Origin: Brachyspira sp.
Lineage (GTDB): Bacteria > Spirochaetota > Brachyspiria > Brachyspirales > Brachyspiraceae
Length of the DNA stretch: 58,699 nt
NCBI RefSeq assembly: GCF_029258575.1
Contig: NZ_JARHYI010000017.1
Coordinates: forward strand, 1-58,699
Reading direction: 5' to 3'
This document shows positions 1 to 58,699 of this stretch, piece by piece. The notes beneath the pieces are model-generated. The model had not been told where the DNA came from and made no database searches. It saw only the letters and a program-made list of their open reading frames with translations. The position numbers and the translations under genes are program-made. The first letter of the stretch is position 1, and each line of letters opens with the position of its first letter.

Positions 1-4
1 ACGG

Positions 5-60
5 CACGTCCAAAGATGTTCAAATTCAATAGTAATCAGGTGAATGAAAATGACAGTAAA
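5..60 (+). repeat. Possible diverged LINE-1 ORF2 fragment (mammalian)
   Basis: The order of words around AAAGATGTTCAA, AGTAATCAGG and GAATGAAAAT follows the well-known mammalian L1 ORF2 3' segment (a CAAAGATG-TTCAAC-ATTAGTCATCAGG-AAATGCAAAT pattern) with many substitutions. This was recognised by eye only. It supports a mammalian origin for the left edge but could be chance similarity. Confidence 0.4.
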
Positions 61-189
61 ATGACACATGTGCAAAAGGGCTCTAACACTCGTGGCTAGT
101 GAGCATGTGCAGGAGAGGGCCTGCACTTGGCCTGGAGAAGAAGGAAGCTTTTGGAGGGAAGCATTCTAGAAATATCTATTAACACTTGA

Positions 190-251
190 TTTTTTTTTTT
201 TAAAGATTTTATTTGAGATAGAGTGAGTGCGAACTGGGGGAGGGGCAGAGG
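190..251 (-). mobile_element. CAN SINE (carnivore tRNA-Lys SINE), 3' end, antisense, truncated
   Basis: A run of 12 T (190-201) is followed by AAAGATTTTATTTGAGA, a GAGTGAGTGCGAAC stretch and GGGGGAGGGGCAGAGGG. This is the reverse complement of the 3' half of the carnivore-specific CAN/SINEC family: the A-tail, then the AATAAA/AAAATCTTT tail region, then the CT-rich body. The T run is therefore the SINE poly-A tail and not a bacterial terminator. The element breaks off where the L10 coding sequence starts, so its 5' half and one target-site duplication are missing. Confidence 0.8.
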
Positions 252-668
252 GTAGATTTAAGACGTGAATTAGCAAAGACTTCTTCTTCAATGAAAATAT
301 GTAAAAACTCTTTAGTTGATATTGCTTTAAAAGAGTTAGGCAGAGAAGTAAAAGATGAGATGTTCATTAATCCTACAGCTGTAGTATTTGCTAAGGAAGA
401 TGTACCTAGTGCAGCTAAAATAATAAGCGAAGCAGCTAAGAAAAATGACAAAATCAAAATCAAAGGCGGTTATATGGGTGAGGATTTACTTAACCCAGCA
501 GATGTTCAGGTAGTAGCAAATATTCCGCCAAGAGAAGTTCTTCTTTCTCATCTTGTTACAGCACTCGAGTCCCCTATATCAAGTTTGGCAAACAGTTTGC
601 AAAGTGTTATATCAGAACTTGCTTATGTGCTTGATAGTGTTGAAGAAGAAAAGAAAAAATCAGCTTAA
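252..668 (+). CDS. rplJ: 50S ribosomal protein L10, 5'-truncated by the chimeric join
   Basis: L10 forms the base of the ribosomal stalk and anchors L7/L12 dimers on the large subunit. The frame is open from about 252, reading V-D-L-R-R-E-L-A-K before the first internal ATG at 291, and this continues the family pattern LRxEL...KxxKNxLxxxAL. The true N-terminus (roughly 35-40 residues) is missing because bases 1-251 are foreign, so 291 is not the real start. The remaining 138 codons include the RNA-binding region and the C-terminal helix that binds L12 (the Lys/Glu-rich end EEEKKKSA). It is followed after 60 bp by rplL, the usual rplJL pair. The family is certain; the start is lost. Confidence 0.93.
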   Translation, partial: VDLRRELAKTSSSMKICKNSLVDIALKELGREVKDEMFINPTAVVFAKEDVPSAAKIISEAAKKNDKIKIKGGYMGEDLLNPADVQVVANIPPREVLLSHLVTALESPISSLANSLQSVISELAYVLDSVEEEKKKSA

Positions 669-728
669 TATGCTGGTAAATTATTAAATTAAAGAAAATT
701 ATTAAACAAATTTTTAAGGAGATAAAAA

Positions 729-1115
729 ATGGCTTTAAGTAAAGAAGAAATATTACAAGCAATAGAAGAAATGAAAGTTATAGAGCTTCATGAATTAGTA
801 GAAGCTATTAAAGAAAGATTCAATGTAACAGCAGCTATGCCAATTGCAGCAGTAGCAGCAGCTCCAGCAGCAGGCGGTGCAGCTCCAGCTGAAGAAGAGA
901 AAAATGAATTTGATATCATTCTTACAGGTTTTGATGCAGCTCAGAAAATTGCTCTTATTAAAGAAGTTAGAGCAGTTAGTGGTTTAGGCTTAAAAGAAGC
1001 TAAAGACGCTGTTGAAAAAGGTGGAGAAACTATCAAATCAGGTGTTTCTAAAGAAGAAGCTGCAGCTATTAAGAAACAATTAGAAGCAGCAGGCGGTAAA
1101 GTTGAAGTTAAATAA
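729..1115 (+). CDS. rplL: 50S ribosomal protein L7/L12
   Basis: A stalk protein that recruits translation GTPases. The 128 residues have the standard layout: an N-terminal helical dimerisation domain (about 1-35), an Ala/Pro/Gly-rich hinge (about 36-60, [15 protein letters not shown]) and the globular C-terminal domain with the conserved [12 protein letters not shown] stretch that contacts EF-G and EF-Tu. A good ribosome binding site, AAGGAG, lies about 7 bp before ATG 729. It sits between rplJ and rpoB, as in most bacteria, and is probably cotranscribed with both. Nothing is unusual in it. Confidence 0.98.
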
Positions 1116-1159
1116 TTATTTTTGTAAATATATCATTAATTTATAATGATTCATATATT

Positions 1160-1190
1160 AAGGAGGGTATAAATATTTTGTACCCTTCTT
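1160..1190 (+). terminator. Hairpin in the rplL-rpoB gap, possible attenuator
   Basis: AAGGAGGGTA and TACCCTTCTT can pair (one G-U) around a loop of about 10 nt, 45 bp after the rplL stop. There is no U-tract afterwards, so it is not a full terminator. Attenuators or processing hairpins between rplL and rpoB are well known in other bacteria and reduce rpoBC relative to rplJL. The role here is inferred only from position. Confidence 0.35.
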
Positions 1191-1246
1191 ATTAGTGTAT
1201 TTAATCAAGTCAAAAAATAAAAGCGTAAATGCGGAGATCTTTTAAT

Positions 1247-4200
1247 ATGGTCAATAATATTCAGATAGATAATAAAGTATATCCTGAACGAGGGGTAGAG
1301 TTCGCTAAAAAATATAGGATAGAAAATGGACGCGTGAATTTTTCGCGTGCTGTTTCTGTAATAGAACCTCCTGATCTCCTCGCTATACAGAAAGAATCTT
1401 ATGAAAGTTTTCTTCAGAAGGATATACCTGAAAATAAAAGAAAAAATGAAGGATTACAGGAAGTATTAACTTCTATATTTCCTATAGTAGCATCTAATGA
1501 AAAAATGCAAATAGAGTTTATATCCTATTCTATAGGAGAGCCTAAAATTACAGAGAAAGAGGCTAGAAGAAGAGATAAAACTTATGCTTATCCTTTCAAA
1601 ATAAAGGTACAATTAACAGTAAGAGATCCTGAAAGAATCATAGAACAAGAAATATTCGTAGGTGATATACCAGCTATGACAGATAGAGGTACATTTATTG
1701 TTAATGGTGCTGAAAGAGTTATAGTTTCACAGATTCATAGATCTCCTGGTGTTGTTTTCAATCGCAGCGACAGAGATGCCATGTTCGTAGCTAAAATAAT
1801 CCCAGACAGAGGTACTTGGCTGGAATTTGAGCTTGATACTAAAAAAGATATAATGTATGTTAGAATAGATAGAAAGAAAAAACTTCCTGTTACTGTATTT
1901 TTAAGAGCTATAGGCATCACTACTAATGAAGAAATTTTAAAATTATTTTATGAAGTAGATAATATTTCATTAGAGAAACTTTCAGATGAAGAGAAGAAAG
2001 ATGCTTTAATAGGAAGACGTTCTTACTCTACTGTATTTGATACAGAAAACCCTGATGAAATTATATTAAATCCTGGGGAACTTATCAATACAAACCTTGC
2101 TGAAAGACTTTTAATGAGCGGAATTAAAGAAATATCCGTATTAAATATGGAAGCTATAAAAGATAATGTTACCATAATTAATACTTTAGATAAAGATAGT
2201 ACTAAAAATCAAGAAGAAGCATGTACAAAAATTTACAATGTTATAAGACCAGGAGAACCTGCTTTAATAGAAAATGTTGTGAGAACTTGTAATGATTTAG
2301 TATTTGATCCTAAATCTTATGCTTTGGGTGATGTAGGACGTTATAAATTAAATAAGAGATTGAATTTCCCTGAAAGTGAACAGGATAAAGTTTTAAGACA
2401 TAAAGATATAATCGAAACTATTCGTTTTTTAATAAAAGTATTCATTAATGAAGAGCAATTAGATGATATTGACCATTTAGGAAACAGACGCGTAAGAAGT
2501 GTAGGTGAATTATTATCTATACAAATAAAAACTGGTTTCACTAGAATGGAGCGTATAGCAAAAGAAAGAATGCAGATGCAGGATATGGAGGCTGTAACTC
2601 CTCAATCACTTGTAAGCATTAAACTTATACAGGCGGTAATAAAAGAATTCTTCGGTACAAATCAATTATCTCAGTTTATGGATCAGAATAATCCATTATC
2701 AGAGATTACACATAAAAGAAGGTTGAATGCTTTAGGTCAGGGTGGTCTTACAAGAGATAGAGCAGGTTTTGAGGTTCGTGATGTACACCATACCCACTAT
2801 GGTAAGATTTGTCCTATTGAAACTCCTGAAGGTCCAAATATAGGACTTATAGTTTCTCTTGCTACTTATGCTAAAATAAATAAACATGGTTTCTTAGAAA
2901 CTCCATATAGAAAAGTTGTTGATGGAAAGGTAACAGGTGAAATAGAATATCTAACAGCTCATGATGAGGAGAAATATCATATAGCAGATGCTAATGCTCC
3001 TTTAAATGAAGATGGTACTTTCAAAGATAATCTCATATCAACAAGATTCAGAAGTGAATTCCCATATTCTTCACCAGATCAAGTGCAGTATATGGATGTT
3101 TCACCTCAGCAGATAGTATCACTTTCAAGTTCATTGATACCATTCTTAGAGCATGACGATGCTAACAGAGCTTTAATGGGTTCAAACATGCAACGCCAAA
3201 GTGTACCTCTTTTATATCCAGAAGCTCCTATAGTAGGTACTGGAGTAGAGGCTAAAATTTGTCAGCCAGGTACAGGTATTGCTGTTCATGCTAAAAGAGC
3301 TGGTAAAGTTATTAAAGTTGTTCATAATGAAATAATTGTAAAACCTACTAAACAAAATAGTGATGATGATTTAGATGTTTATGAATTAGTAAAATATCAG
3401 AGAACTAACCAAGATACCAATTATCATCAAAGACCTGTTGTTAATGTTGGAGATGTTGTTAAGGCTGGAGGGCTTTTAGCTGATGGACCTGCTACAGATC
3501 ATGGTGAGTTAGCTTTGGGAAGAAATGTACTAGCAGCATTCATGATTTTTGAAGGGTACAACTTCGAGGACGCTATACTTTTAAGCAGAAGATTAGTACA
3601 AGAAGATGTATTTACTTCTATTCATATAGAAGAGTTTTCAACAGAAGCTAGGGAAACTAAACTAGATAGAGAAAATATTACTAGAGATATACCTAATGTA
3701 TCAGATGCTGCATTCAAAAATTTAGATGAAAGAGGTATTGTAAGAATAGGTGCTAAGGTAAAGGCTGGAGATATATTAGTAGGTAAAGTAACCCCTAAAG
3801 GTGAAACAGAAATTACTCCAGAATATAGACTTCTTCATTCTATATTCGGTGAAAAGGCTAGAGATGTAAAAGATTCTTCTTTAAGAGTACCACATGGTAA
3901 AGACGGTACTGTTATAGATGTAAGAGTTTACAGCAGAGAAAATGGTGATGAATTAAAGCCTGGTGTAGAGGAAGTTGTAAAAGTTTTTGTTGCTAAAAAG
4001 CGTATTATACAGGAAGGCGATAAAATGGCAGGAAGACATGGTAACAAAGGGGTAGTTGCTAGAATTATGCCTATAGAGGACATGCCTTTCTTGGAAGACG
4101 GTACTCCTGTAGATATATGTCTTAACCCATTAGGTGTACCTTCTCGTATGAATATTGGTCAGGTAATTGAGATGCTTTTAGGCTGGTCTGGTCATAAAAT

Positions 4201-4768
4201 GGGACTTAAATATGCATGTCCTGTATTTGAAGGTCCTAAAGAGGAGGCTTTAAGAGAAGCTTTTGTTGCAAGCGGTATGAATGCTAATGGTAAAGTTAGA
4301 CTTTATGATGGAAGAACAGGCGAGCCTTTCAAAAATGATGTAGCTGTGGGATATATGTATATGCTTAAGCTTAATCACTTAGTTGAAGATAAGGTGCATG
4401 CAAGAAGTACAGGTCCTTACTCTCTTGTTACTCAGCAGCCTCTTGGAGGTAAATCTCAATTCGGAGGTCAGAGATTAGGAGAGATGGAAGTATGGGCATT
4501 AGAGGCTTATGGAGCTGCTAATATGCTTCAGGAATTCTTAACTGTTAAATCAGATGATATGACAGGACGTGCTAGAATATATGAATCTATAGTTAAAGGC
4601 GATGTTATATCCTCTCCTGGTATACCAGAGAGCTTTAATGTATTAGTTCAGGAACTTAGAGGTTTAGGTCTTAATATTACTATTCATGATGAAGATGGCA
4701 ATCAGCTTCCTTCTACTGAAAAAGAGCTTAGACAAAAAACTAAGAAACAAACCAAGATTTTTAAATAA
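1247..4768 (+). CDS. rpoB: DNA-directed RNA polymerase subunit beta
   Basis: Beta subunit of RNA polymerase, 1173 residues from this start. I chose ATG 1247 rather than ATG 1229 because GGAG (1233-1236) is well placed for 1247 and nothing suitable precedes 1229. The rifampicin-binding cluster is easy to read (QLSQFMDQNNPLSEITHKRR, then LNALGQGGLTRDRAGFEV). Within it, Asn (codon 2726-2728, residue 494) replaces the Ser equivalent to E. coli Ser531, a change described in naturally rifampicin-resistant spirochaetes. The C-terminal part has the conserved GDKMAGRHGNKG and the QQPLGGKSQFGGQRLGEME segment. It is followed 19 bp later by rpoC. Confidence 0.98.
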   Translation: MVNNIQIDNKVYPERGVEFAKKYRIENGRVNFSRAVSVIEPPDLLAIQKESYESFLQKDIPENKRKNEGLQEVLTSIFPIVASNEKMQIEFISYSIGEPKITEKEARRRDKTYAYPFKIKVQLTVRDPERIIEQEIFVGDIPAMTDRGTFIVNGAERVIVSQIHRSPGVVFNRSDRDAMFVAKIIPDRGTWLEFELDTKKDIMYVRIDRKKKLPVTVFLRAIGITTNEEILKLFYEVDNISLEKLSDEEKKDALIGRRSYSTVFDTENPDEIILNPGELINTNLAERLLMSGIKEISVLNMEAIKDNVTIINTLDKDSTKNQEEACTKIYNVIRPGEPALIENVVRTCNDLVFDPKSYALGDVGRYKLNKRLNFPESEQDKVLRHKDIIETIRFLIKVFINEEQLDDIDHLGNRRVRSVGELLSIQIKTGFTRMERIAKERMQMQDMEAVTPQSLVSIKLIQAVIKEFFGTNQLSQFMDQNNPLSEITHKRRLNALGQGGLTRDRAGFEVRDVHHTHYGKICPIETPEGPNIGLIVSLATYAKINKHGFLETPYRKVVDGKVTGEIEYLTAHDEEKYHIADANAPLNEDGTFKDNLISTRFRSEFPYSSPDQVQYMDVSPQQIVSLSSSLIPFLEHDDANRALMGSNMQRQSVPLLYPEAPIVGTGVEAKICQPGTGIAVHAKRAGKVIKVVHNEIIVKPTKQNSDDDLDVYELVKYQRTNQDTNYHQRPVVNVGDVVKAGGLLADGPATDHGELALGRNVLAAFMIFEGYNFEDAILLSRRLVQEDVFTSIHIEEFSTEARETKLDRENITRDIPNVSDAAFKNLDERGIVRIGAKVKAGDILVGKVTPKGETEITPEYRLLHSIFGEKARDVKDSSLRVPHGKDGTVIDVRVYSRENGDELKPGVEEVVKVFVAKKRIIQEGDKMAGRHGNKGVVARIMPIEDMPFLEDGTPVDICLNPLGVPSRMNIGQVIEMLLGWSGHKMGLKYACPVFEGPKEEALREAFVASGMNANGKVRLYDGRTGEPFKNDVAVGYMYMLKLNHLVEDKVHARSTGPYSLVTQQPLGGKSQFGGQRLGEMEVWALEAYGAANMLQEFLTVKSDDMTGRARIYESIVKGDVISSPGIPESFNVLVQELRGLGLNITIHDEDGNQLPSTEKELRQKTKKQTKIFK

Positions 4769-4787
4769 TTAGGAGAAGTTTAAGTAT

Positions 4788-7700
4788 ATGCAATTTTCAA
4801 ACTTTGACCAAATAAAAATTAGTATAGCAAGTCCTCAGGTTATGAGAGAATGGAGTTATGGTGAAGTAAAAAAACCAGAAACTATTAACTATAGAACTCT
4901 AAGACCTGAAAGAGATGGACTTTTTTGTGAGAAGATATTCGGAACTACAAAAGAATATGAATGTTACTGCGGTAAGTTTAAAAGCATTCGTTATAAAGGT
5001 GTAGTTTGTGATAAATGTGGAGTTGAAGTTACTCATTTCAAAGTTAGAAGAGAGAGAATGGGGCATATAGAATTGGCTGCTCCTGTTGCTCATATTTGGT
5101 ATTATAGAAACACTCCTTCAAGAATAGGACTTCTTTTAAATATGAATATTGCTCATTTAAGAAGTGTACTTTATTTTGAAAGATATGTTGTTATTGATGC
5201 TGGAGATAGTACATATTCTAAAGGAGATCTTTTAACTGAAGAAGAGTATAATGAGGCTTTAGATAGATATGGTGATAATATTCGTATAGGTATAGGTGCT
5301 GAGGGCATAAGAGATATGCTTAAAGACCTTGATATGGATGAAGAAATCAGAAAACTTAGAGAGGAAATGATTAAAAAAGGTGAAAAGAGTGATAGGCGTC
5401 TTAGAAAGCGTCTTGAAATATTTGAAGACTTCAAAGCAAGCGGAAATGATCCTACTTGGATGATACTTGATGTAGTTCCAGTAATTCCTCCTGATTTAAG
5501 ACCTATGGTTCAGCTTGATGGTGGAAGATTTGCTACTTCAGACTTGAATGACCTATACAGAAGAGTAATAAATAGAAATATTCGTTTAAGAAGATTATTG
5601 GTATTAAGAGCACCTGATATTATCATAAGAAATGAAAAAAGAATGCTTCAGGAGGCTGTTGATGCTTTATTTGATAATAGCAGAAGAAAGAAAGTTGTTA
5701 AAGGACCTGGAAACAGACCTTTAAAATCTCTTTCCGATATGCTTAAAGGTAAACAGGGACGTTTCAGACAGAATCTTTTAGGTAAACGTGTTGACTACTC
5801 AGGACGTTCGGTTATTGTTGCAGGTCCTAGATTAAAAATGCATCAATGCGGACTTCCTAAAAAAATGGCTGTTGAATTATTCAAGCCTTTCATTATGAAA
5901 AAATTAGTTGAAATTAATTCAGCTCATAATATAAAATCTGCTAAGAGATTCGTAGAAGAGGGCAGAGAAGAAGTTTGGGGTGTATTAGAGGATATTGCTA
6001 AAGAACATCCTGTACTTTTAAATAGAGCCCCTACACTTCACAGATTGGGTATTCAGGCATTTGAACCTGTACTCGTTGAAGGAAAGGCTATTCAACTTCA
6101 CCCATTAGTTTGTCATGCTTATAATGCTGACTTTGACGGAGACCAGATGGCTGTTCATACTCCTCTTTCTGCTGAAGCTCAGATTGAGGCTTGGACTTTG
6201 ATGCTTGCTCCTCATAATATATTAAACCCTGCTAATGGTGAGCCTATTGTAAACCCTACTCAGGATATAGTTTTGGGTATAAGTTATTTAACTAAATTGA
6301 GAACTGGTATTAAAGGTGAGGGAAAAATATTCTCATCTCCTAAAGATGCTTTGCTTGCTTATGATAATAATTTGGTTGAGCTTGAATCAAGAATTAAAGT
6401 TTTAATGAAAAATAAGGACGGAGAGGAAGAATTCATTGAAACTTCTGTTGGAAGAATAAAATTCAATGAAGTTATTCCTGAAGATTTCAGATATCAGAAT
6501 AGAGATTTTAACAGTAAAGATTTAGCTAAATTTATTCATGAAGTATATTTGAAACATGGCACAGCGGTAACAGTTAATATGCTTGATGATATTAAAGAAT
6601 TAGGATACCAAAGTGCTACAGTATTCGGTTCTACTATTTCTATTGCTGATATTCTTATACCTCCAATGAAGAAACAGGAGATAGAAGAGGCTACTAAACA
6701 GGTAGAGTTCATAGAAAATCAGTATATGAACGGTATTATCACTACAGATGAGAAAAAGCAGAAGGTTATGGACCTTTGGACAACTGTTGAAGGTAAAATA
6801 ACTGAAGCTATGATGGATAATTTAAGACAAGATCAAGATGGATTTAATCCTGTATATATAATGGCAGATTCAGGAGCTAGAGGTTCTAAACAGCAGATAA
6901 GACAGCTTGCTAGTATGAGAGGACTTATGGCTAAACCTTCTGGAGAGATTATTGAACTTCCTATTATTTCAAACTTTAAAGAAGGTCTTACCGTACAGGA
7001 ATACTTTATTTCTACTCACGGTGCTAGAAAAGGTCTTGCCGATACTGCATTAAAAACTTCAAGTGCTGGTTATCTTACTAGAAAATTGGTAGATGTTGCT
7101 ATAGGAGTTGTTGTTTCAGAGCATGACTGTGGTACTGTTAAAGGTATTTCTATAGAAGCTATTAAAAATGGAGATGAAATCAAAAAATCTCTTAAAGAAC
7201 GTGTTGTAGGATTCTTCACAAGCGAACATATATATAATCCTGTTACGAAAGAACTTATATGTTCTGCAAATACAGAAATTACAGAAGAAATAGGCGATTT
7301 AATTGAAAAAGCTGGTATAGAAAAAATATATATAAGACATCCTCTTACTTGTGAAAGCAGAATGGGTGTATGTCAGAAATGTTATGGAAGAAGTTTATCT
7401 ACTAATAATCTTGCTTCTATTGGTGAAGCTGTAGGAGTAGTTGCTGCTCAAAGTATAGGTCAGCCCGGTACGCAGCTTACAATGAGAACTTTCCACATCG
7501 GAGGAGTTGCTACTCAGATGGTAGAGGAAAATGAGATAAAAGTTACATATCCTATATATATAGAACAGTTATCTAATTATGTTATTCAGCCTAATGGTAT
7601 TAAGATAACAGCTAGAAAGGGTGATTTAATTATTAGAAGAGTTTTAGATAAATGGGAAAAATCTTCATTAAAAGATATTTCTGCTGAAAATAATTCTAAA

Positions 7701-8990
7701 GTACTTATTGGTGATGTTATAGCTGTTCTTAAAGATGGTACAGAAATTAAAGCTACTCATAATGGTACTTTCAAAATCACTGATGATGAGAAATATATAA
7801 TGATTACAGGTAATAAGCATACAATCGTTATTAAAGTAGGTAGTGAATATAAAGTAGATGAACATGTATTTATAGAAGCTAATACTGTTATAGCTAGTTT
7901 TGATACTTATAATGAACCTATCATTTCAGAAAAAGCTGGTATTGTGAGATATCAGGATATAATACCTGGAAGAACATTAATTGAAGAGATAGACGATCAA
8001 ACAGGTAATAAAACTAATATTATTCAAGAGTTTAAAGATGCAAGTATGCAGCCTAAAATATTAATTGTAGGCGATGATGATACTTTTGAAACTGATATAC
8101 CTAATGGTGCTCAACTTATGGTTGAAAACAATCAAAAAGTTGAAATCGGAGAGGTTATCGCTAAAACTACTCGTATACAGCAGAAGAGTAGAGATATTAC
8201 TGGAGGTCTTCCAAGAGTACAGGAATTGCTTGAAGCCCAGAAGCCTAAAGATACTGCTATTATTGCTGGTATTGATGGAGAGGTTGAAATAGGTGGTTCT
8301 CATAAGGGTAAAAAAATAGTTAAAATCAGAAATGAATTTGATGAAACTAAACATTTAGTCCCTAATGCTAAAATGCTTCTTGTAAGAAATGGGGACCAAG
8401 TAAAAACAGGTACTCAATTATGTGCTGGTAAAATTAACCCTCATGATATATTGGAAACTCAGGGAGATTTGGCTTTACAGACTTATTTACTTGAGGAGAT
8501 TCAGACTGTATATAATCAGCAGGGTGTAGGGATTAATGATAAGCACTTCGCTCTTATAATTAGACAGATGCTTAGAAGACTTGAAATAACTGATCCTGGC
8601 GATACTAAATATATTGTTGGACAGTATGTTGACAAATATGAATTTGAAGAGGAAAATAAACGTTATGAAGAAGCAGGTGGTTCTCCTGCAAGTGGTAAGC
8701 CAGTGCTTTTAGGATTAACTAAAGCTGCTCTTAATACAGAAAGCTTTATATCTTCTGCTTCATTCCAAGAAACTACTAAAGTTCTAACTAATGCAGCTAT
8801 TAAGGGTAAAGTTGATAAATTACTTGGACTTAAAGAAAATGTTATCATAGGTCATTTGATTCCTGCTGGTACTGGTGTGAAACTTTATAATAAACTTCAT
8901 GTTTATAATAAAGAAAGCGGGGACTTGGATAAAAAAGATAGCATAGATAATAGTTCTAAAGAAGAAGAAGTTATACAAATGACTGTATAA
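4788..8990 (+). CDS. rpoC: DNA-directed RNA polymerase subunit beta'
   Basis: The 1400-residue catalytic subunit of RNA polymerase. The active-site loop [12 protein letters not shown] is at residues 446-457, with the three Mg-binding aspartates at 448, 450 and 452. The N-terminal zinc ribbon is visible as CYCG...CDKCG (about residues 58-75) and the second zinc site as C...[11 protein letters not shown] in the C-terminal half. AGGAG precedes the ATG by about 10 bp. It forms an operon with rpoB. The length and domains are normal for spirochaetes. Confidence 0.98.
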
Positions 8991-9092
8991 ATAAATTTTA
9001 ATGGTAAAAGAGGTTTTCATTTATATGAGAGCGTCTTTTATTATGTATGATAAAAAATAATAGAACAAAATAAATATAAAAAGTATTATAAA

Positions 9093-10034
9093 ATGATAAG
9101 AAAAATTAATAAAATGCCTTTGGCTCTTACAGGTTTAGCACTTGGTGTAGGTGGTATATTTAATGCTTGGACTATATTTACAGGTATTAAATATTTTGCA
9201 TATACTGGTGCTGTGATTTCATCTATTTTAATATTAACAATTATAACTAAAATATTTTCTTCATTCGGAGATTTTATTAATGATTTAAAGCATCCTGTGG
9301 CAGGAAGTACTATTCCTACACTTGATATGGCTTTTATGGTAATATCATCTTCTGTGGTGCAGTTTATAAGACCTTTGGGTGTTGCTATGTGGTTTACCGC
9401 TATAGCTATACATGTAATATTTTCTTTTACATTTTTAGCTCATAGGATAAATTTAAAAGATTTGCATCATATGGTACCAAGCTGGTTTGTTCCGCCTGTG
9501 GGTATAGTGGTGGCTGCTGTTACGGGTTCTAATATGGGTTTTCCTCAGGTTTCTCAGGCTATAGTTTATATAGGAACTGCGATTTATATTATAATATTTC
9601 CATTTATATTTTATAGAATTATTTTTCATGAACCTTTGCCTGATGACAAATTTCCCGCATTTGCTGTAATGGGAGCTCCTGCTAATCTTTGTTTATGCGG
9701 ATATTTAACGGCCTTTCCAACTTATAATACTGCTGTACTTAATTTCCTTTTGGGATTGGGGTTATTTACTACATTTAAAGTTTATTTATCTCTTATAAGG
9801 GCTTTCAGAATAAAATTCATTCCCTTATTTGCAGCATATACTTTCCCTTTGGCTATTGGTGCTCAGGCCTTACTTAAATATGCTAATTATTCACAAAGTA
9901 TTGGAGGAGAGTATTTTTATATATGGAATACTATTGCTATACTTGAGCTTATAATTGCAAGTATGATGATAGCTTATGTTTTCATTAATATGATATTCTT
10001 TGTTCATAATAATGTGATAAAAGATAGTAAGTGA
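9093..10034 (+). CDS. TDT-family (TehA/SLAC1-like) transporter
   Basis: The 313-residue integral membrane protein has about ten predicted hydrophobic helices and little else. Conserved segments such as PTLDMAFMVISS, a GVAMWFTAI helix and the long central WFVPPVGIVVAAVTG segment match the telurite-resistance/dicarboxylate transporter (TDT) superfamily, often annotated in Firmicutes and spirochaetes as exfoliative toxin A/B-like. Known relatives move anions such as malate, sulfite or chloride; the substrate cannot be told here. It stands alone after rpoC with about 100 bp between, and its ribosome binding site is poor. The name exfoliative toxin would be misleading, since no protease motif is present. 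Confidence 0.8.
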   Translation: MIRKINKMPLALTGLALGVGGIFNAWTIFTGIKYFAYTGAVISSILILTIITKIFSSFGDFINDLKHPVAGSTIPTLDMAFMVISSSVVQFIRPLGVAMWFTAIAIHVIFSFTFLAHRINLKDLHHMVPSWFVPPVGIVVAAVTGSNMGFPQVSQAIVYIGTAIYIIIFPFIFYRIIFHEPLPDDKFPAFAVMGAPANLCLCGYLTAFPTYNTAVLNFLLGLGLFTTFKVYLSLIRAFRIKFIPLFAAYTFPLAIGAQALLKYANYSQSIGGEYFYIWNTIAILELIIASMMIAYVFINMIFFVHNNVIKDSK

Positions 10035-10040
10035 TATTAA

Positions 10041-10371
10041 TATTATGAGGTTGATATATCTAAACAAAAACAAGTTATAGAAAAATTATATAAATATTGT
10101 GTTAATAACAATCAATTTGTATTTGATAATGAATTAATTAAAAAATTTTCTAATGTATTTAGTGAAGCTTTTTATAGAATCATCTACTAAAAAAATGATA
10201 CTATTTTTTATTTTGTTTGGAGGAAGCGGATCTGAAATATCTCTTTGTAAAAAGTTAGAGAGAACTTTTATATCATGTGAATTAAATAAACAATACTATG
10301 ATATGATAATAGATAGAATAAATAATAACGGCAAAATAAAAGATTGTTATGCTGTCTATGATGCAAAATAA
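10041..10371 (+). pseudogene. Scar of a restriction-modification locus (endonuclease start joined to methyltransferase end)
   Basis: Two unrelated gene fragments abut here. The first (about 10050-10189) reads KQKQVIEKLYKYCVNNN followed by QFVFDNELIKKFSN, which resembles the N-terminus of type II restriction endonucleases, but has no start codon in frame. The second (about 10190-10371) reads FGGSGSEISLCKKLERT and then ELNKQYYDMIIDRINNNGKI, the C-terminal SAM-binding motif I and last helix of a beta-class DNA methyltransferase (normally D-P-F-G-G-S-G-S). The catalytic DPPY part and the front of the gene are missing. It looks like the residue of a large internal deletion in an R-M pair. A short product from 10153 is unlikely to work. 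Confidence 0.6.
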
Positions 10372-10421
10372 ATTATTCCAAAAACAATTGTTTTAATTAA
10401 ATTATTTTTTATAAATACAAA

Positions 10422-11696
10422 TTAAAATCTTACCTTTACAGAATTAGCATGTGCTTCTAAACTTTCATTTTCAGCAAAATTGATTACATTATTTTTCACT
10501 TTGCTTAATGCATCTTTAGTGTAGTATGTGATGTATGATTTTTTTATAAAGTCATCTACAGATAAAGGAGAAGCGAATTTAGCAGTTCCGCTTGTAGGTA
10601 TAACATGATTAGCACCAGATAAATAATCTCCTAATGCTTCAGGTGTATAATCTCCCAAAAATATTGAACCTGCATTTTTTATTTTGCTTAAAACAGAGAA
10701 AGGATCTTTTATACTTATCTCCAAATGTTCTGGAGCTATTTCATTGCTTATATATATTGCTTCGTCTATAGTTTCTGTTATTATTATTCTTCCGTTATTT
10801 TCTATAGATTCTATAGCTATATCTTTGCGGCTTAATTTCTCTAATTGTTTATATAATTCATCTTTAGTTTTTTCTGCTATAGATTTTGAAGTTGTTATTA
10901 ATATACTTGAAGCTAATTTATCATGTTCAGCCTGTGCGAGCATATCTGAAGCTATATGTATATGATTTGCTGTTTCATCTGCTATTATCAATACTTCGCT
11001 TGGTCCTGCCACCATATCAATAGATACTTCTCCGTACACTAATCTTTTAGCCATAGCAACATATATATTTCCTGGTCCAACTATTTTATATACTTTAGGT
11101 ATAGATTCAGTACCATAACTTAAAGCTGCTATTACCTGAGCACCGCCTATTTTAAATATTTTATTTACTCCAGCTATCTTTGCTGCTGCTAATATATTAT
11201 CATTTATTTTACCTTCTTTGTTTGGAGGAGATACTAATATTATTTCACTTACTCCTGCCACTTTAGCAGGTATAACATTCATAAGCACGGTTGAAGGGTA
11301 AACAGCTGTGCCTCCGGGTATATATACTCCTACTTTCTCTATTGGATTTATTATCTGACCCATTACAATGCCGTCTTCTTCATTCGTTATGAAACTGTTT
11401 CTTAATTGTTTTTTATGGAATTTTTCTATATTGTTATAAGCTAATTTTAATGTTTCTTTAAACTTATCATCAATTTTATTGTATGCTTCCTTTATTTCTT
11501 TTTCGCTTACTTCTAAATTATCTATTTCAGCATTATCAAACATCTTTGAATATTTTTTTAAAGCACTATCACCATTTTTTTTCACTTCTTCAAGTATAGT
11601 CTTTACTTTTTCATTAACATCATCATGGCTGAATTGACTTCTCAATAATATATAATCTAATGATTTGCATTCTTTATAATTAATTATTTTTATCAC
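10422..11696 (-). CDS. hisD: Histidinol dehydrogenase
   Basis: Catalyses the last two steps of histidine synthesis, the NAD-dependent oxidation of L-histidinol to L-histidine. The 424 residues match the family length. Visible are the substrate/NAD region [13 protein letters not shown], the zinc-site AQAEHD, the conserved catalytic region PEHLEI, and the C-terminal GANHVIPT with its His. The start is GTG (11694-11696) with AAGGAAAA just upstream. It lies 10 bp after hisG and is clearly in the same transcript. No other downstream his gene is in the window, so the pathway genes are scattered in this genome. Confidence 0.95.
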
Positions 11697-11706
11697 AATA
11701 TTTTCC

Positions 11707-12327
11707 TTATAAAACTTCTTCTATACTTTTTACTATGGTTTTTATCAATTCATTTTTAAATTTATAACTTACTTTATTTACTATTAGTCTTGCACTTATA
11801 TAATCAATAATCTCTTTTATAATAGTTAAATTATTTTCTTTTAAAGTGCTTCCTGTTTCTACTATATCAACTATAATATCTGATAAATTTAGTATAGGAG
11901 CTAATTCTATAGATCCGTTTAACTTTATTATTTCAACATCACAGTTTATTGAATTAAAATAATTCTTTGATATATTAACATATTTTGTAGCAACTCTTAA
12001 TCTTCTCTCAATATCCTCTTTATATCCCTGAACAGAAGCCATACAAACTCGGCATTTACCAAATTTCAAATCAAGAAGTTCATAAATATCATGATTATTT
12101 TCAAGCAGTATATCCTTTCCAACAATTCCTATATCAGCAACACCTTTTTCAACATATATACCAACATCTGAAGGCTTTACTATCAAATATCTTACATTTT
12201 TTTCTTTATTTTCAAATACTAATTTTCTATTATCTTCTAATAATTCTTTATTTTCATAACCTATTTTTTCAAAGAGAGTATAAACTTTATTTACTAATCT
12301 TCCTTTAGGCAATGCTATATTAATCAT
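11707..12327 (-). CDS. hisG: ATP phosphoribosyltransferase, short (catalytic) form
   Basis: First step of histidine synthesis: ATP plus PRPP gives phosphoribosyl-ATP. The 206 residues correspond to the short HisG form, which lacks the C-terminal regulatory domain and needs HisZ. The start is typical (INIALPKGRL), and the PRPP loop reads DIVETGSTLKENNL near residue 155. A hisZ gene lies upstream on the same strand (12904-14010), consistent with a HisG-HisZ hetero-octamer. The intervening 576 bp carries a small gene on the opposite strand, so hisG may have its own promoter. Confidence 0.95.
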   Translation of the reverse strand: MINIALPKGRLVNKVYTLFEKIGYENKELLEDNRKLVFENKEKNVRYLIVKPSDVGIYVEKGVADIGIVGKDILLENNHDIYELLDLKFGKCRVCMASVQGYKEDIERRLRVATKYVNISKNYFNSINCDVEIIKLNGSIELAPILNLSDIIVDIVETGSTLKENNLTIIKEIIDYISARLIVNKVSYKFKNELIKTIVKSIEEVL

Positions 12328-12559
12328 ATTCTTAATCTTTTTATTAAATTTTTTAAATTATTATAATATAATAAAATATTTTTTCAAATAGTAATGTAGT
12401 AAAAAATATATTACTTTATTTGTATTTATTGTAATTTAATTTGATTAAGAATGATATTTTATTTAAAATACATAATATGAAATATATTGTAAAAAATGTA
12501 TGATATTTCAAGTGATAATGTGAAAATATTATAGTTAAATAATATTTTTGTATCTTTTC

Positions 12560-12587
12560 TTGACAATTGGAACATGATTTATATACT
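12560..12587 (+). promoter_or_regulatory. Sigma-70 promoter of the 42-residue gene
   Basis: TTGACA (12560-12565), a 16-bp spacer, then TATACT (12582-12587). The transcription start would be near 12595, leaving a short leader with AAGGGG (12598-12603) before ATG 12611. It is one of the best promoters in the window, which suggests that the small gene is strongly expressed. Confidence 0.7.
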
Positions 12588-12610
12588 GTTTAAATGTAAG
12601 GGGTACTTAT

Positions 12611-12739
12611 ATGTCAGCTAAAAAAACTAAAAAATTACAAAATTCGGCTATTATGTCAACAGAACATAAACTTGATGACGGTACAGTTGTAAAAATTAAT
12701 CCTACAGTTACGAGAATAGTATTATTTGATAATAAATAA
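12611..12739 (+). CDS. Small basic protein of 42 residues, unknown function
   Basis: The frame MSAKKTKKLQNSAIMSTEHK, then LDDGTVVKINPTVTRIVLFD and a short end, has a ribosome binding site (AAGGGG) 7 bp upstream and a near-consensus promoter. I do not recognise it. The first 12 residues are Lys-rich, while the C-terminal half alternates hydrophobic and polar residues like a small beta-sheet. There is no signal peptide or membrane segment. It sits alone on the plus strand between hisZ and hisG, which both run the other way. The good expression signals make it a real gene in my view. A role in nucleic-acid or ribosome binding is only a guess from its charge. Confidence 0.65.
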   Translation: MSAKKTKKLQNSAIMSTEHKLDDGTVVKINPTVTRIVLFDNK

Positions 12740-12903
12740 TTATATTCAATTATTATTGTCAGCGTAAATTCAATTATTATTCTTTGTCTGTTTGTTTTAG
12801 TATAAAAATTGTATGCTGATTATTAAATATATTTTTAGTATATTAATAAAGCATGTCAATTTTTACCATAAAACAGATTTTAGAGTTTATTGATTTTTAA
12901 TAT

Positions 12904-14010
12904 TTAAGTTTTTAAATTATCATTTTCAAATATATACTTTTCTTTATAATTATAATCTGTATTATAATTATCACTATATATTTCTGTTCTTACTTTCTTT
13001 CCTTTTTTTATAAAGCTTTGTACTTGATTTAATAAAATTTTTTCATCTCCGCTTTTGTATAGTATAAGTATATCGAAGTCATAATCATTTTTAGAAATGT
13101 TTCCTGTATATAATTTATCCATATAAACTGCAAATCCTATAGCATTTTTTTTATTTTCTTCATTTGCAGTATGTGCATTGAATTTTGCAAGAAGTTTATC
13201 ATATCTTCCGCCTGATATAACGGCATCATTATTTCCTTTTATATATCCTTTGAAAATTATTCCATTATAATAACCAAGTTTACTTTCTATTGAGAAGTCT
13301 AGAAATATTTTATCGAAGTTATCATAATTCTCAAATACTGCTGACAGACTTTTTAATTCATTAAAAGCCTTTTGCATTTTTTCATTAATGATTATATTTT
13401 CTATTTTTTTTAATACATTTATATAATTTCCGCATAAGTCTATCAATGATATAATATTGTCAGTATATTTTTCATTTATATTATTTGATATTAATGCTTT
13501 TTGTAAATCATGTTTATTTTTGCTGTATATAAAATTGAGTATTTCAAGTTTTTTATCTTCATCTAAATTAAGCTCGTCTATCAAAGCGAACATAAAATCT
13601 ATACTTGATATTTCTAATATATATTCATCGTTTATAGATTTTAAACTATCTATTGCCATGCTAATAATTTCTAAATTTGAATAAGTACTTAAAGTTCCAA
13701 TTATCTCAACGCCTATTTGCTGTATTTCTTCATATTCATTTGATACATTATTTATTTTGTAAATATCTTCTATATAATAAATTTTTTTAGTATATTTATC
13801 ATTATCTTTCAAAACTTTTTTTACTATTGATAATGTAACATCTGGTCTTAATGATTGTAAATTTCCATTTAAATTCATAAAAGTTAATATATGTTCAGTT
13901 TGAAGAAAATCTTTATAATTATTGTATAAATTATAATCTTCAAATTTACTTAATTTAATTTTTTTATATCCGTATTGTTCGTATATATTTGCTAATTCAG
14001 ATGCTGTCAT
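12904..14010 (-). CDS. hisZ: ATP phosphoribosyltransferase regulatory subunit
   Basis: HisZ is a histidyl-tRNA-synthetase-like protein without synthetase activity that completes short-form HisG and senses histidine. The 368 residues carry the class II synthetase core (motif 2-like LRPDVTLSI near residue 55, and a motif 3 region VISGGRYDKLLAKF) but no anticodon-binding domain, which separates it from HisS (over 400 residues). The presence of short HisG nearby makes the assignment firm. Its start lies 158 bp from the divergent RNase gene. Confidence 0.88.
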   Translation of the reverse strand: MTASELANIYEQYGYKKIKLSKFEDYNLYNNYKDFLQTEHILTFMNLNGNLQSLRPDVTLSIVKKVLKDNDKYTKKIYYIEDIYKINNVSNEYEEIQQIGVEIIGTLSTYSNLEIISMAIDSLKSINDEYILEISSIDFMFALIDELNLDEDKKLEILNFIYSKNKHDLQKALISNNINEKYTDNIISLIDLCGNYINVLKKIENIIINEKMQKAFNELKSLSAVFENYDNFDKIFLDFSIESKLGYYNGIIFKGYIKGNNDAVISGGRYDKLLAKFNAHTANEENKKNAIGFAVYMDKLYTGNISKNDYDFDILILYKSGDEKILLNQVQSFIKKGKKVRTEIYSDNYNTDYNYKEKYIFENDNLKT

Positions 14011-14174
14011 AATTGATTCTTCTTTATTGTTTTAATTTAAAAAAATAGTTTAAACATGTCTATTATAATATAAAAAATAAAAATCACCATATACAAAATT
14101 AAAAATCATATTTTAGTTTGAAATAAGTATAAAAAAAGTATATTATAATAAAAATTTATTTTTTAGGAATGTTT

Positions 14175-15926
14175 ATGAAAACATCGGAAGAGCTGATAAA
14201 AAAATTGATGAAAAATCAAATGGATTATAACATATTCATAAAGTTTAATTCAAAAACTGCTATAGAAAAAACTTCTCTTACAAATTTGATAAGAAAAGCA
14301 ATAAGCAGTGGATATATAGAAAAAACAGATGGAAATTTACTCAGGGTTACTAAAGAAGGCAGACAATATATAAATAAATTGGAGGGAAAAGATGAAGCTC
14401 CTAAAACTGTCAAATCTGTGAGAATAAATGTTAATCCGAAAGATGCTAAATTAGATTCTCAAATTATAGCCAAAGCATATAATATAAAATTGGATTTTAA
14501 TGAAGATATTTTAAAATCAGCCTGCGATATAAATAATAATGCGGATTTTAGTAATATAGAAGAAGATAGAATAGATTTAAGAGATATAAAAACTATCACT
14601 ATAGACAGTGAAAGTTCAAAAGATTTAGATGATGCTTTCAGTATAGAAAAATTAGATAATTGTATTTATAAAGTATATGTTCATATTTCTGATGTAAGTC
14701 ATTTTATAGAACTTGATTCTCCTTTGGATTTGGAGGCTAGAAAGAGAGGAAATTCAACCTATTTAATTGATGCAGTTTATAATATGTTTCCAGAAATTTT
14801 ATCTAATAATATAATTTCTTTGAATGAGAATGCTGATAGATTTGCTTTAACTTTAATTTGCGAAATAAATAATGATGGGGAAATATTATCTTCATCTGTA
14901 TATAAGAGTATTATCAAATCGTATAGGAAACTGTCGTATGATTATGCAGAAAAGCTTATAAAGAAAGAAGAGAGTGATGATAATTGGCTTTTAGAATTAA
15001 TTGATAATGCGTTGAATATAAAAAATATTTTGTATAAGAAGAGAAAAGAGGGAAGGGGAGTAGAATTTGATAATCAGGACATAAAAATACTTCTTAATGA
15101 TGACGGTATGCCTACGGAGTTTTATGCAGAAGAGAAGAAAGAATCTATGTCTATAATAGAGGAATTAATGCTTCTTGCTAACAGTCAAATAGCTGAAAAA
15201 TTATCTGTTTATGACGGAGTTATATATCGTTATCATGGACTTCCAGATGAGTATAGATTCAATAATTTTAATATTTTAGCTCATAATAAAGGTTATGATT
15301 TGAAGAAAAATACTGACGGCTCTTATGATATAAAAGGGTTTATTGATAATATAAAAGGAAAACAAGAGGAGAATTTGCTTATACCAGTTCTTCTTCGTTC
15401 TATGACTCCTTCATCTTACAGTATAGTAAATAAAAGTCATTTCGGTTTGGGGCTTGATTACTATACTTATTTCACTTCTCCTATAAGAAGATATTCGGAT
15501 TTACTTATACATAGAATAGTTAAAGATACTATTTTATCAGGTAAAAATTCAAATTCTATAGATGAAAAATTAAAAAACATATGTAAGGATTCTATTGAAA
15601 GTTTATCATTACTTGATAAAACATCAAAGAAGGCTGAAAAATATATTATACAAATAAAAGCAGCCAGATACATGAAAGATAGGCTTGGAGATGAGTATTA
15701 TGGTATTATAAGCTCTATAAATCAAAAGGGTATATATGTTGAGATAGAAGGTTTAGAAATAGAAGGTTTTATAGAGGCAACTTATGTGGGGTCAAACTAC
15801 AGATTCTATCAGGATATGCAAAGTGTATATGTGGATAAGATAAAAGCTTATGAATTAGGAGATAGGGTGAAGGTATTAGTTGCCAGTGCTAATGTAGAGA
15901 ATGGTAAAATATTCTTTTCTTTATGA
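14175..15926 (+). CDS. rnr: RNase R/RNase II family 3'-5' exoribonuclease
   Basis: Processive 3'-5' exoribonuclease acting in RNA decay and quality control. ATG 14175 is preferred over ATG 14169 because TAGGA (14164-14168) abuts the first and is correctly spaced for the second. The 583-residue protein has an N-terminal winged-helix region (about 1-60), the RNB catalytic domain with the acidic cluster DSESSKDLDDAFS near residues 144-156, and a C-terminal S1 domain (GIISSINQKGIYVEI). At 583 residues it is short for RNase R (often 650-800): the basic tail and one cold-shock domain seem reduced. RNase II-like is an alternative name. Confidence 0.88.
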   Translation: MKTSEELIKKLMKNQMDYNIFIKFNSKTAIEKTSLTNLIRKAISSGYIEKTDGNLLRVTKEGRQYINKLEGKDEAPKTVKSVRINVNPKDAKLDSQIIAKAYNIKLDFNEDILKSACDINNNADFSNIEEDRIDLRDIKTITIDSESSKDLDDAFSIEKLDNCIYKVYVHISDVSHFIELDSPLDLEARKRGNSTYLIDAVYNMFPEILSNNIISLNENADRFALTLICEINNDGEILSSSVYKSIIKSYRKLSYDYAEKLIKKEESDDNWLLELIDNALNIKNILYKKRKEGRGVEFDNQDIKILLNDDGMPTEFYAEEKKESMSIIEELMLLANSQIAEKLSVYDGVIYRYHGLPDEYRFNNFNILAHNKGYDLKKNTDGSYDIKGFIDNIKGKQEENLLIPVLLRSMTPSSYSIVNKSHFGLGLDYYTYFTSPIRRYSDLLIHRIVKDTILSGKNSNSIDEKLKNICKDSIESLSLLDKTSKKAEKYIIQIKAARYMKDRLGDEYYGIISSINQKGIYVEIEGLEIEGFIEATYVGSNYRFYQDMQSVYVDKIKAYELGDRVKVLVASANVENGKIFFSL

Positions 15927-16244
15927 AATTTTCAAATTGTAAAATAAAAATTTAAACGCACGGTTGATAGATTTTGTTATATAAAAAATTAAATTATATA
16001 TAAAGTGATATATAGCATTTAGTGATGCGTGTGGGAATAACCGCAACAAATTTAAAAAAATCTAGGGTGGGTATTAGAATTTCTGTTTTAAGTAAAAAAG
16101 AAACGTATATTTAAATTGCATATAAGTATAAAAAGTATTGAGGGCGGGGTATTAATATATACTCCGTTTATAACAAAATATATTTTTCTTTACTAAATTA
16201 AGAAATATATAGTTTTAATATAAAATATATAATTAGGATATACT
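15927..16244. other. Gene-free stretch with dyads; possible dispersed repeat or ncRNA
   Basis: No gene is visible in these 318 bp. Several short complementary blocks are present: CGGTT (15961-15965) with AACCG (16039-16043), TTTGTT with AACAAA shortly after each, a small ATATAT hairpin between, and GGGGTAT...ATACTCC near 16146-16166. G-rich words (TAGGGTGGGTATTAG and GGGCGGGGTATTAATATA) stand out against the AT-rich background. This looks like a structured or repeated intergenic element. No promoter, terminator or known RNA family was recognised. Confidence 0.4.
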
Positions 16245-16697
16245 ATGAAAAAAATATTCAAGCTTTGTTATTTATTTATGTTTTTATTTATTATTTCATG
16301 TTCGAGTAATTTTAATCCAAATGAGAATATAAATAACTTATTCAATATGGTAAATGCTGAAAGAAGAAAAGCTGGTAAATCTGATTTAATTTATGACAGT
16401 AAAATAAGCGAAGCAGCATATATTAGAGCTAAAGAAATATCAGGACCTGATAGTTTTTCTCATCACAGACCTAATGGTACTCTTTATGTAACAGTTTTTG
16501 ATGAACTTCATATAAGTTATAGTTTGACTGTGGAAAATATAGCTGGAGGTCATCGTAATGCAAATGAAGTAATGAAAGACTGGATGAATTCTAAAGGTCA
16601 TAAATCAAATATACTTAGTAATAAGTATAAAAAAATAGGAATCGCAGTATACAATAAAAATGGTACTTTATATTGGGTTCAGTTATTTTCAAATTAA
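16245..16697 (+). CDS. CAP/SCP-domain lipoprotein
   Basis: The 150-residue protein begins with a lipoprotein signal peptide (hydrophobic stretch then FIISC, with Cys at residue 19) and continues as a CAP (SCP/PR1) domain. The family hallmarks are a His pair region FSHHRPNGT (about residues 78-86), ENIAGG, and WMNSKGHKSNIL with the conserved Gly-His. Bacterial CAP proteins are exported, and their function is poorly known (lipid, glycan or metal binding, or protease-like). It would sit in the periplasm, anchored to a membrane. It is a single gene that converges on the DUF2726 pair, with only 11 bp between the stops. Confidence 0.85.
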   Translation: MKKIFKLCYLFMFLFIISCSSNFNPNENINNLFNMVNAERRKAGKSDLIYDSKISEAAYIRAKEISGPDSFSHHRPNGTLYVTVFDELHISYSLTVENIAGGHRNANEVMKDWMNSKGHKSNILSNKYKKIGIAVYNKNGTLYWVQLFSN

Positions 16698-16708
16698 AAC
16701 TTATTATT

Positions 16709-17353
16709 TTATACCGTTAAATTTGATTCTATATTGTATAAATACTCTTCTAATTTTTTATCATCTATAAATTTACTGGTAGTTTTTATATCTTCTTCTT
16801 TTATGATAAAATACTTCATACCAGATTTATTTATTAACTTCTCTTTTATAAGATCATTATTTTTTATTTTTTCTTTCATATCTGCAGTATTTCCGAAATG
16901 TCCTGCTCCGTTATATTCTATCACTGCTATAGGTTCATTTATTTTATCACCTCTTTTATGGGTTATTAAAAAATCGCAGTAGAAATCTCTGAAAGTTTTC
17001 CATACTTCAGTATTTTCTTCAGCATCTAAAAATGCTTTGAATGATACTTGCTTATAAATATTATAATCTTTAAATACTTTTAGTATAGAATAAAATATTT
17101 TTGTTTCTTCTATATTCATAATCTTTTTTATGGATATTTCTCCATTATTCATATTTTCAAGTCTTTGTTCTGTTATATCTTTTTTTATTTCCTTATTATA
17201 TTTTTTATATTTATTGTAATTCTTATAATAATATTTTCTTTTTTTATATCTTTTATATCCTCTATATCCTTTGTAATTTCCTGTATAATTTACTGATTTA
17301 GATAATATAACAATAATTGAAACTAATATTATTGCTATGAGTAATAAAGCCAT
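16709..17353 (-). CDS. Membrane-anchored DUF2726 protein (copy 1)
   Basis: The 214 residues comprise an N-terminal membrane helix (about 3-20), a Tyr/Lys-rich linker (about 25-55) and a DUF2726 domain (about 80-205). The domain pattern DFLITHK...IAVIEYNG.GHFG...ND.IKEKL...G resembles the D...(E)x(N/K) core of PD-(D/E)XK nuclease-like folds. The family has no established function; membrane orientation would place the domain in the cytoplasm. It lies 14 bp after its paralogue (17368-18015), with AAGGAG before its start, so the two are one transcript. They arose by tandem duplication: the two domains share most residues. Confidence 0.75.
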   Translation of the reverse strand: MALLLIAIILVSIIVILSKSVNYTGNYKGYRGYKRYKKRKYYYKNYNKYKKYNKEIKKDITEQRLENMNNGEISIKKIMNIEETKIFYSILKVFKDYNIYKQVSFKAFLDAEENTEVWKTFRDFYCDFLITHKRGDKINEPIAVIEYNGAGHFGNTADMKEKIKNNDLIKEKLINKSGMKYFIIKEEDIKTTSKFIDDKKLEEYLYNIESNLTV

Positions 17354-17367
17354 AAATTATTATCTCC

Positions 17368-18015
17368 TTAATTTTGTTTAGTTAATATATCATTAATATT
17401 TTTGAGGCAGGCATTTAATTGTCTTTCATCTATTAAACCTGATTTCATTTTTATATCTAAATCTTTGAGTATAAAATATTTAAGTCCTATTTTATTAAAA
17501 AGTTTTTCTCTAATCATATCATTATCAGATACCCTTTTTCTTTTTTTATCAGTATCGCCAAAATGTCCTCCACCATGATATTCTATAACTGCGGCAGGCT
17601 CGTTCATTCTGCTTCCGTTTTTGTATGTTATTAAAAAATCGCAGTAAAAATCTCTAAAAGTTTTCCAAGAAGCTGTATTCTCTTCTCCCTTTAAAAAAGC
17701 TCTGAAAGAAACTTGAGGATTTATATTATAATTATCAAATACTTTTACCATAGAATAAAATATTTTCATTTCTTCTATATTCATAATTTTTTTTGTTTTT
17801 ATGCTTCCGCTTTCCATATATTTTAATCTTTGCTCGGTTATTGCATTTAGTTTATATTCATCTTCATTTTCATCGCTGATGTTATTGTTATAATCATGTA
17901 TTTCATTATTATATTCTTCTTTTGAAGATTCAGGTGTTTTTTTTATTTTATAGAAAAGTATTAAATATAATATTATAGCAGATACAATTGCCATAGCTAT
18001 TATAATTTCAGTCAT
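17368..18015 (-). CDS. Membrane-anchored DUF2726 protein (copy 2)
   Basis: Paralogue of the next gene downstream, with the same plan in 215 residues: one N-terminal membrane helix (about 4-24), an acidic Asn/Asp/Glu-rich linker instead of the basic one in copy 1, and the DUF2726 domain (EQRLKYMESG, FRDFYCDFLI, AAVIEYHGGGHFG). AAAAGGA lies before ATG. The opposite charge of the two linkers is the main difference between the copies. The nuclease-like core residues (Asp in CDFLI, Glu in VIEY) are kept in both. Function unknown. Confidence 0.75.
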   Translation of the reverse strand: MTEIIIAMAIVSAIILYLILFYKIKKTPESSKEEYNNEIHDYNNNISDENEDEYKLNAITEQRLKYMESGSIKTKKIMNIEEMKIFYSMVKVFDNYNINPQVSFRAFLKGEENTASWKTFRDFYCDFLITYKNGSRMNEPAAVIEYHGGGHFGDTDKKRKRVSDNDMIREKLFNKIGLKYFILKDLDIKMKSGLIDERQLNACLKNINDILTKQN

Positions 18016-18201
18016 AATAAATCCTTTTAATTTAATATTTACTAGTATATAAAAAATAATATGCTATTCAATATAATTTTATTTTGAAAAGCAGTAAAAA
18101 CTCTATGAATATGAACTATAGTGGTATTTTAAAAATTTTTTTGATATTTTTATATAAAAAAACATGAGTATTGTATTATATGTTTGATTATGTTTTATTA
18201 T

Positions 18202-18879
18202 TTATCTATTTAAAATTGATTTTATTTCATTTTCAGACAAATGTATAAACTCTTTTTCTTTTAAGTCATTCAGTAAAATATTAGCTATTCTAAGTCTTTT
18301 TAGTATTATAACTTCAAAACCTACTTTTTGGCACATTCTTCTTATTTGTCTATTTTTGCCCTCTGTAAGTATTATATTAAACGAATTTTTATTTATTCTC
18401 TTTATTTTTGCAGGCTTTAATTTTTGTCCGTCCAAAGAAATTCCATATTCAAGTTTTTTTAATGCTCCGTCAGGTATATTATCATTAACTTTTACATAGT
18501 ATTCTTTTTCGCAATTAGTATTTTCTCCTATAATTTTTTTAGCAAATACTCCATCATTAGTAAGAATTATAAGCCCCTTACTGTCTTTGTCTAATCTTCC
18601 CACAGGATATATATCATTGAAATCATTTTTTACCAAATCATATATAGGTTTTCCCTCTTTTTTATTTGATGATACAACATAACCTACAGGCTTATTTAAT
18701 TTTATATATATTTTATTTTCTTTATCTATATTGCATTCAACTTTATCATTTTCATCCACTTGAGTTGCTGGATTATTTATTATTTCTCCATTAACCTTAA
18801 CATATCCATTTTGAATAAGCCTATCTGCTTCTCTTCTGCTTGCTATATTTAATGAAGCTATATATTTATTTAATCTCAT
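18202..18879 (-). CDS. Pseudouridine synthase, RsuA/RluB family
   Basis: Converts a specific uridine of rRNA to pseudouridine. The 225 residues begin with an S4 RNA-binding domain (about 1-60, RLNKYIASLNIASRREADRL) and continue with the catalytic domain containing GRLDKDSKGLIILTNDG, whose Asp is the catalytic nucleophile, and the C-terminal TEGKNRQIRRMCQKVG motif. The motifs fit the RsuA/RluB/RluE/RluF branch; the exact rRNA target cannot be deduced. A single gene with about 190 AT-rich bases on either side and no recognisable operon partner. Confidence 0.9.
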   Translation of the reverse strand: MRLNKYIASLNIASRREADRLIQNGYVKVNGEIINNPATQVDENDKVECNIDKENKIYIKLNKPVGYVVSSNKKEGKPIYDLVKNDFNDIYPVGRLDKDSKGLIILTNDGVFAKKIIGENTNCEKEYYVKVNDNIPDGALKKLEYGISLDGQKLKPAKIKRINKNSFNIILTEGKNRQIRRMCQKVGFEVIILKRLRIANILLNDLKEKEFIHLSENEIKSILNR

Positions 18880-19011
18880 TTTTATTCTTTAATGTATAAA
18901 TTTGTTTATATATAGTAACATAATATAATTTTTAATCAAATTTTCCTAATAATTACTAAAATTATTGTTTTATGATATCGATATAATATATGAGAATTTT
19001 ATATTTTATAG

Positions 19012-19040
19012 TTGACAATTTTTGTTGATTATAATATAAT
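19012..19040 (+). promoter_or_regulatory. Consensus sigma-70 promoter of the flaA pair
   Basis: TTGACA (19012-19017), a 17-bp spacer and TATAAT (19035-19040), a perfect match to the sigma-70 consensus. A second TATAAT overlaps at 19030-19035. It drives the two FlaA-type genes after a leader of about 50 nt carrying AAGGAG. That the flagellar sheath genes use a housekeeping-type promoter and not a sigma-28 type is known for spirochaete flaA genes. Confidence 0.8.
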
Positions 19041-19095
19041 TGTGCTAAGTTATTGGATATAATTGCTTAGCTATAAATATTAAGGAGAGTGCGCT

Positions 19096-19923
19096 ATGAA
19101 ATTCTATAGAAGTACGAGAGATTTTTCTCGCTACCTCATAATCATTTGTCTATTCATTAGCATATGTACAGCTGCTGTCTATGGACAAACTTCTAGTGTT
19201 TATATGGAAACTAGACTACTTTACAACTTTGAAACATTAGATGAATGGCAGCCTATATCAAATGCTAGTCGCTTTATGTTCAGAGGTGATAGAACAAATG
19301 AAAATGGAGTTGTAATGAAATATCCTAATATGAGATTATTCGCTACAAAGCCATATGGTATGGGTAACCAAAGTTATAATTCAACTAATTCATTATCAGT
19401 AAGTGTTTCTTTTTTTAGAAAATCTTATAACTTTTTTGATTTAGTCCCAACAGTACAGAAAATCATACCAGGTAAAGCTCAGACTTTTGACATTTGGGTA
19501 TGGGGTGGTAATTATGACTATACTATGGAAATGATATTTGAAGATTATCTTGGTTATACTTATACATTGCCTTTAGGATCAATAAGATATATAGGTTGGA
19601 GAAATATGAGTACAGCAGTACCATCATTTATTCCTCAAGAAGAGCCTTATGTTCCTAGAGCTAAAGGTTTAAGATTTATGAATTTCCGTTTCTGGTCATC
19701 ACCAGAGGAAAGAGCTGATAACTTTGTAGTTTTATTGGACTATTTCCAGACAGTTACAGATACATTTAGAGAAGCTTATGACGGTTCTGATATAGAAACT
19801 ACATTAGGTCAGGAAGTAGGTGGAAGATCTTCTGAACAATATACAGAAGGTGGAGCTAAAGTAGTAGGTGAAGGCGACGGAGCAGAAACTACTACAGAAC
19901 AGTCTCAAGAAGCGCAACAATAA
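19096..19923 (+). CDS. FlaA-family periplasmic flagellar filament sheath protein (1)
   Basis: Outer-layer protein of the periplasmic flagellar filament of spirochaetes, which surrounds the FlaB core. The 275 residues include a signal peptide with a charged n-region and hydrophobic core (about 14-31, cleaved near VYG-Q). The FlaA fold follows, shown by an N-terminal YNFETLDEW, a central IWVWGGNYDYTMEM and a C-terminal VVLLDYFQTVTDTF. The last 35 residues are low-complexity Gly/Glu/Thr/Gln, as in described FlaA1 of Brachyspira. AAGGAG is 8 bp before ATG. Brachyspira has several flaA genes and I cannot say which number this is. It is cotranscribed with the next gene. Confidence 0.85.
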   Translation: MKFYRSTRDFSRYLIIICLFISICTAAVYGQTSSVYMETRLLYNFETLDEWQPISNASRFMFRGDRTNENGVVMKYPNMRLFATKPYGMGNQSYNSTNSLSVSVSFFRKSYNFFDLVPTVQKIIPGKAQTFDIWVWGGNYDYTMEMIFEDYLGYTYTLPLGSIRYIGWRNMSTAVPSFIPQEEPYVPRAKGLRFMNFRFWSSPEERADNFVVLLDYFQTVTDTFREAYDGSDIETTLGQEVGGRSSEQYTEGGAKVVGEGDGAETTTEQSQEAQQ

Positions 19924-19942
19924 GGTATAAGTAAGGAGAAGA

Positions 19943-20659
19943 ATGAATATGAAAAGATTAAGTATCTTGATAACAATGTTAATTCTAACTGTTGCATTCT
20001 TGTTGTTTGCCCAAGATGCGGCTCAGACAGGCGAGCAAACTACTCAAAATCAGGGTCAGACTGAAGGTGGTAATAATTTTATAACAGAAGCTATTACTAA
20101 TTACTTGATAGATGATTTTGAATTTGCTAATACTTGGCAAGCTTCTATGCCTAGAGATTATGGTGTAGTTAGTATCATTCGTCGTGAAGGCGGTCCAGCT
20201 GATATTGTAGCTGAAGGTGCAGAAAATAATAAATATATTTTAGGTGCTAAAGTAGAGTATTTCAGAACTGGTTATCCTTGGTTCTCTGTTACTCCTCCTA
20301 GACCAGTTAAAATCCCTGGTTATACTAAAGAACTTAGTGTTTGGGTAGCAGGACGTAACCATAATAACAAAATGAGTTTCTATATTTATGATATAAACGG
20401 TAAACCTCAGTCAGTTGGTAATGAAGCTCTTAACTTTATGGGTTGGAAAAATATTACTGTTCAGATTCCAGCTAATATAAAACAAGAAGATTTTAGAGGT
20501 CAAGTTGAGCAAGGTATTAGCTTTATGGGTGTACATGTAAAAGTTGATCCTAAAGATTCTTATGGTAAGTATTATATCTACTTCGACCAGTTAATGGCTA
20601 AGACTGATATGTATTTAGAAACTTATAGAGAAGAAGATGACCCATTAGATACTTGGTAA
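19943..20659 (+). CDS. FlaA-family periplasmic flagellar filament sheath protein (2)
   Basis: Second FlaA-type sheath protein, 238 residues, 19 bp after the first. A signal peptide (about 1-23, ending LLFAQ) is followed by a short Gln/Thr/Gly-rich linker and the FlaA fold: LIDDFEFANTWQ, LSVWVAGRNHNNKMSFYIYD, then YYIYFDQLMAKTDMY. The pattern D-F-E-x-x-x-x-W, S-V-W-V-x-G-R-N and Y-x-D-Q is shared with its neighbour, so the two are paralogues with separate sequences. AAGGAG precedes two close in-frame ATG codons (19943 and 19949); either could be used. A strong terminator follows. Confidence 0.85.
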   Translation: MNMKRLSILITMLILTVAFLLFAQDAAQTGEQTTQNQGQTEGGNNFITEAITNYLIDDFEFANTWQASMPRDYGVVSIIRREGGPADIVAEGAENNKYILGAKVEYFRTGYPWFSVTPPRPVKIPGYTKELSVWVAGRNHNNKMSFYIYDINGKPQSVGNEALNFMGWKNITVQIPANIKQEDFRGQVEQGISFMGVHVKVDPKDSYGKYYIYFDQLMAKTDMYLETYREEDDPLDTW

Positions 20660-20684
20660 TTATAAATTAAGTATTTGAAATATT

Positions 20685-20717
20685 AAAAGGTAAGGTGTTT
20701 TATGCCTTACCTTTTTT
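20685..20717 (+). terminator. Rho-independent terminator after the flaA pair
   Basis: A perfect 11-bp stem, AAAAGGTAAGG (20685-20695) with CCTTACCTTTT, has a 9-nt loop and ends in a run of T. It ends the flaA transcript. Confidence 0.92.
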
Positions 20718-20791
20718 ATTATATAAATAGCTTGAAATTAATATCATTATATATTAAACTACTAAAATATATCATTTGAAAAGAGAGTTTT

Positions 20792-20935
20792 ATGTCTACA
20801 ATAAATTTATTGCTTCTTATAGGATTTATATTGCTTGCTATATATTCTATAACTACTAGAATAGTAAATAATAGAGTACCTAAAGATAAGAAAGAAAATG
20901 ATGATAATTATGAAGATCATAATTCAAAAGAGTAA
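20792..20935 (+). CDS. Small single-pass membrane protein, 47 residues
   Basis: A short gene with AAAAGAGAG before ATG 20792. The product has one membrane helix (about residues 4-22, LLLLIGFILLAIY) followed by a charged tail rich in Lys, Asp, Glu and Asn (KDKKENDDNYEDH). It lies 21 bp before the next small membrane protein, so both probably belong to one transcript leading towards mazG. I do not recognise the family; the layout fits a small membrane anchor or regulator. Confidence 0.6.
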   Translation: MSTINLLLLIGFILLAIYSITTRIVNNRVPKDKKENDDNYEDHNSKE

Positions 20936-20956
20936 ATATTTAGAGGATATTAAATT

Positions 20957-21478
20957 ATGGAATTATTTATATATATTGGAATAGCTATTATATGGGGTAT
21001 AGTTAGCTTGATACAGAAAGCAGCTAAAGAAAATAAAAAAACTAAAAGAAAGTCTAAAATAAATAAAAAAATTAAAAGAAAACCTAAAATAAATAAAAAC
21101 TATACACAAAATACTAAAAAATCTAATAAGAATGAAGAAGAAATATTTAGAGAATTACAGAAAAATATTAAGAATTTAAAAAATTATAATGAAGATGTTT
21201 TAAGAGAAAATACACAAAAAGAGGAAGTTTATAGCAGTAATTATGAAACTTCAAATTATAATAGAGAAATGTTAGAATTTCAGGAAAAATATAATTCTAA
21301 AATTATACAAGTAAATAATATAAAAAATGAACAAGATAATATCAATTTTAATAGTGTAGAAAATAAAATACATATCAATTCTATGTTATCTTCTTTGGAT
21401 ATAAAAAAAGCTATTATTTATAATGCCATACTTGAACCAAAAAGAATCAATTATGTAAGAGTAAAAAATAAAAGCTGA
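20957..21478 (+). CDS. Membrane-anchored Lys-rich protein, unknown function
   Basis: The 173 residues have one N-terminal membrane helix (about 3-20), a very basic stretch with two KIKRKPKINK-like repeats (about 30-60), a charged helical middle part that may form a coiled coil, and a conserved-looking end (LDIKKAIIYNAILEPKRINY) that resembles the C-terminus of proteins binding a partner through a short helix. AGAGG lies before the ATG. The basic region next to the membrane suggests contact with phospholipid or nucleic acid; this is inference. It is followed 44 bp later by mazG. Confidence 0.65.
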   Translation: MELFIYIGIAIIWGIVSLIQKAAKENKKTKRKSKINKKIKRKPKINKNYTQNTKKSNKNEEEIFRELQKNIKNLKNYNEDVLRENTQKEEVYSSNYETSNYNREMLEFQEKYNSKIIQVNNIKNEQDNINFNSVENKIHINSMLSSLDIKKAIIYNAILEPKRINYVRVKNKS

Positions 21479-21522
21479 TAATAAGAGTAATTTATATATT
21501 TATGAAATAGAGAGTTTTAATA

Positions 21523-22314
21523 ATGAAATCATTTGAAGAGCTTATATCTGTGATACAAACTTTAAGGGGAGAAAATGGCTGTGCTTGGGATAGAGTGCAG
21601 ACTTTTGATAGTCTTATTCCATGTTTTTTAGAAGAGGCTTATGAACTCGTTGAGGCTATAAGTAATAAAGATTATGAGAATTTGAAAGAGGAACTTGGAG
21701 ATGTGCTTTTGCATGTGGTATTTTTTTCTGAACTTGCAAAAGATAAAAATAAATTCAATATCGATGATGTATGTAAAAATATCAATGAAAAACTTATAAG
21801 AAGACATCCTCATGTATTTGGAGATAGTGAAGTTAAAGATGTTCAGGGTATATTGAAACAATGGGATCAAATAAAAAAAGAAGAGAAGGGTAATGATAGT
21901 AATGAATTTAAAAGTGTTCTTGAAGGAATTCCTAAATCTCTGCCTATAATGGAAAGATCATATAAATTGATGAAAAAAGCTGCAAGTGTTGGTTTTGAAT
22001 ATGAAAATGTTTATGATTCTCTTGCTAAGATAGATGAAGAACTTTTAGAAGTTAAAGAAGCTTATAATGAAAAGGATAAGGAACATTTAGAAGAAGAAAT
22101 TGGAGATTTGATTATGACAGTTCTCGATTTCGCTCGTATGAATAAAATTAATCCAGTGAATTCTCTTATAAAAGTTAATGAGAAATTTAGAAAAAGATTT
22201 AATTATGTAGAAGAAACTGCTTATAAAATGAATAAAAAATTAGAAGACATGTCTTTGGAAGAGATGGATAATCTTTGGAATGAGTATAAAAAGAAAGAAA
22301 GAGAAGTTCAATGA
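21523..22314 (+). CDS. mazG: Nucleoside triphosphate pyrophosphohydrolase MazG
   Basis: Hydrolyses (d)NTPs to the monophosphate and PPi, cleaning the pool of aberrant nucleotides. The 263 residues contain two MazG domains: the first with EEAYELVEAI and EELGDVLLHVVF (about 35-70), the second with DEELLEVKEAY and EEIGDLIMTVLDFAR (about 170-205). These EExxE...ExxD residues bind Mg. The length matches E. coli MazG. Its stop overlaps the start of the glutathione peroxidase gene (ATGA, 22311-22314), so the two are translationally coupled. Confidence 0.95.
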   Translation: MKSFEELISVIQTLRGENGCAWDRVQTFDSLIPCFLEEAYELVEAISNKDYENLKEELGDVLLHVVFFSELAKDKNKFNIDDVCKNINEKLIRRHPHVFGDSEVKDVQGILKQWDQIKKEEKGNDSNEFKSVLEGIPKSLPIMERSYKLMKKAASVGFEYENVYDSLAKIDEELLEVKEAYNEKDKEHLEEEIGDLIMTVLDFARMNKINPVNSLIKVNEKFRKRFNYVEETAYKMNKKLEDMSLEEMDNLWNEYKKKEREVQ

Positions 22315-22784
22315 ATATTTATGATTATAATGTAAAGGATATTAAAGGCAATGATATTTCTTTATCTAAATATAAAGGTAAACTTCTTTTAATAGTAAAT
22401 ACTGCAACAAGATGCGGTTTTACAAATCAGTATAAAGATTTGGAATATATTTATAAAAAATATAAAGATCAAGGTTTTGAAATATTAGATTTTCCATGCA
22501 ATCAATTTTTGAATCAAGCTCCTGAAACTAATGAAGAAATAGATAGTTTTTGTAAACTCAAATACAATACAACATTTGATAGATTTCAAAAAATATATGT
22601 GAAAGGTAAAGGTATAGAAGCTTTATATTCATATCTCATTAATAATAGTAATTATTTTCTCAATAAAAATATAAAATGGAATTTTACTAAATTTTTGATA
22701 AATAGAGAAGGGGATATAATATATAGATTTTCTGCTATTGACCGTATAAATAAAATAATAAAGTATATAGATGAAATTATATAA
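22311..22784 (+). CDS. Glutathione peroxidase family protein (Cys form)
   Basis: Thiol peroxidase that reduces hydrogen peroxide and organic peroxides, in bacteria generally with thioredoxin. The 157 residues carry NTATRCGFTNQY with the catalytic Cys at 35 (Sec in mammalian enzymes), the FPCNQF motif (Gln at 65 region) and W-N-F-T-K-F, giving the catalytic Cys-Gln-Trp-Asn set. No signal peptide, so it is cytoplasmic. The 4-bp overlap with mazG suggests a joint response to oxidative damage (oxidised nucleotides and peroxides), which is inference from coupling alone. Confidence 0.93.
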   Translation: MNIYDYNVKDIKGNDISLSKYKGKLLLIVNTATRCGFTNQYKDLEYIYKKYKDQGFEILDFPCNQFLNQAPETNEEIDSFCKLKYNTTFDRFQKIYVKGKGIEALYSYLINNSNYFLNKNIKWNFTKFLINREGDIIYRFSAIDRINKIIKYIDEII

Positions 22785-22865
22785 TTAATAGTAATATAAA
22801 ATATACTTTTACTCCTTTTATATAATTATTTTATTGATTTTTTATATAGATATAATAATATTTTA

Positions 22866-22894
22866 TTGCAAGAATTTTAAGTTTGTATTATAAT
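22866..22894 (+). promoter_or_regulatory. Promoter of the ankyrin-repeat gene
   Basis: TTGCAA (22866-22871), a 17-bp spacer and TATAAT (22889-22894), 30 bp before the start codon at 22925. It supports the shorter reading of the gene. Confidence 0.6.
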
Positions 22895-22924
22895 ATCCAA
22901 ACTTATAATTTAGAGGTATTTTTG

Positions 22925-23353
22925 ATGTCTATTAATAGTAGTTTATACAAAAGATCAAAATTATATGATTTAATTTCTAAAATTATAAAAAAGAAAGATG
23001 ATGAAAATTTTCAGTTAAAAGAGCATATAGATAGATTATTTGAACTTATAGATAAGAGTACTCAAGAAGAAGTGAATTATGCAGATAATAAGATAAGTTG
23101 TCTTCATTTAGCAGTTCAAATAGATAATGCTGATGTAGTTGCTGCTTTAATCTCTAAAGGTGCTAATGTGAATGCTATTAATGATAGGGGAGTTAGCCCA
23201 TTGCATACAGCTATTATAAAAAATCAGTCTGAAGATATTATTAAAGTGCTATTGGATAATGGTGCTGATTATAATATTGAAGAAGCTAATTTTTCAGCTC
23301 TTGCTCTAGCAGAAATTATGAATGTTCCATATATGCATTTATTTAAAAAATAA
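22925..23353 (+). CDS. Ankyrin-repeat protein
   Basis: The 142-residue protein starts at ATG 22925, where GAGG is 9 bp upstream and a promoter lies just before; the longer frame from 22883 would start inside that promoter. Residues about 53-135 form two to three ankyrin repeats (CLHLAVQIDNADVVAALISK, GANVNAI, then PLHTAI and GADYNI). The N-terminal 50 residues are charged and helical. No signal peptide, so a cytoplasmic protein-binding adaptor is likely. Brachyspira genomes are known to be rich in ankyrin proteins; partners are unknown. Confidence 0.85.
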   Translation: MSINSSLYKRSKLYDLISKIIKKKDDENFQLKEHIDRLFELIDKSTQEEVNYADNKISCLHLAVQIDNADVVAALISKGANVNAINDRGVSPLHTAIIKNQSEDIIKVLLDNGADYNIEEANFSALALAEIMNVPYMHLFKK

Positions 23354-23428
23354 TTTATATATTTCTGTTTTATGATCTATTATATTATAGAAATTATAAT
23401 CATAAATATGTATCAATTATAAAGTATT

Positions 23429-23765
23429 TTATCTCAAATATGTACTGTCTTTCTATAAAAATAACTTATGATTATCTTTATTTACAATTAAAGTATATAT
23501 CTCATTAACATCTATTTGATTTACAGCATTAAATTTATATTTTCTGTATATTCAATTCTATCTATCTCATATTTGAATATAGGATAATTAGAACTTTTAA
23601 ATCTTCTTCTATCTAGGAGCTATATAGATAAAATCAACTAATTTAGCTTTTACTTTTACACCATTTTGTATATTTTTTATATTAATAAATATTTATAAAC
23701 CCTATTACAAACATTAAAACAGCAAATGAATAAAACATACTAAAATCTTTATAAATTCTATTCAT
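23429..23765 (-). pseudogene. Decayed DUF3592-like membrane protein
   Basis: From ATG 23765 the minus strand reads MNRIYKDFSMFYSFAVLMFV (a membrane helix) and then breaks. Pieces in other frames continue the protein: NGVKVKAKLVDFIYIAPR, SSNYPIFKYEIDRIEYTE, KYKFNAVNQIDVNEIYTLIV and an end KDSTYLR after an in-frame TAG. The pattern (A-x-V-D-F, YPxFxYxxD, G/A-x-x-Y-x-x-NPxxxxE) is like DUF3592 proteins. At least three frameshifts and one nonsense codon exist, so this is not functional. Confidence 0.55.
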
Positions 23766-23924
23766 ACAGTTCTCTAAAATTATAATATATAAAAATCAAA
23801 ATTGTTATAAAAAATAATTGAAATTGATTATATATTTTATTAAAATAAAATCATTAACATTGAATAAATTATTTTTATACTTTAAAGTGCATTGCAAATA
23901 AATTATGTCTAGTATCTTTATAAA

Positions 23925-24571
23925 AATGTTTCTTCTATAGAAACTTGTGATAGTAATGATACAGTTTTAAACTCATCTAATCTATTAATAGAAAATGTTA
24001 TATTGGAAAAGAATAAAAAAAGCTGATGATATAATATATGCTTTTGGATATTTTTATATATGGGACTTATAAATACAGTCATCATTTATTTCAAATATTT
24101 ACTAGAAATTTACCTCAAGTTCATAATATGGAATTATCTGAATTGCTTACGAGTCTTTATGAGATTTGGAAAAATTTAAATAATGAAGTTGTATATTATA
24201 GTTCTATGACAGCAATGTGAGAATTATTCAAAATAGGTTGTACAACTTGTTTTGATCATCATTATTTATTTCCAAAAACAGATAGTATATTAGATTCTCA
24301 ATTTGTAGCAGCAAAAGATTTAGGCATTAGAATGTATGCTTCAAAAGGAAGCAGGAGCTTAGTAAAAAAGACAGTTGACTTTCGCCAGATTCTGTAGTTT
24401 ACTTATTAGATGATATATTAAAGGATTTTCAAAGAGCGGTAGAAAATACTGTAGATTATACTTAGTTAATGGAAAAAATATTGTAAAAGATAGTACAATA
24501 CAAATATAGATGAGAATAAAATATATAATATCTCTAATGAAACCGAAAATAAATATCTTTTAAATAAATAA
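23925..24571 (+). pseudogene. Decayed amidohydrolase (8-oxoguanine deaminase-like) with internal deletion
   Basis: Pieces of a TIM-barrel amidohydrolase can be read in order on the plus strand: an N-terminal LNSSNLLIENVI, then GLINT and HHLFQIFTRNLPQVHNMELS, YEIWKNLNNEVVYYSSMTAM (ending in TGA), TTCFDHHYLFPKTDSILDSQ, AAKDLGIRMYASKGS, and a C-terminal LVNGKNIVKDSTI. The metal-binding H-x-H and the order fit cytosine/8-oxoguanine deaminase relatives of about 450 residues, but the middle (metal and substrate residues) is gone and there are several frameshifts. An internal stretch in frame at 24038-24220 is only a remnant. Confidence 0.6.
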
Positions 24572-24587
24572 TTTTTCATTTTTTATA

Positions 24588-24615
24588 TTGACAAATTAAA
24601 TTATTAGTTTATAAT
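24588..24615 (+). promoter_or_regulatory. Promoter of the tetR-ABC exporter operon
   Basis: TTGACA (24588-24593), a 16-bp spacer and TATAAT (24610-24615). The first palindromic operator starts at the last base of the -10 box, so repressor and polymerase would compete directly. Confidence 0.75.
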
Positions 24616-24627
24616 GAACAATGTTCA
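24615..24627 (+). promoter_or_regulatory. TetR-type operator 1 (TGAACAATGTTCA)
   Basis: Perfect inverted repeat TGAACA-A-TGTTCA overlapping the -10 box. The same 13-mer occurs again at 24682-24694. Sites of this form are usual for TetR-family repressors, and the regulator is the first gene of the transcript, so autoregulation is the natural reading. Confidence 0.7.
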
Positions 24628-24681
24628 ATATAAAGGTGTGTATGAATTCCTTAATTATTGGATTTTTATTTTAAATTAAAA

Positions 24682-24694
24682 TGAACAATGTTCA
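24682..24694 (+). promoter_or_regulatory. TetR-type operator 2 (TGAACAATGTTCA)
   Basis: An exact second copy of operator 1, centred 67 bp downstream, about 30 bp before the tetR start at 24726. Two identical sites could allow cooperative binding or a roadblock to transcription. An in-frame ATG lies at 24681 at the edge of this site, which argues against 24681 as the protein start. Confidence 0.65.
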
Positions 24695-24725
24695 GTTATG
24701 TTTGTTAAATGAAAGGAATAATTTT

Positions 24726-25283
24726 ATGAATAATATTGTAACTTCAAAAGAAGAAATTCTTAGGGTGAGTAGGGAGTTTATTAAGAAAAATGGATTTAAT
24801 GCCATTAATATGCGTTCTTTGGCTGAAGCAACTAATATTGCAGTAGGTTCTCTTTATAATTATTTTAAATCAAAAGAGGAACTTACTATTTCTGTTATTG
24901 TAAGTGTATGGTTTGATATACTTCATCCTTCAAATGTATGTTTAGAATCAGATAATTTCATTAATATAATAGATACAATTTTTACTTGTTTAGATAAGGG
25001 AAATAAAAAATATCCCAACTTCTTTTCTATGCATTCTACAATGATGTTTGGAAAAAATAAGAATAAGGGTATAGAGATGATGAATCATATAAAAAAGCAT
25101 ATTAAAGATGGTTTATATAAAACTTTAATGAATGACAAGAAAGTAAGAGAAGATGCATTTAATGATCATTTTACGACTGATAAATTTATAGACATTATAT
25201 TTGCCATTATTGTTACTTATATGATGAATGGAAATTATGATAGCTCTTCTATAAAAGAAATAATTAGAAGAACTATTTATTAA
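24726..25283 (+). CDS. TetR-family transcriptional regulator
   Basis: DNA-binding repressor of 185 residues. ATG 24726 is chosen because GAAAGGA is about 7 bp upstream, while the upstream in-frame ATG at 24681 lies in operator 2 and has no ribosome binding site. The N-terminal helix-turn-helix (about 8-50) is typical: FIKKNGFNAINMRSLAEATN then GSLYNYFKSKEEL. The C-terminal ligand-binding part is diverged. The next gene begins 27 bp downstream, so the regulator probably controls the ABC exporter pair and itself. The ligand is likely the exporter's substrate, which is unknown. Confidence 0.9.
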   Translation: MNNIVTSKEEILRVSREFIKKNGFNAINMRSLAEATNIAVGSLYNYFKSKEELTISVIVSVWFDILHPSNVCLESDNFINIIDTIFTCLDKGNKKYPNFFSMHSTMMFGKNKNKGIEMMNHIKKHIKDGLYKTLMNDKKVREDAFNDHFTTDKFIDIIFAIIVTYMMNGNYDSSSIKEIIRRTIY

Positions 25284-25310
25284 TATATAAATAAAAATAA
25301 AGGATATTAT

Positions 25311-27059
25311 ATGATAAATAAAAGGCTTATATCTTTAATGGGAAATGCCAAAAAATATATAGCTTGGCATGTTATAATACAGCTTGCAAATTTGGCTCTT
25401 AATATAACCGCTGTATTTTTTATGGCTGATATTATACAAAAGGCAGCTCAAGGAAACATTATAAAAAGTGATATAATAAAAGTTTCAATTGCTATTTTGA
25501 TTATAGTAATATTGAGATTTAGATTCAATATTTTAATGGCTAATATGTCGTACAATGCTTCTGGAAGAGTTAAGCAAACTTTAAGAGAAAAAATATATTC
25601 AAAACTTCTAACATTAGGAAGCAGGTATAAAGAAAAATTTTCAACAAGCGAGATAGTACAAATATCTATGGAAGGTGTTGATCAATTAGAAATATATTTT
25701 GGACGCTATTTACCTCAATTCTTTTATAGTATGATAGCTCCTATAGTTCTTTTTGCTGTACTTTCTACTATCAGTATAAAATCAGCAGCTTTACTTTTAA
25801 TATGTTTTCCTCTTATACCTATATCAATAGTTGCTATAGTTAAAATTGCCAAAAAGATATTAAAAAAATATTGGGGAAGTTATAGTGATTTGGGAGAGAT
25901 ATTTTTAGAAGATGTTCAGGGACTTACAACTTTAAAAATATATAAGGCAGATGAAAAGAAAAATGAAGAGATGAATATAGAAGCTGAAAAATTTAGAATC
26001 GCTACTATGAATCTTTTATTTATGCAACTTAATTCTATAACTATAATGGATATAATAGCGTACGGTGGAGCAGCTTTAGGGGTAATAATTTCTGTACTTG
26101 AATATATGAAAGGAAATATTAATTTAGCTGGTACATTTTCTATAATAATGCTTTCTGCTGAATTTTTTATTCCTTTAAGACTTTTAGGTTCATTCTTCCA
26201 TATAGCTATGAATGGAATATCAGCAAGCGATAAAATGTTTGAAATACTTGATATGAAAAAAGATGATAAAAGAATAAATAATATAAACAGAGATAATGAA
26301 AAAATTACTTTTAAAGATGTTAGTTTTGCATACAATGAAGATAAAACTATACTAAAAAATATCAATATGACAATAAAAGAAAAATCATTTGTATCTATAG
26401 TAGGAGTATCTGGTTCTGGTAAAAGTACAATTGCTGGATTAATAACTTTGAGAAATGAAGATTATAACGGCTCTATAAAGATTGGAGATATAGAACTTTC
26501 TACAATCAATAAAGATGATTTATATAAAAAAATAGTTTCAGTTGATCATAATAGTTATTTATTTGAAGGTAGTGTATATGATAATTTGAAAATGGCTGGA
26601 GATAATATAACAGAAAATCAAATGAATGAAGTTTTAAAGCAGGTTGAACTTTATGATTTTTTACAGTCTGAAAACGGACTTGATACAAAGATAATGGAAA
26701 AAGCTGCCAATTTATCAGGAGGACAAAAGCAGAGATTAGCTTTGGCTAGAGCAATACTTTTTGATGCGGATATATATATATTTGATGAGGCTACTTCAAA
26801 TGTTGATGTTGAAAGTGAGGAGAGTATTATGAGGATAATAAGAAATATAGCTAAAGAAAAAACAGTTATACTTATATCTCATAGACTTTATAATTGTATT
26901 CTTTCGGATCATATATATTTCTTGAAAGACGGTATTGTAATGGAAGAGGGTACTCATAATCAATTAATGAATTTAGACGGAGAGTATGCTAAAATTTTTA
27001 ATGAACAGACTAATTTAGAAAGCATAACTAAAGGTGAAAATTTTAGTATTGCTATTTAA
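25311..27059 (+). CDS. ABC exporter half-transporter (CydD-like)
   Basis: Permease fused to ATPase, 582 residues. Six membrane helices lie in the first about 300 residues, followed by the nucleotide-binding domain with Walker A GVSGSGKST (about 364), signature LSGGQKQR (about 469), Walker B IYIFDEAT and the switch ISHRL. It forms a pair with the next gene; the two halves differ in sequence, so they make a heterodimer. The general plan is like CydDC (thiol exporters) and related drug exporters. The TetR neighbour with its two operators makes a detoxification or efflux role plausible; the substrate cannot be told. Confidence 0.88.
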   Translation: MINKRLISLMGNAKKYIAWHVIIQLANLALNITAVFFMADIIQKAAQGNIIKSDIIKVSIAILIIVILRFRFNILMANMSYNASGRVKQTLREKIYSKLLTLGSRYKEKFSTSEIVQISMEGVDQLEIYFGRYLPQFFYSMIAPIVLFAVLSTISIKSAALLLICFPLIPISIVAIVKIAKKILKKYWGSYSDLGEIFLEDVQGLTTLKIYKADEKKNEEMNIEAEKFRIATMNLLFMQLNSITIMDIIAYGGAALGVIISVLEYMKGNINLAGTFSIIMLSAEFFIPLRLLGSFFHIAMNGISASDKMFEILDMKKDDKRINNINRDNEKITFKDVSFAYNEDKTILKNINMTIKEKSFVSIVGVSGSGKSTIAGLITLRNEDYNGSIKIGDIELSTINKDDLYKKIVSVDHNSYLFEGSVYDNLKMAGDNITENQMNEVLKQVELYDFLQSENGLDTKIMEKAANLSGGQKQRLALARAILFDADIYIFDEATSNVDVESEESIMRIIRNIAKEKTVILISHRLYNCILSDHIYFLKDGIVMEEGTHNQLMNLDGEYAKIFNEQTNLESITKGENFSIAI

Positions 27060-27091
27060 AAATTTAAAATATTATACAATAGGAGTTTATA

Positions 27092-28750
27092 ATGAGAAGA
27101 AGCGGTATAAGAATTATGGCGGAACTTATCGGTTTAATTGCTCCGCTTATGCATGTTATGATACTTGCAATAACTACAGGGGTATTAGGTTTTTTATGTG
27201 CTATATTCATAACTATATTGGGTGGATACGCTATATTAACATATTTAGGATTAAGTTCTGTATTTACTATAAAAACAATATTCATAGCTGTTTTAATACT
27301 TGCGGTGTCAAGGGGAATACTCCATTATATAGAACAGCTTAGCAATCATTTTATAGCATTCAAATTATTAGCATTAATGAGAGATAAAGTTTTCAAGGCT
27401 TTAAGAAAATTATCTCCAGCAAAACTTGAGGGCAGGGATAAAGGAAATTTAATAGCATTAATTACAAGCGATATAGAATTATTAGAAGTATTTTATGCTC
27501 ATACTATTTCTCCTATAGCTATTGGAGTGTTAACATCTATTATAATGACAATCTTTATAGGAAGTTTTAATATTATATTAGGTGCTATAGCTCTTTTGGC
27601 TTATTTTACAATAGGTTTTATCATTCCTTATTTTTCATCAAAGTTTGGTAAGAATGACGGTATGATTTATAGAGATGATTTTGGAAAATTAAATAGTTAT
27701 TTTCTAGATAGTTTATGGGGAATAAAAGAGATACTTCAATTCGGATATGGTGAAAAAAGAAGTAAAAATATAGAAACTAAAACTGATGATTTAATGTATT
27801 TAAATAAAAAGTTAAAAAAATACGAAGGCGTTATATCTGGTTTAACAACTTCTTCAGTGTCAATATTTACTTTGGCTGTGCTTATTGCAAGTATTATGAT
27901 ATCAAAAGATACTAATTTAAATTTCGTAAATATTATAATTCCAACTATGGCAATGGCTAGTTCATTCGGACCTGTTATAGCATTGAGTAATTTATCTAAT
28001 AATCTATTTATGACTTTGGCTAGCGGAGAGAGAGTATTAAATTTACTTGCAGAAAAACCTATTGTAGAAGAAGTTTATAATGGTAAAAAAGATTTAACTT
28101 TTAATGGTGTTGAATGTGAAGATGTGTATTTTGATTATGAAGGAGATAATATATTAAGTGATTATAATTTGGATATAGAGTCTAATAAAATAATAGGCAT
28201 AAGTGGAAAAAGTGGAAGCGGTAAATCTACTCTTCTAAAATTGTTTATGCGTTTTTGGGATACAAGAGAAGGTAATATAAAAATATCCGATACAAATATA
28301 AAAGATATTAATACCGACACTTTAAGAGATATGGAAAGTTATGTAACTCAGGAAACTTCTATCTTTAAAGATACTATAGAAAATAATATAAAAATAGCAA
28401 ACAATAACGCCACTCATGAAGAAGTTGTAGAAGCTTGTAAAAAAGCATCTTTACATGATTTTATAATGACTTTACCTAATGGATACCAAACAAATGTGGG
28501 AGAACTTGGAGATACATTATCTGGAGGTGAAAAACAGAGAATAGGTATAGCTAGAAGTTTTTTACACAAAGCTCCTTTTATACTACTTGATGAACCTACA
28601 AGTAATTTGGATAGTTTGAATGAAGCTGTTATATTAAAATCAATAAAAGATAATAGCAAAGATAGAACTGTTGTACTTGTTTCTCATAGGCTTTCAACTC
28701 TAAATATAGCAGATAAAGTTTATAAGATGAAAACTGATAGAGTAAGTTAA
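27092..28750 (+). CDS. ABC exporter half-transporter (CydC-like)
   Basis: Partner of the preceding gene, 552 residues, starting 32 bp later with AGGAG before ATG. The first about 310 residues hold six membrane helices. The ATPase domain has Walker A GKSGSGKST (about 371), signature LSGGEKQR (about 476), Walker B FILLDEPT and VSHRL. Both ATPase sites look complete, so no degenerate site is seen as in many heterodimeric exporters. The opening MAELIGLIAPLMHVMILAI is typical of CydC-like proteins. The gene ends the operon at a strong bidirectional terminator. Confidence 0.88.
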   Translation: MRRSGIRIMAELIGLIAPLMHVMILAITTGVLGFLCAIFITILGGYAILTYLGLSSVFTIKTIFIAVLILAVSRGILHYIEQLSNHFIAFKLLALMRDKVFKALRKLSPAKLEGRDKGNLIALITSDIELLEVFYAHTISPIAIGVLTSIIMTIFIGSFNIILGAIALLAYFTIGFIIPYFSSKFGKNDGMIYRDDFGKLNSYFLDSLWGIKEILQFGYGEKRSKNIETKTDDLMYLNKKLKKYEGVISGLTTSSVSIFTLAVLIASIMISKDTNLNFVNIIIPTMAMASSFGPVIALSNLSNNLFMTLASGERVLNLLAEKPIVEEVYNGKKDLTFNGVECEDVYFDYEGDNILSDYNLDIESNKIIGISGKSGSGKSTLLKLFMRFWDTREGNIKISDTNIKDINTDTLRDMESYVTQETSIFKDTIENNIKIANNNATHEEVVEACKKASLHDFIMTLPNGYQTNVGELGDTLSGGEKQRIGIARSFLHKAPFILLDEPTSNLDSLNEAVILKSIKDNSKDRTVVLVSHRLSTLNIADKVYKMKTDRVS

Positions 28751-28761
28751 TTTAAAAATAA

Positions 28762-28795
28762 AAAATCCAAGTATATTTTTGTATACTTGGATTTT
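28762..28795. terminator. Bidirectional terminator between the ABC exporter and potD
   Basis: A perfect 14-bp stem AAAATCCAAGTATA / TATACTTGGATTTT with a 6-nt loop. It has A-rich sequence on the left and T-rich on the right, so it can terminate transcription from both convergent operons. Confidence 0.92.
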
Positions 28796-28812
28796 AGTAT
28801 TAATTATCTTTA

Positions 28813-30015
28813 TTAATTATCTCTCTTTTTCATTTTACGAAGTACTATAATAACAACACAAAGTAATATTATAATTCCTAAAGAAACAGGTATTGTCCAG
28901 CCTTTATATGTAGAATCATTAGAAAGTATTTCATTCCATAAATCTTCCATAAGAATATTAGTTTTATCAGGTAAAGTGATATAAACTTCGCAATTATCTA
29001 AAGTTTCTTGGTCTGGATATATTATTTTATTATTTTTAGTTTCACTATCCATTATAGCAATAGCTCCGTCATTAGGAGAAGCATAATTAATATACTTTAT
29101 ATTAGCCAAAGCTATTTCAGGCTCGGATAGGAAATTAATATACATTTCTGCCAATTCTAAAGCACTTGAAGAAGTAGGTATACATAGAGAATCTACAAAT
29201 AAATTAGCACCTTTTTTAGGTATAACAAAATTCAAATTAGGATTGCTATCAATCATAGATAAAGAATCTCCAGCATAATAAACTCCAAGAGCAGCCTCTC
29301 CCGATTCCATTTTATCATAAATTTCATCCATTACATAAGATTGTACCAAAGGTTTTTGCTGTTTTAAAATTCTAGCACATTCTCTTAATTCTGTTTCATC
29401 AGTTGTGTTTAGAGAATATCCTAAATATGCCTGAGCTATTCCAAAAGCATCTCTAGGATTATAATACATAAGTATTTGTCCTTTATATTTGTTATCAAAA
29501 AGTAATTTCCAATCTATATTTTTTTCATCTTCCTCTACTAATTTGTTATTATAAATTATACCAGTTACTCCCCAAGTATAAGCTAAAGAATATTCACCTT
29601 TAGTGTCAAAAGCAAGACTTTTAAATCTTTTTCCTATATTAGTATGGGCAGGTATATTATTAAAATTAAGTTTTCTTATTAAATTTTCTCTTATAAGTTT
29701 TTCTATCATATAATCAGAAGGTATTATAACATCGTATTGAATTCCTCCCACTTTAAGTTTAACATAAAGCTCCTCATTAGAAGCAAAAGTAGAGTAATTA
29801 ACTTTTATTCCAGTAAGTTCTTCAAATGCTTTATTAACATCCAATGATCCGTCTGAACCATCTGATATATATTCTCCCCAGTTATAAACATTAACAGATA
29901 AATTTTTATCCTTATACTTATGATAATAATTAGTGTCAAACTTGCTAAGATCAATGGTTTGTCCATTTGCTGCTATAACTATTAGCATTAAAAATCCCAA
30001 AATTTTTTTTAACAT
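28813..30015 (-). CDS. potD: Spermidine/putrescine-binding protein with a C-terminal membrane anchor
   Basis: Periplasmic polyamine-binding component of the PotABCD importer. The 400 residues start with a signal peptide (about 1-18), followed by the PotD fold (VYNWGEYISDG, then PSDYMIEKLI, LAYTWGVTGIIYN, and the AGDSLSM region that lines the site). Unusually, the C-terminus continues into a hydrophobic helix of about 20 residues (IPVSLGIIILLCVVIIVL) and a positive end (RKMKKRDN). PotD is normally soluble, so this copy seems to be tethered to the inner membrane by its tail. Last gene of the pot operon, 26 bp after potC. Confidence 0.93.
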   Translation of the reverse strand: MLKKILGFLMLIVIAANGQTIDLSKFDTNYYHKYKDKNLSVNVYNWGEYISDGSDGSLDVNKAFEELTGIKVNYSTFASNEELYVKLKVGGIQYDVIIPSDYMIEKLIRENLIRKLNFNNIPAHTNIGKRFKSLAFDTKGEYSLAYTWGVTGIIYNNKLVEEDEKNIDWKLLFDNKYKGQILMYYNPRDAFGIAQAYLGYSLNTTDETELRECARILKQQKPLVQSYVMDEIYDKMESGEAALGVYYAGDSLSMIDSNPNLNFVIPKKGANLFVDSLCIPTSSSALELAEMYINFLSEPEIALANIKYINYASPNDGAIAIMDSETKNNKIIYPDQETLDNCEVYITLPDKTNILMEDLWNEILSNDSTYKGWTIPVSLGIIILLCVVIIVLRKMKKRDN

Positions 30016-30041
30016 TTTTATTCTCCTTTAATCTAAATACT

Positions 30042-30854
30042 TTACTGATTTTTATTTATTTTTCTTTTTAACTGCATTAAATATTTTTCTTTTTTAATCT
30101 CTTTTAAATTCATAATAACTAAACTTACAAGTACAACTATAAATATAACAGTAGATATAGCATTAATTTCAGGACTTACTCTCTTTCTAGTCATAGAGTA
30201 AATAGTAATAGGTAAAGTTTGAGAAGTTATTCCAGAAGTAAAATAACTCACCACAAAATCATCTAATGAATAAGTTAATGCCATCAAGAAACCAGCAAGT
30301 ATACCTGGAAGTATATCAGGTATAACAACTTTCCAAAAAGCCATAGAAGGAGTACATCCTAAATCTAAGGCAGCTTCATATAAACTATTATCCTGCTGTC
30401 TTAATTTGGGAAGCACATTAAGTATTACATAAGGAACATTGAAAGTTATATGAGCTAAAATCAAAGTAGTAAAACCAAATTTTAATTTCATTATAACAAA
30501 TAAAAGCATTAAAGATATTCCAGTTACGATTTCAGGATTTATTATAGATATATATGTAATACCCATAACAGCATTTTTTATTTTTTTATTGAAACTATTT
30601 ATACCAATAGCAGCCATAGTTCCCAATATAGTAGCAAGTATAGAAGAAACAGCAGCAACTATGATGGTATTAAAAAATGAATTGAGTATTAAATCATTAG
30701 AAAATAATTCTTTATACCAATTTAGAGTAAAACCTGTAAATACTCCGCGTCCTCTGGCTTTATTAAAAGAGAAAAAAATCAGTATTGCTATGGGAGCATA
30801 TAAAAATAAGAATATAAAAGCAATATAACTTCTGGATAATATTTTTTTTAACAT
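30042..30854 (-). CDS. potC: Spermidine/putrescine ABC transporter permease PotC
   Basis: Inner-membrane permease of 270 residues with six membrane helices. The EAA loop, which contacts PotA, reads YEAALDLGCTPSMAFWKVVIPDI (about 165-187, shown here in two parts: YEAALDLGCTPSMAFW and KVVIPDI). It follows potB by 29 bp and pairs with it as the heterodimeric channel. The N-terminal signature FSFNKARG and the C-terminal SPEINAISTVIF are typical of PotC. Confidence 0.93.
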   Translation of the reverse strand: MLKKILSRSYIAFIFLFLYAPIAILIFFSFNKARGRGVFTGFTLNWYKELFSNDLILNSFFNTIIVAAVSSILATILGTMAAIGINSFNKKIKNAVMGITYISIINPEIVTGISLMLLFVIMKLKFGFTTLILAHITFNVPYVILNVLPKLRQQDNSLYEAALDLGCTPSMAFWKVVIPDILPGILAGFLMALTYSLDDFVVSYFTSGITSQTLPITIYSMTRKRVSPEINAISTVIFIVVLVSLVIMNLKEIKKEKYLMQLKRKINKNQ

Positions 30855-30883
30855 AATGGCATATCCTTTATTAATTATAACAA

Positions 30884-31693
30884 TTATAAAAACATACCCT
30901 TAACATCTTCATCTATTTGCTGCATAAGCATAATAGCACATAAAGATATTACAATTAAAACCAAACTTATAGCCGAACCCAAATTAGGATTATAAGACAT
31001 ACCTAAAAACTGCATCTCTATCAAATCTCCTATAAGAATATTAGATCCTCCGCCAAGCATCCGCGAAATTACAAATGTGCTCACAGCAGCTACAAATACC
31101 ATAGTAACTCCAGCCGCCATACCCGGAAGACTTAAAGGAAATATTATTTTACTGAATACATTAAAAGAATTAGCACCTAAATCCTGAGAGGCTTCTATCA
31201 AACTATGATGTATTTTAGTCATTACCGAGTAAAGAGGAAGTATCATAAAAGGAAGATAATTATAAACCATTCCTATTAATACAGCAGCTTGAGTATTTAT
31301 AAGTTTTATAGGCGAAAGTCCCATAAATATAAGTATCCTATTAATAATCCCATTATTTTCTAATATAGTCATCCAAGCATAAGTTCTAAGTAGAAAATTC
31401 ATCCACATAGGAAGCATTACAAGCATTATCAAGGCATGCTGAACTGTTTTCTCCTGTCTTGATATATAAAAAGAAAGAGGATAAGCCAAAACCAAACATA
31501 TCATAGTTGAAGCACTAGCTAGTATTACAGAGCGTATTATAACTGGTGTAAATGCTGTAACATTAGAAAAATTATTCAAAGTAAACTTTCCGCTTTGATT
31601 AGTAAATGCAAAATATATAACTAAAACAAGAGGTACTAATACAAAAACTAATGTCCAAATCAAATAAGGTATAGCAGGTATTTTTGTCTTCAT
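30884..31693 (-). CDS. potB: Spermidine/putrescine ABC transporter permease PotB
   Basis: Inner-membrane permease of 269 residues with six hydrophobic helices. The EAA motif reads [20 protein letters not shown] (about 165-185). The gene overlaps the end of potA by 4 bp (ATGA), so the two are translationally coupled, and it is followed by potC. The family features [14 protein letters not shown] and [12 protein letters not shown] are present. Confidence 0.93.
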
Positions 31694-32748
31694 ATCATTA
31701 CCTCCTCTACAGTTTTTTTCATAATATGTATATTCTCTTTAGAAACAGCTATTCCTATTTCAGTACCAGCTTCCCATTTTTCTGTAGAATGTATTATCCA
31801 TTTATATCCATGTGCATCTAATATCATTTCAAAATGTACACCTTTGAATATAGCTGATTCTACTAATCCTGATATATTAGCATTATCAGGATGCACAACT
31901 ATAATATCTTCGGGACGAATAACAACATCAACTTTTTCTAACTTATCAAATCCTTTATCAACACAGTCAAATACATATCCTGCAAACTCTACAACATAAT
32001 CATTATGCATTATTCCGTCTATGATATTACTTTCTCCGATGAAGTCAGCTATAAATGCATTTTTTGGTTCATTATATATATCTTCAGGAGTACCAATTTG
32101 AAGTATTTTTCCTGCTTTCATAACAGCCACAGTATCGCTCATAGTTAATGCTTCTTCCTGATCATGAGTAACATATACAAAAGTGATTTCTAATGACTGC
32201 TGAATTTTCTTTAATTCTATTTGCATTTCTTTTCTGAGTTTTAAATCCAATGCCCCCAAAGGTTCATCAAGAAGTAAAATTCTAGGTTTATTAATTAATG
32301 CTCTGGCAATAGCAACTCTCTGTTGCTGTCCGCCTGAAAGTCTATTTATATTTCTTCTTCCATAATTTTCCAAATTCACCATTTTAAGCATTTGATGAAC
32401 TCTATCTTTAATCTCTGATTTAGGAACCTTTTTCAAATTAAGTCCGAATGCAATATTTTCAAAAACATTAAGATGAGGAAATAATGCATATCTTTGGAAA
32501 ACAGTATTAACTTCTCTTTTGTATGGAGGAGTATCATTTATAACTTTACCGTCAAAAAGTACTTCACCTGAATTAGGCTTTATAAAACCTGCTATAGTTC
32601 TTAGTATAGTAGTTTTACCGCAACCTGAAGGACCTAAAAGAGTTAAAAATTCCTTATCTTTAATATCGAGATTAAGATTTTCTAGTATTGTATTTTCATC
32701 GTAGGAAACATTAATGTTTTTTAAAGACACGATAATATTATCGCTCAT
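31690..32748 (-). CDS. potA: Spermidine/putrescine ABC transporter ATPase PotA
   Basis: Cytoplasmic ATPase of the polyamine importer, 352 residues. Walker A is GPSGCGKTT (38-46), signature LSGGQQQR (about 138), Walker [14 protein letters not shown], followed by the switch [10 protein letters not shown] and a C-terminal TOBE regulatory domain (about 230-350, VRPEDI). First gene of the operon. The 5' region holds an inverted-repeat-bounded element whose inner end lies 8 bp before ATG; GGGGGUCG near the start serves as the ribosome binding site. Confidence 0.95.
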
Positions 32749-32756
32749 AAACGACC

Positions 32757-32851
32757 CCCTATGCGTATATTTGCAATAGCCTCCGTAAAATTACGTATAT
32801 ACATCTTATAACGTATAAAACGCAGTTTACTCGTCGCTTACCCGCATAGGG
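32757..32851 (-). promoter_or_regulatory. Inverted-repeat-bounded element in the potA leader
   Basis: CCCTATGCG (32757-32765) and CGCATAGGG (32843-32851) are perfect 9-bp complements enclosing 77 nt that contain further small dyads (TACGT/ACGTA). In the potA direction this would be a folded leader whose stem ends 8 bp before the start codon and hides the GGGGG ribosome binding site. Read on the plus strand it ends in TTTTTTT like a terminator. It could be a structured leader or a copy of a dispersed element. The G+C content is clearly higher than that of the surroundings. No known riboswitch was recognised. Confidence 0.45.
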
Positions 32852-33054
32852 TTTTTTTCGTTCTAGCTGATTATATAGATTAAACTATTAATAAGCCTTT
32901 CTTAGTCAACAGATACACCTGCAAAGAATATCCATTACTTGAGCTATTGCATAATTAATTTTTATTAAAAATCAATATAATATAAATACAAATAATGTCA
33001 ATAGTATATAAAATATTTTTATGATTTTTTTCTTTTTTTGTTCAGGTATAAATA

Positions 33055-33633
33055 TCAATCAGAAAATTCTGCTATCACTTTGCATCTTAAGCCAGTCATC
33101 TCATCATCATCAAACCAATTTGTATATATGATAAAATCTTTATTATTATTTAATTTATTTAAATTGCATAGATTTTCTATAACATAAATTCCATTTTTCT
33201 CACATAGCCTATCAGCTTGTTCATGCTCATTATGATTTTTTATTCCAGCATTATCAATACCTATAAATCTTATTTTTTTGATATTAAATTATTTATTAAT
33301 TCATTGGAAATCTCTGTAGTATAATCATTAAAATATTCTTGACTTCCATAAGTATATTTTTCAATTTGAGCCGTATAAATAAAACAAAGTCATTTTCTTT
33401 TATTAAAGACAAATTAAAGACAAATCAATATTATTTATATTAACTTCTTTTATATTTCTTACATCAAATACTATTCCTTTGCTTTTAAAATATTCTAATG
33501 GTATAGAAATTTTTTCATAAGTATACAAATGAGTACCTACATGACCCATTGCAATATGTTTATTATTTTGATATTCTACCCATTTCATCACTTCGCTATT
33601 TCCAGATATATAATAAGTTAAATCTAAAAGCAT
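33055..33633 (-). pseudogene. Cyclase/kynurenine formamidase-like hydrolase, three frameshifts
   Basis: The minus strand starts with MLLDLTYYISGNS and the metal-site region HVGTHLYTYE, typical of the cyclase (KynB-like) hydrolases. The continuation lies in other frames: NDFVLF, AQIEKYTYGSQEYFND, FIGIDNAGIKNHNEHEQADR, and the end TGLRCKVIAEFSD. Three lesions are visible: an exact 11-bp tandem duplication (33403-33413 and 33414-33424), a lost base near 33373, and a T-run one short of frame (33273-33279). Removing one repeat restores the first junction (D-L-S-L-I-K-E-N-D-F-V). The first part alone (76 codons) cannot be active. Confidence 0.75.
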
Positions 33634-33690
33634 ATAAACTCCAAATTTTTTATAAATGTTTATATATTTTTATAATTTAAATAAAAGTCA

Positions 33691-34758
33691 TTAATAATTA
33701 TATTCCAAACCAATTTCAAATACATTTTCTAAAATCTCATCATTATTGAAAGGAGTATAATAATTAAAAGTAAAACTAAAATTATTATAATTGATGAGGA
33801 GTTTAGTATTTAAATCCATTTTATAATTAGGCGAATGAGAAAAATAAGTTATTATATTAAATAAATTGTTGAGGAAAGATAAATAAAGTCCTATAGAATA
33901 AAATGAATGGCTATCCTCATAAAAATATTCTACATAAGGACTTAATATAAAATCATAATTATAAATAAAAGTATAATTAATTCCCAAAAGGCTTTTTATA
34001 TCATTAAGGCTTTTTCCTAAATTATTGCTACTTACAATATTATAAGTAACATTTCCATAAAGTTTAAAGCCTATATCAAATATATAAGAAGTTTCAAAAC
34101 CAAGCATTAAATTATTTTTCTTTTTCAAATCATAAGTATACTTGGCAATTCCCATTAAGCCCAAATGTGATGAAGAATATTTAAGATAATACCAAGAACT
34201 ATAATACTCAGGTTCTTTTAATAAATCTATTGATTTTGTGTCCATAATAAAACCTATAGAATGAGTAATATTTCTCTGATAAAAATTAAGCTCTGTATTG
34301 TATAATGCCTCATAATCATTATAAAGTACACTTTCGCCTACAAACATATACTGCCTGTTAAAACCTTCTCCGAAATGGAATTTTCTCTTCCCTATATAAA
34401 AACCTAAAATTTCATTTATATAATTAAATTGTATTTCATCAAATGTAAAAGAAAAATAAGCTTTATTATCATTTTGTTTTATTAGACTGCCGTTATCATA
34501 AATAAGATCTCTATTATCTTTGGTGTATATTCTAATTGCAGGCTTGAATGAAAAATAATAATTCGGATTAATATATTCAAAGCCCAAATAAAAATAGGCA
34601 TCATTACTTAATATTGAATTTGCTATATATTGTGTTTCTTTTAAATCTACATAACTAAAATTATTTTTTATACCAAACTTAGGGTTTATATCTGCAAATG
34701 CCATAGATGATACAGCAAACATTAGAAAAGTTAAATATATTTTTAATCTGTTACACAC
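33691..34758 (-). CDS. Predicted outer-membrane beta-barrel protein
   Basis: The 355 residues begin with a signal peptide (about 1-22, cleaved near MAFA-D). The rest alternates aromatic and polar residues in many short strands rich in Tyr, Phe and Asn (for example FYIGKRKFHFGEGF and YYLKYSSSHLGLMG) and ends with FEIGLEYNY, an aromatic C-terminal strand as required by the BAM machinery. I do not recognise a specific family. It is the last gene of the Lol-like transporter operon, 9 bp after the LolA-like gene, and may be the outer-membrane partner of that system. Confidence 0.65.
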   Translation of the reverse strand: MCNRLKIYLTFLMFAVSSMAFADINPKFGIKNNFSYVDLKETQYIANSILSNDAYFYLGFEYINPNYYFSFKPAIRIYTKDNRDLIYDNGSLIKQNDNKAYFSFTFDEIQFNYINEILGFYIGKRKFHFGEGFNRQYMFVGESVLYNDYEALYNTELNFYQRNITHSIGFIMDTKSIDLLKEPEYYSSWYYLKYSSSHLGLMGIAKYTYDLKKKNNLMLGFETSYIFDIGFKLYGNVTYNIVSSNNLGKSLNDIKSLLGINYTFIYNYDFILSPYVEYFYEDSHSFYSIGLYLSFLNNLFNIITYFSHSPNYKMDLNTKLLINYNNFSFTFNYYTPFNNDEILENVFEIGLEYNY

Positions 34759-34767
34759 GATATATCA

Positions 34768-35457
34768 CTAATCTTTAAATAAACTGAAAAGAGTTTTCAT
34801 ATTTTCGCTTCTGAAATATGAGCTTGATGAACTTGAAGGCTCTGCTTTTTCTATACGACATATTGTACTTGTATTGGTATTTATTATCAAATTATAAAAT
34901 TCCATATTATCAAAATAATCTGCATTATTATTTTTTTTATACACTGCTTTTTTTAATGCCTTTCCTCTATTATCAAAAAAATCTATAGTGTAGCCTTCAT
35001 TATTTTTCTTAAGTGATGCTTTTGCATATGGTACGCTTCTATTTTTTTTAGTTAAATTAATTTCTTCATTGCTGATTTCTTTTTCTATTTTATAATCATC
35101 AATAAAATTTATAGACATCAAATCATTCATATTGGCGGCACCTGTTACAACATAATTACCCGCTATTTTTAAAGGCGAAACCTGATTTCTTGACAGTATA
35201 AAAAAACCTTGTTTATTAGCTAGAAAAAGAGTATTATTGTTTTTTAAATACATTAATTTATAATCTTTTCCTATTATCATATCAAATTTATTAACAGTTT
35301 TTTTACCTTCTTTTATATCAGTAAATGTACCTGAAAGTTTATAATTTTTTCCGTTAATATTATATATTTTAATAAAATCATCAAATATATTTTGAGCATG
35401 CAAATTAAAAGTAAAAATACTTATTATGAATAAAATCTTTATTAATCTTTTATACAT
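34768..35457 (-). CDS. LolA-like outer-membrane lipoprotein-sorting protein
   Basis: The 229 residues carry a signal peptide (about 1-21, LHA-Q) and a LolA/LolB-type beta-fold: NGKNYKLSGTF, DMIIGKDYKLMYLKNN then LFLANKQGFFILS, and a positive central part. Proteins of this type (outer membrane lipoprotein-sorting family, PF17131-like) carry lipid-modified clients across the periplasm. A Ser-rich stretch (six Ser, about 207-213) precedes the end. The gene overlaps the ABC permease gene by 8 bp, so it is coupled to it, and the ATPase is two genes upstream. I infer a periplasmic carrier for the substrate taken out of the membrane by that ABC complex. Confidence 0.7.
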   Translation of the reverse strand: MYKRLIKILFIISIFTFNLHAQNIFDDFIKIYNINGKNYKLSGTFTDIKEGKKTVNKFDMIIGKDYKLMYLKNNNTLFLANKQGFFILSRNQVSPLKIAGNYVVTGAANMNDLMSINFIDDYKIEKEISNEEINLTKKNRSVPYAKASLKKNNEGYTIDFFDNRGKALKKAVYKKNNNADYFDNMEFYNLIINTNTSTICRIEKAEPSSSSSSYFRSENMKTLFSLFKD

Positions 35458-36667
35458 ATTTAATCACCTCTATTATAGGCATCTTTATAACTTTTATTAT
35501 AGGATAAATACCAGCAAGTATAGATACTGATAATACCCATATAAATATTAAAACAGTATCTTTTAATGTTAGTAATAAACTTAAAGGATATCCATCTGTA
35601 GCACCGGGGAATTTAATTGTAAAACCTATAGTATTAAGTACAGAAGAAGCCCCATAAGAAATAATTATTGAAATAATAGAACTCAGTACTGCCATTATAA
35701 TTATTTCCAAAAATAAGAGTAAAGTAACATTTTTTATATTTATACCCAAAGCTCTCATAGTACCAAATTCATTCAAACGCTCTAAAAAGTTTGTAGTAAG
35801 CATTTGCATAACTGAAACAAATACTAATATACTTAATATAAATAATGCTATCAAATAATTATTGGTATTCATATCAATTACAGATAATAAAAATTCATTT
35901 AAATCCTTCCAGTCTTTAGCTTCATAAGGCAATTTTTCCGAATTAAAATATTCATTAAGAGAATTTTTTATCTCCGATGCTTTTTGATAATCTTTTAAAT
36001 ATACAAGCAAATTATGAGCATTGCCATACTCAAATGAAAATACCTCATAAACAGAATTAAGAGGACAGTAAATAGTAATAGCATCAGCAGAACTATTATT
36101 TAAAGACATTGAACCTACCGCCATTAAAGAACCCAAACTTATTCCCTCTCCGAAATCTGTCATCAAATTCAAATAAGGCGTATCATCATAATTAATATTA
36201 AAAAACTCTCCCAAATCCTTTCCTAAAATCATAGTATCAATATCATCATCAAATATAGGAGTACCTGCCTTTAAAGAAACTGATGACATTATTTTTGAAG
36301 GTTTCTCATAGGCATATCCCGAAAAGAATTTACTTTTATTTTCATTTCCAACAAGTCCGTTTATATCAAGTTTCTTCTGATAATCATTAACTTCATTTAT
36401 GGTATCAAGTTGTTTATAAATTATTTCAAAATCATTGCTATTAAGCATATTGATTTTTTCGCTTTGTTTATCCCAATATGATTTATCGGCTATAACAATA
36501 GAGCCTCCGCTAGCATTAATACTTGTAATGATTCCTTCTCTAGAAAAATTATTATATCCGCTTATCATCATAAGAGATACAAAAGACACTATAATAAGTA
36601 TCATATTTAAAATTGTTCTGGTTTTATTATACCAAAGATTATCCCAAGCTAATTTTATTATATTCAT
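35450..36667 (-). CDS. ABC transporter permease, FtsX/LolC-E type (MacB-like)
   Basis: The 405 residues have the four-helix plan of this class: one N-terminal helix (about 17-35), a large periplasmic domain (about 40-270), and three C-terminal helices with the conserved FtsX-like region (LNEFGTMRALGINIKNVTLL). This class does not pump across the membrane but moves substrates out of it or drives periplasmic work (LolCDE, MacB, FtsEX). It has only one permease gene here, so it probably acts as a homodimer. Overlaps the LolA-like gene; the ATPase is encoded upstream. Confidence 0.85.
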   Translation of the reverse strand: MNIIKLAWDNLWYNKTRTILNMILIIVSFVSLMMISGYNNFSREGIITSINASGGSIVIADKSYWDKQSEKINMLNSNDFEIIYKQLDTINEVNDYQKKLDINGLVGNENKSKFFSGYAYEKPSKIMSSVSLKAGTPIFDDDIDTMILGKDLGEFFNINYDDTPYLNLMTDFGEGISLGSLMAVGSMSLNNSSADAITIYCPLNSVYEVFSFEYGNAHNLLVYLKDYQKASEIKNSLNEYFNSEKLPYEAKDWKDLNEFLLSVIDMNTNNYLIALFILSILVFVSVMQMLTTNFLERLNEFGTMRALGINIKNVTLLLFLEIIIMAVLSSIISIIISYGASSVLNTIGFTIKFPGATDGYPLSLLLTLKDTVLIFIWVLSVSILAGIYPIIKVIKMPIIEVIKYV

Positions 36668-36689
36668 TTATCTATCCATTAATTAAAAT

Positions 36690-37013
36690 TTTTAATTATT
36701 TATGCAATATATCTAATATCCTTACCTGTCATATCTTTAAATATATTTTTATTAAAAGTCTGTCTATAATTATAAAAGTCTATATCTATATGCCTTTAGT
36801 TATTTATATAAAAATATTTTTTCTTTTTATAAAAGTTATATGAGAAAATTTTTCTTCTCTGATATAGTTGGCATTAAAATTTATCAAGTTATCATGAAAA
36901 ATATTATTAATATATTTAAATACTTCTTCTGTTGTATGGAATTTAGCAAGATAACGACATTCAAGTAATGAAGAAGCAGCTATTATTGAAAATATAGAAA
37001 TAACGATTTTCAT
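36690..37013 (-). pseudogene. Decayed small exported protein between the ATPase and permease
   Basis: From ATG 37013, 11 bp after the ATPase, a frame reads MKIVISIFSIIAASSLLECR (signal-like) and ends after 69 codons. In another frame the protein seems to continue: KFSYNFYKKKKYFY, a TAA, then HIDIDFYNYRQTFNKNIFKD and an end DIRYIA just before the permease gene. So an original product of about 110 residues likely suffered a frameshift and a nonsense change. If only the first frame is used, a 69-residue product is possible. No family recognised. Confidence 0.45.
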
Positions 37014-37024
37014 ATTAAACCTTA

Positions 37025-37684
37025 TTATAGTTTCCCTTCTTTCATGATATATTTTGTATCAGCATAATCTTTTATCAAATCATCATGCGAAATAAAAAAT
37101 CCTATACCGTTTCTTTTTTTTATAGTGTTTCTTATATACTCATAAATAAATTTACTAGTGTCAGTATCCAAATTTGAATTAATCTCATCGCCGAATATAT
37201 AAGGAGACTCGTTTACCAATGCTCTAGCTATAGCAACTCTCTGTTTCTGTCCTCCTGAAAGCTGTTCTGGTTTTTTATTTTTTAAATTATCTATTTTTAA
37301 ATTTTCTAATATTTCATTAACCTTTTTATTTATACAAGAAGTACCTTCATTCAAAAATTTAAGAGGCAAGGCAACATTATCAAATACGCTTTGAGTTTTT
37401 AAAAGTTCAAGCGACTGTAAAATAAGTCCTATTTTTGACAGTCTGAAATTACTTCTATCTTTATCATTTAATTTTGAAACCTCATTATCATTCCAATAAA
37501 CAGAACCTGAAGTTGGAATATCTATACTAGATAAAATATGAAGTAATGTACTTTTTCCAGCCCCTGAAACTCCAGCCACCCAAACAATTTCGCCGTCTTT
37601 TATTTCTAAACTTATATTCTTATTTGCTTCTATAATATAATCTTTAGTTTTATATATTTTTGATATGTTTTTACATTTTATCAT
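37025..37684 (-). CDS. ABC transporter ATPase, LolD/MacB type
   Basis: The 219-residue ATPase has Walker A GVSGAGKST (about 40), the Q-loop LILQSLELL, signature [15 protein letters not shown] (about 142), Walker B IFGDEINSNLD and FISHDDL. In Walker B, Gly-Asp-Glu replaces the usual Ala-Asp-Glu, and the D-loop is N-S-N-L-D; the catalytic Glu is kept. It matches LolD, FtsE and MacB ATPases and would work with the permease at 35450-36667. Starts 2 bp after the upstream helical-repeat gene. Confidence 0.88.
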   Translation of the reverse strand: MIKCKNISKIYKTKDYIIEANKNISLEIKDGEIVWVAGVSGAGKSTLLHILSSIDIPTSGSVYWNDNEVSKLNDKDRSNFRLSKIGLILQSLELLKTQSVFDNVALPLKFLNEGTSCINKKVNEILENLKIDNLKNKKPEQLSGGQKQRVAIARALVNESPYIFGDEINSNLDTDTSKFIYEYIRNTIKKRNGIGFFISHDDLIKDYADTKYIMKEGKL

Positions 37685-37686
37685 AA

Positions 37687-38469
37687 TTAAAAATCAGCAC
37701 CCTCCGCACTTAAAAATCCGTCCTTACCCTTATCATAAGAACTCTTTAATAAATATCCATAAAAACCTTTAGGATACATTTTAAAAGCTTCGTCTAATTC
37801 TCTAAAAGCCTTATCCGTTTCATTTACTTTCATATATGCCATAGACCTATAAATATATGCTCTGTAAATCATATAATCAGGCAAATTGCTTGTATCTTTC
37901 AATGATGTTATTATAGAATAAAATGCCCTGCTATTATAAAATCCTAAAGTAGCTATCTGCCACATTCCATATACCTGTTTTGCTTTTATATTATTTTTAT
38001 CTTTTAATAATGACAAACGCGAATAATTGTACATATCAACTATTATACTGTAAGGGTATTTGCCGTTAAAAAAAGCAAGAGAAGTAATGGAGTTTGCAAA
38101 ATTAGCATAAGCGGCATAAATATCTGAAGAGCCTTTTTTAAAAACTTTATCTTTCTTGATACTATTATATATATCTATTAAAGTTATATAATCTTCTTCA
38201 AAACTTCCGCTTGCAATAGAGATATTAGCCCAAAGAGTATAGCATTCTATACTCAAATACATTTTCTCTTCTTCGTTTAAATTGCTGTTTTTTACTCTAT
38301 TTAAAATATCTTTAGCTTCGCTCACTCTTACAAGTCTTGAGCCTGAATGATATTCATTATTTTTATTATCTATCTCTTTTAATATAGCAGCAGCATCACT
38401 TGGAATCTCTCCGTATAATCTGCATAAAAAGAAAACGTTAATAAAAATCAAAACAATCATTCTAAACAT
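37687..38469 (-). CDS. Exported helical-repeat (TPR-like) protein
   Basis: ATG 38469 is selected because AAGGAA is just upstream; a longer frame from 38538 has no ribosome binding site and would put charged residues before the signal peptide. The 260-residue product starts with a signal peptide (about 1-20, LYG-E), and is then all alpha-helical with TPR-like spacing (for example YRAYIYRSMAYMKVNETDKA, FRELDEAFKMYPKG). It is 2 bp before the LolD-like ATPase, so it belongs to the transport operon. It might bind the substrate or the complex in the periplasm. No named family recognised. Confidence 0.65.
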   Translation of the reverse strand: MFRMIVLIFINVFFLCRLYGEIPSDAAAILKEIDNKNNEYHSGSRLVRVSEAKDILNRVKNSNLNEEEKMYLSIECYTLWANISIASGSFEEDYITLIDIYNSIKKDKVFKKGSSDIYAAYANFANSITSLAFFNGKYPYSIIVDMYNYSRLSLLKDKNNIKAKQVYGMWQIATLGFYNSRAFYSIITSLKDTSNLPDYMIYRAYIYRSMAYMKVNETDKAFRELDEAFKMYPKGFYGYLLKSSYDKGKDGFLSAEGADF

Positions 38470-38696
38470 TTTAATTTCCTTATATTTATTCAACTTTTTC
38501 CACAATACTTTCAATGACTTAATACTATAGTACAACAACTTGCTAAAAAAGTATTTTTTACTTTATAATTTTTTATTGTTCTTTTTCCCGATAACTTCGT
38601 CAAAGAGCCATACGAAGTACTTATACGGAGAAAGTGCAAATATTACAACTTTATATAATCACAATATATCAGTATATTTAATAATTCTTAAATATA
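38470..38696. other. Intergenic gap with a hairpin, possible dispersed element
   Basis: No gene in this stretch. ACTTCGT (38594-38600) and ACGAAGT (38612-38618) form a perfect 7-bp hairpin inside a more G+C-rich block (about 38585-38640) containing CCGATAACTTCG and TTATACGGAG. The block has the look of the potA leader element and of a block near 55710-55780. It may be one of a family of short intergenic repeats. Confidence 0.4.
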
Positions 38697-39419
38697 TTAA
38701 TTAAACATTCCTTTTCCTTTAGAATTCATATCAATAATATTCTTTATAAAAGCTCCTTCTGGAAATATATCTTTAGCCATTTTCATATACTTATCATAAT
38801 TAGCTTTATCATTATTTTTGAAATAAGTCTGAGAAGTCCATAAATAAACTATATGCTTTTGCCATTTCTCTTTAGCATTGCTTTCAGCCTTTTTTAATAT
38901 TGGAATTGCTTTATCAATACCGCCTCCCACAAATTCAGGACTGTATGCTGTAAGTATAGCTTTACCCAATAGCGAAGGAAAATGATTAGCATTAATTTTC
39001 AAAGCATTATCATATATTTCTCCTGCCTTCCCTGAAAATTTTACAACATCATTAAATGAAGAATAATTAATAACTCCGCTCATAACATCAGCAACAGAAG
39101 CCATATAATCAGCATCTTTATCTGATAATAAAGGAGTATTCTTTTTGATATTATCATTTAATAATTTATAAGCCTCTCTTTTACTTCTAGGATTCATATA
39201 TATATCCATAAGTAAAATAATATTCTCATAAGTCTGCTTTTCTATCTTTCCATAATTGCTATTTTTTACTTTTTCTATAGCAGCATTTAAATCACCTTCT
39301 TTATTGCTATTAGCCATATAATACAAGTTATAAAGTTCATTAAAATCTCTACTATATGAAAAAGCTGAAAAAGTCAAAACAAAAGATAAAAATAAAACTG
39401 TAAAAATCTTTTTCATCAT
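38697..39419 (-). CDS. Exported helical protein, unknown function
   Basis: The 240 residues start with a signal peptide (about 1-21) after a strong ribosome binding site (AAGGAGG, 7 bp). The mature part is all helical with repeat-like segments (LYNLYYMANSNKEG, YDNALKINANHFPSLLGKAI, HIVYLWTSQTYFKNNDKANY), as in TPR-type proteins. The overall plan is like the neighbouring 37687-38469 gene, and the two may be distant paralogues. An FVGGGIDKAIP turn is conserved-looking. It begins its own unit, about 230 bp upstream of that gene. No enzymatic motif is seen. Confidence 0.6.
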   Translation of the reverse strand: MMKKIFTVLFLSFVLTFSAFSYSRDFNELYNLYYMANSNKEGDLNAAIEKVKNSNYGKIEKQTYENIILLMDIYMNPRSKREAYKLLNDNIKKNTPLLSDKDADYMASVADVMSGVINYSSFNDVVKFSGKAGEIYDNALKINANHFPSLLGKAILTAYSPEFVGGGIDKAIPILKKAESNAKEKWQKHIVYLWTSQTYFKNNDKANYDKYMKMAKDIFPEGAFIKNIIDMNSKGKGMFN

Positions 39420-39453
39420 ATTAAATCCTCCTTAAAGCAAAGTACAATAAAAA

Positions 39454-40131
39454 CTACCTATTAACATTGATAACATTATTAACTTTATTCAAATTATTTA
39501 TATCAGAAAAAAACGGTTTATCTTTTATCTTAATATAAATAAAATAAGAAACAATCACAGATATGAAAGTAAATATTATAGAAATAGTATAATGAATAAG
39601 CCTATAAATTATAATATCATAATTAATGGATATATTATTTACCATCAAGCTAAAAAAGAATAATGAAAAATTGAATGCATTTACAATAAATTTAATAAAT
39701 ACAATTATATAAGCAGTTATTAAAGCCATATTTATATTAAAATTAATGCCTTTGTTTTTTATATATTTTTTCACAAAATAAATAGTTAAGCAAGTTAATA
39801 TAATACCAACTATATTGATAATAGTAACAAAAGCATTTTGAATTATCATATAGAGCAAATTTCCTTGCATATGATTCAAAATATAAAATATTCTTATAAA
39901 ATCAATAAATGTAAGAAATATATGATATAAAACACAAATAGCTATAGAATAAATAGGAGAATATAAAAATGCAGGAATTATAAAAAACACATTAAATATA
40001 GCAGTACAAGCTGATGCAATTATATTTAATACTTTAAAATCAAAAGGTATTAAATAAAATGGCAAACTCAATGCCGTATAGAATACTAGGCATAAAAAAG
40101 AAAATATAATTCTATTTTGAATATTTCCCAT
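39454..40131 (-). CDS. Integral membrane protein, about six helices, unknown function
   Basis: Very hydrophobic protein of 225 residues from ATG 40131, chosen because GGGAG is about 10 bp upstream; the alternative ATG 40152 overlaps the stop of the upstream gene (TAATG) and would add seven residues. Six hydrophobic segments alternate with short loops. The shape resembles S-components of ECF vitamin transporters, but I cannot point to a diagnostic motif. It follows the outer-membrane protein gene directly, and is likely coupled with it. Confidence 0.55.
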   Translation of the reverse strand: MGNIQNRIIFSFLCLVFYTALSLPFYLIPFDFKVLNIIASACTAIFNVFFIIPAFLYSPIYSIAICVLYHIFLTFIDFIRIFYILNHMQGNLLYMIIQNAFVTIINIVGIILTCLTIYFVKKYIKNKGINFNINMALITAYIIVFIKFIVNAFNFSLFFFSLMVNNISINYDIIIYRLIHYTISIIFTFISVIVSYFIYIKIKDKPFFSDINNLNKVNNVINVNR

Positions 40132-40151
40132 AAATAATATACTCCCAAACA

Positions 40152-41261
40152 TTAAAATACTATAGTGCTTATTATCAAGTTCATAATCAAACTTTTATTA
40201 TTATCAACACCGAAAGTTAATTGTAAAGGTGTTGTACCGTAAAGATTGTATCCTATTCCGCCTCCTACTACATACAATAAATTACCCTTATCAATACTAC
40301 TTTCAAAATATTTACCATATCCTACATTTCCAAAAGCGACTAAGTATATATCATTAAAACCAGAAGGAAGGAATCTCATAAAAAATTTATATTCAAGATG
40401 AATAAATGTTAGAAAGTCCATATTTTTAAGATGAGCCTCCAAATTTGATAAAGGCATCATCATAAGAGAGTATAAATATTTAAACCCAATAGAATATTTC
40501 TTCTTACTTTTATCAAAATAGGCACTGTATCCTATATAAGGCATTATTCCTAATTCTCCCCAATGATGAAAGAATGAATAAGGTATACTAGCCGATATAT
40601 TATAAGAATACTGCTTTTCATTAGGTATAATACTAACACCTACACCAGTATTGAATTTTAATTTATTAATTCCGTCATCAACAAATGTAGAATTTAAACC
40701 AATACTTTGATTAATCTTGAATATAGAATTTAATCTAAAAACTTCTCTCTCAGAAGAAAGTATTTTACCTATATTCATACCATAAGAAATAGATACATTA
40801 TCAAAAGAATAGCCCAATTTTATTTGACCGTAATATTCTAAATCTTTATAATTAAATGTAGAAAATGGAGGGGTTATTCCCTGCTTATAATTTAAATCCA
40901 AAAAAAATCTTCTATATCTGTACTCCATTCCAATATTAGCAAACATTCCAAATGATGATTCAGAACCATAATCAAAACTTATTCCAATGCGAGGTGCATA
41001 TATAAAATGCAAATTCTTCTTATAAGCATGTCCCAAATCAATGGAAAAAGGAAATCCAAAATAATTATAACTATAATGAAAACCAGATTGTACAAAATCA
41101 TTCTGGGCAAAAAGGAAACTTGATAATATGAAAAAAATTAATAATATTTTATTTACATATGAATAATTTTTTATATTTTTAACTTTCTCTTTAATTTGTT
41201 CTCTAATTTTTTGAGTCTTAGGGTATTTATTTTTTAATTCATTGAAAAAATCATCTATCAT
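40152..41261 (-). CDS. Predicted outer-membrane beta-barrel protein with an extended N-terminus
   Basis: The C-terminal about 310 residues alternate aromatic and polar residues over many short strands (GMEYRYRRFFLDLNYKQ, EYYGQIKLGYSFDNVSISY) and close with LIMNLIISTIVF, an aromatic/hydrophobic final strand, so a barrel is likely. Before it stands a signal-like helix (about 38-52, ILLIFFILSSFLFAQ), but this is preceded by an unusually long basic, charged segment of about 37 residues (KNKYPKTQKIREQIKEK). No in-frame Met exists between that segment and the helix. Either signal cleavage uses a long n-region or the start is misread. No family recognised. Confidence 0.6.
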   Translation of the reverse strand: MIDDFFNELKNKYPKTQKIREQIKEKVKNIKNYSYVNKILLIFFILSSFLFAQNDFVQSGFHYSYNYFGFPFSIDLGHAYKKNLHFIYAPRIGISFDYGSESSFGMFANIGMEYRYRRFFLDLNYKQGITPPFSTFNYKDLEYYGQIKLGYSFDNVSISYGMNIGKILSSEREVFRLNSIFKINQSIGLNSTFVDDGINKLKFNTGVGVSIIPNEKQYSYNISASIPYSFFHHWGELGIMPYIGYSAYFDKSKKKYSIGFKYLYSLMMMPLSNLEAHLKNMDFLTFIHLEYKFFMRFLPSGFNDIYLVAFGNVGYGKYFESSIDKGNLLYVVGGGIGYNLYGTTPLQLTFGVDNNKSLIMNLIISTIVF

Positions 41262-41433
41262 AATATTTTTCTATAAACGGTTTCTATTTAATATTAATGA
41301 GTTTATATATTTTTTTATTTTTCCTGCAAAAAATTCTACTGTATTAATATCTATTCTAATTTTTATTACCACAATAATTTTATAATTAAAAGTAAAGTAA
41401 ATGTGTAAATTTGTCAATACATATTTTAATATT

Positions 41434-42501
41434 TTAATTTCTAATATTTTCTATATCAAAAACTTCTCCGCTTTCAAAGTTTCTTACTTTTTCTTTTTCT
41501 GTAACAGTAATAAAAACCTGTCCCAAAGTTTTAATATATTCAAGTATATTATCTCTTCTACTATTATCAAGTTCAAGCATAGCATCATCAATAAGAAGAA
41601 TAGGGGATTTTTTTCTATATTCTGATAGTATTTTCTCACTTGCAAGCTTCATTATTAGAGTGAACATTCTTTTCTCTCCTTGAGATGAAAATTTACGGGA
41701 TAATGAATCTTTATAAAAAAACTGATATTCGGCTCTATGTATTCCAAAATAAGTTGTACGCATTTTCATCTGTTCTTGTAAAGTGTTTTCTAATTTTTTT
41801 ATATATTCATTTTCATTTGCGATGTCTTCTATTGTAGATTGATAATTTATAGAGTATGGATTTTCATTATTGAAGATGCTCTTATATATTTCATTCATTT
41901 TTTCTTCTAAAATTTTTGAATACTTTTTATTTTCTGATGCTATATATAGAGATAATTTTGCTATATCATTATTATAAATATATGCTTCATTTGGTTTTGT
42001 ATTTATGCAAATATTTCTCATTTTCAATAGCTTATTATATTTTATTAATACTGATAAATATTCTGCTGATATTGTTGATATTAGCATATTAAAATAATCG
42101 CGTCTTAATTTTGGTTCTGCTATTACTAAATCAGTATCATTTGGAAGAAATATAACATAAAGTATTCTTCCTATTAAATCTTTTCTTGATGAAATTTCTT
42201 TTTTATCTATTAATACTTTTTTTATTTTTTTTTGATATGCTATTTCTATATTGGTATCATAGTTCATACCATCTTCTCTGAAAACTCCTCTTAAAAAATA
42301 ATTATCATTTCCATTTTGTACAAGTTCTCTGTCCAATCTTGTTCTAAAAGAGATTCCATTTCCAAGCATATATATGGCTTCAAGTATATTAGTTTTTCCG
42401 CTGCCATTATGTCCGTAAAGTACATTAATTTTATCCGAAAAATTGAATATATTTTCATTGTAGTTTCTAAAAGAACGTATTGTAAGTTCTCTGAGTATCA
42501 T
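41434..42501 (-). CDS. recF: DNA replication and repair protein RecF
   Basis: SMC-like ATPase that loads RecA at gaps through RecFOR. The 355 residues have Walker A GHNGSGKTN (30-38), the ABC-type signature FSSQGEKR (about 276) and Walker B ILLIDDAMLELD (about 300-312). The N-terminus LRELTIRSFRNY is typical of RecF. It is divergent from mfd, with about 210 bp of AT-rich DNA between, so both start from this region. The usual neighbours (dnaN, gyrB) are not here. Confidence 0.95.
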   Translation of the reverse strand: MILRELTIRSFRNYNENIFNFSDKINVLYGHNGSGKTNILEAIYMLGNGISFRTRLDRELVQNGNDNYFLRGVFREDGMNYDTNIEIAYQKKIKKVLIDKKEISSRKDLIGRILYVIFLPNDTDLVIAEPKLRRDYFNMLISTISAEYLSVLIKYNKLLKMRNICINTKPNEAYIYNNDIAKLSLYIASENKKYSKILEEKMNEIYKSIFNNENPYSINYQSTIEDIANENEYIKKLENTLQEQMKMRTTYFGIHRAEYQFFYKDSLSRKFSSQGEKRMFTLIMKLASEKILSEYRKKSPILLIDDAMLELDNSRRDNILEYIKTLGQVFITVTEKEKVRNFESGEVFDIENIRN

Positions 42502-42714
42502 TTATGTATGACCTTTTTCATTTTATTAGTGAAAAATATTATATATTAAAATAATAAAAATAGTACTACTTTTTGGGTATATATTATTTTATCATTTAAT
42601 TATTAAATTTTTATTAAATTGATTATGTTTTCATTTTAAACTATTGCTATTTAATAAAATAATATTTATTATATATAAAAATTTTCTATACCGCATATAA
42701 ATGGTAAAAGCAAT

Positions 42715-45700
42715 ATGTATAATAATGAATTGATATATAATGAATTAATTGACAGATTTATAAAAAGCGAAGAATATTCAAATTTTGATATAAAAAATAC
42801 AAAGAGCATAACAGGACTTAAAGGTGGAAGTGATGCATTATTTTTTGCATCTGTATTTAAAGAGAATAGTATATTAATAGTTAAAGAGAATGAAAGTGAT
42901 GCTATGCTTCTTAGTCAGTCTTTAAATTTTTATAATATACCAAATTATTATTTCCCAGATTATGATACAGTACCATTTACAAAAATGTCTCCTATTACTG
43001 ATATAGCACAGGATAGGATCAATATTCTTTATAAATTAATCAATAAAGAAAAATGTATAATAATAACAACTATTAATGCCATCACTAGAAAAATAGTATG
43101 TAGAAACGATTTAGATAAACTACTAGTACATTTGAATGTAGGCGATAAATTGGAGTTAGATAATTTTAGACTTACATTATACGATTTGGGATATGTTATA
43201 GAGAGGGAAGTTGCTGAGAAAGGCACTGCTTCTGTAAGAGGAAGTATCATAGATGTATTTTCTGTAGAATATGATAATCCTATTAGAATAGAGATGTTTG
43301 ATGATGAGATTGAGAGTATAAGACTTTTCAATATAGAAGATGGAAGATCTTTTAAGAATGTAAATGATATTATTATTTATCCAGTGAGGGAAGTTGTTTA
43401 TAGTGATAATCAAGTTGAAGATTTTATAAACAATAATTTAAATATAAATGATGAGTTAAGAGATAATATAATTAAAAGAAAATATTTTGCTGGAAGTGAA
43501 AATTTACTTCCTATGTTTTATTCTAATTTAGAAACTATATTTGATTATTTTGATTATGGTTATATATTTATAGATGATGCTTTGAAATTAAAAAGTAAAT
43601 TGATAAATATTTTAGACATTATAAGAGAAAATTTTAATGATATAGATAATATATTTGATATGATAGGCGATATTGATAGTCTTTATATTGATAATAATTA
43701 TTTTGCTGAAATTATAAAAAAATCTATTAATATATCTCCTTTTATAACTGATACCGATATACATAAATTCAATTTTTCAGAAGGCTTATCTTTTAAATCA
43801 AGATTAACCGATTTTTTAGATTATGTAAAAGAATATAGAGAAAAAGATTATTTAATTATTCTCTCTACAGGTCATTATGATCAGGCTAATAGATTCTATG
43901 AGATAATGAAGGATTTATCTCCTATAATAATAGCACCAGAATCGGAAAATAAAAAAAATGAAGAATATAAAAAAGATAATTTACAAAATGATACAAATAA
44001 TTTAAATGATTCAAAAGAAGTTGTTAAAGAATTTATTATCAAAGATATTGATGCAGAGCCTGAAATAAAAAAAGACTATTCAAAGAATGAAAATAATTTT
44101 TATATAATTACAACACAGGCTTCTTCAGGTTTCATAAAGGATAATATCAAAACAATATTTTTGGCAGATTGGGAAGTATTTGGAAGAAAGAGAAAAAAGG
44201 TTCGTAAAATACCTAAAGTTAATAAGAATTTGATAGAAACATTTGTAGATTTGAATGTAGGAGATTATGCTGTTCATGTTAATTATGGTATAGGAAGATA
44301 TTTGGGGCTTACTAGAAAACTTTCTAATGGTAAAGAAAAAGATTATATAACATTAGAATATGCCAAAGGGGATAAACTTTATATACCTGTAGAGCAGATG
44401 AATTTTGTACAGAAGTATATATCAGGGCATGGCGAAGCTCCTAAATTAACATTACTTGGTGGAAGTGCTTGGGATAAAATAAAGAGCAAGGCTAGAGAAG
44501 ATGCATTGGCTACTGCCAGAGAATTAATAAAACTTTATGCTATAAGATCTAATATAAGAGGAAATGTTTATGGAGCGGATACTCAATGGCAAGATGACTT
44601 TGAGGCTTCTTTTAATTATGAAGAAACAGTTGATCAATTAAGGGCTATCAATGATATAAAAGAGGATATGGAAAGTGGTAAAATGATGGATAGGCTTATA
44701 TGCGGTGATGTCGGTTTCGGTAAAACTGAAGTGGCATTCAGAGCTGTATTTAAAGCTATAATGGCTGGCAAGCAATGTGCTATACTATGTCCTACAACTA
44801 TATTATCTCAGCAGCATTATAATAATGCCAAAAAGAGATTCGAAGATTTTCCTATAAGAATAGAAGTTTTGAATAGATTTGTAACTAGCAAGCAGGCTAA
44901 AAGAAATAAAGAATTATTAAAAATGGGTTCATGCGATTTGATAGTAGGTACTCATATGCTTTTATCTAAAGATATAGAGTTTAAAAATTTAGGTCTTATA
45001 GTTATAGATGAGGAACAGAGATTCGGAGTAAAACATAAAGAGGCTTTGAAAAAATTAAGATTGGAAACAGATGTATTAACTCTTTCAGCTACTCCTATTC
45101 CTAGAACTTTGAATATGGCTTTAACAGGAATAAGAGATATAAGTATAATAGAAACTCCTCCATTAAATAGAATACCAGTAAAAACTTTTGTTGCAGAGTT
45201 CAGTGAAGATACTGTTGTTAATGCCATAGATAGAGAATTAAAGAGGGAAGGACAAGTATTTTATTTATATAATAGAATAGATACAATAGAATCATTCGCC
45301 CTTATGATAAAAAAACTTTGTCCTAAAGCTCGTATATGCGTAGCACATGGAAGAATGACAGGCAATCAATTAGAAAAGATAATGGCTGATTTTATTAATC
45401 ATAAATATGATATTTTAGTTTCAACTACTATAATAGAAAATGGAATAGATATACCTAATGCTAATACTATATTAATAGATAATGCAAATAAATTAGGTTT
45501 ATCAGAACTTTATCAGCTTAGAGGTAGGGTAGGAAGAAGCGACAGAGAAGCCTATGCCTATATGTTTTATCCTAGCGATTTGGCACTTACAGAGGTGGCT
45601 TATAAAAGGCTTGAAGCTATTTCAGAACATACCGATTTGGGAGCAGGTTTTAAAATAGCTATGCGTGATTTGGAGATAAGAGGAGCTGGAAATATTTTGG

Positions 45701-46425
45701 GTAAAGAGCAGTCTGGAATGATATATCAGGTTGGTTATGAATTATATACTCAAATGCTTGAAGAGGCTACCAATGAATATAAGGGTGAAATAAAAGAAGT
45801 TACATTCGATACTGTTATAGATTTGAAGCATAATTTATTTATTCCAGATTCTTATATAACGGATTCAAAAGAAAAAATATCAGCTTATAAACTTATAATG
45901 CGTTCTCAAAGCGATGAAGATATTGATTATGCAAGAGATTTTATGATAGATAAATATGGAAAGCTACCTAAAGAATTAGAAGATATTTTTGATGTAGCAA
46001 GACTTAAAGTAATATTAAAAAGGGTAAGAATATTATCCGTAATAGAAGGACAGTATAATATATATGTTAAGCTTGATAAATATTCTAAAATAGATACTGA
46101 TAAGGTTATCAATTTAATAAATACTTCTAACTCTGGAGTGTACTTCGATAAAGATAATCTTAATCAATTAATAATTCCTGTTGTATATGAAAAAGAAAAT
46201 TGTTTGGATTGGAAGCTTGATAAAATAAAAAATATTATATTAGAAATAGAAGGAGAAGGTACTGCATATTTTAATTCAAAAGATAATCAGCAAGAGGATA
46301 AAAAAGATAAAGAAAATAATAAAATGAGTATAGCCGAAGCTAATTTAAAAAATAATAAAAATACTAGAAAAAGAACATTCTCAAAAAAAGTGCCTAAATT
46401 AATAAAGTTAAATAAAAATAAATAA
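42715..46425 (+). CDS. mfd: Transcription-repair coupling factor
   Basis: Removes RNA polymerase stalled at lesions and recruits UvrA. The 1236-residue protein shows all parts in order: a UvrB-like N-terminal part, the RNA-polymerase-interacting CarD-like domain (DLNVGDYAVHVNYGIGRYLG, about 512), a DNA translocase with Walker A GDVGFGKTE (about 663), DEEQRFG (about 764), the helicase motif QLRGRVGRS, and the C-terminal TRCF domain. It ends with a Lys/Asn-rich tail of about 60 residues. Divergent to recF. Followed by a perfect terminator. Confidence 0.97.
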   Translation: MYNNELIYNELIDRFIKSEEYSNFDIKNTKSITGLKGGSDALFFASVFKENSILIVKENESDAMLLSQSLNFYNIPNYYFPDYDTVPFTKMSPITDIAQDRINILYKLINKEKCIIITTINAITRKIVCRNDLDKLLVHLNVGDKLELDNFRLTLYDLGYVIEREVAEKGTASVRGSIIDVFSVEYDNPIRIEMFDDEIESIRLFNIEDGRSFKNVNDIIIYPVREVVYSDNQVEDFINNNLNINDELRDNIIKRKYFAGSENLLPMFYSNLETIFDYFDYGYIFIDDALKLKSKLINILDIIRENFNDIDNIFDMIGDIDSLYIDNNYFAEIIKKSINISPFITDTDIHKFNFSEGLSFKSRLTDFLDYVKEYREKDYLIILSTGHYDQANRFYEIMKDLSPIIIAPESENKKNEEYKKDNLQNDTNNLNDSKEVVKEFIIKDIDAEPEIKKDYSKNENNFYIITTQASSGFIKDNIKTIFLADWEVFGRKRKKVRKIPKVNKNLIETFVDLNVGDYAVHVNYGIGRYLGLTRKLSNGKEKDYITLEYAKGDKLYIPVEQMNFVQKYISGHGEAPKLTLLGGSAWDKIKSKAREDALATARELIKLYAIRSNIRGNVYGADTQWQDDFEASFNYEETVDQLRAINDIKEDMESGKMMDRLICGDVGFGKTEVAFRAVFKAIMAGKQCAILCPTTILSQQHYNNAKKRFEDFPIRIEVLNRFVTSKQAKRNKELLKMGSCDLIVGTHMLLSKDIEFKNLGLIVIDEEQRFGVKHKEALKKLRLETDVLTLSATPIPRTLNMALTGIRDISIIETPPLNRIPVKTFVAEFSEDTVVNAIDRELKREGQVFYLYNRIDTIESFALMIKKLCPKARICVAHGRMTGNQLEKIMADFINHKYDILVSTTIIENGIDIPNANTILIDNANKLGLSELYQLRGRVGRSDREAYAYMFYPSDLALTEVAYKRLEAISEHTDLGAGFKIAMRDLEIRGAGNILGKEQSGMIYQVGYELYTQMLEEATNEYKGEIKEVTFDTVIDLKHNLFIPDSYITDSKEKISAYKLIMRSQSDEDIDYARDFMIDKYGKLPKELEDIFDVARLKVILKRVRILSVIEGQYNIYVKLDKYSKIDTDKVINLINTSNSGVYFDKDNLNQLIIPVVYEKENCLDWKLDKIKNIILEIEGEGTAYFNSKDNQQEDKKDKENNKMSIAEANLKNNKNTRKRTFSKKVPKLIKLNKNK

Positions 46426-46447
46426 TTATTAATAATTTAATTATTGT

Positions 46448-46488
46448 ATCTATATTATGTTGTTATACAAATAGTACATAATATAGAT
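46448..46488 (+). terminator. Rho-independent terminator after mfd
   Basis: A perfect 13-bp stem ATCTATATTATGT / ACATAATATAGAT with a 15-nt loop, followed by a run of T. It ends mfd transcription before the fructose operon. Confidence 0.9.
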
Positions 46489-46520
46489 TTTTTTGTATTT
46501 TTTGATTAAAAATAATTATT

Positions 46521-46557
46521 TTTGATTGATTTTGATTGATTTTGATTGATTTATAAT
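46521..46557 (+). promoter_or_regulatory. Three exact 10-bp direct repeats beside the -10 box of the fru operon
   Basis: TTTGATTGAT occurs three times in a row (46521-46550) and is followed by TATAAT (46552-46557). The 10-bp period places each copy on the same face of the helix. DeoR-family sugar regulators commonly bind direct repeats, and the operon begins with such a regulator. So this is a likely operator overlapping the -35 region, with the T-G-A-T-T-G core as half-site. No good -35 hexamer is separable from the repeats. Confidence 0.6.
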
Positions 46558-46615
46558 ATGTTTTTTATATAATTATTAATATAGAGAACATATTAAAAAT
46601 AAAGGAATTATAAAA

Positions 46616-47359
46616 GTGCTGAAAATAAGCAGATATGAATTAATTCTTGAAGTTATAAAAGAGAAGAAAAATATCAAAATAGAAGAGTTAATAGAAAGAT
46701 TAAATGTATCAGAGGCTACAATCAGAAGAGATTTAACATTTCTTGAGAAAGCAGGAAAGATAAGAAGAGTTCATGGTGGTGCTATACTTATAGATAATCA
46801 GGAAGAGAGCTTAATTTATAAAAAAGAAATATATTCAGAAGAAAAGGAAAAAATAGGAAAATTTGCAGCTTCTCTAGTTGATAGCGGTAGTATCATATAT
46901 TTAGATGCAGGAACAAGCGTATTTGCTATGATTAAATATTTATCTGGTATAGAAAATATAAAAGCAGTAACCAACGGATTAAGTCATATAGAAGAACTTT
47001 ATAATAAAAAAATAGAAACCTACTTAATAGGCGGAAAAATGAAAATGCTTACAGGAGCTTTAGTAGGAGCGAATGCTGTTTTATCTATAAAAAATTTCAA
47101 TTTTGATTTCGCCTTTATGGGAGCAAATGGTATAGATATTGATGGATATTCTACGCCAGACAGTGAAGAAGCTTTAATAAAAAATGCTGCTGCTTCTAAA
47201 GCTGATAAAACTTATTTTTTATGCGATGAATCTAAATTGCAGAAAAAGAGTTTGATTAATTTTTATAATTTAGATGAGTCATATTTAATAACAAATGCAA
47301 AGGAAATAGATATAAATATAAAAAATAAATTGAAAGGTTTATATATTGTTAATCAATAA
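46616..47359 (+). CDS. fruR: DeoR-family transcriptional regulator of the fructose operon
   Basis: The 247-residue DeoR protein starts at GTG 46616 with AAAGGA 10 bp upstream. Its N-terminal winged helix (about 5-57) has the family signature KIEELIERLNVSEATIRRDL, then GAIL; the rest is the sugar-phosphate sensing domain with LDAGTSVFAM, GGKMKML and AASKADKTYFLCDESK. It is 15 bp before fruK. Regulators in this position usually repress fruRKA and respond to fructose-1-phosphate. Its likely operator is the triple repeat upstream. Confidence 0.85.
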   Translation: MLKISRYELILEVIKEKKNIKIEELIERLNVSEATIRRDLTFLEKAGKIRRVHGGAILIDNQEESLIYKKEIYSEEKEKIGKFAASLVDSGSIIYLDAGTSVFAMIKYLSGIENIKAVTNGLSHIEELYNKKIETYLIGGKMKMLTGALVGANAVLSIKNFNFDFAFMGANGIDIDGYSTPDSEEALIKNAAASKADKTYFLCDESKLQKKSLINFYNLDESYLITNAKEIDINIKNKLKGLYIVNQ

Positions 47360-47374
47360 AGTGAGGAATGACTT

Positions 47375-48292
47375 ATGGTATATACTTTAACATTAAATCC
47401 AGCTATAGATTACTATATAGATATGAATAATTTTGAAGAGGGAGAATTGAATAAAGTTAATAATGCTTATACATTGGCGGGAGGCAAGGGAATAAATGTT
47501 TCTAAAGTTTTAAAAAAATTTCATATTGAATCTTTGGCATTAGGCTTTTGCGGAGGTTTTACAGGAGATTATATAAAAAAGCATCTTAAAGAATATTCAA
47601 TTAAAGAAAATTTCATTTATTTAAAAGATGATACTAGAATAAATATAAAATTAAAAACTTCTAAAACAGAAAGTGAAATAGCAGGAAAATCTCCGAATAT
47701 TTCAAAAGAAAATATAGATGAATTATTAAGTTTTATAAAAAATAATGTTAAAGAAAATGATATATTGGTATTATCAGGAAGTGTTCCCAATTCTGTTGAA
47801 AGTACAATATATAGGGATATCATATTAACAGCTAATAAAAATATAAGAGTAATTTTAGATTCAAGAGATAAAGCATTCAAGATAGGTTTAAGAGAAGGAG
47901 TATTTCTAACAAAGCCTAATAAAAAAGAATTAGGAGAATATTTTAATATTAAAATAGAAACAGAGAAAGATATTATAAAGTATGCATGCGAATTAATAAA
48001 AGAGGGCAGTGAAAATGTGATAGTATCTTTAGGTAAGGAAGGCTCTATACTTGTAACAAAAGATGAAATTTATAAAGGCAATGCTCCAGAGGGAAAATTG
48101 ATAAGTTCTGTAGGGGCAGGTGATTCTATGATTGCTGGTATGGTTTATGGTATTAGTAAAAATCTTAGTATTACTGAATCATATAAATATGCTATAGCAA
48201 GCGGAAGTTCTACTGCATGTTCTGAAGGTTTAACTGACTTTGAAAATATGAATAAATTTTTATTAAAAACTGAAATAACAAAAATTAATTAA
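47375..48292 (+). CDS. fruK: 1-phosphofructokinase
   Basis: Phosphorylates fructose-1-phosphate to fructose-1,6-bisphosphate. The 305-residue PfkB-family protein shows the first signature GGKGINVS (about 36-43) and the second SVGAGDSMIAG, with the catalytic Asp at about 250. The N-terminus YTLTLNPAIDYYI is typical of FruK. AGTGAGG lies before ATG. It lies between the regulator and the PTS gene, as expected. Confidence 0.94.
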   Translation: MVYTLTLNPAIDYYIDMNNFEEGELNKVNNAYTLAGGKGINVSKVLKKFHIESLALGFCGGFTGDYIKKHLKEYSIKENFIYLKDDTRINIKLKTSKTESEIAGKSPNISKENIDELLSFIKNNVKENDILVLSGSVPNSVESTIYRDIILTANKNIRVILDSRDKAFKIGLREGVFLTKPNKKELGEYFNIKIETEKDIIKYACELIKEGSENVIVSLGKEGSILVTKDEIYKGNAPEGKLISSVGAGDSMIAGMVYGISKNLSITESYKYAIASGSSTACSEGLTDFENMNKFLLKTEITKIN

Positions 48293-48314
48293 TCTTATTA
48301 GTTGGAGGTACAAA

Positions 48315-50195
48315 ATGCTGAAAGATGTTATAGCTTTAGATTGCATCAATATAGATCTAAAGGGAAAAACAAAGTCTGAAATTATAGATGAAATGATTGA
48401 TATTCTCTATAATAACGGTAAATTAAATGACAAAGAAGAGTTTAAAAAGGAGATATTGAAAAGAGAATCTCAAAGTTCAACAGGTATGGAAGATGGTATA
48501 GCAATACCTCATGGTAAAACTAATGCCGTAAAAATTCCTACTATTGCAATAGGTATTTCAAAGAAAGGTGTAGATTATGAATCATTAGATGGTAAGCCTT
48601 CTCATTTATTTTTTATGATAGCAGCTCCTGAAAATTCTAATGATGCTCATATAGAATTATTATCGAAAATAACAACATTACTTCTTGAAGATGATATTAG
48701 AGAGTCAGTTTTAAGTGCAAAAACTAAAGAAGAAGTATTTAATATATTGATAAAAAATGCTGAAAAAGATAATGAAAATTCATCATTAAATCAGCAAAGA
48801 AGTATAAATAATAATTCATATCAAGTACTAGCAGTAACAGCATGTCCTACAGGAATAGCTCATACTTATATGGCAGCAGATGCTTTAATTAAAAAAGCTA
48901 AAGAATTAAATATAACTATAAAAGTAGAAACTAATGGTTCAAGTGGAGTAAAAAATGAACTTACAAAAGATGAGATAAAAAATGCAAAAGCTATAATAGT
49001 AGCAGCAGATAAAAATGTAGCTATGGAAAGATTTGCAGGAAAGAATGTTGATATAGTAGGAGTAAAAGAAGCTATAAAAGATCCAGAAAGATTGATAAAT
49101 AATGCTGTAAATCAAACGGCTCCTATATATCATAGCAATTATGATGATAATCAAACTTCAAATAAATTGGCAAGAAAATCAAAAACAGGAATATATAAAC
49201 ATTTGATGTCTGGTGTATCTAATATGCTTCCTTTTGTTGTAGGTGGAGGTATATTGATAGCATTTTCATTTATGTTTGGTATTAAGGCAAGTAATCCAGA
49301 TGATCCTTCATACAACTTTTTTGCTAAACTTTTAAGCGATATAGGAGGAGCTAATGCCTTCTTTTTGATGGTCCCTGTAATGGCAGCATTTATTGGTATG
49401 AGTATCGCTGACAGACCTGGATTTGCTCCTTCTATGGTTGGAGGATTAATATCATTGAATAGTGGTGGCGGATTTTTGGGCGGATTAATAGGAGGATTTT
49501 TAGGAGGGTATATAGTTCTTTTATTAAAAAAGATATTTAGTAAATTACCTGAAAGTTTGGAGGGAATTAAACCTGTTTTATTATATCCTTTATTTGGTAT
49601 ATTCATTACTGGTGCTATTATGTATTTGTTTATAGTTGAGCCTATAGCCGCTATAAATGCAGGACTTTCAAATTTTCTAAAAAATTTAGGTACAGGAAAT
49701 TTAATACTTCTAGGTGCTTTACTTGGTGCTATGATGTCTACAGATATGGGAGGACCTATTAATAAAGCTGCTTTCACATTTGGAATAGCAATGATATCAT
49801 CAGGACAATATGCTCCTCATGCTGCCGTTATGGCTGGAGGTATGGTTCCACCTTTGGGTATAGCATTAGCTACTACAATATTTAAAAATAAATTTACTTC
49901 AGATGAAAAAGATGCTGGAAAAACTTGCTATATTATGGGACTTTCATTCATTACAGAAGGTGCAATACCATTTGCTGCATCCGATCCCATAAGAGTCATT
50001 CCTTCATGTATAATAGGAGCTGCAGTTTCAGGTGCTTTATCTATGGCTTTTCATATAGAACTTAGAGCCCCTCATGGTGGTATATTCGTTCTTCCTATAG
50101 TTAATAATCCTATAATGTATTTACTTGCTATAGTAATAGGTTCTTTGATTACAGCTTTTATCCTTGGATTTATTAAAAAACCTTTAAATGATTAA
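48315..50195 (+). CDS. fruA: PTS fructose transporter, fused EIIABC
   Basis: Takes up fructose and phosphorylates it at C1. The 626 residues hold EIIA (about 1-150, phospho-His at 66 in IPHGK), EIIB (about 172-270, phospho-Cys at 177 in ACPTGIAHTYMAAD) and the membrane channel EIIC (about 290-620, with eight or more helices). The order A-B-C is the common one in Gram-positives and spirochaetes. AGTTGGAGG precedes the ATG. A bidirectional terminator follows. PTS HPr and EI are not in the window. Confidence 0.95.
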   Translation: MLKDVIALDCINIDLKGKTKSEIIDEMIDILYNNGKLNDKEEFKKEILKRESQSSTGMEDGIAIPHGKTNAVKIPTIAIGISKKGVDYESLDGKPSHLFFMIAAPENSNDAHIELLSKITTLLLEDDIRESVLSAKTKEEVFNILIKNAEKDNENSSLNQQRSINNNSYQVLAVTACPTGIAHTYMAADALIKKAKELNITIKVETNGSSGVKNELTKDEIKNAKAIIVAADKNVAMERFAGKNVDIVGVKEAIKDPERLINNAVNQTAPIYHSNYDDNQTSNKLARKSKTGIYKHLMSGVSNMLPFVVGGGILIAFSFMFGIKASNPDDPSYNFFAKLLSDIGGANAFFLMVPVMAAFIGMSIADRPGFAPSMVGGLISLNSGGGFLGGLIGGFLGGYIVLLLKKIFSKLPESLEGIKPVLLYPLFGIFITGAIMYLFIVEPIAAINAGLSNFLKNLGTGNLILLGALLGAMMSTDMGGPINKAAFTFGIAMISSGQYAPHAAVMAGGMVPPLGIALATTIFKNKFTSDEKDAGKTCYIMGLSFITEGAIPFAASDPIRVIPSCIIGAAVSGALSMAFHIELRAPHGGIFVLPIVNNPIMYLLAIVIGSLITAFILGFIKKPLND

Positions 50196-50213
50196 GCATA
50201 TATCTTATAAAAA

Positions 50214-50235
50214 AGGCTGGTAAAATAACCAGCCT
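50214..50235. terminator. Bidirectional terminator between fruA and the peptide-binding genes
   Basis: An 8-bp perfect stem AGGCTGGT / ACCAGCCT with a 6-nt loop, A-rich on the left and ATCTTTTT on the right. It serves both convergent transcripts. Confidence 0.9.
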
Positions 50236-50256
50236 ATCTTTTTATTAAAAATTTAA

Positions 50257-51861
50257 CTATTCTAAATAACAGTGATGAAATTTGTGAAATCCTAAAGAAT
50301 CATAGTAAACATCTTTAAGTTTTGGAGATACAAGCAAAGGTTCTGTATAATAGTATATAGGTATTATAGCCTCTTCTTTCATAAGTAATTCTTCTGCTTT
50401 ATGCATAGTCTCCATTCTAAATTTTTGATCTCCTGAAAGCATAACCTCATTAATCATATCATCATAAGCTTTATTACTGTAAACACTATAATTATTAGGA
50501 GAATAACTTATACATAAAGTCATAAAGTTTATAGGATCATCGAAATCTCCGTTCCATCCTCCTCTAGCCATAGTGATATTTCTGTCATATCTTGTCTGTA
50601 AAAATACAGCCCATTCCTCTTGAGTTAAAGTTACATCAATACCAAGATTTTCTTTCCACATCTGCTGAATAGCTTCAAATATTTTTACATGTATTCCTGG
50701 ATCAGCTTTGAATTCCATAACAGGGAAACCTTCACCATTAGGGTATCCAGCTTCAGCCATTAATCTTTTAGCTTCTTCAACATTTTTATTATATCCCTCT
50801 TTGCTTATATCTATATATTCTCCGCCATTTTCTCTGAAATCACCTTCATAATCTGATATACCATAAGGTACTAATGCACCTGCAGGTTTTTCTCCTCCCA
50901 TTGTTACTTGTTCTACTATATAATTTCTATCTATAGCAAGGGATAATGCTCTTCTTACTCTTATATCTTTTAATATATTATTAGTTAAATTCAAACAATA
51001 ATAATATGATGATATTCTAGGCTTAATTACTATAAGTCCTTCATTTTGTAATGTTTTTATATCCTGTCTTGGGAAAGATCTTGCAAAATGTAAAGACCCA
51101 GCTTTAACACCAGCTACAGAAGCAGTTTCATTTTCCATAAGAACGAATGTAATTTTATCAGGTACTATTGTATCTACATTCCAATAATTAGTATTTTTTA
51201 CCATTACTAAGCTTTGATCTCTATTTCTTTCTATAAGTTTGAAAGCTCCGTTTCCTATATAACTATCAGCATTCAAAGTCCATTTATTTCCATACTGTTC
51301 TATAATATCCTTTCTTAAAGGGTAAAAAGTAGGAAAACTTAAAAGCTCTAAAAAATATGCAGTAGGTGCTTCCAATTGCACTTCCAAAGTATAATCATCT
51401 ATCGCTTTTATTCCTAAACTTTCTTTAGGCATACTTCCTGCAGTTATTGCTTTAGCATTTTTGACAGGTTCATGCTGATATCCGTACTGACTTCCAGTAT
51501 TAGGATCTACAACTCTCTGCCAAGAGTATACAAAGTCATTAGCTGTAACAGGCATTCCGTCTGTCCATTTAGCATTCGTTCTAAGCTTAAAAGTATATGT
51601 AAGTCCGTCATCACTTATTTCCCAACTTTCAGCTACTCCTGCTGTTAATTTACCATTCATATCCTTTTCTACTAAACCTTCAAATGCATGTGTCAAATAA
51701 AATACTGCATCTGAAGTAACATTGATACTAGGATCTATAGTATTTGGTTCTGGTCCTGTATTGATAAATATAGATATTCCATCTTCTGATGATTTTTTAT
51801 TGGAGCAGGATATCATAAATAATACAGATATTATAAATAGAGTAAATATTTTTTTTATCAT
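50257..51861 (-). CDS. Oligopeptide-binding lipoprotein (OppA family) 1
   Basis: Solute-binding protein of an oligopeptide ABC importer, 534 residues. A lipoprotein signal (about 1-19, FMISCSN) anchors it to the inner membrane surface. The SBP_bac_5 fold shows PNTIDPSINVTSDAVFYLTH, AESWEISDDGLTYTFKLR, then KWTDG and DFVYSWQR, and RRALSLAIDR. No permease or ATPase genes lie nearby. It is the downstream member of a tandem pair with the gene at 51898-53526, 36 bp apart. Confidence 0.93.
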   Translation of the reverse strand: MIKKIFTLFIISVLFMISCSNKKSSEDGISIFINTGPEPNTIDPSINVTSDAVFYLTHAFEGLVEKDMNGKLTAGVAESWEISDDGLTYTFKLRTNAKWTDGMPVTANDFVYSWQRVVDPNTGSQYGYQHEPVKNAKAITAGSMPKESLGIKAIDDYTLEVQLEAPTAYFLELLSFPTFYPLRKDIIEQYGNKWTLNADSYIGNGAFKLIERNRDQSLVMVKNTNYWNVDTIVPDKITFVLMENETASVAGVKAGSLHFARSFPRQDIKTLQNEGLIVIKPRISSYYYCLNLTNNILKDIRVRRALSLAIDRNYIVEQVTMGGEKPAGALVPYGISDYEGDFRENGGEYIDISKEGYNKNVEEAKRLMAEAGYPNGEGFPVMEFKADPGIHVKIFEAIQQMWKENLGIDVTLTQEEWAVFLQTRYDRNITMARGGWNGDFDDPINFMTLCISYSPNNYSVYSNKAYDDMINEVMLSGDQKFRMETMHKAEELLMKEEAIIPIYYYTEPLLVSPKLKDVYYDSLGFHKFHHCYLE

Positions 51862-51897
51862 TTTTGTACTCCTAATTTATTAATAATATATTGTATA

Positions 51898-53526
51898 TCA
51901 GTCTTCTAAATAAGCTTTATAGAAATTATGCTGTCCCATAGAATCATACTGAACTCCTTTTAATTTCGGAGATATCAATATAGGTTCGCTTGCAAAGTAT
52001 ATTGGTATTATTGGCATATCAGTCATCAATAATTCTTCAGCTTTATGCATAGTCATCATTCTATGAGATGTATCTGTAATTAATGTTGCCGTTTTTATAA
52101 GGTCATCATATCTTTTATTACTGTATAAACTATTATTATTTGGAGATGAACTCAAAAATACAGAAAGGAAATTTATAGGATCATTAAAATCTCCATTCCA
52201 GTTGTCGCTTGCAATATCAAAATTTTTAGCGAATCTTTCAGAAGATAGATCTGCAGATTCTAATTCTTCTATTTCAACGTTAATTCCCAAATTTTCTTTC
52301 CACATTTTTCTAATGGCTTCAAATATATTTCTGTTTCTTCCATGAGTAGTTTTGAAAGTTATAACAGGAAAACCATTACCGTTTGGATATCCTGCAAGCA
52401 TCATAAGTCTTTGTGCCTTTTTAACATCATTCTTATAATTTCCCTCACTTATATCTATATAGTTGCCTCCGTTCTCCCTAAAACCTCCAAAGAAACCATA
52501 TATCCCATACGGAACAAATGCAGCTGCAGGTTTTTCTCCAGCTCTTGTGATGTTTTCAACTATATAATTTCTATCTATTGAAAGTGATAAGGCTCTTCTT
52601 ACATTTATATCAGATAATGCTTTGTTTGTTGTATTAATAAAATAAAAATATGTTGATATTACAGGAACATCATGTATATATCCCAAATCTTTTAATTCTT
52701 TTATATCTTCTATTGGAAAATGTCTGGAAAAATGTAAAACACCTTTTTTTACAGCATTCAAAGAATATAGAGAATCATTTTTTAATATGAATTCTAATCT
52801 GCTTGGTATAATTTCATTACTATTCCAATAATATGTATTTTTTTCCATAATAATAAAATTATCCAATTTCCTATCAACAATTTTAAATGGACCATTTCCA
52901 ATAAAAGTTTCAGGTTTTTCAGTCCAATTATTTTCATTTAATTTTATTATATCATTTCTCAAAGGATAAAAAGTAGGAGAAGTTAAAATCTCCAAGAAAT
53001 ATGTTGAAGGCACATCTAAAACAATTTCTAAAGTATAATCATCTATAGCTTCAATTCCCAAATATTTTGATTCTATCTCTCCTTTGTTAATTTCTTTAGA
53101 ATTTTTTATTATACTGTATTGATAAGCGAATTTACTTTTGGTTTTAGGATCAAATAATCTTCTAAAAGAATAAACAAAATCTTTAGCCAATACAGGATTT
53201 CCATCAGACCAATATGCATTATCTCTAAGATTAAATGTATATACAAGACCGTCGCTGCTTACATTCCAACTTTTTGCAACAGCAGGTATTATTTTTCCGT
53301 CTTTATCTTTACTTACTAATCCTTCAAATATATGATTTAAATATATTAATGTATCTGAAGTAACATTTATACTAGGATCCATAATATGAGGCTCTTCTCC
53401 TATATTAATTTGCAATGAATAATATTTGTTTGAATGATTATAATTGCTTATACTATTTTCCATCTTTGAACAGGATATTATTGCATATATTAATATAATT
53501 AACAGTATAAAATATTTTTTGAGCAT
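51898..53526 (-). CDS. Oligopeptide-binding lipoprotein (OppA family) 2
   Basis: Paralogue of the downstream gene, 542 residues, with the same signatures: lipobox IISCSK (about 15-20), IMDPSINVTSDTLIYLNH, SWNVSSDGLVYTFNLR, DFVYSFRR, RRALSLSIDRNYIVENI. The two proteins keep the same domain order and many identical blocks, so they come from a tandem duplication, but most ligand-side segments differ and different peptide ranges are likely. This copy has diverged more from the usual OppA pattern. AT-rich DNA (about 130 bp) separates it from the MATE gene. Confidence 0.92.
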   Translation of the reverse strand: MLKKYFILLIILIYAIISCSKMENSISNYNHSNKYYSLQINIGEEPHIMDPSINVTSDTLIYLNHIFEGLVSKDKDGKIIPAVAKSWNVSSDGLVYTFNLRDNAYWSDGNPVLAKDFVYSFRRLFDPKTKSKFAYQYSIIKNSKEINKGEIESKYLGIEAIDDYTLEIVLDVPSTYFLEILTSPTFYPLRNDIIKLNENNWTEKPETFIGNGPFKIVDRKLDNFIIMEKNTYYWNSNEIIPSRLEFILKNDSLYSLNAVKKGVLHFSRHFPIEDIKELKDLGYIHDVPVISTYFYFINTTNKALSDINVRRALSLSIDRNYIVENITRAGEKPAAAFVPYGIYGFFGGFRENGGNYIDISEGNYKNDVKKAQRLMMLAGYPNGNGFPVITFKTTHGRNRNIFEAIRKMWKENLGINVEIEELESADLSSERFAKNFDIASDNWNGDFNDPINFLSVFLSSSPNNNSLYSNKRYDDLIKTATLITDTSHRMMTMHKAEELLMTDMPIIPIYFASEPILISPKLKGVQYDSMGQHNFYKAYLED

Positions 53527-53662
53527 TCTATTTATCCATAAATGATATTTTATTATATTGTGAGTATATAGTTTATAACATATAATGTCAAATGCTATTT
53601 TTATGTTATTATTTTATAAGTTTGAAATACCTTATTATTTTTTTATTTATAAATAAAAAATT

Positions 53663-55036
53663 TTAATTGACACTTAATTTCGTTAATTTTTTGAAATATA
53701 TTGTGAATAATGTTATTGTAGTACATACGGCAAAAAAATCTGCTATAGGCTCTGCTAATAATACAGCCATAACTTTATTTTTCATAAATAAAGGAAGTAT
53801 GAATATAAGAGGTATTAGTAGTATTATTTTTCTTAATATAGCTAAAAATGCAGATATTTTAGCATTTCCCAAAGCTACAAATGTTTGCTGACATGCGGTC
53901 TGTGCCCCAAATATTAATGAACTTGCCATATATATTTTTAAAGCCCAAATAGAATAATATATAAGTTCTTCATTGCTTGTGAATATTCTTACAAAAAGAT
54001 ATGGAAAAAATTCTGATATTATCCACATTAAAGTAGAAAAAGATAAACTGCTTATCAAAAGTATTTTAAATGCATATTTTACTCTATCAATATTATTAGC
54101 TCCGTAATTATAGCTTATTATAGGTTGAGCTCCCTGAGTAAGTCCAATTATAGGAAGAAAAGAAAATTGCATAATACTGCTTAATATAGTCATAGCACCC
54201 ACAGCCAAATCTCCGCCGTATTTTAATAGAGATTTATTAAATGATATGAATAAAATACTTTCTGTAAATTGCATTATAAATGGTGAAAAACCTAAAGCTA
54301 AACATGGAATTATTATTTTAGGGGATATTTTTAAATACTTTAATTTTAATTTTAAAATACTCCTTTTTGAAGTCATAAAGTATAATATCCATATACAAGA
54401 TACAGCCTGTGATATAATAGTAGCAAGTGCAGCACCTCTTACATCCATATTGAATACAAATATAAATATAGGATCCAATATTATATTAATAACTGCTCCT
54501 ATCAAAACAGTAAGCATACTTGTTGTCGCTTTTCCCTGTGCCGTTATAAAAGCATTAAGCCCCAAAGCTAATTGAACAAATATCGTGCCTATTGAATATA
54601 TTCTTAAATATCTCATTGCATATGTAATGGTATTTTCACTTGCACCAAAAAACATAAGAAAGGGTTTGGCAAATAAAATCAGTATTACTGTTAATACCAA
54701 AGAAATAATTATTAATGTCATGGTACAGTTTCCAACTATTTCTTCTGCCTTATTATAATCCTGCTTTCCCATCATAATAGAAGCACGAGGAGAGCCTCCC
54801 ATACTTATAAGATAGGCAAATGCTGATACCGCCATTATAACAGGCATAGTTACACCTACACCTGTTAAAGCAGTAGCACCTATATCTTGAATATGTCCTA
54901 TATACATTCTATCAACTACATTATATAGAACATTTATTATTTGTGCAGCTATAGCAGGAAGTGCTAATTGAAATAGTAATTTTCCCACAGGCTTATTTGC
55001 AAGCTCATTTGATTTTAACACTGATTGATCATTCAT
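53663..55036 (-). CDS. MATE-family multidrug/toxin exporter
   Basis: A cation-coupled efflux protein with 457 residues and 12 membrane helices in two halves. The N-terminal KLLFQLALPAIAAQIINVLY and the repeat PRASIMMGKQDYNKAE, together with GLTQGAQPIISYNYGA in the second half (a MATE signature), make the family clear. Substrate unknown. It is the last intact chromosomal gene before the decayed phage region. Confidence 0.93.
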   Translation of the reverse strand: MNDQSVLKSNELANKPVGKLLFQLALPAIAAQIINVLYNVVDRMYIGHIQDIGATALTGVGVTMPVIMAVSAFAYLISMGGSPRASIMMGKQDYNKAEEIVGNCTMTLIIISLVLTVILILFAKPFLMFFGASENTITYAMRYLRIYSIGTIFVQLALGLNAFITAQGKATTSMLTVLIGAVINIILDPIFIFVFNMDVRGAALATIISQAVSCIWILYFMTSKRSILKLKLKYLKISPKIIIPCLALGFSPFIMQFTESILFISFNKSLLKYGGDLAVGAMTILSSIMQFSFLPIIGLTQGAQPIISYNYGANNIDRVKYAFKILLISSLSFSTLMWIISEFFPYLFVRIFTSNEELIYYSIWALKIYMASSLIFGAQTACQQTFVALGNAKISAFLAILRKIILLIPLIFILPLFMKNKVMAVLLAEPIADFFAVCTTITLFTIYFKKLTKLSVN

Positions 55037-55427
55037 ATTTCACTGCTTATAATTTTTAATGCCTTTATTATAAAAAATAAATATTATTATATCAATAAGA
55101 AAATAAATTTTTTGAAAAAATGTTATGGATTTTTTAAAAACAATATTTATTATTTTTATCTATTTTATAATTTTTTATCATCATCAAATAAATCTTATAT
55201 AGTAATAAAATTAGAATTTATATCTTTAAGCTATATTATTTTCAAATTAGTATTTTTAGTAAGTTCTTTGAATTTATCTCCGTCAATCAATATACTATGA
55301 TTTTTGAGAAACTGCATAAAGATGTTATTATTTTATTTTCGCGTATAGCATCATTTTCTCTACTAACTGCATCTTTATTAGTTAATATGGGATTAATATT
55401 TCTAAAATTTTTTATTGTTAAAATACC
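55037..55427. other. Gene-free stretch, decayed DNA
   Basis: No intact gene is seen. On the minus strand pieces such as NPILTNKDAVSRENDAIREN then SILIDGDKFKELTKNTN read like parts of one protein in changing frames, just after the portal remnant, but I do not recognise them. Probably further decayed phage or accessory DNA. Confidence 0.4.
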
Positions 55428-55867
55428 TTTGAAAATCTTCTGATTTCCAAAAAATGAGTATCTGATAAGTTCATTGTGATAGTGTCTATTTTCATTCCTT
55501 ATTCAAGAATGACAATACCTTTTTTCCAAGCCTCTCTGAAACTTTCTTTGAGATTTTGTTTCGCTTCTTTACTTAATTTCTGCGGATGTGAAATTATTGG
55601 TACTTTTTTAACCACATTAGAAAAAAGTCTAAAGCAAAATTGTCTTGATAAAGTCCTGTAGTTATTTGCTTATGCATCATAGATATTGGACTGTATCCTA
55701 TTTTTATTATTTTTATGCTCGCCTACGCTAAATAATATGCAGTAAATAAATTTAGAACCTGCTTCGACTCGCTTTGTTTATTATCTTAGTGCTGTCAAAA
55801 TCATTAAAAAAATATGAAGCTATTTTATTTTTTAATCCTCTTCTCTTAAACTGCCTGAATATATCAT
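55428..55867 (-). pseudogene. HK97-type phage portal protein remnant
   Basis: Read on the minus strand in several frames: FRQFKRRGLKNKIASYFFND near the start (overlapping the preceding gene's stop as ATGA), GYSPISMMHKQITTGLYQDN, ALDFF, KKVPIISHPQKLSKEAKQNL then KESFREAWKKG, VILE, and GMKIDTITMNLSDTHFLEI. The block order (GYSPI, then L-S-x-E-A-K-x-x-L-x-x-S-x-x-x-A, then L-E-x-G-M-K, then D-x-x-F-L-E) is that of HK97 portal proteins, the ring through which phage DNA enters the head. There are at least three frame breaks, and about two thirds of the protein is gone. It marks decayed prophage DNA. Confidence 0.65.
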
Positions 55868-56066
55868 TTATCAATTCCTATAGATTTTAATACTACTTTT
55901 TTAGAAAATAATCCTACGCTTAAATTATTATCTTCAGCATATTTCTTTAATAAATTGTTTTCATCTTCATTTATTCTGAAAAATATAACATAGGTTTTAT
56001 CTTTTCCTTCTTTCTTTTTTCTTCCTACTCCTGCTCTAGCACAGCCCCATTTTTTTCTTCAGACAT
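55864..56066 (-). pseudogene. Ribbon-helix-helix-like small protein, frameshift in an A-run
   Basis: ATG 56066 begins M-S-E-E-K-N and stops after 13 codons (TAG). One extra A in the 7-A run (codons 4-6, DNA 56051-56057) would restore a full protein of about 67 residues: W-G-C-A-R-A-G-V-G-R-K-K-K, then KTYVIFFRINEDENNLLKKY, AEDNNLSVGLFSKKVVLKSI and an end GIDK. The pattern (R-I-N-x-x-E-x-x-x-L-x-x-x-A, S-x-G-x-x) resembles ribbon-helix-helix regulators. The stop of this frame overlaps the portal start. Homopolymer frameshift, true mutation or sequencing error cannot be told apart. Confidence 0.5.
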
Positions 56067-56068
56067 TT

Positions 56069-56164
56069 TTAACCTCGTTTTTTTAGAATATTCAAAATGA
56101 TTACTGTTATTAAAAGCATGCAGGTAATAATATTTAGTATAAATGTTAATGTCTGTATATTCAT
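56069..56164 (-). CDS. Tiny hydrophobic membrane peptide, 31 residues
   Basis: Sequence MNIQTLTFILNIITCMLLIT then a short rest ending in ILKKRG. AAAAGGAGAG lies about 8 bp before ATG, one of the best ribosome binding sites in the window. It has a single hydrophobic helix with a positive end. It is just after a similar 34-residue peptide and ends 2 bp before the ribbon-helix-helix start. The tandem pair could be phage membrane peptides or type I-like toxins. The family is not recognised. Confidence 0.5.
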   Translation of the reverse strand: MNIQTLTFILNIITCMLLITVIILNILKKRG

Positions 56165-56165
56165 A

Positions 56166-56270
56166 TTATTTGCTCTCCTTTTTATTTTTGCCGAACATCT
56201 GAATTACAACTATTAAAAAAAGCACGCTTCTTAAAAGTTCAAGCCAAGTATTTAAATTTTCTATATTCAT
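56166..56270 (-). CDS. Tiny membrane peptide, 34 residues
   Basis: Sequence MNIENLNTWLELLRSVLFLI then VVIQMFGKNKKESK. AAAGGAG lies about 9 bp before ATG. An amphipathic start precedes one hydrophobic helix (LFLIVVI) and a basic tail. Its stop lies 1 bp before the next tiny gene's start codon. It is preceded by the long inverted-repeat element, so the arrangement is structured leader, then peptide A, then peptide B, then a DNA-binding-like protein, which resembles small phage or toxin modules. No function is claimed. Confidence 0.5.
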   Translation of the reverse strand: MNIENLNTWLELLRSVLFLIVVIQMFGKNKKESK

Positions 56271-56301
56271 CTTGACAGCTCCTTTATTTTTGATTATTAT
56301 A

Positions 56302-56431
56302 TTACCTATAGAAGCCATGGCTGGAGTTTAGCCGACTTAACAGCTAATAATCTTATTTCTGATTATTAATTAATGTTATAATATTGCCAACTAATTATAA
56401 ATTGCTGTTAGAAACTCTAAGGCTTCCGTAA
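56302..56431. ncRNA. Structured inverted-repeat element (four collinear stem blocks)
   Basis: Four perfect complementary blocks occur in mirror order: TTAC (56302-56305) with GTAA (56428-56431), GAAGCC (56311-56316) with GGCTTC (56421-56426), GAGTTT (56324-56329) with AAACTC (56412-56417), and TAACAGC (56338-56344) with GCTGTTA (56404-56410). An AT-rich loop of about 60 nt lies between. This order is most unlikely by chance and implies a long imperfect hairpin. On the minus strand it would be in the leader of the two tiny peptides; on the plus strand it lies before the terminase remnant. No known RNA family recognised. Confidence 0.5.
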
Positions 56432-56542
56432 GCAACTCCTTTAATTAGGATAACTTTATTATATCATAATTTGTTTTTATGTTAATAGTTTTCAAGTATG
56501 TTCTGTAAAAAGTTATAAACATTTATATTTTTTATATATTAT

Positions 56543-56931
56543 ATGTATACCTATGAAGAATATATAAATAAAGAACTGCCTGTTTGTCAAGTTGCTTTTT
56601 TATCTGTAAAAATACATTTGGACGATATAGAAAAATCTAACGCCAAAGGTGGACTTCATCAAAATAATGATTATCCTTTTATTTTAATGAAGATGAAGAT
56701 AAATGCCCTATAATGTTTATACAATCTTTAGTACATACAAAAGGAGAATTGACAAATCATAATATCATACTAGAGCCTTGGGAACAGTTTATAATAGCAA
56801 GCATATTCGGATGGAGGAGAAAGGACAATAATTTAAGAAGATTTAAAAAGGCTTATGTTCAGGTAAGCAGGAAAAATGGAAAAACTACTTTTTCATCTGG
56901 AATTGGTAATTATTGTTTTTTCTGCATATAA
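56543..56931 (+). pseudogene. Phage terminase large subunit, N-terminal remnant
   Basis: From ATG 56543 the frame reads MYTYEEYINKELPVCQVAFL, VKIHLDDIEK. It shifts near 56675-56685 (a T-run) and continues as FYFNEDEDKCPIMFIQSLVH then TKGELTNHNI, EPWEQFIIASIFGW and VQVSRKNGKTTFSSGIG. The blocks match terminase (Terminase_1 type): a His-Leu-x-Asp-x-Glu start, the KGE motif, EPWQxFIIA...FGW, and the Walker A variant SRKNGKTT. It stops after about 130 residues, so the nuclease part and most of the ATPase are lost. Together with the portal remnant it shows a decayed prophage. Confidence 0.7.
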
Positions 56932-57076
56932 ATATTCTTTTTTATTTATATAATTCTGATTTTGGTTTAAAAATGTCTTGTCTTATGCATAAGATAAGAC
57001 TATTCAAATTAAATACATAATAATAAAGTTTTAAACAAATTGCAACTACATATTAAATATATTGTTTTTTTATTAT

Positions 57077-58699
57077 TTAAGATTTTTTGAATAATCTTGT
57101 GAATGGAAGTTCAAAATCTTTATTATTTAATATTTCTTCAATTGTTAATATTTGTACTTTAGGATATTCTGTATTAAATATATTATACTGCAGTTTAAAA
57201 TATCCTGCTCTTCTTGCTTCATTGAACATATCTTGTGTAGGTTTAGCATAACAAATAAAGCCTGCCATATCAGCTTTGTTATTTTCCATAGTACCTATTA
57301 AATCTCTAATCATACTTACTGTTACAGTTTTACTGCTTTTGACAGAAATAATCATTTTTCCTAATGTTTTTTTATCATCTTTATAGAAATATATAGAGCC
57401 GTCTATTCCTCCATCTCCGCTTTTTTTAGAAGATGCAAATCCTTTTACTCTTTCTATAGCCCAATACTGAAACTGATAGCGTCCTTCATTTTTGCTTGTA
57501 TCTTCTTTATGTATCAATTCTTTAACCTGCTCCATAGTAACAGGTATTCCGTCTATAGTGTAGTCTTTGCCTTTCATTATTACAAGCGGATAATTATCTT
57601 TTAATCTTTGTTCTATTAAAGAACCTGAAAGCATGCATATATCAATACCTATCCATTTGCGGTTAAGTTGCTGGGCAGCATCTAATGTAGTACCACATCC
57701 ACAGAAAGGATCCATCACAATATCCCCTTTTTTAGTTACAGCCTTTATTATTCTTTCTAATAATTCAGTTGGCTTCTGTGTAGGATATCCCATACGCTCT
57801 TTAGACATAGCATTAATAATGGGTATTTCCCATACATCACGCATACGCATAGTTTCTTTTATATATTGTTTATAAACTTTTCCGTCTTTATGTTTAATTT
57901 CTTTATATTTTCCATTTTCATCTTCTTTATTATATTTGGATTTTGAAAAATCGCTAATAGGTTCAGACGCTGCTTCGGCATCAAAATAATATAATTTGTT
58001 GTTCTTTGAATAGAAAAATATAACATCATGTTTTCTTTTAAAAAATCTTTTAGACTGACTTGTACCTTGATAGCTCCATATGATCTCATTGATAAAATTT
58101 TTATATCCGAATATACCGTCCAAAATTATTTTTATATAATGGCTGGCAGTAGGGTCGCAGTGTAAAAACAATGAGCCTGTATCTTTTAATTTATATCTCA
58201 TTACTCTTAATCTTCTAGCCATAAATACCAAATAAGCAAGTATTTTAGGATTTTGATATTTTAATACTTTTACCCAAGCATTCCAAAAATCTGCAAACTC
58301 TTTATTATTATCTTCTGTTTCAAGCTCATTTGCAAATTCTTTAATTTCATCAAGCTTATCTTCTGTAAGTTCCCAAGCATCGCAGAATGCTATAGCACCT
58401 TCAGGTACAGGCTGCCCCGTATTAGTTGTATATATCATATTATAATTTCTGTTGGAATTAAAAGGCGGATCTAAATATATTAAATCTATGGAATTATTAG
58501 GGATTTTATTATTCATTACATCAAGATTATCCCCATAGAAAAGTTTATTTACATAACTCTGATTTTTATTTAAAGTGTTGCTTGTTGCTTGTTGCTTGTT
58601 GCTTGTTGCTTGTTGCTTGTTGCTTGTTGCTTGTTGCTTGTTGCTTGTTGCTTGTTGCTTGTTGCTTGTTGCTTGTTGCTTGTTGCTTGTTGCTTGTTG
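57077..58699 (-). CDS. DNA methyltransferase-endonuclease fusion with an in-frame 7-bp repeat tract (5' end off-window)
   Basis: The frame stays open from 57077 to the window end, so the start is upstream. Read N to C: at least 5 copies of the heptapeptide KQQATSN encoded by the repeat, a linker TLNKNQSYVN, then KLFYGDNLDVM and motif IV DPPF. The beta-class methyltransferase domain follows, with YPTQKP and the SAM motif I DPFCGCGTT about 250 residues later. The C-terminal 135 residues hold a PD-(D/E)XK, Mrr-like nuclease pattern: GDGGIDG ... IISVKSS. So one chain can modify and cut. The ATG at 58516 lies inside the conserved F-Y-G-D-N-L-D-V-M stretch and cannot be the real start, and no start codon lies between it and the repeat. 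Target sequence unknown. Confidence 0.82.
   Translation of the reverse strand, partial: QQATSNKQQATSNKQQATSNKQQATSNKQQATSNKQQATSNTLNKNQSYVNKLFYGDNLDVMNNKIPNNSIDLIYLDPPFNSNRNYNMIYTTNTGQPVPEGAIAFCDAWELTEDKLDEIKEFANELETEDNNKEFADFWNAWVKVLKYQNPKILAYLVFMARRLRVMRYKLKDTGSLFLHCDPTASHYIKIILDGIFGYKNFINEIIWSYQGTSQSKRFFKRKHDVIFFYSKNNKLYYFDAEAASEPISDFSKSKYNKEDENGKYKEIKHKDGKVYKQYIKETMRMRDVWEIPIINAMSKERMGYPTQKPTELLERIIKAVTKKGDIVMDPFCGCGTTLDAAQQLNRKWIGIDICMLSGSLIEQRLKDNYPLVIMKGKDYTIDGIPVTMEQVKELIHKEDTSKNEGRYQFQYWAIERVKGFASSKKSGDGGIDGSIYFYKDDKKTLGKMIISVKSSKTVTVSMIRDLIGTMENNKADMAGFICYAKPTQDMFNEARRAGYFKLQYNIFNTEYPKVQILTIEEILNNKDFELPFTRLFKKS
58577..58699. repeat. Heptanucleotide tandem repeat, at least 17.5 copies of GTTGCTT, running off the window
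   Basis: The unit GTTGCTT (minus strand AAGCAAC) repeats without a single mismatch over 123 bp up to the window end. Since 7 is not a multiple of 3, each gain or loss of one copy shifts the reading frame of the methyltransferase gene that passes through it. None of the three frames of the repeat contains a stop. This is the usual make-up of a slipped-strand phase-variation tract. The true copy number is unknown because assembly stops here. Confidence 0.95.

What the first reader, a model, noticed from the sequence alone, without database searches (positions are those of the whole stretch)
57077..58699. Likely phase-variable methyltransferase-restriction fusion controlled by a 7-bp coding repeat
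Seen: a perfect GTTGCTT repeat (at least 17 copies) lies inside the open frame of a DNA methyltransferase fused to an Mrr-like nuclease domain, and no start codon exists between the repeat and the conserved FYGDNL...DPPF block. Known: simple repeats with a unit not divisible by three in the 5' part of mod/methylase genes give ON/OFF switching (phasevarions in Haemophilus, Neisseria, Helicobacter). Inferred: copy-number slippage toggles modification and cutting together in this spirochaete, and could switch methylation-dependent gene expression. A single-chain enzyme avoids unmodified cutting when OFF because both activities vanish together.
Basis: partly seen in the sequence, partly recalled or inferred. 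Interest (0 to 1): 0.85.

Follow-up and report, generated by a model that had tools for sequence, protein, structure and literature searches.

The report
Repeat-switched DNA methyltransferase in Brachyspira
A gut spirochaete carries a DNA-marking enzyme whose gene begins with a stretch of identical 7-letter repeats that very probably switches the gene on and off at random; the switching principle is known from other bacteria, but this enzyme and its whole genus-wide family of repeat-switched genes appear undescribed.

Summary
A perfect GTTGCTT array (17.7 copies, 58576-58699) runs to the contig end and is read in frame, on the minus strand, into a beta-class N6/N4 methyltransferase with a C-terminal Mrr-like PD-(D/E)XK domain. 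Both other frames stop within 10 bases of the array, and no start codon precedes FYGDNL. The gene's own start lies off the contig. The only contig carrying an ATG next to the same array (C143) belongs by synteny to an outer-membrane-protein gene, so I do not use it.

Comparative evidence makes phase variation the best reading. The B. alvinipulli ortholog has a different repeat, (AGACC)11.8, at the same codons just after its ATG and is out of frame (OFF). The closest ortholog has no array and is ON. In Brachyspira, 14 of 14 AAGCAAC arrays with a visible 5' flank begin within 14 nt of an open ATG (background 19%). The gene is under purifying selection (dN/dS 0.17) with a swapped target-recognition region.

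Weak points: no within-species copy-number data, nuclease residues partly substituted (QxK to SVK), and no evidence for a regulon. Phase-variable single-chain R-M enzymes are known (Cj0031). This is a new architecture and unit, within a larger repeat-switched repertoire.

The parts
58576..58699 (-). Perfect heptanucleotide array, AAGCAAC on the coding strand (GTTGCTT on +), at least 17.7 copies, cut by the contig end; encodes (KQQATSN)n and is free of stops in all three frames
   Evidence: TRF 100% match; frames read
57077..58699 (-). Open reading frame running from the array into the methyltransferase-Mrr protein (540 aa visible, N-terminus off the contig)
   Evidence: dN/dS 0.168 against the 85%-identical ortholog
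58523..58540 (-). FYGDNL; G, D and L of this motif are invariant in 17 homologs and it forms the first core strand of the model
   Evidence: alignment A1, AlphaFold2 model strand 6-10
58514..58516 (-). First in-frame ATG downstream of the array; a start here would lose the invariant GDNL strand
57638..58489 (-). Beta-class N6/N4 amino-methyltransferase domain (motif IV DPPF at 58460-58471 before motif I DPFCGCGTT)
   Evidence: Pfam PF01555 4e-47; M.RsrI 1e-20; Foldseek M.BceJIV, M.RsrI, CcrM, EcoP15I Mod
57209..57433 (-). C-terminal Mrr-like PD-(D/E)XK domain; Asp (57401-57403) and Lys (57338-57340) invariant, residue two before the Lys is Ser instead of Gln/Glu
   Evidence: Pfam PF04471 8e-7; alignments; model pLDDT about 84-96 over most of this part, alpha-beta-beta-alpha-beta
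58566..58572 (-). TAA stops in both alternative frames (58572-58570 and 58568-58566) directly behind the array, which end translation in OFF states
56543..56931 (+). Broken remnant of a phage terminase large-subunit gene, convergent with the methyltransferase; intact 620-aa copy at the same place in B. alvinipulli
   Evidence: (phrog_4914 1e-24)

Best explanation
The locus is a translationally phase-variable DNA methyltransferase. Ribosomes start at an ATG just upstream of the array (off this contig) and read through the heptamer repeat, which is stop-free in all frames. Slipped-strand mispairing adds or removes 7-bp units; only one copy number in three keeps the methyltransferase-Mrr frame, and the other two end at a TAA within 10 bases of the array. 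SHOWN: array, open frame, immediate OFF stops, conserved two-domain protein under purifying selection, ortholog with another SSR at the same codons out of frame, and the genus-wide rule that this heptamer sits directly behind start codons. INFERRED: the start codon here, slippage in living populations, and loss of methylation in OFF cells. GUESSED: that the Mrr-like domain cuts unmethylated DNA (so the gene is a prophage-derived single-chain restriction-modification system switched as a unit), and that methylation alters expression of other genes.
For: Perfect array, unit not a multiple of 3, in the extreme 5' part. OFF frames stop at once. The B. alvinipulli ortholog has ATGCCTGC followed by (AGACC)11.8 at the homologous position, with the ATG out of frame; the uncultured Brachyspira ortholog has ATGCCTGCAGACCAGAAAAAC, no array, ON. 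14/14 Brachyspira AAGCAAC arrays with visible 5' flank have an open ATG within 14 nt upstream against 19% background, nominal p 8e-11, not corrected for shared ancestry. Arrays fused directly to other genes are found ON (G019; OMP genes of G010 and G016) and OFF (G010 polytopic membrane protein). dN/dS: MTase N part 0.053, Mrr 0.081, recognition region 0.58 and, in other comparisons, up to 1.04, i.e. domain-swapped. GDNL is nearly invariant (G, D, L invariant), so the internal ATG is an unlikely start.
Against: The start codon of this gene is not in the assembly; no other contig end with two or more units, or with a start plus GCAAC, fits it. C143, which has a perfect RBS-ATG-array, belongs to the OMP gene by conserved synteny. 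No reads or second isolate to show length variation. AAGCAAC arrays in other spirochaetes, and most AGACC arrays in Brachyspira, are not behind start codons, so such arrays do not always switch translation. The nuclease active site is partly substituted. Protein families flag a similar translated heptamer as spurious (NF041631, sub-threshold).
Confidence: 0.76

Rival explanations
1. The array is a passive hitch-hiking repeat: the gene sits in a decaying prophage, lost its true 5' end, and is not expressed as an array-led protein.
For: The adjacent terminase is broken and the flanks rearranged; no start is visible; AAGCAAC arrays also occur in non-coding places in other spirochaetes.
Against: Strong purifying selection on the MTase and Mrr parts and an intact frame directly up to and through the array. 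The ortholog in another species has its own SSR at the same codons behind an intact RBS and ATG.
Confidence: 0.13
2. The array switches or tunes the gene at the level of transcription or translation initiation (5' leader length), not by reading frame.
For: Most AGACC arrays in Brachyspira lie about 50-220 nt upstream of glycan-type genes and several arrays in other genera of the phylum follow a TTGACA box, so leader-located arrays exist in the phylum.
Against: Here the frame is open from array into protein and no usable start or RBS follows the array; in the genus this unit sits behind start codons.
Confidence: 0.06
3. It is a phase-variable orphan methyltransferase; the Mrr-like domain no longer cuts and serves DNA binding or dimerisation. 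(This rival concerns the output of the switch and is compatible with the switching mechanism.)
For: The Brachyspira clade has Ser at the [E/Q]xK position and Gln at the helix Glu; weak match to the inactive-nuclease family PF22722.
Against: Asp and Lys of the PD...K core are invariant in all 17 homologs, and the domain is conserved about as tightly as the MTase.
Confidence: 0.45

Closest known systems
Campylobacter jejuni Cj0031 (cj0031c), phase-variable Type IIG enzyme (PMC4889913)
   Same: Methyltransferase and endonuclease predicted in one chain, switched together by a slippage tract; variable specificity region between conserved ends; many alleles lack the tract
   Different: Cj0031 has a G9 tract about two thirds into a 1243-aa Eco57I/TaqI-type protein; here a heptamer at the 5' end of a roughly 500-aa beta-class MTase with C-terminal Mrr-like domain, next to a phage terminase remnant, in a spirochaete
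Type III Mod phasevarions (ModA of Haemophilus and others; PMC4525171)
   Same: 5' coding SSR and swapped recognition domain between alleles (own knowledge and abstract); same MTase fold (Foldseek EcoP15I Mod, Mod 6k0w)
   Different: No Res helicase on the visible (downstream) side, has an Mrr-like domain, no regulon shown
Phage and plasmid MTase-Mrr homologs, e.g. Marinitoga phage MPV1 (41.6%, full length)
   Same: Full-length match covering both domains
   Different: The listed relatives are annotated only as DNA methyltransferases; I did not check them for repeat arrays

Membership tests
SSR phase-variable (contingency) gene | Perfect short tandem repeat, unit not divisible by 3, in the 5' coding part | tested here: met
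   17.7 perfect 7-bp copies, frame open through them
SSR phase-variable (contingency) gene | Start codon and RBS upstream, in frame at one copy number in three | tested here: inconclusive
   Upstream contig missing; an ATG is met at 14/14 other arrays of the unit in the genus and in the B. alvinipulli ortholog
SSR phase-variable (contingency) gene | Off frames terminate early | tested here: met
   TAA in both frames within 10 nt of the array
SSR phase-variable (contingency) gene | Copy number varies within a clone or species | not testable with these tools
   one genome per species, no reads
Beta-class N6/N4 amino-methyltransferase | DPP[FYW] motif before the SAM motif, matching domain and fold | tested here: met
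Mrr-type PD-(D/E)XK nuclease | Asp ... [E/Q]xK catalytic core | tested here: inconclusive
   Asp and Lys invariant, [E/Q] replaced by Ser in Brachyspira
Type IIG restriction-modification enzyme (classical) | N-terminal nuclease fused to an Eco57I/TaqI-like (gamma-class) methyltransferase | tested here: not met
   Beta-class order with a C-terminal nuclease-like domain
Type III R-M (Mod/Res) | Adjacent Res helicase-nuclease | tested here: inconclusive
   None on the downstream side, where a terminase remnant lies; upstream side not in the assembly
Phasevarion | ON/OFF methylation changes expression of a gene set | not testable with these tools
   needs methylome and transcriptome of variants

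The most novel reading that the evidence does not exclude
The methyltransferase is one output of a genus-wide system in Brachyspira in which interchangeable SSR units (AAGCAAC, ACACAAC, ACACAGC, AGACC) are repeatedly seeded at the same codons of orthologous genes. It works in two modes: direct in-frame fusion (methyltransferase, outer-membrane protein) and a repeat-bearing leader ORF that in one frame of three ends on the start codon of a downstream membrane-protein gene, switching it by translational coupling.
Probability: 0.4. Interest if true: 0.75.

Novelty: new variant of a known kind. Interest (0 to 1): 0.52.

Why it matters
I found no paper on repeat-driven phase variation of a methyltransferase in Brachyspira (0 papers with 'Brachyspira', 'phase variation' and 'methyltransferase' in the held library; subscription journals are largely absent). 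If real, it adds a randomly switching DNA-modification enzyme to a genus of gut spirochaetes that includes animal pathogens. It also points to a shared repeat unit controlling both epigenetic marking and surface structures. That would make strain heterogeneity, phage sensitivity and transformability directly testable by reading tract lengths. It also explains why these loci are broken or missing in short-read assemblies.

Tried and rejected
Joining C143 (AAGGAGT-ATGATGGATAATG-array) to this gene: attractive, but rejected because its ankyrin gene is the divergent neighbour of the C60 outer-membrane-protein gene across the genus and the upstream region matches that of OMP relatives. Finding the missing upstream contig by two-unit pattern, by upstream flanks of the orthologs and by RBS-ATG-GCAAC pattern: none found; C15 shares the integrase and a roughly 225-bp segment but carries other defence genes. 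AAGCAAC matches in IMG/VR contigs: mostly short arrays in unrelated contexts, not pursued. The AGACC reversed control is uninformative because the reverse is a rotation of the unit. Foldseek matched only the MTase part among listed hits, so it does not confirm the Mrr part independently.

Full report
WHAT IS THERE. The window is contig C61 of a 155-contig Brachyspira assembly and ends inside the repeat. TRF finds a perfect GTTGCTT array at 58576-58699, 17.7 copies, 100% match. On the minus strand the frame is open from the contig end through the array to a stop at 57077. The array encodes (KQQATSN)n and is stop-free in all three frames because 7 = 1 mod 3. Behind it one frame continues into the enzyme; the other two meet TAA at once. 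The first in-frame ATG after the array (58516) lies behind FYGDNL, whose G, D and L are invariant in 17 homologs and which forms the first strand of the predicted core, so it is an unlikely start.

WHAT THE PROTEIN IS. Pfam gives N6_N4_Mtase (4e-47) and Mrr_cat (8e-7). Sequence and fold searches place the first part with beta-class methyltransferases (M.RsrI, M.BceJIV, CcrM, Type III Mod). In the C-terminal domain the Asp and Lys of the PD-(D/E)XK core are invariant across 17 homologs, but the residue two before the Lys, Gln in most and Glu in one, is Ser in Brachyspira, and a helix Glu is Gln. Nuclease activity is therefore open. The protein is under purifying selection (dN/dS 0.168 against the closest ortholog; MTase N part 0.053; Mrr part 0.081), while the recognition region is replaced between orthologs (0.58-1.04 against the two nearest orthologs). 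In B. alvinipulli the gene lies beside an intact phage terminase gene (phrog_9), on a contig stretch also listed in IMG/VR. In the window the terminase is a broken remnant. The gene is thus prophage-associated but maintained.

WHY PHASE VARIATION. (1) The B. alvinipulli ortholog has a different repeat at the same codons: an RBS, ATGCCTGC, then (AGACC)11.8, with the ATG out of frame in that assembly, i.e. OFF; the closest ortholog (uncultured Brachyspira) has no array and is ON. Two different repeat units at one position in orthologs argue for selection for a slippage tract there. (2) The heptamer is a genus habit: 10 of 26 Brachyspira genomes carry it. In 14 of 14 arrays with a visible 5' flank an ATG with an open path lies 2-14 nt upstream, against 19% of positions in the same loci (nominal p 8e-11; several loci are related, so this overstates independence). 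(3) The outer-membrane-protein gene on C60 shows the same exchange of units at one place: AAGCAAC here, ACACAAC in G008, G016 and G021, ACACAGC in G010, none in many others. Arrays fused to genes are found ON (G010 and G016 OMP, G019) and OFF (G010 membrane gene, B. alvinipulli methyltransferase).

WHAT IS MISSING. The start of this gene is not in the assembly. C143 ends in the same array behind AAGGAGT-ATG and looks like the missing half, but its ankyrin gene is the divergent neighbour of the C60 OMP gene across the genus, and its upstream region matches the OMP upstream region of relatives, so it belongs there. Three searches for the true partner failed. No reads or second isolate were available, so slippage itself is inferred.

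BEYOND THE FINDING. In many loci the heptamer sits in a short leader ORF upstream of polytopic membrane-protein genes. In almost every such locus at least one leader frame ends within about 25 nt of the downstream start codon, often overlapping it as ATGA, while another ends roughly 45-90 nt earlier. This suggests switching by translational coupling. An ATGA overlap arises automatically with ATG-AAA starts, so the evidence is only that one frame stays open that far. AGACC arrays occur in 20 of 26 genomes, mostly 50-220 nt upstream of glycan-type genes and usually not behind an ATG. AAGCAAC arrays also occur in five other genera of the phylum, several behind a TTGACA box.

COMPARISON WITH THE KNOWN. 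Switching of a single-chain restriction-modification enzyme by a slippage tract, including the point that both activities vanish together, is published for Cj0031. 5' SSR-switched methyltransferases with swapped recognition domains are the Type III phasevarions (own knowledge). New here are the architecture (beta-class MTase plus C-terminal Mrr-like domain), the heptamer, the exchange of repeat units between orthologs, the prophage setting and the host genus. I file it as a new variant of a known kind. Working like a phase-variable R-M gene is likely; being a functional restriction system or a phasevarion is untested.

Noticed in passing
L011 (C60 end) and L009:4041-4159 (C143 end): An outer-membrane-like protein gene (signal peptide, 416+ aa, conserved in 24 of 26 Brachyspira genomes) carries the same AAGCAAC array behind AAGGAGT-ATG in this genome; orthologs have ACACAAC or ACACAGC heptamers or none at the same place.
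   Followed up: yes
L010:421-448, and L172, L174, L175, L177, L179, L181, L182, L183, L291: Heptamer arrays in a leader ORF upstream of membrane-protein genes; in almost every locus at least one leader frame ends near or on the downstream start codon, others end 45-90 nt earlier, suggesting phase-variable translational coupling.
   Followed up: partly
L010:3667-3777: A second, mixed ACAAC/ACAACAAAC tandem array directly behind an ATG in a 66-aa ORF between two related membrane-protein genes of this genome.
   Followed up: no
L323-L341 (20 of 26 Brachyspira genomes): AGACC pentamer arrays, many per genome, upstream of glycan-type genes (annotation by eye: NeuB- and NeuA-like, FkbM-like, radical SAM), including three on a 32.6-kb contig of G007; mostly not behind an ATG.
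   Followed up: partly
L281-L290: AAGCAAC arrays in other genera of the phylum, often directly after a TTGACA box and ahead of lipoprotein-like genes (one with BspA-type leucine-rich repeats).
   Followed up: partly
window 56543-57080: Terminase remnant beside the methyltransferase, and about 95 nt just behind the methyltransferase stop that resemble (77-83%) the region directly upstream of its orthologs, suggesting a rearranged element.
   Followed up: partly
L322 (C15): The same prophage-type integrase as in the ortholog's island (about 89% DNA identity) next to a C5-cytosine methylase and other likely defence genes: an exchangeable defence island.
   Followed up: partly
window 58576-58699 (translated): NCBIfam has a model for a similar translated heptamer labelled 'KRQAASG repeat spurious translation' (sub-threshold here), so annotation pipelines may discard such N-termini.
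   Followed up: no
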